Positions 1 through 41,507 of a stretch of DNA of 41,507 nucleotides are shown here, one piece after another (position 1 is the first letter of the stretch; each line of letters starts with the position of its first letter). Under the pieces are notes generated by a model. It had not been told where the DNA came from. It saw only the letters and a program-made list of their open reading frames with translations, and made no database searches. The DNA is taken from assembly GCA_023489485.1 (NCBI GenBank), contig JAMDCU010000139.1, forward strand, positions 2,937 to 44,443, read 5' to 3'. Made by a program: the position numbers and the translations under genes. The stretch is from Chloroflexota bacterium. Its GTDB lineage: Bacteria; Chloroflexota; Anaerolineae; UBA4142.

Positions 1-2
1 CG

Positions 3-191
3 GAGCCAGACCAGGCGCGCGTGTTCGAGCGCTTTTACAAAGCCGATAGATCGCGCACGCGTTCCAGTGGAGGGAGCGGTCTGGGGCTTGCGATTGCGAA
101 GCAGATTGTCGAAATGCACAGGGGGACAATTGGATTGAAGAGCCAACCCAGCGCCGGCACGACCTTTATCGTTACTCTGCCGGTCGAATAG
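3..191 (+). CDS. sensor histidine kinase, C-terminal fragment (cut by window start)
   Basis: The open frame enters from the left edge and ends at a TAG. The 62 visible residues are the end of a GHKL ATPase domain. VFERFYKADRSRT is the F box, GGSGLGLAIAKQIVEMHRG is the G2 ATP-lid motif, and SAGTTFIVTLPV is the closing strand. In a complete two-component kinase this domain binds ATP and phosphorylates a conserved histidine, but the dimerisation and sensor domains lie outside the window, so the stimulus and partner regulator cannot be named. An intrinsic terminator follows about 190 bases downstream, so the gene is probably last in its transcript. Confidence 0.93.
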   Translation, partial: EPDQARVFERFYKADRSRTRSSGGSGLGLAIAKQIVEMHRGTIGLKSQPSAGTTFIVTLPVE

Positions 192-383
192 TGGAGCAAT
201 GTGCGAACTCGCAAGCCTCTTATGGCGCTCCCCTATGCTGTGTGGCTGATAGTCACGCCTTTTGCCGTGGCAATCTAGCGGTGCGGCCGGCGCGTTTGCC
301 TAAAGCGATGCCATCATGGCAAGGCAAGATTTGCTTTCCCGGGTCGCTCCATGACTTGCTCGTTGACAGTGACTGGGCGACAG

Positions 384-410
384 CCCCGCCATTTTCCGGC
401 GGGGTCTTTA
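384..410 (+). terminator. intrinsic terminator after the histidine kinase
   Basis: The arms CCCCGCC (384-390) and GGCGGGG (398-404) are perfectly complementary around a 7-nt loop ATTTTCC, followed by TCTTTA. The rest of 192-489 holds no convincing gene and no clear promoter. Confidence 0.75.
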
Positions 411-489
411 TGTTACGGCGCCAGTTTATTTCGAGTTTACATGGACGTGTTATTCTCGCGGCAAAGAGAAGGAGAAGAAAAGACACTAT

Positions 490-2376
490 ATGATGATGCA
501 ACACTCGAATCACCGCGGAGCAGCACCGCGGCGCCCATCCGGCGAGGACAGACCGCACATGCCCATCACCTCAGTCAACTGGCGCCGGCTGCTAGGATAC
601 CTGAAACCTTACCGCGGGCGAATGGCGCTGGCAATCCTCGCGCTTTTGGTGTCCAGTGGGTTCGGGCTGGCTTTCCCATTGGTCATCGTTCGCCTCCTCG
701 ACTCGGTGACCCAAGCCAAGAGCAGTGGGCCGCTAAACATGCTGGCGGGGGCGCTGATCGGGATCTTTTTCTGCCAGGCGACTTTTAGCTTTCTGCAATC
801 GTATCTGCTCGCTTTTGTCGGCGAGCGCATCGTCTACGATCTGCGCACCTCGCTCTATGCCCGGCTGCAGAAGCTGTCACTCGACTTTTACGCGTCCCGG
901 CGCGTCGGCGACCTCGTGTCGCGGTTATCGTCCGATGTCACCCAGATGCGCACGATGTTGACGTCCAACCTCACGATGCTCCTCAGCCAGGCGCTGACGC
1001 TCATCGGCTCGATCGCTATCCTGCTTACGCTGAACGCCCAATTCACCCTCTTCATCCTGGCGCTGGTGCCGGTGGTGATCCTGATTGCCTTTGCATTTGG
1101 CAGTCGGATTCGCAAGGGGAGCACGCGCATCCAGGACCAGCTTGCCGATTCGACCATCGTCGCCGAAGAAGGGCTGCAAGGCATCCGCGTTGTCAAGAGC
1201 TTTGGTCGCGAAGCCTACGAAACACAGCGCTATGAGACCGCGATGACCAGGACCTTTCAGTCCGCCTTGCGGATGGCTGTGTATAATTCTCTTTTCGGCT
1301 CGGTCATGCTGTTTCTGGGTTTCGGCTCGATTGCCGCCATCATGTGGTACGGCGGGCAGCAGGTGCTTGCCGGGCGGCTGACGCTGGCAATGATCACGGG
1401 TTTCCTGATGTACGGCATCTCGATCGCCGCCAGCCTGGGCGGATTGGGAGGCTTGTATGGGCAACTGAGCGCTGCCGTGGGAGGAGTCCAGCGAGTCTTT
1501 GAGATCCTTGACACGGAACCCACCGTGCGGGACCTTCCGGGCGCCGTGATTCTTCCCTCCGTCCGTGGGCAAATCACTTTTGAGAACGTTTCCTTCAGCT
1601 ATGATGGAGAGTTGCCGGTGCTGGAGAACGTCTCCCTGGACGTTCATGCCGGCGAAATTCTGGCGCTCGTCGGTCCCAGCGGGGCGGGCAAGAGCACGCT
1701 GTGCAACCTGATTCCCCGCTTTTACGATCCGACGGGGGGGACGATCCGCGTCGACGGACAGGATCTGAGGGGCGTGACGCAGCACAGCCTGCGGGAACAG
1801 ATCGGCATCGTGCCCCAAGAGGCAATGCTGTTCGGGGGAACGATCCGCGAGAACATTCGCTATGGTCGGCTCGAGGCTGGCGAAGAGGAAATAGTCGCCG
1901 CCGCGCGCGCGGCGAATGCCCATGACTTTATCATGGGCTTTCAAAAACAGTATGAAACGGTGGTTGGCGAGCGAGGCATGAACCTGAGTGGAGGGCAGCG
2001 TCAGCGCATCGCGATTGCCAGGGCCATTTTGAAAGACCCTCGCATTCTCTTGCTGGATGAGGCGACCAGCTCGCTGGACAATGAATCTGAAGAACTGGTG
2101 CAGCAAGCGCTCGACCGACTCATGCAGGGCCGGACCACTGTGATTATCGCACACCGTTTGAGCACCATCAAGGTGGCCCACCGCATCGCGGTGTTGGAAG
2201 CCGGTCGCATTGTCGAATTGGGCACGCACGATGAACTGATGAAAGAGAATGGGCTATATGCCCGCCTGTACTCTATGCAGTTTCGCGACCCTGAAGAAGA
2301 ATGGGCGGTCGCCGCGTACGGTGCCGGGGCGATTGATGCACCGCGAGCTTTCTCGCTCGCCTCTCCCAACGGCTAA
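490..2376 (+). CDS. ABC exporter half-transporter, MsbA/ABCB type (TMD-NBD fusion)
   Basis: This 628-aa protein has the standard layout of a fused exporter half-transporter. Residues about 30-330 form a six-helix type I exporter domain, and about 350-590 form the nucleotide-binding domain. Walker A is VGPSGAGKST, the signature is LSGGQRQR, Walker B is ILLLDEATSSLD and the H-loop is IAHRLST. As a homodimer it would use ATP to move a lipid, drug or peptide outward across the inner membrane; the substrate cannot be read. The start is uncertain. ATG at 490 has AAGGAG 15 bases upstream, which is long, while an in-frame ATG at 559 (MPITSVNWRRLL) has GAGGA at a more usual distance. It converges with the LuxR gene. 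The 146-base spacer 2377-2522 contains no strong terminator. Confidence 0.93.
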   Translation: MMMQHSNHRGAAPRRPSGEDRPHMPITSVNWRRLLGYLKPYRGRMALAILALLVSSGFGLAFPLVIVRLLDSVTQAKSSGPLNMLAGALIGIFFCQATFSFLQSYLLAFVGERIVYDLRTSLYARLQKLSLDFYASRRVGDLVSRLSSDVTQMRTMLTSNLTMLLSQALTLIGSIAILLTLNAQFTLFILALVPVVILIAFAFGSRIRKGSTRIQDQLADSTIVAEEGLQGIRVVKSFGREAYETQRYETAMTRTFQSALRMAVYNSLFGSVMLFLGFGSIAAIMWYGGQQVLAGRLTLAMITGFLMYGISIAASLGGLGGLYGQLSAAVGGVQRVFEILDTEPTVRDLPGAVILPSVRGQITFENVSFSYDGELPVLENVSLDVHAGEILALVGPSGAGKSTLCNLIPRFYDPTGGTIRVDGQDLRGVTQHSLREQIGIVPQEAMLFGGTIRENIRYGRLEAGEEEIVAAARAANAHDFIMGFQKQYETVVGERGMNLSGGQRQRIAIARAILKDPRILLLDEATSSLDNESEELVQQALDRLMQGRTTVIIAHRLSTIKVAHRIAVLEAGRIVELGTHDELMKENGLYARLYSMQFRDPEEEWAVAAYGAGAIDAPRAFSLASPNG

Positions 2377-2522
2377 CTCCGGGTTGCACCGAAACCGGAC
2401 TGGCACGACGCGCGGCTGCCCCTTCGGGCTAACCGTAGCAATCCAGCCCAACCGTTGGCTTTGTGAACAACATATCTCGGCAAGCGCGAACACACTCATG
2501 CTTACCTCCATGTGACCTAGTA

Positions 2523-5255
2523 TCACAGCGGCAACAGGCCCCGCTCGCGCGCCCGCTCCACCGCCTGGATCCGGCTGCCGGCGCCCAGCTTGCCGTAGAT
2601 ATTGTTGATGTGTGTCTTGACGGTGCTTATGGCAACCACCAGCCGGTCTGCAATTTCCTGGTTCGACAGTCCCTCCGCGATCAGCCGGAGCACCGCCAGC
2701 TCGCGTTCGCTCAAAGGCTCGGGGATTTCAGATTTCAGATTTATGATTTCAGATTTATGAGATGATGCCGCGTGCGCGAGAGGAAAAGCTGCCAACAGCC
2801 TATTCACATACTCCAAGAGCCGGCGATTGCCTTCTTTTTCAATCCTAAATCTGAAATCCGAAATCAAAAATTCCATCTTCTCTCCCAGGTCGACAAACGT
2901 CCGCACATAGCCTTCGGGTTCCGCGAGGGAAAGAGCCCGCATCAGAGCGGTTCTTGCTCTTGCCGTATCGCCCAGCTCCTGCCATGCCAGAGCGAGCAAT
3001 GCTAGAATCTCAATGAGTCTTCCCATCTGAGCAGCGGTTTCCACTGCTTCCTGCAACGGCTCGAGCACTCGGACCGCCTGGTCGAATTCTCGTTGCGCGA
3101 TCAGGACGCGCGCGCGGGCGATGGGGGCCAGCCCGCGCTCGAACGCATCCCAGACTATTTCATCCTCGGGGGGCAATTCTTGTACGAACTGCGCCGCCTC
3201 GTCCAGTCGGCCCTGTGCGATGAGGACCTGGGCAAGCCGTGGGGCGACAAACCGAACCTCGCCCGCGATGTTCCTCTGGTGTTCAAGCCGAACTGCCTGC
3301 TGAACCATCCAGTACGCTTTATCCGCGTATCCCCGCGCCTGTTGAATCTGCGCCAAGGTGACGAGGACGTAGGACTCGAACTCTTCGTTGCCGGCGGCGC
3401 GACAGATCTGCAGGCATTGTTCAGCCTCCTGCGCTGCCACTTCGTGTTCATTCCACTCGTAGAGCAACTCGGCAAGGACATAGTGCGTGAAACCGGGGAC
3501 GATGGCCCATGCGCTCGTTCGAGGGATGGCATTTCCCATTTCCAGTCCGCGTCGGCATGTAGCAGCCGCCGCACGGATTTGGCCGGCAATGATTTGTAGC
3601 TCGGCGAGAAAGAGGGCTATGTAGACGGTCGCAATCGTGTTGTACTCGGCCTGCGGATCGGCCGGGTTGGCGGTCGAGGCCTCTGCGGCTTGCAGCGCAC
3701 GTCGTGCAGACTCGATGGCATTCGGTATGTCGGCGCGCAAGAGCGCGAGGACCGGGCGCAACAAGGCAGCCATCGCGCGGGCGAACGGGTCGAGCGCGGC
3801 GTCGTCCACCAGAGCCAAGCGTGCGGCCCCCGACTCGATTTTGCCTGTCATGGTAAGCGCCGCTGCCTGGATGAGGCATAAAAAGGGCCGTGACAGAATG
3901 ACCTCGTCCGGCAGCGGCGAGATCCAGTTCAAGAGGGTTGTGACTTCGCTCCTCAGGACGAGGGCCAGTCCCACCTGTTCGATGAGATGCGCGGCGCGAT
4001 TAAAGTCCGGGATGGCGAGGGCATGCTCCACTGCTTCGTTCGCCTGTCCGTTTTGTTCGTACCAAACGCTCGCTCTCCGGTGCAAATCCGGCAATTGCTC
4101 GGGATGGGACTGCTGCAAGCGGCTCTGCAAGAGATCGGCAAAGAGGTGATGATAGCGATACCATCGATGGGCCTCGTCGAGCGGGATGATAAAGAGATTT
4201 GCCTTCTCGAGCTGTGCCAGGATTTGTAAACTATCGGTCCGCCCCGTGACCGCGTCGGCGAGCGCGGCATTCATCTGGTCGAGAATACTTGTCTGCAGCA
4301 AAAAAGTCTGAATGTCTGGCGTTTGACGCTGCAGCACTTCCTCCGTCAAATAGTCCAGGACGAAATGCTGGCTGCCGGCAAACGCACGGACAAACTCGGC
4401 AATGTCCTGCCGCCCGCGCAGGGAAAGGGCGGCGAGCTGCAGTCCCGCAATCCAGCCTTCCGCCCGCGCGTCGAGCGCCGCGATTTGCTCCGGCGTCAGC
4501 CCCAGCCCCATCCGGTCGTTGAGAAAGGCCGCGGCTTCTTCGGGCCCAAAGCGCAGGTCGGGAGCGCGCAGCTCGACGAGTTGGTCGCGGGCGCGCAAGC
4601 GCGCGAGTGGGAATGGCGGGTCTGTGCGCGTGGCGAGGATCAGATGCATCGGGGGTGGGAGGCGGTCGAGTAAGAACGCCATTGCCTCGTGAATCGCCTG
4701 CAGCTCGATCACGTGATAGTCGTCGAGCACCAGGAGAAACTCCGGCATCGTGACGATGTTATTGCTGAGTAGCGTCATCGCCGCTTCGAGCGGGAGCTTC
4801 CGTCGGGAACGGAGTCGATTGAGCGCTTGCTGCCCGACTCCCGCCTGCACAGTTTCGAGCGCCGCGACCAAATACATCATAAAGCGTGCGACATCATTGT
4901 CGCGTTCGTCCAACGACAACCAAGCAACACGTAAAGCCGGATACATGAAGGATGAAGGATGAAAGCTGTCTAGCCGGTCTGGTGCCTCCTGCCCTCTGCT
5001 TTCTGCTTTCGGCCTCCTGCCTTCTACCTTTTCTCCCCTGCTCCCTTCATCCTTCATCCTTCCGCCTTCCGCCTTCGTGCTGAGCCATGCGCTTACGAGG
5101 GTTGTCTTGCCGAAGCCGGGTGGGGCAGAGAGGAGCGTGAGAGGGCGGGTGAGAGCCTGATCCAGTTTTTGGAAGAGGCGCGGGCGGGCGACCAGGTCTG
5201 GACGTGGTGTTGGAATATGCAGCTTGGCTGCCAAAAGTGGACTGTTCATGTTCAT
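2523..5255 (-). CDS. MalT-like LuxR-family transcriptional regulator (STAND ATPase, TPR, HTH)
   Basis: This 910-aa protein has the MalT layout. An N-terminal STAND NTPase carries Walker A (SAPPGFGKTTL, about residues 43-53), a Walker-B-like LLVLDDYH and the VAWLSLDERDND segment. A long TPR-like helical middle follows, then a C-terminal LuxR HTH (LSERELAVLRLIAEGLSNQEIA through TVKTHINNIYGKL). Such proteins bind an inducer and ATP, oligomerise and activate promoters; the inducer here is unknown. ATG at 5255 is chosen because GGAGG (5264-5268) lies 8 bases upstream; a GTG at 5270 overlaps that site. Two stretches look inserted without breaking the frame: about residues 61-105 just after Walker A, and the TPR-HTH linker. 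The gene follows an M-box riboswitch and terminator on the same strand and appears monocistronic. Confidence 0.93.
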   Translation of the reverse strand: MNMNSPLLAAKLHIPTPRPDLVARPRLFQKLDQALTRPLTLLSAPPGFGKTTLVSAWLSTKAEGGRMKDEGSRGEKVEGRRPKAESRGQEAPDRLDSFHPSSFMYPALRVAWLSLDERDNDVARFMMYLVAALETVQAGVGQQALNRLRSRRKLPLEAAMTLLSNNIVTMPEFLLVLDDYHVIELQAIHEAMAFLLDRLPPPMHLILATRTDPPFPLARLRARDQLVELRAPDLRFGPEEAAAFLNDRMGLGLTPEQIAALDARAEGWIAGLQLAALSLRGRQDIAEFVRAFAGSQHFVLDYLTEEVLQRQTPDIQTFLLQTSILDQMNAALADAVTGRTDSLQILAQLEKANLFIIPLDEAHRWYRYHHLFADLLQSRLQQSHPEQLPDLHRRASVWYEQNGQANEAVEHALAIPDFNRAAHLIEQVGLALVLRSEVTTLLNWISPLPDEVILSRPFLCLIQAAALTMTGKIESGAARLALVDDAALDPFARAMAALLRPVLALLRADIPNAIESARRALQAAEASTANPADPQAEYNTIATVYIALFLAELQIIAGQIRAAAATCRRGLEMGNAIPRTSAWAIVPGFTHYVLAELLYEWNEHEVAAQEAEQCLQICRAAGNEEFESYVLVTLAQIQQARGYADKAYWMVQQAVRLEHQRNIAGEVRFVAPRLAQVLIAQGRLDEAAQFVQELPPEDEIVWDAFERGLAPIARARVLIAQREFDQAVRVLEPLQEAVETAAQMGRLIEILALLALAWQELGDTARARTALMRALSLAEPEGYVRTFVDLGEKMEFLISDFRFRIEKEGNRRLLEYVNRLLAAFPLAHAASSHKSEIINLKSEIPEPLSERELAVLRLIAEGLSNQEIADRLVVAISTVKTHINNIYGKLGAGSRIQAVERARERGLLPL
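2725..2872. repeat. ATTTCAGATT-type repeats in inverted pair inside the LuxR gene
   Basis: On the plus strand 2725-2760 is a run of ATTTCAGATTT / ATGATTTCAGATTT units. At 2841-2872 the reverse-complement type appears (AAATCTGAAATCCGAAATC). The pair flanks about 80 bases of normal-looking coding sequence. Read in the gene, they encode low-complexity KSEIINLKSEI and ISDFRFRIE peptides in the linker before the HTH. The frame stays open. Confidence 0.8.
4947..5062. repeat. GAAGGATGAAGG-type inverted repeat inside the LuxR gene
   Basis: A perfect 17-base inverted repeat: GAAGGATGAAGGATGAA at 4947-4963 and its complement at 5046-5062. Between them lie CTGCTTTC / CCTCCTGCCTTCT low-complexity tracts. 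Translated, the block gives EGGRMKDEGSRG, KVEGRRPKAESRG and FHPSSFMY, inserted where family members normally run from Walker A straight into the VAWLSLDE strand. Confidence 0.8.
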
Positions 5256-5282
5256 GATTCCGGCCTCCACTCTAGGAAACAG

Positions 5283-5308
5283 AAAACCTCCCCGTTAAAC
5301 CAGGGAGG
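5283..5308 (-). terminator. intrinsic terminator of the M-box leader
   Basis: On the minus strand CCTCCC (5308-5303) pairs with GGGAGG (5292-5287), followed by TTTTCTGTTT. It lies between the M-box and the LuxR ribosome binding site (5264-5268), so it can only act as a leader attenuator or as the end of a short leader RNA. M-box riboswitches in Firmicutes commonly use such a terminator, formed when Mg2+ is bound; that use here is inference. Confidence 0.75.
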
Positions 5309-5438
5309 CGGGCCAAGCCATTGTGCTTCGCCGCTACCGTGTGAATCACCAAGAGTAGTCCAGTGCAACTTACCTGTGTTGGTGAAACATGCCTGAACAA
5401 AAGCGGCAAAGTGTGCCCTGCAATATTCCGTCAGGGCG

Positions 5439-5622
5439 CCCCCACTGGTTGAGCTTCGGCACTGCGTAGCGTAGGCAGGGCTTCCCCTGCGAAAAGCGGG
5501 AAACCTCCAGCCGCTTGTAGCAAAGCCTTATGCCGGCCTTGCCTGGTCTACCCCTCGGCGTCTCTCGACGTTTCGGGACAGCGGCCTGTGTCTCGCGCAG
5601 ACGCCTCGCCTAACGAGGGTCC
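5439..5622 (-). promoter_or_regulatory. M-box (ykoK leader) magnesium riboswitch aptamer
   Basis: Read on the minus strand, conserved M-box blocks occur in order with the right spacing: CTCGTTAGGCGAGGCGTCT, GAGACACAGGCCGCTGTCCC, GAAACGTC, GAGACGCCGAGGGGTAGACC, GGCATAAGGC, GCGGCTGGAGGTTTCCC and ACGCAGTGCCGAAGCTC. From memory these parallel the Bacillus subtilis mgtE leader blocks GTTAGGTGAGGCTCCT, GACGCCAATGGGTCAAC, GACATAAGG, CAGCTGGATGCTTGTCC and CAGTGCTAAAGCTC. M-box RNAs bind Mg2+ and normally switch off Mg2+ transporters. Here the next gene downstream is the MalT-like LuxR regulator. A strong promoter precedes it and an intrinsic terminator follows. The spacer 5256-5836 contains no protein gene. 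Confidence 0.93.
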
Positions 5623-5645
5623 TTTTTCAGTTCAATCTCGCGGCA

Positions 5646-5675
5646 AGTATACGCCCAGTTTCATTCCGCTGTCAA
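5646..5675 (-). promoter_or_regulatory. near-consensus promoter for the M-box/LuxR transcript
   Basis: On the minus strand TTGACA (5675-5670) is followed by an 18-base spacer and TATACT (5651-5646). The expected start near 5639 gives a leader of about 385 nt containing the whole aptamer and terminator. Confidence 0.85.
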
Positions 5676-5836
5676 GTGCTTGACCTTAAAAACAGCGATC
5701 CGCCTCTCAAGATCCTCCCCTCCTCCGTACCCTTACACCTCTCTCTTCGTCTGTCATTGGCACATTGCCCCCCGCCAGACGCCCGCGCACTCTGCGGGGC
5801 GGGACCTTGGCGGGGTTGGTGCATCGGCAGACTGAC

Positions 5837-6670
5837 CTACACCGTCCTTAGCAATTGGCCGATCGAGGCGGCGAGCTTGTCCAGCCCGAGCGCACTCAAA
5901 TCGGAGGGGATGTCGCCGTCGACCAGCGCGTGGCCGAGCGCCGTCTCCTTAAACTCCCTGAGGTCCTCCAGGTACACGTTCTCAATCCGCTCGTCACGCA
6001 AGACACGGCCGTCTCGTAGTGTCACGACCCGATCCGCAGCGCGGGCGACGGCGGGGTTGTGCGTGACGACAATAAAGGTGGTCCCTTGCTCACGGTTTAG
6101 CTTCTTGAGCAGGTCCATAATCTCATCTGTGCTCTTGCTGTCCAAATTCCCGGTTGGTTCATCCGCGAGCACGAGAGAGGGGTTGTTCGCGAGGGCGCGT
6201 GCGATCGCCACCCGCTGGCGCTGGCCCCCGGACAATTGTGCCGGCAGAAAGTGCATCCGATCGGAGAGATTCACCAACCCGAGCAACCCCATGGCCCGCT
6301 GGCGGCGAGCGGCATCGGTCATTCGCTCTTCTTGCAGCGGTATCTCTACATTTTCAAGTGCCGTCAGGGTAGGAATGAGATTGTGCAATTGGAAAACAAA
6401 CCCCACCGTCTTGGAGCGAAAGCGGTCCAGGTCTCTGACGTGCGCCAGATCCTGCCCCGCCACGCGACAAACCCCGTGGCTGGGCCGGTCGAGGGCGCCG
6501 AGCAAGTTGAGCAGAGTGCTCTTGCCGCTACCTGACGGACCCATCACGGCGACAAATTCACCCGCGCAAATTCGAAGGTTCACCCCATCCAACGCAACAA
6601 TCGCATCGCCGTCTCCATACATTTTGGCCAAGTCTTGCGTCTCGACCACCACGCTTCTTGGTTCAGCCAT
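5837..6670 (-). CDS. ABC transporter ATP-binding protein, LolD/MacB type
   Basis: This 277-aa stand-alone ATPase has Walker A MGPSGSGKST, Q-loop VFQLHNLIPTLTALENVEIPL, signature LSGGQRQRVAIARAL, Walker B LVLADEPTGNLDS and H-loop VVTHN. The LTALENVEIPL and DEPTGNLDS wording is typical of the MacB/LolD/FtsE branch, which pairs with FtsX-like permeases. It is the last gene of the operon repressor, permease, HlyD adaptor, ATPase. ATG at 6670 is preferred because GGGAG lies 5 bases upstream; a second ATG is at 6673 and the frame extends to 6703. The C-terminal 50 residues beyond the NBD (LREFKETALGHALVDGDI...) are an extra tail of unknown role. Confidence 0.93.
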   Translation of the reverse strand: MAEPRSVVVETQDLAKMYGDGDAIVALDGVNLRICAGEFVAVMGPSGSGKSTLLNLLGALDRPSHGVCRVAGQDLAHVRDLDRFRSKTVGFVFQLHNLIPTLTALENVEIPLQEERMTDAARRQRAMGLLGLVNLSDRMHFLPAQLSGGQRQRVAIARALANNPSLVLADEPTGNLDSKSTDEIMDLLKKLNREQGTTFIVVTHNPAVARAADRVVTLRDGRVLRDERIENVYLEDLREFKETALGHALVDGDIPSDLSALGLDKLAASIGQLLRTV

Positions 6671-6782
6671 CATATCTCCCAGATGCGATGGGTGAAAGTT
6701 CAACTTTCAGGTCAAACGTCTCACGTCTCCCATCACTTTCGCTTTTCATTGGCAGACGGGCCAATTGATCTAATGGTATTGC

Positions 6783-7889
6783 TCATTGACGCGTGTCAAT
6801 CTCGATATGCCCCGTCATGCCCCAGCGCAAAGCCGGATCCAGTGAAGCCATCCCGACATAGACGGTATAATTCGTCCCGCCTTGTCGAGCGGAAGAGAGC
6901 GGAGCAATTTCCGTCACTTTGCCCTTGAAGGTCTTGCCCGGGAGTGCTTCAAAGGAGATGTTCACAAGTTGATCGGCTTTCACACGAGCAACGCTCGTCT
7001 CGCTCAGATCGTCTGTCTCGAGCCGCAGAGCGCCGAGATCGCCCAACGTGACGACCGGAACGCTCGGCGAAACCGTCTCCCCTTCTTGGATGCCGACGGA
7101 AGCGACTGTGCCGTCAAAAGGAGCCGTGAGGATGGTGGCGGCCAGGCCCGCCTTGGCCTGGTCCAGACGTGCTTGAGCCACCGAAATCTCTTCGGGCCGC
7201 GCGCCGGCTTTCACATGGTTTAGGTTCGCTTGTGCGATGCCGACAGCCGTTTCCGCGATACGAATGTCGTCTGCGGTCGCGCCCTTGACGACTTGGTTAT
7301 AGTGCGCCTCGGCTATCCTGTATTCTTGCCATGCAGCCTCCAGGGCCTGGCTCTGCGGATACATGCCAACTGCGGGGTCGTCTTTGACTTTGTCGTAGGC
7401 CGATTGGGCATCTCGCAGACCCGACTGAGCGCGCTCGAGCGTGGCCTTGGCAGTGGCGACCTCTTCGGGGGTGGCCCCTGCGCGGACCTTTAAGAGTTGG
7501 GCCTGCGCCGCATCGATGTTCGCCTGTGCAACGGCAATCTCCTCCTTTGTCGGCCCCGCCATTAGTTGATTAAGGTTAGCCTGGGCCATCGCGATCCCTG
7601 CTTCCGGTTCTGCAGCCTCGAGGAGGACAAGGACATCACCCCGCTTGACCTGGTCCCCCTGCTTGACGGCAACTTGCACCACTTGGCCCGGGATTTTGAA
7701 AGACAAGTTGGCCCGCTTGGCGGGGAGAAGCGTGCCCGAGGCTGTGACGAGATAATCCAGCTCGCTCTCTTCTGATGCGGGTGTGGGGGTAGGCCTCGGA
7801 CCAAAACTGGCGCCACCGTCCAGCGCCCAATAGCCCCCTCCCAGTATCAAGATCACGACCAGCCCGATCACCACATTGCGCTTGCTCAT
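6783..7889 (-). CDS. HlyD/MacA-family membrane-fusion (periplasmic adaptor) protein
   Basis: The 368-aa protein starts with one membrane segment (VVIGLVVILILGGGYWAL), then a TPTP spacer, a biotinyl-lipoyl-like half (GQVVQVAVKQGDQVKRGDVLVLLE), a long coiled-coil hairpin (about residues 100-250) and a beta-barrel region (VQEGETVSPSVPVVTLGDL). The hairpin is built from repeated units carrying AGPTKEEI, AGATPEEV, KGATADDI and AGARPEEI. It would form the extracytoplasmic adaptor of the MacAB-like pump encoded around it. GGAGG lies about 6 bases before ATG 7889. The 112 bases to the ATPase gene and the 141 bases from the permease gene show nothing recognisable. Confidence 0.9.
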   Translation of the reverse strand: MSKRNVVIGLVVILILGGGYWALDGGASFGPRPTPTPASEESELDYLVTASGTLLPAKRANLSFKIPGQVVQVAVKQGDQVKRGDVLVLLEAAEPEAGIAMAQANLNQLMAGPTKEEIAVAQANIDAAQAQLLKVRAGATPEEVATAKATLERAQSGLRDAQSAYDKVKDDPAVGMYPQSQALEAAWQEYRIAEAHYNQVVKGATADDIRIAETAVGIAQANLNHVKAGARPEEISVAQARLDQAKAGLAATILTAPFDGTVASVGIQEGETVSPSVPVVTLGDLGALRLETDDLSETSVARVKADQLVNISFEALPGKTFKGKVTEIAPLSSARQGGTNYTVYVGMASLDPALRWGMTGHIEIDTRQ

Positions 7890-8030
7890 TGCCCCCTCCG
7901 GCGAACCATCCTACACGCCTTGCGTAAACGCTGCTCTTTGCATCACGTTTCGCGCATTCCCTTTCAGGTCTTTCGCCACTCATCCCATGTCACATTTGTC
8001 ATCTGCTCATGTGTGATCGGCTTGTTGATC

Positions 8031-10271
8031 TCACTCATACCGCAGCGCCTCGATCGGCGATAGGCTCGACGCCCGCCATGCCGGATACAGGCCGCCAATG
8101 CCTCCGAGTACCAGTGCAATGATCATGGCCTGAGACAAGAGCGGGAGAGTGTAGCTTCCCTTCAAGAAGGACCCCATCGACGGTTCCAAAGTGATCAAGG
8201 TGCCGAGCCCGACTCCGAGAGCGATCCCCGCCAGCCCGCTCAAAATGCTGAGCAGGAGCGATTCGCTCAGGATCATTCCCACAACACGCCTCCGCTTCCA
8301 ACCCAATGCGCGGAGGGTGCCAATTTCTCGCGTGCGCTCATAGACGCTCATCAACATGGCATTCATCATCCCCACCCCTCCGACGAGGATGGAGATAAAC
8401 GAGAGGGTGTTGGTCATGATGCGAAAAGTGTTCATATCGTTTAGTTTTTCCGCGAACTCGGTCGAGCGCGATACGCTCACCTGGGAAAAACGGGATTCGA
8501 TCTGCTTCTTGACCGAATCCGCCTGGCCTGGGTCTTTCAGCTTGATGCCATACATGCTGACTTGGTTCGGCTTTTTGAATAGACGCTGCGCTTCTTGCAG
8601 AGAGATCACACCCGCAGCATCTTCGTAGGCGACTCCGGTTTCATAGATCCCGACGATGCGATAGTTGCTGCCGACCATCTGGAAATTGTCGCCGACGCGT
8701 TTGTGCAAGTTCTTAGCTGCGATTTTGCCGAGGATCATTTCGTGCGGGTTCCGTAAGCGCTCTCCTTCCGTGATCGCGAAACGGCGGATCGCGAAGCAAG
8801 TCGGATCGTAACCAAAAGCCAGAAGATAGGGCATGCCCGGTGCCGAGGCGATCACAATGAGCATCCCCGAGACGTGTTGCACGGCGGGCAGAGTGGCTAC
8901 ATAGCGCCCGACTTTGTCGTCGATCGCCGCCACGCTGATATCGGACGCTTTGGTCTCGGTGATCGTCAGGTCGCCGCTTTGGCTGCCAATCGCCGACATC
9001 TGCTCGATCAAACCTTCTCCCATGCCCCCCAGCGCCACGACCAGCCCCACGCTGACTCCGATGGCAAGCAGTGTCAGCAGTGTGCGTGTCCGCTGCCGAA
9101 GCACGTTACGCAGCGCCATCCCCCCGACGAGAAAGCTGCCTCTTTCCCATTCATTTTTGGTTCTTGACTTGGCACTCGTCCCCTCGTAACGCATCGCCTC
9201 GACCGGCTGCAACCCCGCCGCCCGCCAGGCGGGGTAGAGGCCGCCGGCCGCGCCAAGGGCCGCCGCGATTAGCATGGCCTCGAGGAACAGCGTCGGTGAG
9301 TACGCGTTATTGAGAAATCCGGCGAGGACCGGCAGCTGATTGGCCCACGCGAGCAGGGCGACGCCCATCGCATTGCCGAGCAACCCGCCGGCGAGGCTCA
9401 AGAGAAGGGCTTCGCCCAGAATCATGCGGAGCACGCGGCCCCGTCGCCAGCCCAGAGCGCGCAGCACGCCGATTTCGCGTGTCCTCTCAAACACACTCAT
9501 CAGCATCGTGTTCATCATGACCAATCCGCCCGCGAGCATGGCGAGCAAGCCGATAAACCATCCCATCGCGCGCAACATCATGGTCTCCTGGGAATTGTCC
9601 ATGTAATTGGCTGAGCGGGAGGCTGTCAGCTTGGGAAAGCGATGCTCCAATTGCTTGAGCACCGTAGGGACCAGATCGGGACGTTCCACTTGGATCTGAT
9701 AAAACGCCACCTGATTCGGCTTCTTGAATATCTCCTGGGCCTCTTTGAGAGAGATCACCGCCCCATTTTCCTCGACGTTTTCGCCGGTCTCGTAGATGCC
9801 GACGATGCGGAACGAGATGTTTTGAATCTTGTAGTAATCGCCGACCTTTTTGTGATAATCCCGCGCGGGAATCTGTCCCAGGAGCATTTGGCGCGGTCCG
9901 GCAATCGATTTGCCTTTGACCACTCGATAATGTCGAATGCCAAACTCCTTCGGGTCGAGAGCGAAGACGAAAAAGTAGGGAGCATCCGCCGTCGACACCA
10001 TGGCGAGTTGGATGCCGGAAACGGCCTTGACGCCAGGGATGACGGCGATCTGTGGGCCCACGACGTCGTCAACCGCCGAAAAGAGAATATCCGGCGAGTC
10101 CGCTTGCGTCACGATAATATCCGCCCCACTGGACGTAAGGATTGTGCTGAACGAGTTGATGAACCCCTCGGCCATGCCGCTCAGGGCGACGACCGCGGCA
10201 ACGCCGATCGCGATGCCGACCAGCGTCAAAAGGGTCCGCGTCTTGCGGCGCAGGAGGCCTTTGAGAATCAC
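8031..10271 (-). CDS. FtsX/MacB-family ABC permease, tandem-duplicated
   Basis: The 746-aa protein contains two homologous modules of about 370 residues. Each starts with an RRKTRTLLTLVGIAIGV-type helix (second copy RQRTRTLLTLLAIGVSV), continues with a MacB periplasmic core domain and ends with an FtsX domain with ERTREIGVLRALGW / ERTREIGTLRALGW. Members usually carry one module and work as dimers with a LolD-like ATPase, so this single chain could supply both halves. GTG at 10271 lies one base after the stop of the repressor gene, indicating translational coupling. The neighbouring adaptor and ATPase complete a MacAB-like efflux or mechanotransmission system. Substrate unknown. Confidence 0.92.
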   Translation of the reverse strand: MILKGLLRRKTRTLLTLVGIAIGVAAVVALSGMAEGFINSFSTILTSSGADIIVTQADSPDILFSAVDDVVGPQIAVIPGVKAVSGIQLAMVSTADAPYFFVFALDPKEFGIRHYRVVKGKSIAGPRQMLLGQIPARDYHKKVGDYYKIQNISFRIVGIYETGENVEENGAVISLKEAQEIFKKPNQVAFYQIQVERPDLVPTVLKQLEHRFPKLTASRSANYMDNSQETMMLRAMGWFIGLLAMLAGGLVMMNTMLMSVFERTREIGVLRALGWRRGRVLRMILGEALLLSLAGGLLGNAMGVALLAWANQLPVLAGFLNNAYSPTLFLEAMLIAAALGAAGGLYPAWRAAGLQPVEAMRYEGTSAKSRTKNEWERGSFLVGGMALRNVLRQRTRTLLTLLAIGVSVGLVVALGGMGEGLIEQMSAIGSQSGDLTITETKASDISVAAIDDKVGRYVATLPAVQHVSGMLIVIASAPGMPYLLAFGYDPTCFAIRRFAITEGERLRNPHEMILGKIAAKNLHKRVGDNFQMVGSNYRIVGIYETGVAYEDAAGVISLQEAQRLFKKPNQVSMYGIKLKDPGQADSVKKQIESRFSQVSVSRSTEFAEKLNDMNTFRIMTNTLSFISILVGGVGMMNAMLMSVYERTREIGTLRALGWKRRRVVGMILSESLLLSILSGLAGIALGVGLGTLITLEPSMGSFLKGSYTLPLLSQAMIIALVLGGIGGLYPAWRASSLSPIEALRYE

Positions 10272-10272
10272 T

Positions 10273-10764
10273 TTACTTTTTCTTTCGGAGAGTCGTCTGG
10301 CGCTCTTTTTCCCATTGCTCGATCAGCAACGGATACTCGCGTTCGAGAAAGCCGTACAGATCGTGTGCCTCGGCCAGGCCCTCGCGCGTATCAGTGTCCT
10401 CGTTGTCGATGAGCTCCAATCCGCGTTCGGCCAACTGGCGCATGGCGGTCAGCTCGTAGACCGTCTGGCGGACCAACGCCGTCCAGGCGCCCGGCTTGAT
10501 GCGAAAGTAATCACTCCGATGGCCCGGCAGACCCACTCGCTCGATGAGCCCCATTTGAAGCAGCAGACGAGTCATTGTGCTGAGGGAGCCTTTGCTGGCC
10601 TGCAAGGTATCAGCCAGCTGGGTCGCGGATTGGTAGGGAGGTTTGGCAATCAATAGGGCACCCAAGATGCGGCCTGCCATACGAGGATGCCCTCCTTGCT
10701 CAAAGAGGAGCCCCATGTCCTCGATAAAATGCCTTCCCTCAAATCGTCGCTGCTCCTTGTCCAT
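10273..10764 (-). CDS. GbsR/MarR-like winged-helix repressor of the ABC operon
   Basis: The 163-aa protein has a MarR-like winged helix: GRILGALLIAKPPYQSATQLADTL gives helices before the recognition part SKGSLSTMTRLLLQMGLIERV, and the wing is GHRSDYFRI. This resembles the GbsR branch of MarR-like regulators. The C-terminal helices (ELTAMRQLAERGLELI onward) probably dimerise. It is the first gene of the operon; its stop is one base from the permease start. A palindrome overlapping the promoter's -35 element 66-83 bases upstream of the start codon is a likely operator, so it probably represses its own operon until an effector binds. Confidence 0.88.
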   Translation of the reverse strand: MDKEQRRFEGRHFIEDMGLLFEQGGHPRMAGRILGALLIAKPPYQSATQLADTLQASKGSLSTMTRLLLQMGLIERVGLPGHRSDYFRIKPGAWTALVRQTVYELTAMRQLAERGLELIDNEDTDTREGLAEAHDLYGFLEREYPLLIEQWEKERQTTLRKKK

Positions 10765-10810
10765 GCGTCCCCCTGAGATGAACCGGTTTATAGTTCACAA
10801 GATCACGAAC

Positions 10811-10839
10811 ATTATACAACGAATGGAAAGTTTAGTCAA
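10811..10839 (-). promoter_or_regulatory. promoter of the repressor-permease-HlyD-ATPase operon
   Basis: On the minus strand TTGACT (10839-10834), a 17-base spacer and TATAAT (10816-10811). It is followed by an untranslated leader of roughly 40 bases before ATG 10764. Confidence 0.88.
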
Positions 10840-10847
10840 TACTAAAC
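10830..10847. promoter_or_regulatory. operator-like palindrome over the -35 element
   Basis: GTTTAGTATTGACTAAAC (minus strand) is a perfect inverted repeat with 7-base arms and a 4-base centre, and it contains the -35 hexamer. Binding here would block RNA polymerase. The best candidate binder is the MarR-like protein encoded immediately downstream. Confidence 0.75.
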
Positions 10848-10904
10848 TCACGAAACCTTGTTGGGCAAACGGGCGTCCCGAAGCGGTTCGAAGCGAAAAT
10901 GGGA

Positions 10905-10944
10905 AAATTAATGGCCTGCTCACGAAGATACCGTGGAGCAGGCC
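10905..10944 (-). terminator. intrinsic terminator ending the rpsB-cdsA cluster
   Basis: On the minus strand GGCCTGCTCCACG (10944-10932) pairs with CGTGAGCAGGCC (10924-10913) with one bulge, followed by ATTAATTTT. It lies 20 bases after the stop codon of the last gene in the cluster. Confidence 0.85.
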
Positions 10945-10965
10945 ACAGACACAGCGGGGGAGACT

Positions 10966-12945
10966 CTAGGCCCGGTCAGCCGATTTTACGGCTGCGGGCT
11001 CCTTGTGCAGAGTCGCGGTTGGTACCGGTTCGGCACTCGAAGGGTCGACGCCGGCTTGAACGTTACGTTCTTCCATCGAGGCGAGCGTCTTGGCCACCTC
11101 TTGGATGGCCACGCGCTGCTTCCGATAAAGGTCGCTCTCGCTGAGCGCGAGTTGGCGCGCAATCTCGCGCACGCGCTTGCCCTGAATGACTTTGAGTTCG
11201 AGGATATTGTATAGGAGCCATTCCGGCGAGGTCAGCGAGCGCGGTCCGTTCGGCTTTTGCGATTCAATCGCGCGGAGGATCAGTGCGCGCAGAGCTCGAG
11301 TGGGATTGTTTTCGTACTCGGGCAGGGCGTTCTGCACGATCTTGAGCTGCAGGAGGGGATTCTCGGTCAATTTCGGGCCGCCCCAATAGTGGTCGAGGGC
11401 ATCCTTGACGGCCCGGTGAAAAGCGGGTGAGGGAAGGATTTCCTCTTCGACGCGTTCTTTTTCGAGCGCGCCGGTATAACGTGGCTTGCCGCGCGCTCGC
11501 TGCAAGAGTTCGATTTCCGTCGTGATCTGTTCAAGGACGCTGAACATCCCTTGCTGCAGCTGCCGGTCCTCCAATGCCAGCTCGGCCTGCGCCGCCAACG
11601 CGGCGACGAGATCCTCCTCGTGCTCCGAGAGATCCGGGTTCGCTGCCCGGGCTTCGACGCCCATAATGCCGAGGATGGCTCCTCCCGTTCTCGAATGCAA
11701 AGGCCGTAACCAAAAGTCCCCGCGGGCGAAAAAGCCCGAGGCTCCCTCCGCACTCTCCGAGTGTGCTAATTCGGACAGGTCAGTTGAGGTGAGGAATTGG
11801 CGCATGCTCTCACGCGGTCCTGTGGCTGCCTCTATTCTCCATTGCCCGTCGTCGGGAGCGAGGACAAAACCGGTGGGGACGCGCAGGAGGTCACATGTCG
11901 CGGCCATAATGTTCTCGAGCAATTGTCGGAGGTCGCTGGTCGTCAAGAGACGCTTGTCGATCTCCTGGATGCGGTCCAGTTCGTCGCGGTCTCCCCAAAA
12001 GATGGCCCGATCGATCAAGGGCTTGGCCTGATTGATGACAAGCTCCAGCAGGACGATCGCCCCGAGCACGGTCGCAAATAGGACTGTTTCCCGCGACAAG
12101 CCCAGCCAGCGTTCGACCGGAGGAACGGAGAGCATCAGTCCGATCACGGCGATGGCGACCAGAGGCCCGCGGAGCAGGTAGTGGACCAGGTTGTGCTTGA
12201 TCACGCGGTCAGGCGAAAGGGCGCCCTGGTACGCGACCGTATAAGCCATGACGATGATCATCAAAGCGATGCCCATTTTGGCAACCAGCGTGATGAGCAG
12301 GAGGAGCGCCGGCGAGAACTCGGCGGGAAAACTCGCAAAGATGAGGTAAGGAAAGACGCCGAGAGCCGGCGCGACAAGGGCCGCGGCGAGGTAGAGCATG
12401 CGGCGGCGCGAGGTCGGCGTCAGCGTCCGGCGCCGCGCCGCACGCAGATTGTAGAACCCCCAGCCGGTCAGGGCAAAAAAGAACAGAGCAAAGAGAGGGA
12501 AGACGGGTCCGGCTTTGAACTGGGTTGCCTGGGGGAAATAAAAGCCGTCTCGTACGACGAGGTCGGTCAGCCAGACAAGGATGAGAAATGCAGCGCTCGC
12601 CACGTAAGAAAGAGGCACGGCCGCACGGCGGCGCGGGGAAGTATCATGCGTGGAGCGGAGGACGGCATCCGAAAAGTGCAGGTACGTGGCGGGGATAAAG
12701 GCGATTCCGAACCATTTGAACTTGAGCCAGATCACGGCGTCGGGAAAGGTCTCCACGCGCTGAAGAAAGACATCGCCAATGTAAAAGATGGTGATAATAG
12801 CGAGCAGCGCGGAAAAAGATCGCGCGACCGAGTTGCGCCAATTATTCGCGATCAGATAGAGAAAAAGCGAAAAAGAGACGATGATGATTGCCGAGGAAAG
12901 AATGATATTCCCCAGCGCGAGACTGGCCAGAAAAAGGTCCGCCAT
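10966..12945 (-). CDS. membrane protein with 7TM-like sensor, GAF domain and C-terminal HTH-like region
   Basis: Residues 1-300 of this 659-aa protein contain eight or nine hydrophobic segments and resemble the N-terminal 7TM sensor region of some histidine kinases. A short helical linker (WGDRDELDRIQEIDKRLLTTSDLRQLLENIM) leads into a GAF domain (about 350-475). No phosphoacceptor H-box and no ATP-binding N, G1 or G2 motifs follow. Instead the C-terminal region has an HTH-like segment, about 585-630 (YNILELKVIQGKRVREIARQLALSESDLYRK). I infer a membrane-bound one-component regulator or a non-kinase signalling protein. It starts 10 bases after the cdsA stop and is the last gene of the rpsB cluster. 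Confidence 0.78.
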   Translation of the reverse strand: MADLFLASLALGNIILSSAIIIVSFSLFLYLIANNWRNSVARSFSALLAIITIFYIGDVFLQRVETFPDAVIWLKFKWFGIAFIPATYLHFSDAVLRSTHDTSPRRRAAVPLSYVASAAFLILVWLTDLVVRDGFYFPQATQFKAGPVFPLFALFFFALTGWGFYNLRAARRRTLTPTSRRRMLYLAAALVAPALGVFPYLIFASFPAEFSPALLLLITLVAKMGIALMIIVMAYTVAYQGALSPDRVIKHNLVHYLLRGPLVAIAVIGLMLSVPPVERWLGLSRETVLFATVLGAIVLLELVINQAKPLIDRAIFWGDRDELDRIQEIDKRLLTTSDLRQLLENIMAATCDLLRVPTGFVLAPDDGQWRIEAATGPRESMRQFLTSTDLSELAHSESAEGASGFFARGDFWLRPLHSRTGGAILGIMGVEARAANPDLSEHEEDLVAALAAQAELALEDRQLQQGMFSVLEQITTEIELLQRARGKPRYTGALEKERVEEEILPSPAFHRAVKDALDHYWGGPKLTENPLLQLKIVQNALPEYENNPTRALRALILRAIESQKPNGPRSLTSPEWLLYNILELKVIQGKRVREIARQLALSESDLYRKQRVAIQEVAKTLASMEERNVQAGVDPSSAEPVPTATLHKEPAAVKSADRA

Positions 12946-12955
12946 AGTTCGTGCG

Positions 12956-13753
12956 TCACTTGGGCAGCGCTAAATGCAAGGCCCAAACCAGAGAATAGTA
13001 CGCAAACACCCCCGCAAAAAGAAGACTGTCGGCCCTATCCAAAAGTCCGCCGTGCCCCGGCACCAGGGCCCCCGAGTCCTTGGCGCCAAACTGGCGCTTG
13101 AGCACCGATTCGGCAAGATCTCCAAAGGTCGCCGCAAGGCCCACGACGGTGCCCAGTCCGATGCTATACAACGGAGCAAGCCCGGCGATTGTAGCGAAAA
13201 GGAACATGACGACGATAGCGGCCACCCAACCGCCAATCGCGCCCTCCCAAGTCTTTTTGGGGCTAATGCTCGTAAAAAAGCCGTGGCGGCCAAAGCGGTG
13301 CCCGGCGGCGTAGGCGGCGGTATCGGTTGCCCAGGTGGTCAAGAGGACCCCCGCCGTCCAGATCTGCCCGTCCGGCAGCGAGCGCATAAGAATGAAATAG
13401 GCCCCGAGAACGCCGATATAGAGCGCGCCCGCAAAAGTCAGAGCCCAGCCCGCAATCCAGCCTTCCCTGCGCCAATAGATCGCGATGACGAGCGAGACGA
13501 CGAGTGCCAGGGACAGGATATCGCGTGAGCTAAAAGTGCGCGCGTAAGCGTCCCACACGAAAAGGGTAACGAGGGCTAGACCGAGGATAGGATAGGGATG
13601 ATACCCCGCGTGCTCAGCCATCTGATAAAACTCATAGCCGCAGACGAGCAAGCCGGCGAGGGCTAGCGCGAAATAAACGGGACCGCCGAGGATTACGGCC
13701 CCGAGGATGACGGGGATCAGGACGATGGCGCTCGCGAGGCGGTATCTGAGCAC
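12956..13753 (-). CDS. cdsA: phosphatidate cytidylyltransferase
   Basis: This 265-aa multi-helix membrane protein converts phosphatidic acid and CTP to CDP-diacylglycerol, the precursor of bacterial phospholipids. The C-terminal CdsA signature is clear: SPKKTWEGAIGG, then LKRQFGAKDSG, PGHGGLLDRADS. Length and seven to eight hydrophobic segments fit the family. GTG at 13753 follows the uppS stop by 26 bases. The order frr-uppS-cdsA is one of the most conserved in bacteria. Confidence 0.96.
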   Translation of the reverse strand: MLRYRLASAIVLIPVILGAVILGGPVYFALALAGLLVCGYEFYQMAEHAGYHPYPILGLALVTLFVWDAYARTFSSRDILSLALVVSLVIAIYWRREGWIAGWALTFAGALYIGVLGAYFILMRSLPDGQIWTAGVLLTTWATDTAAYAAGHRFGRHGFFTSISPKKTWEGAIGGWVAAIVVMFLFATIAGLAPLYSIGLGTVVGLAATFGDLAESVLKRQFGAKDSGALVPGHGGLLDRADSLLFAGVFAYYSLVWALHLALPK

Positions 13754-13779
13754 AAGGGAATCCCGAAGGGATAAGCGCT

Positions 13780-14499
13780 CTAGACGTTCTCCAATTTCCC
13801 AAAGCGGCGGTGCCGCTGACCAAAAGCCAGTAGTGCTTGGTACAGTTCCTGCTTGTCAAAGTCAGGCCACAGTGTCGGGGTGCTGTAATACTCGGCGTAG
13901 GCCGACTGCCAGATTAGAAAATTCGAAAGGCGCATCTCGCCGGCAGTCCGGATGATGAGATCGGGGTCGGGCAGGCCCGCCGTATACAGATAGCTCGACA
14001 GGAGCGTCTCATTCACCTGATCGGGCGCAACGTGGTCTTGAATCATTCTCCGCACGGCGTCGAGGATCTCGGCTCGCCCCCCATAATTAAAGGCCACGTT
14101 CAGCGTTATCCGATGGTTATCTTTCGTCAGGGCAATTGCCTGCCGCACTTGCTCCTGCAAGCTCTCGTCAATGCCCTCTAACTGCCCGAGGTGACGCAGC
14201 CGTACCCCGTTCTTGTTCAGCTCCGGCACTTCGCGCGCGACCATCTCCTTAAAGATTTCCAAAAGACCATGGACTTCGGGTTCCGGGCGGCCCCAGTTCT
14301 CGGTGGAAAAGGCGTAAACGGTCAGCACCGAGACGCCGAACTCGACCGCGCCTTCGAGGATCCGCCGCATGTTTTCCGTGCCAGCCCGGTGCCCCGCCAG
14401 TCGTGGCAGACCCCGCTGCCGGGCCCAGCGCCCGTTGCCGTCCATGATGATGGCGACGTGAGCCGGAATCTTGGTCAGCGCATTTGTGTCAAGAGCCAT
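13780..14499 (-). CDS. uppS: undecaprenyl (isoprenyl) diphosphate synthase
   Basis: This 239-aa cis-prenyltransferase condenses isopentenyl diphosphate onto farnesyl diphosphate to make the lipid carrier for peptidoglycan and glycan export. Family motifs are present: [17 protein letters not shown] at the start, the GHRAG block, [24 protein letters not shown] and [22 protein letters not shown]. The catalytic Asp in MDGNGRW is intact. ATG 14499 lies two bases after the frr stop. Confidence 0.97.
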
Positions 14500-14501
14500 G
14501 A

Positions 14502-15059
14502 TCAGACTTCCATGATCTCGGCTTCTTTCGCCTTGGAGTGTTGATCGATCTGGACCGTGTACTTGTCGATCAACTCTTGCAGCATTTCTTTTCCCTTGAA
14601 ATGCTGGTCCTCCGAGATCAATTTTTCTTTTTCCAAGTCCTCCAGGTCTTTGAGGCCATCGCGGCGAACGTTGCGGAGCGCGACGCGGGCCTCTTCGGCG
14701 TGCTTGTGGACCACTTTGGTGAGGTCACGGCGTCGCTCTTCGGTCAGCGGAGGGATCGCGAGCCGGATGATCTTGCCGTCGTTCATCGGCGTGAGACCCA
14801 GGTCGGACTTTAAGATCGCCTTTTCAATCGCCTGCAGCGTGGACTGGTCCCACGGCTTGATCGTCAAGAGACGCGGTTCGGGTGCTGAGACCGTCGCCAT
14901 CTGCACCAAGGGCGTGGGCGCGCCGTAATAGTCCACTTTGAGCGGTTCGAGGAGCGCGGGCGTAGCTCGCCCGGTGCGGATGGACAGGAGCTCCCGCCTG
15001 AGCGCCTCGATCGTCTTTTTCATCTTGCTTTCAACATCAGCTTTGACATCGTCAATCAT
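14502..15059 (-). CDS. frr: ribosome recycling factor
   Basis: The 185-aa protein shows the RRF pattern: [96 protein letters not shown]. With EF-G it splits post-termination ribosomes. ATG 15059 (MIDDVKAD) gives the usual 185 residues; an ATG at 15065 and a GTG at 15068 are in frame just upstream and the Shine-Dalgarno is weak, so the exact start is uncertain by two to three codons. Confidence 0.96.
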
Positions 15060-15087
15060 CGCCATCACCGCAGAAAGAACTGTCCAG

Positions 15088-15885
<798 letters not shown>

Positions 15886-15896
15886 TCTCTCTGTGG

Positions 15897-16502
15897 TTAC
15901 TCTCCTAGCTGATAGCGAACGAACCGCCGCACGACGATGTTTTCCCTCATCTTCATCGCGACGGACTGGACGAGGTCTTGAATCGTGATGCTCTCGTCCC
16001 GGATAAAAGGCTGCCGCAAGAGACAGTGGTCTTTAAAGTAACTCTCCATTTTGCCCTGGATGATCTTGTCGACCAGCGGACCTTTTTTCCCTTCCGACTC
16101 CACTTGCGCCCTAAAATCGGACTCGGCTTGTTCGCGTACGGAGGTAGGAATATCGTTGGGTGAGATGTATTTGGGGTTGGTCGCCGCAATATGAAGCACA
16201 AGGTCGTGCGCGAGCTGCTGAAACTCGGCAGTCCGCGCGACAAAGTCCGTCTCGCAGTTGAGCTCCAGCATGGCGCCCACCTTGCCGGCCGAGTGGATGT
16301 CCGAGTGGACATAGGTTTCGATCAAGCCCTGGGTCGCGGCCCGTTCAGCCTTTTTCTCGGCCCGGGCCTGCCCTTTCGCCCTGAGCACGGCGGCCGCTTG
16401 ATCAAAATCGCCATTCGCCTGCTCGAGGGCGTGCTTGGTTTCCAGCACCCCCGCGCCCGTCAGTTCGCGCAGTTTCTTGATCTGCTCTGTTGGAATCGCC
16501 AT
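15897..16502 (-). CDS. tsf: elongation factor Ts (short form)
   Basis: The 201-aa protein begins with the UBA-like segment IKKLRELTGAGVLETKHALEQANGDFDQA, followed by EKKAERAATQGLIETYVHSD and the EF-Tu contact motif NCETDFVARTAEF. It recharges EF-Tu by GDP release. Its length is that of the short form known from Thermus and similar bacteria, with a single core subdomain rather than the about 280-residue E. coli type. ATG 16502 lies two bases after the rpsB stop; a TTG at 16508 overlaps that stop. Confidence 0.96.
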   Translation of the reverse strand: MAIPTEQIKKLRELTGAGVLETKHALEQANGDFDQAAAVLRAKGQARAEKKAERAATQGLIETYVHSDIHSAGKVGAMLELNCETDFVARTAEFQQLAHDLVLHIAATNPKYISPNDIPTSVREQAESDFRAQVESEGKKGPLVDKIIQGKMESYFKDHCLLRQPFIRDESITIQDLVQSVAMKMRENIVVRRFVRYQLGE

Positions 16503-16504
16503 AC

Positions 16505-17371
16505 TCAAGCTGCCTCGCCTTCCGGCACGACCCCTTGCATCTCTCCGGTTTCGAGTTCCTCCACGCGCTCTTCCGTCTCGCCTGCGATTCCTTCTTGGGC
16601 GAGCACAACCTGAGGCTCCTCGGTCGCGGGCGCCTCGACTGGAGCGGGCGCCCCGCCGTATTCCTCAGCCTCGGCGGCAATAACGCCGCGAATGTTCTTG
16701 CCCTCGACGACCGCGTCGGCAATCTTGCCGGTAATCAGTTTGATGGCACGAATGGCATCGTCGTTGGAGGGAATGGGAAAGGCGATCGGCTCCGGGTCCG
16801 AATTGGTGTCGCACATGGCGACAATCGGAATATTGAGCGTATTCGCTTCGTCAATCGCATTGGACTCGTGCCGGGTATCCACGATGAACAGAACTTTGGG
16901 AAGCCGCCGCATCTCTTTCAGACCGCCGAGCCGGTTCTGCAATTTTGTGAGCTCGCGCGTCAGCATCAAGGCCTCTTTCTTGGGCAGCTTGTCCAAGTCG
17001 CCGCTCGCTTGGCGCTCCTCGAGCTTGAGCAAGTAATCAATCCGGCTGCGAATGGTGCGGAAATTGGTGAGCGTCCCGCCGAGCCATCGCTGATTCACAT
17101 AGGGCATTCCGCAGCGCTGGGCTTCCTGAGCAATCGTCTCTTGAGCCTGGCGCTTGGTGCCGACAAAGAGGACGGTGCCCCCTTCGGCGACCATGTCGCG
17201 AATGGCGTTATAAGCTTCCTCCAGCTTGCCCATCGTTTGCTGAAGATCGATGATGTGGATGCCATTCCGCTCGGTAAAAATGTACTGCCGCATGCGGGGA
17301 TGCCACCGGCGCGTGCGATGGCCGAAATGGACGCCGGCTTCGAGCAAAGACTTCATCGGTAAAATAGCCAC
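16505..17371 (-). CDS. rpsB: 30S ribosomal protein S2
   Basis: S2 motifs run through the first 230 residues: [90 protein letters not shown]. The remaining roughly 55 residues are a Glu/Ala/Pro-rich acidic tail, as in several other phyla. The start is taken as GTG 17371, because AAGGAG (17384-17379) lies 7 bases upstream; ATG 17356 (MKSLLEAG) is an alternative. It is first in the operon and has a long structured leader. 288 aa. Confidence 0.95.
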
Positions 17372-17518
17372 TGAACTTCTCCTTGTGTTTTCTCCATCGG
17401 TCCCGTGAAATTTGACCGGTGGGGCGGCCGCTCCCCTCACTTCCTCGGATCACCCCGCGTGTGGCGCGGGGCACACATCCTCGGATCAGGAAGCGTGATT
17501 GGTAGACCGCGTGTCCGA
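17372..17518 (-). promoter_or_regulatory. structured rpsB leader with 11-bp direct repeats around a hairpin
   Basis: Read on the minus strand the leader contains TGATCCGAGGA twice (17488-17478 and 17452-17442). Between them is a perfect 7-bp hairpin CCCCGCG-CCACA-CGCGGGG (17471-17453). Closer to the start codon, CGGTC and GACCG can form a further stem. Leaders of rpsB are regulated by S2 itself in several bacteria; a similar role here is inference. Confidence 0.5.
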
Positions 17519-17524
17519 GCCGCT

Positions 17525-17553
17525 ATTATATATCAGAGTGGGCCAAAGAGCAA
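17525..17553 (-). promoter_or_regulatory. promoter of the rpsB-tsf-pyrH-frr-uppS-cdsA cluster
   Basis: On the minus strand TTGCTC (17553-17548), a 17-base spacer and a consensus TATAAT (17530-17525). The -35 match is weak (TTG only), the -10 perfect. It lies about 155 bases before the rpsB start. Confidence 0.65.
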
Positions 17554-17571
17554 ATACGGAGCTCTTTTTTT
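17545..17571 (+). terminator. plus-strand intrinsic terminator overlapping the rpsB promoter
   Basis: AAAGAGC (17545-17551) and GCTCTTT (17561-17567) form a perfect 7-bp stem with a 9-base loop, and the T-run continues to 17571. This orientation stops plus-strand transcripts, although both neighbouring genes are on the minus strand. It may block antisense transcription. Confidence 0.65.
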
Positions 17572-17611
17572 CATTTGCAGCGCGATTTTTCTACTTTCCT
17601 CTTCTCCGGTT

Positions 17612-19090
17612 CTAGAGCGGGGGCCTGCGCGTGTGCCAGTCCGTGGCCTGCTCGTACGCGTGCGCAACCTGCAACACCCGCGCTTCGTCGAAGGCCTGCC
17701 CCATGATTTGCACACCCACCGGCAGGCCGTCGACCAAGCCGCACGGTATTGAAATCGCGGGGATGCCGGCCAGCGACTGCGCGAGGGTAAAGACATCGGC
17801 CAGGTACATCTGCAGAGGATCGTCCACCTTTTCGCCAATCTTGAAGGCGACGCTCGGCGTCGTCGGCGCTACGATCACGTCCACCTGCTTAAACGCCTGG
17901 TCAAAGTCCCGTTTGATGAGGGTGCGCACCTTTTGCGCCTTTAAATAGTAGGCATCGTAATAGCCTGCGCTGAGGGCATATGTGCCGAGCATGATGCGCC
18001 GTTTGACCTCCGCTCCAAAGCCCTCACCGCGAGTTTCTCGCATGACCGCCCACATCTCGTCCGTGGGACCCTCTTTTGCACGAAGGCCGTACTTGACGCC
18101 GTCGTAGCGTGCGAGGTTGGCAGAGGCTTCCGCCGGCGCGAGCAAGTAATACGCCGGGAGGGAGTAATCGGTGTGCGGCAGGCTCACCTCCTGGGTAATC
18201 GCCCCCAGGCTCTCCAGGACGCGAATGGCGGCGCGGACAGCGTCCTCGACTCCCTTTTGCATCCCTTCGATAAAGTATTCCTTTGGCACGCCCACCCGCA
18301 GCCCCTGCAAGGTCACCGGTCCGAGCGCGGCTACGTAGTCGGGCACCGGGAGATCGACGGAGGTCGCTTCCTTGGGATCGTGTCCCGCGAGGGTCCCGAG
18401 AATCAGCGCGGCATCCTGCACATCTTTTGTGATCGGCCCCACCTGGTCGAGGGATGAGGCAAAAGCAATAACCCCGTAGCGGGAGACTCGTCCATAGCTC
18501 GGGCGGAGGCCGACGACTCCGCACAGCGCGGCCGGTTGCCGCACGCTTCCCCCCGTATCCGTCCCGAGCGCGAAAATCGTCTCGTCCGCGGCGAGCGCGG
18601 CCGCGCTCCCGCCGCTCGAGCCGCCGGGCACTCGCGTCAGATCCCACGGATTGCAGGTTGGGAAAAAGGCCGAATTCTCCGTGGATGAACCCATCGCAAA
18701 CTCGTCGTTGTTCGTCTTACCAATGAGAACCGCGCCGGCGGCATGGAGGCGCTCCATGACCTCGGCGTTATAAGGCGGGACAAAGTTGTAGAGGATTTTC
18801 GAGCCGGCCGTCGTGAGAACTCCCTGCGTGCAGATCTCATCCTTGATGGCCATCGGAATCCCCAGCAAGCCCGGGGCGGAGGTGCCGGCGCGGCGGTGCT
18901 CTGCCCAGAGCGCGTCCGCGGCGCGTGCGCGCTCGAGGGCTTGTTCCGGAATCAGGGTGAGGAAAGCCTTGAGGCGAGCATCCACCGTGTCGATGCGGTC
19001 GAGCACTGCGCGGGTTAATTCAACCGAGCTGATTTCGCCTTTTTGAAGCAAACGATAGGCTTCATGGGCGGTCAAGCGGTTCAGGTCCAA
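17612..19090 (-). CDS. gatA: Asp-tRNA(Asn)/Glu-tRNA(Gln) amidotransferase subunit A
   Basis: The 492-aa amidase-signature enzyme releases ammonia from glutamine for transamidation of mischarged Glu-tRNA(Gln) or Asp-tRNA(Asn). The Ser-cisSer-Lys triad is visible: Lys in [11 protein letters not shown], the serines in [14 protein letters not shown] and [12 protein letters not shown]. The C-terminal [18 protein letters not shown] is also typical. TTG at 19090 is the likely start: AAGGA is just upstream and the frame opens 11 bases after the preceding glycosyltransferase gene. gatC is two genes upstream; gatB is not in the window. Confidence 0.96.
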
Positions 19091-19101
19091 GAGTCCTTTC
19101 G

Positions 19102-20220
19102 TCAGTCGCAGTGGGCCAACTCTCGATAGAGAGTGACCACGCGATCGATATTTGTCTCGAGCGAGTATTCTTCGACTGCGCGCTGGCGGGCACGCGTGGC
19201 CAGGTCGCGGCGAAACTCGGGATAATCCACCAACATCCGCAGTACGAGGGGGAGTTGTCCTTCGAGCGAATCCAAGTCGACGACGACGCCGGCGCCGCGC
19301 AGCGCCTCGGCATCCGCGCCGACGTTGGTGGCGACGACGGCAGTTCCAGTCGCCATCGCTTCGAGCATGGCGAGGGAGAGCCCTTCGATAGAGGAAGGGA
19401 GAACGAAAATATCCGCGGCCCGCAGAATTCGAATTCGCTCTCGCAGATCTCCGACAAAACCTCTCAGAATAATGCGGTGATCACCCGCGGCCTTCCGTCG
19501 CAAGCGGGAGAGGTCCATACCGCTGCCGACCACGACGAGCTTGTGGTCGCGCGGCAGATTGAGGCGCTGAAACGCGTTGAGCAAATCAGGCACGTTCTTC
19601 TCCGGGTCCAAACGCCCCATATAGGAAATCAGAATGGAAGCATTGATTTGTTCCTTATAGTCTGCCGCCCCCGGAGAAAATGTGACAATATCGACTCCGT
19701 TCGGAATCACCCGAACCCGCTCGGCCGAAACGCCGTACTTGATCAAGAGTGCGCGCTGATCTTCCGAAAAGACGATCACGGCATCATAATGCTTGAGGGA
19801 ACCGGAATAGACGCGGTAGAGGACACGCACGGCGCTCCCCCAAAAGGTTTCAGGGGGGCCGTAGGGAAAGTGAATCGTGGCGACGACGGGCACGCCCATT
19901 GCGTGGCAGATTTCCGGGAGGCTGAAATCCAGCTGGGAGAACGAGAGGGAGATGTGCGCAATGTCTATTCGTTCCTGCGCCAGTATCTCTTCGATCAGAG
20001 CACGTGCGCGGGGCGAGGAAATAACGGCGCGGTTCAAGATGTCAAAAGAGCCGATGTGGATGCCCTGCGGATCGCGAACCTGGCCGCGTTCCCGGCTGAT
20101 ATGGTAAAAGAAAAGGACGTTCTGGCCCCGCTGCCGCAGTCCGCGGATCATTTCGTGCGAATAGCTCACAATCCCATCGGCACGCGCCGACGCCACATGG
20201 CCGAACCACGCAATTCTCAT
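19102..20220 (-). CDS. GT4-family glycosyltransferase
   Basis: The 372-aa protein has the GT-B double Rossmann fold pattern. The N-terminal domain begins [17 protein letters not shown] and includes [12 protein letters not shown]. The C-terminal domain has [35 protein letters not shown] and the nucleotide-sugar motif [14 protein letters not shown] (E-x7-E). It would be a retaining cytoplasmic or membrane-associated transferase of a sugar to a lipid or glycan acceptor; donor and acceptor are unknown. It lies between gatC (9-base gap) and gatA (11-base gap) on the same strand, an unusual position for a sugar transferase. Confidence 0.9.
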
Positions 20221-20229
20221 CGTCGTCGG

Positions 20230-20526
20230 CTATTCCTTCAGAATGGCGCGCACCCGGAAGAATTCTCCCTTTTCGTCCGTATCCGGGGCATTCGCCAGCA
20301 CAGCCTCACGCGGCAGAGAGGGGGACACCACGTCCTCGCGCATGACGTTCGCGAGGGGCACTACGCTGGCCGTCGGGGGGATCGCTTCAGTGTCCAGTTC
20401 TTGCAGGCGCGCGGCATGGTCGAGGATGGCCGAAAGCTGCAGCTGCATCCGGTCGATCTCCGCATCCGTCAGCTCCAAGCGGGCGAGGTCGGCGATATGT
20501 TGCACTTGCGCACGCGAAAGCGGCAT
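20230..20526 (-). CDS. gatC: Asp-tRNA(Asn)/Glu-tRNA(Gln) amidotransferase subunit C
   Basis: The 98-aa protein matches GatC throughout: [23 protein letters not shown], then [34 protein letters not shown] and a C-terminal [12 protein letters not shown]. GatC clasps GatA and GatB. ATG 20526 is set by AAGGAGGAGGG immediately upstream; the frame stays open further upstream but without family similarity. First gene of the gatC-GT-gatA operon. Confidence 0.95.
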
Positions 20527-20554
20527 CCCTCCTCCTTGACGACGATTGGCCGTC

Positions 20555-20583
20555 ATTATAACACCCTCGCGCATCCGCCACAA
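20555..20583 (-). promoter_or_regulatory. promoter of gatC operon
   Basis: On the minus strand TTGTGG (20583-20578), a 17-base spacer and TATAAT (20560-20555), about 29 bases before the gatC ATG. It is divergent from the promoter of the Mut7-C gene. Confidence 0.65.
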
Positions 20584-20599
20584 ATGACCCTGCCCCGCG

Positions 20600-20628
20600 T
20601 CGACAGAAGTGTGATCGCGCATTATAAT
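20600..20628 (+). promoter_or_regulatory. leaderless promoter of the Mut7-C gene
   Basis: TCGACA (20600-20605), a 17-base spacer and TATAAT (20623-20628). Only 7 bases separate the -10 element from the ATG at 20636, so transcription should begin at or next to the start codon. No Shine-Dalgarno is present. Confidence 0.8.
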
Positions 20629-20635
20629 ATCGAAG

Positions 20636-21082
20636 ATGAAGTTTCTCGTCGATGCGATGTTGGGCAGACTCGCGACCTGGCTGCGCCTTCTCGGCTACGA
20701 TACAGTGTATTCGGCCAAGGCGAATGACCAGGAACTGGCCCGGCGCGCGCGTGCCGAGGACCGTATTTTGCTGACGCGTGATATTGAGTTGACGCGCCGC
20801 CGCGGGGTCCGGTGCGTGCGCATAGAATCGGAACAGGTCGAAGAGCAATTGGCGCAGGTATTTCGCGAACTGCATCTGCAGAGGGACGCGGTTTTTTCGC
20901 GGTGCCCGGCCTGTAACGCGCCCCTGCAGCTTTTGGACAGGCAGCAGGCGCAAGGTCGCGTGCCTCCTTACGTCTTTCTGACTCAGGAGCAGTTCCGTCG
21001 CTGCCCGCAGTGCGGCCGCGTCTATTGGCGAGGCACGCACTGGGCTCACATTCTTGCGAGTCTCCAAGACCTGGAGAACTAG
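20636..21082 (+). CDS. Mut7-C RNase-domain protein (PIN-like plus zinc ribbon)
   Basis: The 148-aa protein starts [22 protein letters not shown] and continues [15 protein letters not shown], with PIN-like acidic residues at VDAM and TRDIEL. The C-terminal half has two CPxC pairs (CPAC and CPQC), expected to bind one zinc. This is the domain pairing of the Mut7-C family (COG1656), proposed to be an RNase; the substrate is unknown. The message appears leaderless. The gene is divergent from gatC. Confidence 0.88.
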
Positions 21083-21189
21083 CGTTGCGGCGGCGAGAGC
21101 CGGCGCACGCGTTGGTGAGACCCGGCGTACATTCTCCATATGGCATGCGCGAAACGGCGCAAGAACGGCATAACCCCGAGTTTTGATTA

Positions 21190-21218
21190 TTGCACCTGCA
21201 ACGAACATTTGGTATAAT
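21190..21218 (+). promoter_or_regulatory. promoter of the DUF4013 gene
   Basis: TTGCAC (21190-21195), a 17-base spacer and TATAAT (21213-21218), followed by a roughly 30-base leader with GGAG (21247-21250) before ATG 21257. The rest of the spacer 21083-21189 shows nothing recognisable. Confidence 0.8.
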
Positions 21219-21256
21219 TCGCCCGTACGTAATCCCAGCTCAACGCGGAGGCCAGC

Positions 21257-21997
21257 ATGGACATTGGGAAGTCGTTCACGTACGTTTTTGATGATCCCCA
21301 GTGGATTACCAAAGTGCTCATCGGTGGCGCGATTATCTTTGTAGGCGCTCTCTTCTTCTGGCTGCTCCTCATCCCTCTCCTAGTCGCTGTTGCCCTCGTA
21401 CTGGGATACACCCTCACAGCCACTCGAAATGTCGCTGAAGGCGCTCCAGTCCCCCTGCCTGCGTGGGGAGATATGGGCGCCTTGTTTATGAAAGGCCTGT
21501 ACGCTCTCATCGGCATCATTATCTACTTTTTGCCCGTCATCATTCTGGGTTGCTGCTTCGGAGTGATCACCGGACTTGCGGGCGGCTCCACAGGGACCGG
21601 AACGGAAAGCACCTCCAGCAGCTTGTCCGGTGTGGCTGGAATCGCGGCTCTCTGTCTGCAATGCATCATTGCCTTGTATTCATTCGTCGCCGGCGTGACT
21701 CTGTATGCGCCGCTCACCCGCTTTGCGATGAGCGAGAACCAACTTTCGGTCTTTTGGGACATACGAGGGAACCTGGATCTGATTTCAAAGAATGCGGGGC
21801 CCTACGTGATTGCACTGCTGGTCGCGTTCGTCGCATCGTTTATCGCCGAGTTCGGGATCATCCTCTGTGCAATCGGCCTCTTTTTCACCACGTTCTGGGC
21901 GCAGCTTGTGACCGCCAATCTGTTTGGCCAGTTTTGGCGACAAACCCAGGGGCCGGCCGCCCCGGTGGTCCCGGTTGCCCCGGTCACTCCGGCCTAG
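21257..21997 (+). CDS. DUF4013 membrane protein
   Basis: The 246-aa protein begins MDIGKSFTYVFDDPQWITKVLIGG, the typical DUF4013 opening, followed by the RNVAEGAPVPLPAWGDMG motif. About five to six hydrophobic segments follow, and the tail is Pro/Val-rich. DUF4013 proteins are common in Chloroflexota and Actinobacteria and have no known biochemical role. A clear promoter and GGAG ribosome binding site precede it. A very small membrane protein gene follows 81 bases later and may be co-transcribed. Confidence 0.85.
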   Translation: MDIGKSFTYVFDDPQWITKVLIGGAIIFVGALFFWLLLIPLLVAVALVLGYTLTATRNVAEGAPVPLPAWGDMGALFMKGLYALIGIIIYFLPVIILGCCFGVITGLAGGSTGTGTESTSSSLSGVAGIAALCLQCIIALYSFVAGVTLYAPLTRFAMSENQLSVFWDIRGNLDLISKNAGPYVIALLVAFVASFIAEFGIILCAIGLFFTTFWAQLVTANLFGQFWRQTQGPAAPVVPVAPVTPA

Positions 21998-22078
21998 CCT
22001 GACGATCATCAAATGAATACTCCACAAGCCAACGCAGAGCCCGCACCTGCAAACAATGTTGTTTCAAAGGAGACCGTG

Positions 22079-22240
22079 ATGCAACAGCCCACGAGCGTAT
22101 GGCACATTGCACTGGGCACGATGGTCGGGAATATCGGCTGCATGATTCTTAACGTTTTGCTCGCTTGCATCCTCGCTGCTCTTCTCTCTTTCGCCGGAGC
22201 GGGGTTCCTCAATCAAATTATGAGTCAGATTACCCGCTGA
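22079..22240 (+). CDS. 53-aa single-helix membrane miniprotein
   Basis: The start at ATG 22079 is chosen because AAGGAG (22067-22072) lies six bases upstream. The frame extends to 22013, but that earlier ATG has no ribosome binding site. The product has one or two hydrophobic helices (WHIALGTMVGNIGCMILNVLLACILAALLSFAGAGFL) and a short polar tail. I do not recognise a family. Its position after the DUF4013 gene suggests an accessory subunit, which is inference. Confidence 0.65.
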   Translation: MQQPTSVWHIALGTMVGNIGCMILNVLLACILAALLSFAGAGFLNQIMSQITR

Positions 22241-22241
22241 T

Positions 22242-22271
22242 TTGACCGATGCACCGAGGGGTGCGAATACT
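22242..22271 (+). promoter_or_regulatory. possible promoter of ssb
   Basis: TTGACC (22242-22247), an 18-base spacer and AATACT (22266-22271). The spacer contains a small hairpin GCACC-GAG-GGGTGC. The -10 match is only moderate. Confidence 0.4.
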
Positions 22272-22318
22272 AAAACCGGCGCTTTCGATTGTTACCCACG
22301 AGTACGGAAGGAGAAACC

Positions 22319-22756
22319 ATGTATCAGCGAATTGTTCTCGTCGGGAATCTCGGGCGCGATCCTGAAATGCGCTATACGCCCAACGGCACACCGGTCACCT
22401 CTTTCTCAGTGGCCACCAGTCGCCGCTACACCGCTTCTGACGGCCAGATGAAGGACGAGACTCTGTGGTTTCGCATCTCGGTCTGGGGGAAGCAGGCGGA
22501 AACGTGTAACCAATACCTCAGCAAAGGGCGCCAAGTCCTCGTCGAGGGCGCTCTTGTCGGCGATGAGAACGGCGGCCCGCGCGTCTGGGTCGGGCAGGAC
22601 GGTAAAGCGCGCGCCTCGTTCGAAGTGCGCGCCCAGACCGTTCGCTTTCTCGGTCGCCGCGAGGGCGCGGAGGTCGGTTCTGCCGCGCCCAGCTCCGGTG
22701 ATGTCCCGGCCGTGCCTGGGGGCGAACCGCAGAGCGAAGAGGAGCTGCCCTTTTAA
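22319..22756 (+). CDS. ssb: single-stranded DNA-binding protein
   Basis: The 145-aa protein has the SSB OB fold: YQRIVLVGNLGRDPEMRYTPNG, TSFSVATSRRY, ETLWFRISVWGKQAE and LSKGRQVLVEGAL. A flexible Pro/Gly linker ends in the acidic tip EEELPF, the peptide that recruits repair and replication partners. ATG 22319 follows GGAAGGAGAAACC; the frame begins ten codons earlier without a ribosome binding site. It precedes uvrC by a structured 281-base spacer. Confidence 0.95.
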   Translation: MYQRIVLVGNLGRDPEMRYTPNGTPVTSFSVATSRRYTASDGQMKDETLWFRISVWGKQAETCNQYLSKGRQVLVEGALVGDENGGPRVWVGQDGKARASFEVRAQTVRFLGRREGAEVGSAAPSSGDVPAVPGGEPQSEEELPF

Positions 22757-23023
22757 CTGATCTTTTCTCCAATTGTCCTCGTTCTTTTTGCCGTCCAAAA
22801 GTCACTGGTCGGCGGCCTCCCCATGGGCGCCGCCGGATCTAGGGTGCGCAAGGGTGCTCAATCGCCTTTGCGCATCCCCTTCGTCCTTGCATGCCAATGA
22901 AAGCACGACCCTCGGCCTCGGCATCGAGACACTCCCCGCACATCCAACAGCTCTCGTCGCATTAAAGGTGCACCGCCCAAGGGTTGGGCTCTTGGGAGAC
23001 CTCGGTCGCCTTGCGAGTGGTGG
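22757..23023 (+). other. 281-base ssb-uvrC spacer with several hairpins
   Basis: No protein gene is convincing here. At least three stems can be drawn: GGCGGC/GCCGCC (22811-22834), GGGTGCGCAA/TTGCGCATCC (22842-22878, one G-U) and CCCAAG/CTTGGG (22976-22996). I do not recognise an RNA family. Confidence 0.35.
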
Positions 23024-23029
23024 TATAAT
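23021..23029 (+). promoter_or_regulatory. extended -10 promoter of uvrC, leaderless geometry
   Basis: TGGTATAAT is an extended -10 element (TGnTATAAT) with no good -35 hexamer. Eight bases separate it from ATG 23038, and no Shine-Dalgarno is present, so the uvrC message should be leaderless or nearly so. Confidence 0.7.
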
Positions 23030-23037
23030 GTACGGAA

Positions 23038-24954
23038 ATGGAATCGAAAGCACGACCTGAAATTCAGCAAAAACTGGATACCTTGCCGACCAATCCCGGC
23101 GTCTACCTGATGAAGGATGACAAGGGCGAGGTCATTTATGTCGGCAAGGCAATCAATCTGCGCAACCGTGTCCGCTCCTATTTCCACGCGCCGAATGGCC
23201 ACGACATCAAGACCCTCCATCTCGTCGACCGCATCCGCGATATCGAATTCATCGTCACCGAATCGGAACTGGAAGCGCTTGTCCTTGAATGTAATCTCAT
23301 CAAGAGATGGAAGCCGCATTTCAATATCCGGCTCAAGGACGACAAGCGCTATCCTTACATCAAGGTCACCTGGCAAGAGCCCTTCCCCAAGGTCTTGTTG
23401 ACGCGGCGGATGGAGCATGACGGCGCCCGCTATTTTGGCCCATTTACGGCGGTGTGGGCTGTCCACGAGACGCTCGATACTCTGCGCAAGGTCTTTCCTT
23501 ATCTCACCTGCGATAGGGAGATCACCGGCCGCGACAAGCGGGCGTGCCTTTACTATGACATTGGTCTTTGCATGGCGCCCTGTATCGGCGTCTCCACCCG
23601 CGAAGAGTATCGCGCCATGATCGATCGCCTCTGCATGTTTCTGGAAGGCAGGACGGAGGAGGTTACGGCTGCCATCCGTGCGAGGCTCGACGAAGCGGTG
23701 GCTGCCCTCGAGTTCGAGCGCGCCGCCCGCTATCGAGACCAACTCCAGGCGCTCGCCCGAATCGCCGAGCACCAAAAGGTGGTTTCCGTCGCGACGACGG
23801 ACCAGGATGTGATTGCCTTTGCCCAGGATGATGGGGACGCGTGCGTCCAGGTCTTTTTCGTACGCGGCGGCAAGTTGCTCGGCCGTGAGTACTTTGTCCT
23901 TGAGGGGACGGAAGGAGAAAAGGCGGATCAGGTGCTCTCCTCCTTCATCAAACAGTTTTACGATGAAGCGGCCTACGTACCGCCCGAAATCCTCTTGCCG
24001 GAGGATCTGGACGAGGCACAGATCATCGAGGCTTGGCTCCAGAGTCGCAGGGGACAGACGGTCATGCTCCAGGTGCCGCGCAACGGCCAGGGCAGGGAAC
24101 TCGTCCAGATGGCGGAAGAGAATGCCCAGGCGACCCTCACAAGCCTGAAGGCGCAGTGGCTCGCGGATGAGACCAAACAGATGAGCGCCGTCGCCGAACT
24201 GCAGGAAGCGCTCGGCTTGGAGAATCCTCCCTTGCGCATGGAGTGCTATGATATTTCCAACACGCAGGGGACCAACTCCGTCGGGTCCATGGTCGTCTTT
24301 GAACGCGGCGCGGCGAAAAAGAGCGATTACCGCAAGTTCAAAATCAAGACCGTCGAGGGAGCCAACGACTTTGCCAGCTTGCAAGAGGTGCTCCGCCGCC
24401 GCTTTCGTCGCCTCGTTCAATTGGACCAGGCGGAGCCAGAGACAAGCCATGCGGAGAGCGTTGCCCCGTCGGGTCAAAAGAGCACAAGAGCACCAAGGTC
24501 TCCATCTGGCAAAGACGATGCCTGGAAGCGGATGCCGGATTTGGTGATCATCGATGGCGGCAAAGGGCAGCTGGGCGCGGCGCAAGAGGTCTTTGCGGAG
24601 TTGGGGATTGAAGGGGTTCACCTGATTAGCCTTGCCAAGCAGGAGGAAGAGGTCTTTTTGCCCGGACGCCTGGCATCTCTCCGGCTGAACCGCGCATCCG
24701 AAGCGCTCAAGCTCTTGCAGCGCGTCCGCGACGAGGCGCACCGCTTTGGCATCACTTACCATCGCAACTTGCGCGCCAAGCGCGGGCTCGCCTCCCAGCT
24801 CGATTCCATTCCCGGGATCGGCCCGCGCCGCCGCCGCGCCCTCCTCGCTCATTTTGGCTCGCTCGACAAGATTCGCGAGGCCTCGGTTGAAGAACTCGCC
24901 ACCGTCGAAGGCATGTCCCGTTCCGCCGCCAAGAAACTGAAAGAACAGCTCTAA
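23038..24954 (+). CDS. uvrC: excinuclease ABC subunit C
   Basis: The 638-aa protein has all UvrC parts. The GIY-YIG nuclease is at about 15-95 (NPGVYLMKDDKGEVIYVGKAINL), the UVR motif at about 205-240, the RNase H-like nuclease at about 370-540 (ECYDISNTQGTNSVGSMVVF, LVIIDGGKGQL), and the C-terminal HhH pair at 575-638 (IPGIGPRRRRALLAHFG, VEGMSRSAAKKL). It makes both incisions in nucleotide excision repair. An extra stretch of about 30 residues (about 467-497, ending near SPSGKDDAWKR) sits inside the second nuclease before LVIIDGGKGQL and is encoded partly by an AAGAGCACAAGAGCACC repeat. Confidence 0.96.
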   Translation: MESKARPEIQQKLDTLPTNPGVYLMKDDKGEVIYVGKAINLRNRVRSYFHAPNGHDIKTLHLVDRIRDIEFIVTESELEALVLECNLIKRWKPHFNIRLKDDKRYPYIKVTWQEPFPKVLLTRRMEHDGARYFGPFTAVWAVHETLDTLRKVFPYLTCDREITGRDKRACLYYDIGLCMAPCIGVSTREEYRAMIDRLCMFLEGRTEEVTAAIRARLDEAVAALEFERAARYRDQLQALARIAEHQKVVSVATTDQDVIAFAQDDGDACVQVFFVRGGKLLGREYFVLEGTEGEKADQVLSSFIKQFYDEAAYVPPEILLPEDLDEAQIIEAWLQSRRGQTVMLQVPRNGQGRELVQMAEENAQATLTSLKAQWLADETKQMSAVAELQEALGLENPPLRMECYDISNTQGTNSVGSMVVFERGAAKKSDYRKFKIKTVEGANDFASLQEVLRRRFRRLVQLDQAEPETSHAESVAPSGQKSTRAPRSPSGKDDAWKRMPDLVIIDGGKGQLGAAQEVFAELGIEGVHLISLAKQEEEVFLPGRLASLRLNRASEALKLLQRVRDEAHRFGITYHRNLRAKRGLASQLDSIPGIGPRRRRALLAHFGSLDKIREASVEELATVEGMSRSAAKKLKEQL

Positions 24955-24962
24955 GAATTGCT

Positions 24963-25034
24963 AATTGCAGATTTCAGATTGCGGATTGGGGCGCCAAATG
25001 GTCGGGGAATTTCTGCAATCTGAATTCTGCAATC
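24963..25034. repeat. AATCTGAAAT-type inverted repeat between uvrC and the cNMP gene
   Basis: AATTGCAGATTTCAGATTGC (24963-24982) matches the reverse complement of 25015-25034 at 18 of 20 positions. The arms use the same ATTTCAGATT word as the repeats inside the LuxR gene at 2725-2872, and flank 32 bases. It may act as a hairpin, but has no terminator-like T-run. Confidence 0.75.
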
Positions 25035-25046
25035 TGAAATGGATCC

Positions 25047-26963
25047 ATGCTTCCTGTTGAGCGCCTGCAGACGATTCCGCTGTTTGCCAAACTAGACAGT
25101 CAGGTGCTGGCGCGCATGGCACCTCTGTTTCATCATGCCCGCTTCAAGTTTGGGGACACGATCTACCGGCAGGGCGACGCGGGCGAAGCTTTTTACGTGC
25201 TCGATAACGGCATGCTGCGGGTTCACCGCGCCGAGGACTCCGACCGAGAGCAACTCATGGGATATCTGACCGCCCCCGCATTTTTTGGCGAAACCTCCCT
25301 CTTGACCGGGCTCGATCGCGATGTCACCATGGACGTCGTCTCTGCCGAGGCGCAGCTTTTCGTTCTCGCCAAATCCGAGTTCGACGCGCTCCTGGAGGAT
25401 TACCCCCAAGCGCAAGCGGCGCTGCACATTCGGCCGGATGTTCAAGCGCGGCTGGCTCGACGAACATTACCCTGGCTGGCAGAAGGCGAAGTAGTGCTCA
25501 CCTTGACCCGACGGCATTGGTACGCGCTGGTCTCGCGCCTGATGATCCCGGCGATTCTCACGGCCGCGCTCCTTGCCCTCGCCGGTGCGAGTACCTGGGT
25601 TCTTCCTTTGGTTCTAGCCGTGGGCGCCCCATCTCTGATCAGTGATGCTCCTTTCCTCCTTGTCTTGGCAGCTGTCGTCTGGGGGTTCGGTAGCTTCGCG
25701 TGGCACATCCTCGACTGGACGAACGATTACTACATTGTGACGAACAAGCGCGTCGCCCACACGGAACAAGTCGCCCTCTTCTTTGATGAACGGGAGGAAG
25801 CGCCCCTGGAGCAGGTGACCAACGTCCTGGAAACGGTCAATGGCTGGGCGGCACGGCTGTGCGGTTTTTGTGATCTGAGGGTCGAGACGGCGGGGGATAT
25901 GGAGATTCATTTCAGCTTTGCCCCGCGCTCGGCCCGGATTCGCCAGCAAGTGTTTGAGCAGCTTGACCGGATTCGTAGCCAGGGGGAGTCGTACGAGCGG
26001 GATCAAGTTCGGGAAGACATCCGCGCCCAATCATGGCAGCACCTGGCGCCCGATCTCATACCGCCTACAACCGGCAGCCGCGCAGACTCGGGCGAGGCGG
26101 CCCTTGCTCGACAGGCATCGCCGATAGGGCCACAACTATCCGGTCAAGACGCCGAAAACACTGTCCGACCCGGCTCGATTTCCTCTCACCGCGAAGAAAC
26201 GGCCACTGTTCCACAGCAGCCGCGGCGATGGCGCAAGCGATCGGGCTTGGGCAAATGGATCAACGATTGGTTTGGCCTGCGAATTGAAGAGACGGACCGC
26301 ATCACGTGGCGCAAGCATTGGTTCGTTCTCTTGGACCGGATTGCAGAGCCGGCCCTGTCCTTTGCGATTATCCTGGCGGTGGGCCTGCTGCACCTCTCGG
26401 GCATTGTGCCTTTGCGCGTGCTCGGCACTGCCGTCCAGTCGGTCTTTGTCGTAATCTTTCTCGTGTGCCTTTGGGGGTTGATGCTCAGCTTGATCGTTTT
26501 CTGGGCCTGGTATCGTTATGAGGACTGGAGCAACGACGTCTACCGCGTCACGGCGGATCGGGTGGTGGATGTCGAGCGCAGCCCGTTCGGGCTGAGAGAG
26601 CGATCGATTGAGACGACCCTCGACCGGGTGCAGAACATTTCCTTTTCCAAAAAGGGGATCCTCGCGAACCTGTTCAATTTCGGGGATTTGATCATCGAGA
26701 CGGCGGGGGCCGGGCGTCTCATCTTCTACAATGTGGTTGAACCCCGTGAGGCGAGCGCGGAGATCTTTCACCGCCGCGAAGCGCACCGCCATCAGTTTCG
26801 TCGCGAGCAGGCAGTCCGCGAGCGGCAGCAGTTTTTAGACTGGTTCATGGAGTACCATCGCCTCGTGCAGCCGCAAGAAGATGTCAAGCCGCCGGGCAGC
26901 CCCATGTCCCCCGGTGCTCGTTCTGGTCCTCTCACGCCGAGAGACGATTCCAAACCGGCATAA
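25047..26963 (+). CDS. cyclic-nucleotide-binding-domain protein with duplicated TM-bPH modules
   Basis: Residues 1-125 of this 638-aa protein form a cNMP-binding-like beta-roll (PLFHHARFKFGDTIYRQGDAGEAFYVLDNG, FFGETSLLTG). The rest is duplicated: two membrane helices (about 160-225), a bacterial PH-like domain (DWTNDYYIVTNKRVAHTEQ..., about 228-315), a disordered linker, then two more helices (about 435-490) and a second bPH domain (DWSNDVYRVTADRVVDVER..., about 495-585). It is probably a membrane sensor or scaffold; the ligand and output are unknown. No Shine-Dalgarno is obvious at ATG 25047, so the start is tentative. A DUF58 gene follows 98 bases downstream. Confidence 0.8.
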   Translation: MLPVERLQTIPLFAKLDSQVLARMAPLFHHARFKFGDTIYRQGDAGEAFYVLDNGMLRVHRAEDSDREQLMGYLTAPAFFGETSLLTGLDRDVTMDVVSAEAQLFVLAKSEFDALLEDYPQAQAALHIRPDVQARLARRTLPWLAEGEVVLTLTRRHWYALVSRLMIPAILTAALLALAGASTWVLPLVLAVGAPSLISDAPFLLVLAAVVWGFGSFAWHILDWTNDYYIVTNKRVAHTEQVALFFDEREEAPLEQVTNVLETVNGWAARLCGFCDLRVETAGDMEIHFSFAPRSARIRQQVFEQLDRIRSQGESYERDQVREDIRAQSWQHLAPDLIPPTTGSRADSGEAALARQASPIGPQLSGQDAENTVRPGSISSHREETATVPQQPRRWRKRSGLGKWINDWFGLRIEETDRITWRKHWFVLLDRIAEPALSFAIILAVGLLHLSGIVPLRVLGTAVQSVFVVIFLVCLWGLMLSLIVFWAWYRYEDWSNDVYRVTADRVVDVERSPFGLRERSIETTLDRVQNISFSKKGILANLFNFGDLIIETAGAGRLIFYNVVEPREASAEIFHRREAHRHQFRREQAVRERQQFLDWFMEYHRLVQPQEDVKPPGSPMSPGARSGPLTPRDDSKPA

Positions 26964-27061
26964 AGCCGGCTCGCGCGCCGTTTCATTCAGTGGGCGAGGC
27001 GGTTGGCAGGTGCGCCGCACCGGTGTGGGTTGCAGAGAGCTAGAGCTAGGATCGATCAGAA

Positions 27062-28408
27062 ATGAAAAGAGTACGTCGCTTGCTGCGGGAACCGATCTGG
27101 ATCCCGTTGCGCTCCGGGCCGCTTCATATTTCCATGCGGCACTGGCCCCTCCTGCTGATTTGGGTCATTCTCACCGCGTTTGCATTCCAAACCGAGCGCG
27201 ACATCTTTTTCCGTCTCTCCTACCTTATCTTGGCCGTCATCTTCCTCTCGTTCCTCTGGGCAGCTTATAGCGTCTTTACCTTTCAATTAGAGCGCCGGCT
27301 CGTTACCCCTCGCACGCAAGTCGGCCGTGTGGCCGAGGAGCTTTTCCTCGTGCGGAACAGCGGTGCTCTGGCCAAGATTTGGATGGAGGTACGAGACGAA
27401 TCCGAGTTGCCCGGGCATCGGGTGGGTCGTGTATTAAATGGGCTGCAAGCAGGAGTCCGCTGGAGCTGGAATGTGCGCACCCTCTGCCGTCAGCGCGGGC
27501 GCTTTCATCTCGGCCCCATCACACTCGCGTCCGGGGATCCCTTTGGTCTCTTTGTCTTTCAACGGCGCTTGCCGAACACAGCCGCGAGCCTCACCGTTTA
27601 TCCCATGGCCGTCGATCTCCCTGTCTTTGCTCCTCCCATGGGGCACCTGTCTGGAGGCGATACTCAGCGACGCCGCACGCACCACACCACGACGAATGTG
27701 GTGGGCACACGTGAGTATGCGCCCGGGGATTCTTTCAACCGCATTCATTGGCGTTCGACCGCTCGCACCGACCGCCTGATCGTCAAAGAATTCGAGCTCG
27801 ATCCCTCGGCGGATGTGTGGGTCTTTCTAGACATGGAGCGAGGAGTGCAGGCGAGCAAGCCCCTGGACGACGGCGAGGATCTTTCGGACCTGGGCCAGAT
27901 GTGGTTTGGCAATCAACGCACACGCCTCACGCCCAGCACGGAAGAGTACGACGTTTCTATCGCGGCCACGGTTGCCAGATACTATTTACGGCAGCATCGA
28001 GCAGTGGGTCTGGTCGCCTACGGGCATCATCGCGAGCTCATCCAGCCGGACCGGGGCGACCGGCAGCTCAATCGCCTTCTGGAGGTGCTTGCCGTCCTGC
28101 GCGCGGAGGGGAATTTGCCGTTCAGCCACGTGCTCGGCGTGGAAAGCGCGCACCTGGGGCGCAATATCACCGTCGTCACGGTTTGCCCTTCCGCCGACTT
28201 GGAATGGATCAAGACGGCACGGGAAGCCAAGCGCCGGGGTCTCCGCGTCATCTCCGTGCTCACTGACATCAACACCTTTGGCGGCCGCGGCGAAACCAAG
28301 GCCGCTGCTTCAGAGCTCTTTGCGAGTGGGATTCCGAACTATGTCGTGCGCGAGGGAGACGACTTGCGGGGTGTACTGGGGCAGTGGGCGAGCGGTCCTA
28401 CTCCCTAA
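27062..28408 (+). CDS. DUF58 domain protein
   Basis: The 448-aa protein has two N-terminal membrane helices (about 25-80) and then the DUF58 core: GTREYAPGDSFNRIHWRSTARTDRLIVKEFE is the diagnostic block, followed by a vWA-like region starting DVWVFLDME. DUF58 proteins usually sit beside a MoxR AAA ATPase and a transglutaminase; neither is present here, only the cNMP-bPH membrane protein upstream. The function in envelope maintenance is inferred for the family. Its last 11 bases overlap the end of the convergent methylase-like gene. Confidence 0.9.
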   Translation: MKRVRRLLREPIWIPLRSGPLHISMRHWPLLLIWVILTAFAFQTERDIFFRLSYLILAVIFLSFLWAAYSVFTFQLERRLVTPRTQVGRVAEELFLVRNSGALAKIWMEVRDESELPGHRVGRVLNGLQAGVRWSWNVRTLCRQRGRFHLGPITLASGDPFGLFVFQRRLPNTAASLTVYPMAVDLPVFAPPMGHLSGGDTQRRRTHHTTTNVVGTREYAPGDSFNRIHWRSTARTDRLIVKEFELDPSADVWVFLDMERGVQASKPLDDGEDLSDLGQMWFGNQRTRLTPSTEEYDVSIAATVARYYLRQHRAVGLVAYGHHRELIQPDRGDRQLNRLLEVLAVLRAEGNLPFSHVLGVESAHLGRNITVVTVCPSADLEWIKTAREAKRRGLRVISVLTDINTFGGRGETKAAASELFASGIPNYVVREGDDLRGVLGQWASGPTP

Positions 28409-30716
28409 ATAGCTCCAATTGCGTTTGTTCTTCTGCGGCGGGCGGCACAAGACCGGTAATCAAGAGGATGTGCTGCCGCTCGACCTTTTCCTGCTCCAGC
28501 AGCTTGTCGACAAACGGCAGCCGGACCCAACCCCAGCCGGCATCGTGGAACGCTTCTGCCAGGGTAGGCAGTTGTCGCACCTTGGCTTGCAGCAAGGGGA
28601 CGCGCGCTTCGGGGATGATGAGGTAACCGTGGCTCGGGGCGATTTGAATGCGCGTGAGGTCGCCAAAGTAGGCGCGCGATCGCCAGACAAAACCGTGAGC
28701 CATTTCCCCTTCCGCCTCCCAGGTCAGATCAAAGGGCGCAGATTGTGCAACACGATACTGCAGCCGTTCGCCTAGATCCGCCAGCTGTTCAAGGGCATGC
28801 GCCTTCTCCTGCTCCGGGTCCTCTTCCCGCCACTGCCAGACGGCGGCTTGCTTATCGTGCGCTTGATCCGCAGCTTGGACCGCATAGGCCTGGGCGCATA
28901 GATCGATCAACCCGGCTTCCGGGGTGAGATCGCCGGGAAAGCGCAGATAAATCGCGTCCTCCAATTCTTGTCGGGTAGCCGATTTTCCCGCGAAGAGAAT
29001 CTCGCGCACAGCATCGTCCACCCGGTCGACCAGGGGTGGGTCCAGCGTTGCAGCTGAAACGCGTCTTAACCAAAGGAATTGGTCGGCCGTAGAATAATGA
29101 TCAATGTCCTGGGCGTACCCCTCCGTCAACCCCTCTCTTACAGCGGAAAAGGCAAAACGCCCCGGCCCCGTTTTGGGATAGAGTGCGGCCGTCTGGGCGA
29201 GGTAGCCCTCCCGGGCGAGGCGAGTAAAGGCTGCGAGGTGTAACCACGAATAGGTAAGAGGTTCGCCCCGCCGGGTCAGGACGTCCCTCCCCGCCTCGTA
29301 AGCCGCCTTCCGCATCTTTCTCGCCAGCTCCCCTTCGGAGAGCGAGACCCCTTTCTCGCCTCCGGGCACAAACGAAATCCGGTAATTGCCGCGCACACTG
29401 TCGAACTCGCGGCGAGCGCAATCGCCGAGCGCGGGCTGAAACATCATAGTCTCAAGGTCGAAGCCCACCCGCGCCGCAGATAAGAGGAGTGCCTCTACAG
29501 GTTCGTGCCACGCTTCGCGGAAAATGAACGCCGCGCGTCCTTCAGAGTGGAGGAGTTTTGCAAGTGCCTCCATTGCTGTCTCGAGGAGGTCGGCATACCA
29601 ACGCCTTTCCCAATTGGGATCGCCTTTGTGCGTGTCGAGGGCGGGAACGAGCGATTTCACTGCGGACCGCCCGAGTACCCACGCGCCCCAAAAGTAAGAG
29701 AGAGCCCAGACGGCGAGCCGACGTTGCGGTCCGGCAGTCAGGACGCATGTGGCCGTATGCGATGGGATGGCGCGGCCAAGGGCCTTGGCGCTCCCGCGCC
29801 CCATGAACACGCGGGCGTGCTCTGCTAGAATCACGTCCGCGGTGGACGGAGAGAGGGTCAAGTTCCAGCGTGCACCAATCTCTGCCAAGCGGTGTACTGT
29901 TTGTTCCATCTCCGTCCACAAATTGAGCTCGACAAATTCCTTGTGGGCTTTGAGCTGAGCTGTCGCATCTGCCGCGGGGTCGTTGTAGAAAGAAGAGCCG
30001 CGGTCGAGGAGATGCAAGAGCAGGAGCAGCAAGAGGTCGCGCTCGCGCCGAGCGTGAAACAGCGTATCGATTTTCACGGTGAGGGTGACGAGGGCATAAA
30101 GATTGCGGGGCGTATAGAGATCCAGAATCTTGCGCGTCCGCTCGTCGTACCTATTCCCTTCTGGCGCAATTCGTTGAAAGGCGAAATGATAGTGAAAGCC
30201 GTGTGGGTCAAAGCGAGCCGCCTGCTCTCGATCTTCATCAGAGGCGGGGCCGTCATAGGTCTCGCCGCAGTACGCGCAAACATAATGCCGCCGGACCGGA
30301 CCGATACCGCGTGCCCATATAAAAAAAGTGGCGGGCGTCAATTGATGACAGCCCGCGCAGGTCGTGGAGTAAAGCTGGCTGATATGAGCGCGCAAGGACG
30401 CTTCATCTTTGATCGCGTCTCCCAGCTCCGTCAGTGCGGCGTTCATTTCTGGGGGCGGAGGCAGAGTCGCGACCGTTCGCGCGAGCCAGCTAAAGAGAGG
30501 ATTGCTCTCCACGGCAATCACCCGCCGGCCGAGCTTGTGAGCGGCACAGGCAACGGTCGGCGTGCTGGCAAAGGGGTCAATCACCAGATCGCCGGGAGCC
30601 GTGAGCGCGGTCAAATATGCTTCCACCACGCTGGCCGGTGGCCGGTTGAGAAAGCTGTGGAGAGGGTAGAAAACGGAGGGGTCGCGGTCTGGGATGAACC
30701 AAGCTGGTGTGTCCAC
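28398..30716 (-). CDS. divergent DNA methylase-like protein with zinc ribbon
   Basis: The 772-aa protein shows a SAM-binding motif I of the N6/N4 methyltransferase kind (LVIDPFASTPTVACAAHKLG, about 44-63, then VIAVESNP) and a zinc ribbon at Cys 120, 123, 147 and 150. A later segment (RWYADLLETAMEALAKLLHSEG and following) resembles the end of the methylase fold. I find no DPPY/NPPF catalytic motif. The C-terminal 200 residues are unassigned. GTG 30716 is preferred: TATACT (30729-30724) lies 7 bases upstream and the earlier frame has no family character, so the message is probably leaderless. No restriction gene is adjacent. It could be a solitary or inactive methylase. Confidence 0.65.
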   Translation of the reverse strand: MDTPAWFIPDRDPSVFYPLHSFLNRPPASVVEAYLTALTAPGDLVIDPFASTPTVACAAHKLGRRVIAVESNPLFSWLARTVATLPPPPEMNAALTELGDAIKDEASLRAHISQLYSTTCAGCHQLTPATFFIWARGIGPVRRHYVCAYCGETYDGPASDEDREQAARFDPHGFHYHFAFQRIAPEGNRYDERTRKILDLYTPRNLYALVTLTVKIDTLFHARRERDLLLLLLLHLLDRGSSFYNDPAADATAQLKAHKEFVELNLWTEMEQTVHRLAEIGARWNLTLSPSTADVILAEHARVFMGRGSAKALGRAIPSHTATCVLTAGPQRRLAVWALSYFWGAWVLGRSAVKSLVPALDTHKGDPNWERRWYADLLETAMEALAKLLHSEGRAAFIFREAWHEPVEALLLSAARVGFDLETMMFQPALGDCARREFDSVRGNYRISFVPGGEKGVSLSEGELARKMRKAAYEAGRDVLTRRGEPLTYSWLHLAAFTRLAREGYLAQTAALYPKTGPGRFAFSAVREGLTEGYAQDIDHYSTADQFLWLRRVSAATLDPPLVDRVDDAVREILFAGKSATRQELEDAIYLRFPGDLTPEAGLIDLCAQAYAVQAADQAHDKQAAVWQWREEDPEQEKAHALEQLADLGERLQYRVAQSAPFDLTWEAEGEMAHGFVWRSRAYFGDLTRIQIAPSHGYLIIPEARVPLLQAKVRQLPTLAEAFHDAGWGWVRLPFVDKLLEQEKVERQHILLITGLVPPAAEEQTQLELFRE

Positions 30717-30723
30717 AGCTAAA

Positions 30724-30752
30724 AGTATAGCATAGGAGCGGGAACAAGTAAA
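30724..30752 (-). promoter_or_regulatory. leaderless promoter of the methylase-like gene
   Basis: On the minus strand TTTACT (30752-30747), a 17-base spacer and TATACT (30729-30724); the GTG start codon is at 30716, 7 bases after the -10 element. Confidence 0.65.
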
Positions 30753-30764
30753 CAAATCCACGTT

Positions 30765-30793
30765 TTTGCAATTCTCGTTCCATTCAGTATAAT
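30765..30793 (+). promoter_or_regulatory. promoter of the lipoprotein remnant and following genes
   Basis: TTTGCA (30765-30770), a 17-base spacer and TATAAT (30788-30793), divergent from the methylase promoter. Confidence 0.7.
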
Positions 30794-30844
30794 GAGCTTC
30801 GCGCCATAACCGCGACCAAACGGACGAGCCACAGGGAGGACAGC

Positions 30845-31267
30845 GTGGATCGACGGCGGGTGGGGGCAATCTTTGCTATTCTCATTACGCTCCTTATCCT
30901 GACCGCTTGCGCGGAGCGGCCGCTCCTCCACTCACGCCGACCGTGTACGCTCCAACCAGCCATTCAGTTTCCGGCTCGCCGGCATCTCCCGTCGCTTTAG
31001 CCGTTGCTTCCCCGGCGGCGCTGGCCTGCCTCGAGGTAGGCGCCGTCCCTGCTAACACCCCCCTGGCCGCGCGGGTGAACGGCCAGGGCATCCCACTCGA
31101 CCTGTACAATCGGCAGGTACAAAGCCCAAGCTGCCCTTGCCCAGCAAGGCACTGACCCTGATACCCAAGCAGGCCGGGAAGCGCTCAAGAGCCTGAGGCA
31201 GCAGGTGCTCGATCAGCTGCAGGCAGTTCGGGACACGATGAGAATCGAGCGGCTCGTACAGCCATGA
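30845..31267 (+). pseudogene. frameshifted lipoprotein gene with SurA_N-like remnant
   Basis: GTG 30845 follows GGGAGG and opens a lipoprotein signal (VGAIFAILITLLILTAC, lipobox cysteine). Coding character then switches frame near 30905-30930 to a Pro/Ser/Ala linker and AARVNGQGIPLDLYNRQV. It switches back near 31117 to YKAQAALAQQGTDPDTQAG, EALKSLRQQVLDQL, ending at TGA 31267. ARVNG..I.L..YNRQV plus LRQQVLDQL is the pattern of SurA N-terminal chaperone domains; no PPIase domain follows. Read straight, the first frame stops early at a TAG near 31000. It is either a decaying gene or a sequence with two indel errors. Confidence 0.65.
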
Positions 31268-31271
31268 AAGG

Positions 31272-32624
31272 ATGCATTTGAAGCGTGCAGTTCCGCTGCT
31301 CTTTTTCCTGAGCGGAGGCCTGCTCCTGATTTTTGGTTTAGGAGCTCTCGGCGCGGCTTTTATTCTTCCCGGCACCGGTGCACCAGATCTGTTCGCGTGG
31401 AAACCGCCGCTGGAGCAAGTGGATAATCGCACCCTCGCGCCGGCAACGGCTCTCTTGCCGCTGACCGGCATGCGGCCCGCGGACGCGCTGAATGCCGCCC
31501 TGGATCAAGGACACTGGGATAACGCCTTTGCATTGATCGCCTATGATCCCAGCCTTTCGGATGCGACACGCATTGGCGCGCTCTTGCAGCTTGGCACGCG
31601 CTATACGGCGGCCAAACAGATGAGCCAGGCGGCTGCCGCCTTTGAAGGTGCCGACCGGATTGCTACGTTAAGCCCATTCCTGTCGGACCGCGTGCGACAG
31701 GACACGTACCTTCAAGTCGCCGCGGGCCTGCGTTCCATGCAAGCGCGTGATGCCGCTCACTTGGCCGTCGACCAGGCTTTTTTGGTCGCACAGTACAGCC
31801 CGGTCTTACGTTGGGACCCAAGCCCCATCCGTTTTACTCAGGTCGCCAATGCCTACGCCGCTTTGGGTGCTCAAGCGCTCGCCGATCGCGCGCGGGGACT
31901 GGGGAATGAGGCGGCAAATGCCAAGGAGGCGGAGGAAACGCTCCTCCCGCGCGAGCCATTCAGTGTGACCCTAGCCACCCTTCCGGCTTCGGCCGAGGTG
32001 GATGCCGCTCGTCAGACGCGCATGGCCGCGGCCCAGCAATTGCTGAACGATGTGCAAGACAATCCTCCCAAGCGCGCGCAAGACTGGCCGCAAGATTCGC
32101 TCGCTCAACTGAGCCAGGCCCTCGTTTCCGAGGACCGCGTGCGACTCGACTACTATGACAAGCAGTTGGCGGCTTCCAAGGAGCCGGCCGTCCAGCTGGC
32201 GCTCTTGACGGACAAGGTCAATTGGCTTGCGCTCAAATATAGGATCGCCCGGGGGGCTTTTGGGGTGAGCATCGTGCAGGCTTGGGAGAAAGATGCGCCC
32301 GCCACCGCCGAGGCTTACAGCCAAGCGTGGGGAGATCTTTTCCGTCTCTACGAGCACGAAGCCGAGTCCATCCCGAACGCGCAGGCCGTGAGCCAGGCGT
32401 CAGAAGATGTGTTGCGTCAGGAGTTGCTCGCTCTTCGGTGGGGCTGGTATCGCGGCACCACGGAGCAGGACTTGCACACGGCGCTCGCCGGTGTCAGCGG
32501 CCAGCTGCGGGATGCTTCGATTGTCTCCCTGCGCGTGGACCTTCTCACCCGCAGCGGCAAGAGCTTGGATCTTCTTGTTCCCGATGAGCTGTACGGCAAG
32601 AACGATCAGGCGCTCCCCAAGTAG
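31272..32624 (+). CDS. membrane-anchored helical-repeat protein of unknown function
   Basis: The 450-aa protein starts with one hydrophobic anchor (VPLLFFLSGGLLLIFGLGALGAAFIL), then an extracytoplasmic Ala/Gln/Leu-rich helical body. TPR-like stretches can be seen (LNAALDQGHWDNAFALIAYDP, LQLGTRYTAAKQMSQAAAAFEGADRI, VANAYAALGAQALADRARGLG). I do not recognise a named family. AAAGG sits directly before ATG 31272 and the gene begins four bases after the lipoprotein remnant's stop, so the two were probably co-transcribed. A perfect 16-bp palindrome (32652-32667) follows the gene. Confidence 0.75.
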   Translation: MHLKRAVPLLFFLSGGLLLIFGLGALGAAFILPGTGAPDLFAWKPPLEQVDNRTLAPATALLPLTGMRPADALNAALDQGHWDNAFALIAYDPSLSDATRIGALLQLGTRYTAAKQMSQAAAAFEGADRIATLSPFLSDRVRQDTYLQVAAGLRSMQARDAAHLAVDQAFLVAQYSPVLRWDPSPIRFTQVANAYAALGAQALADRARGLGNEAANAKEAEETLLPREPFSVTLATLPASAEVDAARQTRMAAAQQLLNDVQDNPPKRAQDWPQDSLAQLSQALVSEDRVRLDYYDKQLAASKEPAVQLALLTDKVNWLALKYRIARGAFGVSIVQAWEKDAPATAEAYSQAWGDLFRLYEHEAESIPNAQAVSQASEDVLRQELLALRWGWYRGTTEQDLHTALAGVSGQLRDASIVSLRVDLLTRSGKSLDLLVPDELYGKNDQALPK

Positions 32625-32651
32625 TCTTTGGATTTCTAGTTTCCGTCCGAC

Positions 32652-32667
32652 GGCGGGAATTCCCGCC
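32652..32667. repeat. 16-bp perfect palindrome
   Basis: GGCGGGAATTCCCGCC is its own reverse complement, in the 139-base spacer downstream of 32624. It could be a protein-binding site or a short stem; no T-run follows. Confidence 0.5.
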
Positions 32668-32763
32668 ACTTGGACTAGCCCGATAAGCCTATTCCAAAAC
32701 CGCGTGTATTTGCTATGATAGCTTTATCAGACAAATCCTAAATCGAAAATCGCCCAGGGGTGG

Positions 32764-33468
32764 ATGATGAAAAACATCCGCGAAGAGACCTTTCAAATGG
32801 CAACGGTGGTGGTAGTCGTCCTGACGGTACTCGTCTGCATGGCATTCATTGTCATCTTCGTCAATCCACAGATTGCGCTCAACCCGCTCAAGCCCCACCT
32901 TGTCGTTACCACCGGGATCGCAGCCCGTCTCCAGCCTACCTGGACTCCGACTCCGACGAATACGCCAACCCTGACTCCGACGCCGACTTTGACCCCGACG
33001 CCAACCCTGACGCCTCTGCCGACGAGAACGCCGACCAGAACGCCCGTCCCGACGCAAAGGCCGCCCATCCCGACTCGCAAGCCGATTCCTCCGACGAGCC
33101 CTCCTTACGCCTACAAAACGTTCCTGAAAGGTTGCTATCATTCCGGTGGTACTTTTATTGAAGGGATCGTCTACAACAATGACGGTTCCGAGTTGTCGGG
33201 TGTGCGAGTCGCGATGAGTACGGGCCCGGGGCCTGGGAACGGCGATGTGTACTATGCGACCAGCGGGTCGCAGGGAAAGAGCGCCGGCTATTATGTTCAC
33301 ATTCTTGCAGGCAACGGCGCTCGCCCCGGAAGTTACTATGTATGGGCTGCGGACGCCAACGGCAATGCCCTGTCCGACCCATATTCCGGCCATGTAGTGA
33401 CCAACGCGAATGGCCCGAATGACCCCATGTCTTGCTGGCGCGCGGAGGTGAATTTTATGCGCCGATAG
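32764..33468 (+). CDS. membrane-anchored protein with TP-repeat stalk and beta-sandwich-like domain
   Basis: The 234-aa protein has an N-terminal membrane segment (MATVVVVVLTVLVCMAFIVIFV), a Thr-Pro stalk (about residues 58-117) and a C-terminal domain starting YKTFLKGCYHSGGTFIEGIVYNNDGSELSGVRVAM. G.V.N..G..L.GV.V resembles carboxypeptidase-regulatory or transthyretin-like beta sandwiches. The TP stalk is typical of surface-exposed proteins in Anaerolineae. A GGGG tract precedes ATG 32764; ATG 32767 is equally possible. Role unknown; probably displayed outside the cell. Confidence 0.75.
   Translation: MMKNIREETFQMATVVVVVLTVLVCMAFIVIFVNPQIALNPLKPHLVVTTGIAARLQPTWTPTPTNTPTLTPTPTLTPTPTLTPLPTRTPTRTPVPTQRPPIPTRKPIPPTSPPYAYKTFLKGCYHSGGTFIEGIVYNNDGSELSGVRVAMSTGPGPGNGDVYYATSGSQGKSAGYYVHILAGNGARPGSYYVWAADANGNALSDPYSGHVVTNANGPNDPMSCWRAEVNFMRR
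32940..33090 (+). repeat. ACTCCGACGCC-type coding repeats (TP stalk)
   Basis: Degenerate repeats of ACTCCGACGCCGACN encode TPTPTLTPTPTLTP and related units. Such tracts vary in length by slippage and often collapse in assemblies. Confidence 0.8.
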
Positions 33469-33518
33469 AGGGCGGCTCTATCTTTCCGCGGGGCTCGATT
33501 TGGGGGCAGTAAGTACTA

Positions 33519-33547
33519 TTGACCCTGTATATGGCGGATGATAGAAT
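33519..33547 (+). promoter_or_regulatory. promoter of the winged-helix gene
   Basis: TTGACC (33519-33524), a 17-base spacer and TAGAAT (33542-33547). Transcription from here would start near 33554, after the first in-frame ATG (33538), which supports a GTG start at 33583. Confidence 0.65.
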
Positions 33548-33582
33548 CGGAAGGACATAGGCTCTCGCATGACGGAGATACA

Positions 33583-33951
33583 GTGCCTGCCAATCGGCTC
33601 TCGTCCCGCCCCTCCTCTCCTTTTCCCCCCTACTCCAAGGAGATAGACGTCGAACTCTTGGCTTTTATCGAGCGATACGCAACCAACTTGGCCCGTTGGG
33701 ATATCCTGGTGCTTTTCGGGCAGAACCCCGACCTGCAGGAGAACGCTCAACGCCTTGCCAAGCGCTTGGGGCGCCGCTCGCAGTCCATTGAGAAGGAACT
33801 GGAGGACTTGGCCTACCTTGGTATTCTCCAGACTCATCCGAACGGCCGAGGGATGGTTTACGAACTGGTGCGCGAGCCGGCGACACAGCAGGCTGTGATT
33901 CGCCTCGCCCACCATTTGAGCGGGGCTCCTGTCCTGCCGTCGCGCAAGTAA
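33583..33951 (+). CDS. small winged-helix-like protein
   Basis: The 122-aa product has helices and a wing resembling a winged helix: FIERYATNLARWDILVLFGQNPDLQENAQRLAKRLG, RRSQSIEKELEDLAYLGILQTHP, then GRGMVYELV as the wing. It may bind DNA or act as a predicted transcriptional regulator; the ligand and targets are unknown. GTG 33583 is chosen because GGAG lies 5 bases upstream and the apparent promoter begins transcription after ATG 33538, which is the alternative start. A 57-bp perfect hairpin follows the stop. Confidence 0.7.
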   Translation: MPANRLSSRPSSPFPPYSKEIDVELLAFIERYATNLARWDILVLFGQNPDLQENAQRLAKRLGRRSQSIEKELEDLAYLGILQTHPNGRGMVYELVREPATQQAVIRLAHHLSGAPVLPSRK

Positions 33952-33959
33952 GCGGCGAA

Positions 33960-34016
33960 AATGAAAAGCAAAACTTGCTCTCCCCTGTCAGGGGAGAGCA
34001 AGTTTTGCTTTTCATT
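33960..34016. terminator. 57-bp perfect inverted repeat (28-bp arms), probable terminator
   Basis: Positions 33960-33987 are an exact reverse complement of 33989-34016 around a single T. The innermost part is CTCTCCCCTG-T-CAGGGGAGAG and the outer arms are AATGAAAAGCAAAACTTG and its complement. The T-rich right arm suits termination of the winged-helix gene. The stem is far longer than normal, and the right arm contains the likely -35 element of the next operon. Confidence 0.7.
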
Positions 34017-34033
34017 CTGGATTCGACTATAAT
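34005..34033 (+). promoter_or_regulatory. promoter of the MBL-folE-folP operon
   Basis: TTGCTT (34005-34010), a 17-base spacer and TATAAT (34028-34033). The -35 hexamer lies within the right arm of the long inverted repeat. Confidence 0.6.
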
Positions 34034-34051
34034 CGAAAGGCTGGAGGAGGA

Positions 34052-34696
34052 ATGGAGATAGATTGGTTTGGGCATTCGTGTTTTCGTCTGCGCGGCCGAG
34101 AAGGGACGGTCATCACGGATCCGTACTCGAAAGAGATCGGTCTGAGCTTTCCTCGCCCGCGCGCTGATATTGTAACCATCAGTCATGATCATCCCGGGCA
34201 TCATTTTGCCGCGGGCGTCAAGGGAGACCCCAGAGTGATTGAGGGACCCGGCGAGTACGAGATCAAGAACATCTTTGTAACCGGCATTCCGACCTCGCAC
34301 GACAAAAAGGGGGGCAAGGAGCGAGGGCCCAACACAGTTTACACGATTGAGATGGACGGGCTGACCATCTGCCATCTCGGCGACTTGGGTCATGTGCCGA
34401 GCCAGGCGCAGGTGGATACGCTGGGCGATGTCAATATCCTGCTCATCCCGGCCGGCAACGCGACGACGATCGGACCGGCGGAGGCCGCCGAGGTCGTTTC
34501 GCTGCTCGAGCCGCAGATTGTCATTCCCATGCACTTTGCGCTCCCCGAGCTGACGAACAAGCTCGAGCCGCCGACCAAATTCTTCAAGCAATTGGGCGTC
34601 AAGCCTCCGGGAGCTCTCCCCAGTTTCAAAGTGACCAAGGATTCGCTGCCGCAAGAGACCCAGGTGGTGCTGCTCGAAGCCAAACAAAAAGAGTAG
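34052..34696 (+). CDS. MBL-fold metal-dependent hydrolase (UlaG-like)
   Basis: The 214-aa protein has the metallo-beta-lactamase core: WFGHSCFRLRGREGTVITDPY, the metal motif HDHPGHH, later IPTSHD, CHLGDLGH and PMHF. These correspond to the usual histidine and aspartate ligands. Members of this UlaG-like subgroup are hydrolases of diverse small substrates. GGAGGAGGA sits just before ATG 34052. It heads a run with folE and folP (25- and 6-base gaps); a role in pterin or phosphoester clean-up is only a context guess. Confidence 0.88.
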   Translation: MEIDWFGHSCFRLRGREGTVITDPYSKEIGLSFPRPRADIVTISHDHPGHHFAAGVKGDPRVIEGPGEYEIKNIFVTGIPTSHDKKGGKERGPNTVYTIEMDGLTICHLGDLGHVPSQAQVDTLGDVNILLIPAGNATTIGPAEAAEVVSLLEPQIVIPMHFALPELTNKLEPPTKFFKQLGVKPPGALPSFKVTKDSLPQETQVVLLEAKQKE

Positions 34697-34721
34697 AGAC
34701 TAAGGGAACAAGATTCGCAAC

Positions 34722-35288
34722 ATGGACAATGCCCGGATTAGGAAGGCGGTCAGCGAGATCATTGCTGCCATTGGGGATGACGAGACGCGCGAGGGATTGC
34801 GCGAGACGCCGCGGCGGATCGCCGACATGTATGCAGAGATTTTTCAAGGTGTGGAACAAGACCCTCTGGAAGCTCTCGCCGTGACTTTCGACGCAGGCGG
34901 CCACCAAGAGATGGTTATCCTCAAGGACATTCCCTTTTACTCCGTCTGTGAGCATCATTTTCTTCCTTTCCACGGCGTCGCGCACGTCGGCTATATTCCC
35001 AAAGACCGGCTGGTCGGGGTGAGCAAGATCGCACGTGTGGTCGATATCCTTGCCCGGCGTCCTCAAATGCAAGAGCGTCTCACGAGCCAAGTCGCGGACT
35101 GTATGATGGCGGGGCTCCATCCCACGGGGGTCGCGGTCGTCGTCGAAGCCGAGCATCTCTGCATGACCATGCGCGGCATCAAAAAGCCCGGAAGCCGCCT
35201 GGTCACGAGCGCCACTCGCGGAGTCTTTCGCACCAGCTCGGCGACTCGATCCGAGTTCTTCTCACTTGTACGTGAAGAGAAGAGGTAA
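34722..35288 (+). CDS. folE: GTP cyclohydrolase I
   Basis: The 188-aa protein converts GTP to 7,8-dihydroneopterin triphosphate, first step of folate synthesis. Diagnostic motifs: ETPRRIADMYAEIFQG, the zinc and active-site block YSVCEHHFLPFHGVAHVGYIP, VGVSKIARVVDILARRPQMQERLT, and EAEHLCMTMRGIKKPGS. All zinc cysteine/histidine positions look intact. It is 6 bases upstream of folP. Confidence 0.97.
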   Translation: MDNARIRKAVSEIIAAIGDDETREGLRETPRRIADMYAEIFQGVEQDPLEALAVTFDAGGHQEMVILKDIPFYSVCEHHFLPFHGVAHVGYIPKDRLVGVSKIARVVDILARRPQMQERLTSQVADCMMAGLHPTGVAVVVEAEHLCMTMRGIKKPGSRLVTSATRGVFRTSSATRSEFFSLVREEKR

Positions 35289-35294
35289 ACAGGG

Positions 35295-36608
35295 TTGTAC
35301 AGCCTGCGCGCCTTTGAGTTCCACGACCCGAGCGAACTGCGCGCCGAATTGGCCAAGCACGGCGTGGAGTCATCCGCTCAGCCGGAGCACCTCGCGAAGG
35401 GTCTTTTTCGCGCCTTTGAAATCGACGGCATTTCGCCTGTCCTGGCCCAGTTCCTCTATCAGGAAATTGTACTGGAGGGAGGCGACGCCGTCATCCCTTC
35501 TCGGGCGCAGGGGACTGGCGATCGCACTTCGGACCAAGCTCCGGCCATCGACCGGCGCATAGAGGGCTCGGCCAAGATCCTCCTCCTTGGGACCGAGTAC
35601 CAACTCCGCCATCTTGCCATTCGGGTTCGTACTCAGGCCGAGGGTGCCAGTGTGGCCGGTGGGGAAATTGCGCTTTTGGCCGACGACATGGAGCGCACGC
35701 TCGCAGCTATCGGTTCTGAGAACCGCGGTCAGGTCAGGATTCGGGAAACGGAGTTCACGTGGGGCCGCCGCACCTACATCATGGGCATTATCAACTTGAC
35801 GCCCGATTCATTCAGCGGTGACGGCGTACTGGCGTCTGGGACGCAGGATTGGATCGAGCGCGCGGTCGCGCACGCAGAGGAGTTGGTTGTGGGCGGCGCC
35901 GATATCCTGGACGTCGGAGGCGAGTCCACTCGCCCGGGCTCTCAACCCACTCCCGCCGAAGAAGAGTACCGGCGTGTCATTCCTCTGATCACGCGCCTGC
36001 GGTCCCGAACCCACGTGCCGATTTCGATTGACACCTACAAGGCTGAGATCGCGCGGGCTGCCCTCGACTCAGGAGCCGACCTCGTGAACGACGTCTGGGG
36101 ATTGCGGATGGACCCAGAAATGAAAAGGGTCATCGCGGACCGTGGTGTTCCGATCGTCATCATGCACAACCGCAGTCGGCCCAAAGACGCCGCGCAAACT
36201 GAACGCCTCGGCGGACGCTATGTCGGCGTCGAGTACGGCGACTTGCTCGGGGACATCATTCGCGAGTTGCGCGCGCAGATTGAGCTGGGCCGCGATGCGG
36301 GCATCCGCGACGGCCAAATCATCGTGGACCCCGGGATTGGGTTTGGAAAGACCGTCGAGCAGAACTTGGAACTGGTGAACCGGCTCGATGAATTGCGCGT
36401 ACTCGGCTATCCCATTCTCCTCGGCCCCTCGCGCAAAGGCTTTATCGGCTACACCCTTGACCTGCCCGCGGCAGAGCGCCTCGAGGGAACCGCGGCTACG
36501 GTCGCGGTGGGCATCGTGCGCGGAGCGGATATCCTGCGCGTGCATGATGTCAAGCCAATGACCCGCGTGGCTCGCATGACCGATGCCATCGTGAGGCGCC
36601 CCGCGTAG
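35295..36608 (+). CDS. folP: dihydropteroate synthase with N-terminal extension
   Basis: The C-terminal 285 residues are a complete DHPS TIM barrel: IMGIINLTPDSFSGDG, DVGGESTRPGSQP, ISIDTYKAEIARAAL, NDVWGL, VIMHN, DPGIGFGKT, LLGPSRKGFIG and a terminal RVHDVKPM. It joins 4-aminobenzoate to the pterin. About 150 residues precede the barrel, unlike the about 280-residue core enzyme. The extension (YSLRAFEFHDPSELRAEL, then ILLLGTEYQLRHLAIRVR) has no recognised motif here. The start is TTG 35295 with AGAGG upstream; no better start is seen. Confidence 0.95.
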   Translation: MYSLRAFEFHDPSELRAELAKHGVESSAQPEHLAKGLFRAFEIDGISPVLAQFLYQEIVLEGGDAVIPSRAQGTGDRTSDQAPAIDRRIEGSAKILLLGTEYQLRHLAIRVRTQAEGASVAGGEIALLADDMERTLAAIGSENRGQVRIRETEFTWGRRTYIMGIINLTPDSFSGDGVLASGTQDWIERAVAHAEELVVGGADILDVGGESTRPGSQPTPAEEEYRRVIPLITRLRSRTHVPISIDTYKAEIARAALDSGADLVNDVWGLRMDPEMKRVIADRGVPIVIMHNRSRPKDAAQTERLGGRYVGVEYGDLLGDIIRELRAQIELGRDAGIRDGQIIVDPGIGFGKTVEQNLELVNRLDELRVLGYPILLGPSRKGFIGYTLDLPAAERLEGTAATVAVGIVRGADILRVHDVKPMTRVARMTDAIVRRPA

Positions 36609-36694
36609 CGCACCGGGGCGATCTGAGCCCTCCCGTAGGACTTTTCCTCGTCATTGAAGGACAATTGCGATATCATCGAAGTAGAGACAAATCT

Positions 36695-38044
36695 ATGAGC
36701 CGAAAGAGACGACCGCTCGGGTTCGTTCTATTTCTCCTCTTGTTACTCGTGCTTTTGCGAATTCCTCCTCCCCCCGCGCAAGCCGCGCGCTCGCCGCTCG
36801 TCTTGGCCTTTTACTACGCCTGGTTCGACGACAATTCCTGGAAGCCCGGCCAGATGCCCGACCAGCCGCTGGTCCGCTACAGCTCGCGCGACCCCCAGGC
36901 CATCGCACGGCAGATCCAACAGGCACGCGGTGCCGGCATCGACGCTTTCGTCGTTTCTTGGCTGGGGGCGGGGAATCCGACCGACGATAATTTCAAAACG
37001 ATGCTGGCGCAAGCGCGCGGAGCGAATTTTGCCGCCGCCGTCGATTTTGAGGTCACCTCGCCCTTTTACCATTCGCGCGAGGATGTCGTCAAATCTCTGA
37101 AATATCTGCTGTCCACTCATACGTCCCAACCCGGATACCTCCGCGTGGGCGGCAAGCCCGTTATCTTCTTCTGGCGTGAACAAAAGTACTCGGTGGATAC
37201 CTGGAAGGCGATCCGGGATGCCGTCGACCCGAACCGGCAGTCGCTTTGGATTGCCGAAGGGGTGGACGTCTCTTATTTGCGGGTGTTCGACGGCCATCAT
37301 TTGTACTCCATCGGTTGGTCTCCGAACCCAACCGCCGAAATGGAGAAATGGGGCAAGCGCGTACGGGCTTTTGGGCAGGACAAGATTTGGGTGGCGACCG
37401 TCATGCCGGGCAATGACGATACTCGGACCGGGCGCGCAGGGGCGTACGTCCGGAGCCGTCGAAATGGAGATTTCTATCGGGAGACGTGGCGCGCGGCGCT
37501 CGCGTCGCACCCGGACTGGATCATCATTACGTCGTGGAATGAATGGGTCGAATATACTTCCATCGAGCCCAGCGTGAGCTACGGGGATCTGTATCTCAAC
37601 ATCACGCGCGAGAATGCCGCGCGGTTCAAAGGGGCATTACCTGCTCCGGCGGCAGTCCCGGTCTCTTCGCGGCCTGCGGCCCCGACGCGGACGCCCATAG
37701 CCGGGGGGATACGCGCCGCGACCACCGATGTCCTGCGAGTTCGCACGGGCCCGAGCACGGTGGCGCCAATTCTGGGACGCTTGGCCGAGGGCGCTGCTCT
37801 CACTCTTTTGGGGCGCAGTGCGGATGGGAATTGGTGGCAAATTGCCTATCCTGATACAAAAAAGCGGGGCTGGGTTGCCGCCGAGTACGTCAAATTGGAC
37901 GTGCCGGCGAACAAGCTGCCGATCGTGGGTGGGATACAGGCCTCTGGCGTCGCCAGCGCATCCAGGCGATTGACGCCCACGCCTGCCCCGGATCCCATTA
38001 TCGAGTATAATGGCCCTGTCGATTCCGCCGCGCCAGAGCCGTAA
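36695..38044 (+). CDS. secreted GH99-like glycoside hydrolase with SH3b domain
   Basis: The 449-aa protein starts with a signal sequence or anchor (PLGFVLFLLLLLVLLRIPPPPAQAA). A catalytic-type domain follows, resembling the GH99/endo-mannosidase-like (WbsX-type) fold: LVLAFYYAWFDDNSW, GIDAFVVSWLG, KPVIFFWREQ, WIIITSWNEWVEYTSIEPS. A Pro/Thr linker and a bacterial SH3 domain (about 350-415, LRVRTGPSTVAPILGRLAEG to GWVAAEYVKL) follow. It probably acts on external mannan-like glycans while bound to the wall or matrix. ATG 36695 is preferred over an upstream TTG (36665). hpt follows 17 bases later. Confidence 0.75.
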   Translation: MSRKRRPLGFVLFLLLLLVLLRIPPPPAQAARSPLVLAFYYAWFDDNSWKPGQMPDQPLVRYSSRDPQAIARQIQQARGAGIDAFVVSWLGAGNPTDDNFKTMLAQARGANFAAAVDFEVTSPFYHSREDVVKSLKYLLSTHTSQPGYLRVGGKPVIFFWREQKYSVDTWKAIRDAVDPNRQSLWIAEGVDVSYLRVFDGHHLYSIGWSPNPTAEMEKWGKRVRAFGQDKIWVATVMPGNDDTRTGRAGAYVRSRRNGDFYRETWRAALASHPDWIIITSWNEWVEYTSIEPSVSYGDLYLNITRENAARFKGALPAPAAVPVSSRPAAPTRTPIAGGIRAATTDVLRVRTGPSTVAPILGRLAEGAALTLLGRSADGNWWQIAYPDTKKRGWVAAEYVKLDVPANKLPIVGGIQASGVASASRRLTPTPAPDPIIEYNGPVDSAAPEP

Positions 38045-38061
38045 GCAAAAGGAGCACCGGT

Positions 38062-38634
38062 ATGGGAGATATGGAAAAGGATATAGCCAAGACGCTGATT
38101 ACGCGTGAGGCGCTTGAAGCGCGCACGGCTGAACTGGGGGAGGCGATCAGCCGGGATTATGCAGATAAAGACTTGCTTCTCGTCTGCATCTTAAAGGGGG
38201 GAGTGCTTTTTCTCAGCGACCTAATCCGCACGATTCGCATCCCCCACGAAATTGATTTCATGGCTATCTCCTCTTATGGGGGCACCCGCGTCGAATCGAG
38301 CGGCGTGGTTCGCATTCTCATGGATTTGAACGCCAACATAGAGAATCGAAACGTCTTGATCGTCGAAGACATCATCGATACGGGTCGGACGCTTTCCTAT
38401 ATCACCGAAAACCTGCGGACCCGTAATCCCGCCTCCGTCAAGATCTGCACCCTGTTGAACAAACCGAGCCGCCGCGAGGTCGACGTCCGCCTCGACTATG
38501 TCGGCTTTGATATCCCGAACGAATTCGTCGTCGGCTATGGATTGGACTACAACGAGCACTATCGGAACCTCTCATTCGTCGGAGTTCTAAAGCCGGAGCT
38601 GTACAGGGGACCGGTCGAGGAGAGCCGGCACTAG
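38062..38634 (+). CDS. hpt: hypoxanthine phosphoribosyltransferase
   Basis: The 190-aa type I PRTase salvages hypoxanthine or guanine with PRPP. The PRPP loop VLIVEDIIDTGRTL, the pyrophosphate loop LLVCILKGGVLFLSDL, the flexible loop ISSYGG and the C-terminal FVVGYGLDYNEHYRNL are all present. AGGAG lies about eight bases before ATG 38062. Its stop codon overlaps the stop of the convergent aminotransferase gene (CTAG at 38631-38634). Confidence 0.95.
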   Translation: MGDMEKDIAKTLITREALEARTAELGEAISRDYADKDLLLVCILKGGVLFLSDLIRTIRIPHEIDFMAISSYGGTRVESSGVVRILMDLNANIENRNVLIVEDIIDTGRTLSYITENLRTRNPASVKICTLLNKPSRREVDVRLDYVGFDIPNEFVVGYGLDYNEHYRNLSFVGVLKPELYRGPVEESRH

Positions 38635-39803
38635 TCCTCTATCTTCTCCACTGCTTCGCGGATCCGCTTCAGCGCCAGCTTGATGTTGTCGAGCGAGTTT
38701 GCATACGAGAAACGGATGTATCCCTCTCCTGCTTCCCCGAAGGACGTTCCGCTCAGGCAGGCGACACCCGCCTCATTTAACAAATACTCTGCCAGGCGTC
38801 TCGAATCCCAACCGGTGCCTGCGGTATTAGGAAAGGCGTAAAACGCCCCGCTTGGTTTCAAGCAACGGAATCCTGGGATGGCATTCATCCCTTCCACAAT
38901 CGTATCGCGCCGCTCTTTGAAAGCGGCAACCATTTTCCGGACCGAGTTCTGTGGTCCTGTGAGCGCCTCGACTCCTGCGTACTGAGTGAACCCGGCAACG
39001 CAAGAGTTGGAATTCGTCTCCAGCCGTGTAATGTGGGGCACGAGATCCAACGGCATGACGCCGTAACCGAGGCGCCAGCCGGTCATCGCGTAGCTCTTGC
39101 TGAACCCATCGAGCAGGATCGTGCGCTCCACCATCCCCGGGATGCTCAGCAGACTGTTAAACTTGCCCTCATACAGTACCTCGTTATAGATCTCGTCTGT
39201 GAGGACGAAGACATCGTATTGGTTGGCGACTTGCGCCACGGTCGCCAAGTCCGATGGCTCCAGAATGCCCCCGGTAGGATTCTGCGGCGAGTTGAGGATG
39301 ATGAGCTTGGTCTTGTTGTTCACCTTCGACCTGAACTCTTCCGGATCAAAGCGAAAGTTGTTTTCCTCCCGCAAGATATATGGGACCGCGGTCCCGCCGC
39401 AGTACTTGATCATGCTTTCATAGATGGGAAACCCGGGGTTGGGATAGAGAACCTCGTCGCCTGGTTCCACCAAGGCGAGAATACTGAAAAACATGATTGG
39501 CTTGGCGCCCGGAGTGACCACCACTTGCTCGGGAGAAATGGGCACACCGCGCGTCCGACTCACGTGGTCCGCAATCGCCGCGCGCAGTTCGGGGATTCCC
39601 GCGCTGGGAGTATATTTCGTCTTGCCCTCTTTCAGCGCCCGGATGCCCGCCTCGACAATATTCTCCGGCGTTGGAAAGTCGGGCTCCCCTACCTCGAGAT
39701 GGACAATCTGGCGTCCTTGCGCTTCCAGCGCTTTGGCTTTGGCTAAGACTTCAAAAGCCGTCTCAGTGCCCAAACGGCTCATGCGCTGTGCAACTTGCAG
39801 CAT
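38631..39803 (-). CDS. class I/II pyridoxal-phosphate aminotransferase (aspartate-type)
   Basis: The 390-aa fold-type I enzyme has the N-terminal HLEVGEPDFPTP, TPSAGIPELRAAIADH, NSPQNPTGG, VLTDEIYNEV and the PLP lysine motif DGFSKSYAMTGWRLGY, plus a C-terminal RFSYANSLDNIKLAL arginine block. It is closest to the aspartate or aromatic branch; the exact amino acid cannot be fixed by eye. GGAGG lies 7 bases before ATG 39803. It follows the thioesterase gene by 48 bases on the same strand and probably shares its promoter. Confidence 0.93.
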   Translation of the reverse strand: MLQVAQRMSRLGTETAFEVLAKAKALEAQGRQIVHLEVGEPDFPTPENIVEAGIRALKEGKTKYTPSAGIPELRAAIADHVSRTRGVPISPEQVVVTPGAKPIMFFSILALVEPGDEVLYPNPGFPIYESMIKYCGGTAVPYILREENNFRFDPEEFRSKVNNKTKLIILNSPQNPTGGILEPSDLATVAQVANQYDVFVLTDEIYNEVLYEGKFNSLLSIPGMVERTILLDGFSKSYAMTGWRLGYGVMPLDLVPHITRLETNSNSCVAGFTQYAGVEALTGPQNSVRKMVAAFKERRDTIVEGMNAIPGFRCLKPSGAFYAFPNTAGTGWDSRRLAEYLLNEAGVACLSGTSFGEAGEGYIRFSYANSLDNIKLALKRIREAVEKIED

Positions 39804-39851
39804 TCAACGACCTCCTTCAGTCGATGGCAGAACAAACGAATGCGAGATGGG

Positions 39852-40406
39852 CTACGCCATGTCCATTTTGACTGGCTTTTTCCGCCAGCGCGCTAGACGA
39901 AGTTGCTGGCGCCCTTCGGCTTCGTCCCAGCGGCGCCTTTCCTCTTCGTTACTCAAGATGAGCGGCGGCACGCTCGTGGGCCTGCCGGAATCGTCCAGGG
40001 CCACATAGACGGCAAAAGCAGAATTGGTGTGAGTGATTTCTCCGGTGATTGGGTTTTCCGCTTCCACCCGGATGCCCACCTCAATGGAGCTCTTGCCTAC
40101 CCAGTTGACCGAGGCTCGCAGAGTGAGCAGGTGTCCAACCTTAACAGGGGACAGGAACGATATCGAATCCACTGCCACGGTGACCACAGGGCGACGAGCA
40201 TGCCGCATGCCTGCCAGCCCACCGGCTTCGTCCACAAGCTTCATAATATAACCACCGTGCACGTTCCCTAACGGGTTGGCATCCGAGGGCATCATCTGCT
40301 GGCTGAGGGTAACCTGCGAATCAGACGCACACTTGGCGGAGAATTTGGGGTCGCCGCCTCGCACGTCGACCCCGGCTTCGACTCGTTCATTTGTTTGGAC
40401 AGACAT
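39852..40406 (-). CDS. hotdog-fold acyl-CoA thioesterase
   Basis: The 184-aa protein has the acyl-CoA thioesterase pattern: MMPSDANPLGNVHGGYIMKLVDEAGGLAG, AVDSISFLSPVKVGHLLTLRASVNWVGKSSIEVGIRVEAENP, then HTNSAFAVYVALD. The conserved N.hGG and D.aGg segments carry the catalytic residues of this family, which hydrolyses acyl-CoA thioesters. ATG 40406 (MSVQTNERVEAG) is chosen: the promoter -10 element lies at 40447-40452, downstream of the earlier in-frame starts, which excludes them. The Shine-Dalgarno is weak. Confidence 0.92.
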   Translation of the reverse strand: MSVQTNERVEAGVDVRGGDPKFSAKCASDSQVTLSQQMMPSDANPLGNVHGGYIMKLVDEAGGLAGMRHARRPVVTVAVDSISFLSPVKVGHLLTLRASVNWVGKSSIEVGIRVEAENPITGEITHTNSAFAVYVALDDSGRPTSVPPLILSNEEERRRWDEAEGRQQLRLARWRKKPVKMDMA

Positions 40407-40446
40407 TGCTTCTCGATTCCTGATCCAATTTTGACCCACCAAGGGC

Positions 40447-40474
40447 AGTATAGCCCAAAATGGGCTTTTTTCAA
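40447..40474 (-). promoter_or_regulatory. promoter of thioesterase-aminotransferase with palindromic spacer
   Basis: On the minus strand TTGAAA (40474-40469), a 16-base spacer and TATACT (40452-40447). The spacer holds the inverted repeat AGCCCA-TTT-TGGGCT, which could be an operator. On the plus strand the same stem is followed by TTTTTT and looks like a terminator. Confidence 0.65.
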
Positions 40475-40497
40475 CCTCACTTTGAGTCAAGGGGGTT

Positions 40498-40525
40498 TTG
40501 ACTTTCATTTCGCTTCAACTATAAT
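40498..40525 (+). promoter_or_regulatory. promoter of the TP-rich membrane gene
   Basis: TTGACT (40498-40503), a 16-base spacer and TATAAT (40520-40525). It is divergent from the thioesterase promoter. A roughly 150-base leader with no recognised element separates it from ATG 40679. Confidence 0.75.
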
Positions 40526-40678
40526 AGCGTGAGCCCACGGGCCGACACACCCTCCGGGCATTGCCTCTGAAAGGAGATCCAACCCACACGCCGCGCCCGA
40601 TTCGTTTTATACAGCAATGCCCGTATTCGACGTTGGCACCTGCTCTCCGGATTCGCTTGCAGAGAACTGAGATAGAGG

Positions 40679-41185
40679 ATGCTTGATCCGAAGCGAAGAC
40701 GGCCGGTGAGCGCACCGAGAGAGCCGTTCCCTGTCGAGGAAAGTGTTTGGTCGAATCCCGAATCCATGGGAGCTCCGGATCCGGCGGTGTCCGCACCGGC
40801 GCGGCATTCCTTGCGAGCGTGGATGGCGGGCTTGTCCCCGACTCAGCAACTCGGATACGGCTGCATCGGCGTCATGATGGTGGGTGCCCTCGTGCTGTAC
40901 TGTCTCGGCGCCGCTACACTTTTTGTCCGTCCAATGGTGTCTGTTCGGCCGCCCACCCCGACCAATATCATTCACCCCACCCTGGTTCCCACTCCCACGC
41001 AACAATCGGTGCCTACCTTTATTCAGCTTCCGCCCGGCACACTCGTCGCCACGCCGACACAGGCGCCCATCCCTACGCGCGAACCGCCGACTCCGACCCC
41101 GTACCCGTTGGGAACGACGCTGACCCCCTCTCCTGGAGGTCGGTCGACCTCCACATCGAGCCCAACGGCGACTCGGCGGCCTTAA
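40679..41185 (+). CDS. single-pass membrane protein with TP-rich tail
   Basis: The 168-aa protein has a polar N-terminal part, one membrane helix (about residues 58-86, YGCIGVMMVGALVLYCLGAA) and a Thr/Pro-rich outer tail (PTPTNIIHPTLVPTPTQ, PTREPPTPTPYPLG). I recognise no enzymatic domain. It resembles the stalk part of Anaerolineae surface proteins that has lost or never had a folded head. AGAGG precedes ATG 40679 closely. Its TAA overlaps the stop of the convergent Asp-box fragment. Confidence 0.65.
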   Translation: MLDPKRRRPVSAPREPFPVEESVWSNPESMGAPDPAVSAPARHSLRAWMAGLSPTQQLGYGCIGVMMVGALVLYCLGAATLFVRPMVSVRPPTPTNIIHPTLVPTPTQQSVPTFIQLPPGTLVATPTQAPIPTREPPTPTPYPLGTTLTPSPGGRSTSTSSPTATRRP

Positions 41186-41507
41186 CCCCCTGATAACCCA
41201 GCTCTTGCGCTAACTTGGATACGAGTTCGTGCACGTCCTGGCGGTGGAAAAACTCGGGCAGAATTTGCGCAGCAAACGAGTTCTTGACGCCGTCGCGCCG
41301 GAGTATGGAGTAGAAAGTGAGGACGTTCGCGTCCGAGAGGCCTTGCGCCTGTCCGCGTGACACCCCTATCCTGACTCACCCACACGCGAGCCGCGGTAGC
41401 GGCCAAGAGACTGAATGGATTGGTCGGAGTGACGACGAGAGACTGAATACCGGAACTGATGAGACTGCTGCTCTCGAATTGCCAACTGGCCCCTTCATCC
41501 CCCATCA
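41182..41507 (-). pseudogene. Asp-box (BNR-type) repeat protein, 3' part, probably frameshifted
   Basis: The frame enters from the right edge. Its first 50 residues hold Asp-box-like motifs DEGASW and SQDRGVT with the typical strand SLVVTPTNPFSLLAAT before the second. After about 41365 this frame loses protein character. Another minus frame becomes plausible instead (QGLSDANVLTFYSILRR, HELVSKLAQELGYQGV), but it runs on antisense into the neighbouring gene. The first frame ends at TAA 41184-41182, overlapping the convergent stop. A frameshift, in the organism or in the sequence, is the simplest reading. Confidence 0.5.

Follow-up and report, generated by a model that had tools for sequence, protein, structure and literature searches.

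Known arrangements of terminators and promoters

In Escherichia coli, most inverted repeats of at least 8 bp at gene ends form parts of intrinsic terminators, and the genome is poor in inverted repeats of at least 13 bp with a spacer of at most 8, according to the available portion of PMC6060812. A-tracts have been considered a sign of bidirectional terminators and a source of added pairing with the U-tract (PMC12207403, accessible part), and translation can all but silence a terminator that follows a gene at a distance of a few base pairs (PMC4824070, likewise from the part available). Termination may also be followed by renewed initiation: as described in the accessible sections of PMC6978380, E. 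coli polymerase that remains on the DNA once its RNA is released restarts at a nearby promoter in vitro in 37% of terminations, and in 55% with added sigma. In addition, template switching has been presented as a maker of RNA stems (PMC8794818), and template-switch mutation has been reported in E. coli quasipalindromes (PMC7202029), as far as the available text of the two papers goes. Among the titles and abstract openings found in the open-licence PMC literature, none describes a -35 element inside the T-tract of a terminator.

The hairpin analyzed here resembles those intrinsic (Rho-independent) terminators whose upstream A-tract pairs with the U-tract, having a G+C-rich stem and a T-tract and lying directly past a stop codon. 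Unlike such terminators, it has in this genome a perfect 28-bp stem extending over the entire T-tract, and the tract is also the proposed -35 element of the following operon. The predicted termination just upstream of a promoter of the same direction is shared with the terminator-then-promoter recycling system of PMC6978380. However, the template in the accessible part of that study was a made one with two separate elements, whereas here the terminator tract and the -35 element would be the same bases.

Architecture of the locus

The hairpin lies between a small upstream gene and an operon that begins with an MBL-fold hydrolase gene and continues with folE and folP. The features are listed below by position in the window, that is, the whole stretch of 41,507 nt (41.5 kb) that was analyzed.

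33519..33547, + strand: promoter-like TTGACC-17-TAGAAT, from a consensus scan only (1 found against 0.6 expected from shuffles)
33538..33951, + strand: upstream small ORF, from the ORF list (137 aa as listed)
33960..33987, + strand: left arm of the hairpin, 28 nt, found as a perfect inverted repeat
33989..34016, + strand: right arm of the predicted terminator hairpin, 28 nt, found as a perfect inverted repeat
34003..34013, + strand: T-tract TTTTGCTTTTC, present as TTTTGC[T/G]TT at 10/10 family sites; predicted terminator tail and -35 region
34005..34010, + strand: putative -35 hexamer TTGCTT, inside the right arm, assigned from conservation and spacing specificity
34028..34033, + strand: putative -10 hexamer TATAAT, present at 10/10 family sites
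34052..34696, + strand: MBL-fold hydrolase gene, first of the operon (Pfam PF13483, 1.1e-53; ATG at 34052)
34722..35288, + strand: folE, GTP cyclohydrolase I, from profile matches
35295..36608, + strand: folP, dihydropteroate synthase, from profile matches

The hairpin occupies 57 bases (33960-34016), with arms that are 100% complementary and separated by 1 nt. Its first base lies 8 nt past the stop codon of the small ORF (33951), and its G+C core approximately 22 nt past that codon. The DNA fold of 33930-34080 reaches -44.1 kcal/mol (z -9.7), a stability equaled by 0 of 200 dinucleotide shuffles. The locus thus combines two marks of an intrinsic terminator, namely a stable G+C-rich hairpin directly 3' of an ORF and a T-tract (TTTTGCTTTT, 34003-34012) at the stem foot; this tract pairs with the left arm in the present genome and is mainly free in most relatives. 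The spacer between TTGCTT and TATAAT comprises 17 nt (34011-34027). Both the 28-nt perfect arms and the TTGCTT-17-TATAAT pair reported in the initial annotation were re-located at the same bases and coordinates.

The true start of the upstream small ORF is perhaps the GTG at 33583, and TTGACC-17-TAGAAT is a possible promoter for it. The ORF has no match in Pfam or NCBIfam and, as a guess by eye, might encode a small DNA-binding regulator. The left arm carries TTGCTT in mirrored form; by eye, no -10-like box lies 17 nt further on that would complete a divergent promoter. A search of 33000-35500 against Rfam gave 10 matches at E<=1, all under the gathering cut-off (nine microRNA models and one ohsC_RNA), and the microRNA-model matches were discounted because any long perfect hairpin would attract such models. 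The folP gene, a chromosomal dihydropteroate synthase here, scored 396.6 bits against the NCBIfam Sul4 model, under its cut-off of 600; the likely origin of sul4 has been placed in Chloroflexi (PMC5732528, available portion).

Conservation across the family and beyond

The genome is a 3.12-Mb draft of 70.7% completeness, and its family relatives are likewise drafts, namely MAGs labelled Anaerolineales, Anaerolinea sp., Candidatus Aquidulcis sp. or Chloroflexi. An orthologue of the MBL gene at E<=1e-60 was present in 10 of the 14 family genomes, the own genome included, and absent from the other four (G004, G008, G009 and G013). All 10 family sites show the same order of small gene, hairpin, TTTTGC[T/G]TT and TATAAT, with a tract-to-TATAAT spacer of 17 nt in nine and 16 nt in one, and at each of them 0 to 4 of 200 mononucleotide shuffles fold as well as the stretch that precedes the spacer. 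The small gene itself is present at all 15 family and sister-family loci examined (10/10 and 5/5). The initial annotation had regarded the hairpin as common to a terminator and the MBL-folE-folP promoter and as unusually long. This view is supported, and the relatives keep both predicted elements at the same place.

The stem varies considerably among these sites. A stem of the form GAGGC..GCCTC occurs in six of the 10 (L004, L006, L007, L009, L010, L011), and a stem of other sequence, yet still pairing, in the remaining four (L003, which is this genome, L005, L008, L012). In all but the own genome and L005, that is, in 8/10, the perfect stem stops short of TTGC[T/G]T, and the promoter is kept. 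A MAFFT alignment gave five pairs with a covariation term of 0.16; because the stems do not align and leave covariation uninformative, pairing was judged genome by genome.

In the sister family, three of five loci (L013, L016 and L017, with folds matched by 8, 5 and 0 of 200 shuffles) have a T-rich tract and a hairpin whose end lies 20-23 nt ahead of TATAAT, and the terminator hairpin and promoter lie apart in the other two (L014, L015). Among 15 more distant loci (L018-L032), six have no TATAAT within 200 nt. The other nine include two with a stable fold before TATAAT (L018 and L031, 8 and 2 of 200 shuffles) and seven without one (21 to 189 of 200 shuffles as good). The arrangement is thus a feature of the family and, in part, of the order, and the distant loci show that its spread is limited.

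Two further stretches around the TATAAT box attracted attention. The spacer sequence GATTCGAC (34020-34027) is exact at 6/10 family sites, with near variants at the other four; its conservation seems to exceed what a spacer needs, and it is maybe an operator. The stretch from TATAAT to the ATG of the MBL gene measures 101-175 nt in L004, L005, L007 and L010 versus 18-49 nt in the six others. In L005 it contains a hairpin with 23-bp perfect arms, and in L004, L007 and L010 it seems rich in inverted repeats by eye; this spot may collect palindromes.

The T-tract as a putative -35 element

The consensus -35 hexamer is TTGACA, and a sigma-70-type promoter has its -35 and -10 hexamers 16-18 nt apart. 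TTGCTT agrees with it at 3/6 positions, TATAAT agrees with the -10 consensus at 6/6, and the two hexamers are 17 nt apart; a simple promoter scan did not list the TTGCTT-17-TATAAT site. The case for a -35 element would therefore be one of conservation and spacing, not of consensus score. The pattern TTTTGCTTTT-N13-16-TATAAT has 17 matches in the 14 family genomes, compared with 0 in a backward control and 1 each in shifted-gap controls (N18-21 and N8-11). Seven of these 17 matches are the MBL site and 10 are other loci. In five of the latter (L061, L068, L071, L072, L073), the hairpin before the tract is unmatched by 100 mononucleotide shuffles, and the remaining five lack a strong hairpin, with 6 to 81 of 100 shuffles folding equally well. 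Across 199 sampled genomes of the class, the spaced pattern has 27 matches and the backward control 0; among 17 matches outside the family, a strong hairpin precedes the tract in three (L107, L113 and L123; 0 or 1 of 100 shuffles). These findings suggest that fused terminator-promoter sites recur in the family. A general count covered 40 predicted terminators, 19 from the own genome and 21 from the family, of which three have a TATAAT-like box 15-45 nt on; it gave no excess of TATAAT-like boxes at -35 distance relative to the opposite strand, with a finder so strict that it omitted the known sites of the own genome, G006 and G011.

One of the other family loci, L073 (G007:C225), has a tmRNA gene at 315-732 according to ARAGORN, followed at 732-800 by a terminator-like hairpin. 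Its T-tract lies at -35 distance from a TATAAT, and pairing in the stem continues through the tract, as in the own-genome hairpin. The ORF after this TATAAT presumably encodes a methylthioadenosine phosphorylase. A tRNA had been considered as the upstream gene and was ruled out by the ARAGORN assignment of a tmRNA gene.

Rarity and copy number of the hairpin

Within the window, no second perfect hairpin with arms of at least 10 and a loop of at most 12 was found. A sample of 286,921 bases from the own genome, window included, contained 42 hairpins with arms of at least 10, and two first-order Markov replicates modelled on these sequences gave eight together, none longer than 11. Enlarging the sample to 579,386 of 3,120,370 bases (18.6%) raised the count to 78; the 28-bp arms are the longest in it, followed by 23, 21 and 21. 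A 400-kb sample of three family genomes (G006, G011, G012) contained 81 such hairpins, the longest 23. Long perfect stems are common in these genomes, and the 57-base hairpin is the extreme of the sampled part.

The initial annotation had also raised recent repeat insertion as an origin of the element and proposed searching the genome for further copies of the arms. At E<=0.001, a 106-nt query matched a single place in the draft (70.7% complete), on both strands because the sequence is a palindrome, and the exact arm had 0 matches in genome_contigs, a collection from which near relatives may be left out. The several genome copies that would mark a REP- or MITE-like repeat were thus not found in this 70.7% complete genome; what the comparison revealed instead was conservation of the hairpin site in relatives, at 10/10 family sites, which speaks against the suggested insertion. 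Separately, CTCTCCCC..GGGGAGAG palindromes with varied centres were observed on G000 contigs C3, C19, C22, C45, C107 and C152, and these six perhaps constitute a family of repeat-like elements.

Origin of the left arm

The foot of the left arm (33960-33973, 14 nt) is the exact complement of the T-tract, covering the -35 and four more bases. Among the genomes compared, this one alone has a left flank that complements the T-tract and -35 in full; 9/9 relatives lack it. In L008, the right side carries TTTTGCTTTTCATT, identical to the 14 nt of the own genome, and the left side is complementary at 5/14 positions. Over 14 nt, the left flank is complementary at 5 positions in L004, 9 in L005, 2 in L006, 3 in L007, 4 in L010 and 5 in L011, and over longer stretches at 4/21 in L009 and 7/18 in L012. 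The own-genome complementarity was equaled by 0 of 2000 shuffles, compared with 256 to 2000 of 2000 for the nine relatives. Since L008 has the same 14 nt without a matching left arm, the right side appears to be older and constrained, and the left arm looks recent.

A template switch during replication that copied the conserved right side is the likeliest origin of the left arm, as we infer from these comparisons. One such event would explain fourteen exact matches, in a case that rests on one genome. Template-switch mutation, which turns a quasipalindrome into a palindrome, would in a single event produce the exact reverse complement of an adjacent stretch and create or mend an RNA stem (PMC8794818, PMC7202029, accessible parts). 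The present case differs from those described in that the switch is deduced from sequence and no prior state is seen in near relatives. The left arm may also have arisen step by step under selection for a stronger or bidirectional terminator; no intermediate state of the left arm was found among the nine relatives, all of which fall within the shuffle range. A quasipalindromic ancestor in L005 was suggestive by eye and was rejected, as its 9/14 complementarity lies within shuffles (330/2000). If a template switch did occur, the locus would serve as a bacterial example of perfect RNA stems arising in a single step.

Proposed function and alternative explanations

Based on the anatomy, conservation, stem turnover and spacing specificity described above, we infer that transcription both terminates and initiates at this site: the hairpin probably ends the small-gene transcript, and the T-tract TTTTGCTTTTC probably doubles as the -35 region of MBL-folE-folP. 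Polymerase arriving from the upstream small gene would stop in the T-tract once the stem forms, and the DNA that codes for the U-tract would simultaneously serve as the -35 region. The operon would start approximately 7 nt after TATAAT, around 30 nt beyond the termination point, so its mRNA would not contain the hairpin, and the new transcript could come from an independent initiation event or from the same polymerase being used again. Held by two functions, the T-tract would be conserved, and the stem, which needs only pairing, could be rewritten between genera. The 28-bp stem with its paired A- and U-tracts could function in the opposite direction as well. The almost complete silencing of closely placed terminators by translation (PMC4824070, available part) counts as a caution against termination here because the hairpin starts 8 nt past the stop codon.

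The overlap with the -35 could instead be incidental, with the operon driven mainly by TATAAT and an activator, or by read-through, and the T-tract kept for termination alone. Such an explanation would suit the modest 3/6 agreement of TTGCTT with the consensus, the retention of GATTCGAC at 6/10 sites, as might be seen for an operator, and the fact that terminators require T-tracts anyway. It appears unlikely, however, in view of the tract-to-TATAAT spacing, which is specific over the family (17 matches against 1 and 1). A terminator alone does not explain this spacing because it is also found at hairpin-free loci. Moreover, any T-run would suffice for termination, yet the exact TTTTGC[T/G]TT is kept.

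Two further explanations concern the palindrome as such. As the initial annotation proposed, arm pairing in the DNA might compete with the promoter: negative supercoiling might extrude a 57-bp cruciform, so that the -35 leaves the duplex and the folate promoter is shut until relaxation frees it. The perfect 57-bp palindrome does take in the -35, and theory predicts that long inverted repeats are strong competitors for extrusion (PMC3834812, accessible part). For 57 bp in a 5-kb domain, the relaxation energy would be approximately -17 kcal/mol at sigma -0.03 and -38 kcal/mol at sigma -0.06, values that come from a standard formula and constant and exclude junction and loop costs. A G+C-rich centre slows cruciform extrusion, and this hairpin has such a centre. 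Furthermore, the full-length palindrome is present in one of the 10 family genomes, whereas the promoter is kept in all 10, and a conserved long palindrome was not seen among the 10 family sites, which makes a switch of this kind a rather improbable explanation. Recent insertion of a mobile or repetitive palindrome, REP- or MITE-like, is very improbable: the six CTCTCCCC..GGGGAGAG palindromes elsewhere in the genome share 8 bp of each arm, but the 106-nt query has one place in the 70.7% complete genome, no exact arm occurs in genome_contigs, the hairpin holds the same position at 10/10 family sites, and the conserved tract and -10 continue without interruption.

Implications

What seems to end one gene and begin the next is a single short run of bases, conserved across genera while the adjoining hairpin is rewritten. 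Such a site offers a natural way of asking whether the recycling of polymerase after termination plays a role in cells. Beyond the dual role of the T-tract proposed here, it is conceivable, albeit unlikely, that polymerase is handed over in place: having let go of the upstream transcript in the T-tract, it would already be positioned at the -35 of the folate operon and restart there with a sigma factor, with the longer stem of this genome tuning the process. If this were true, transcription of the upstream gene would feed the folate operon through termination, not read-through, and the family would use fused sites at several loci, one of them behind tmRNA.
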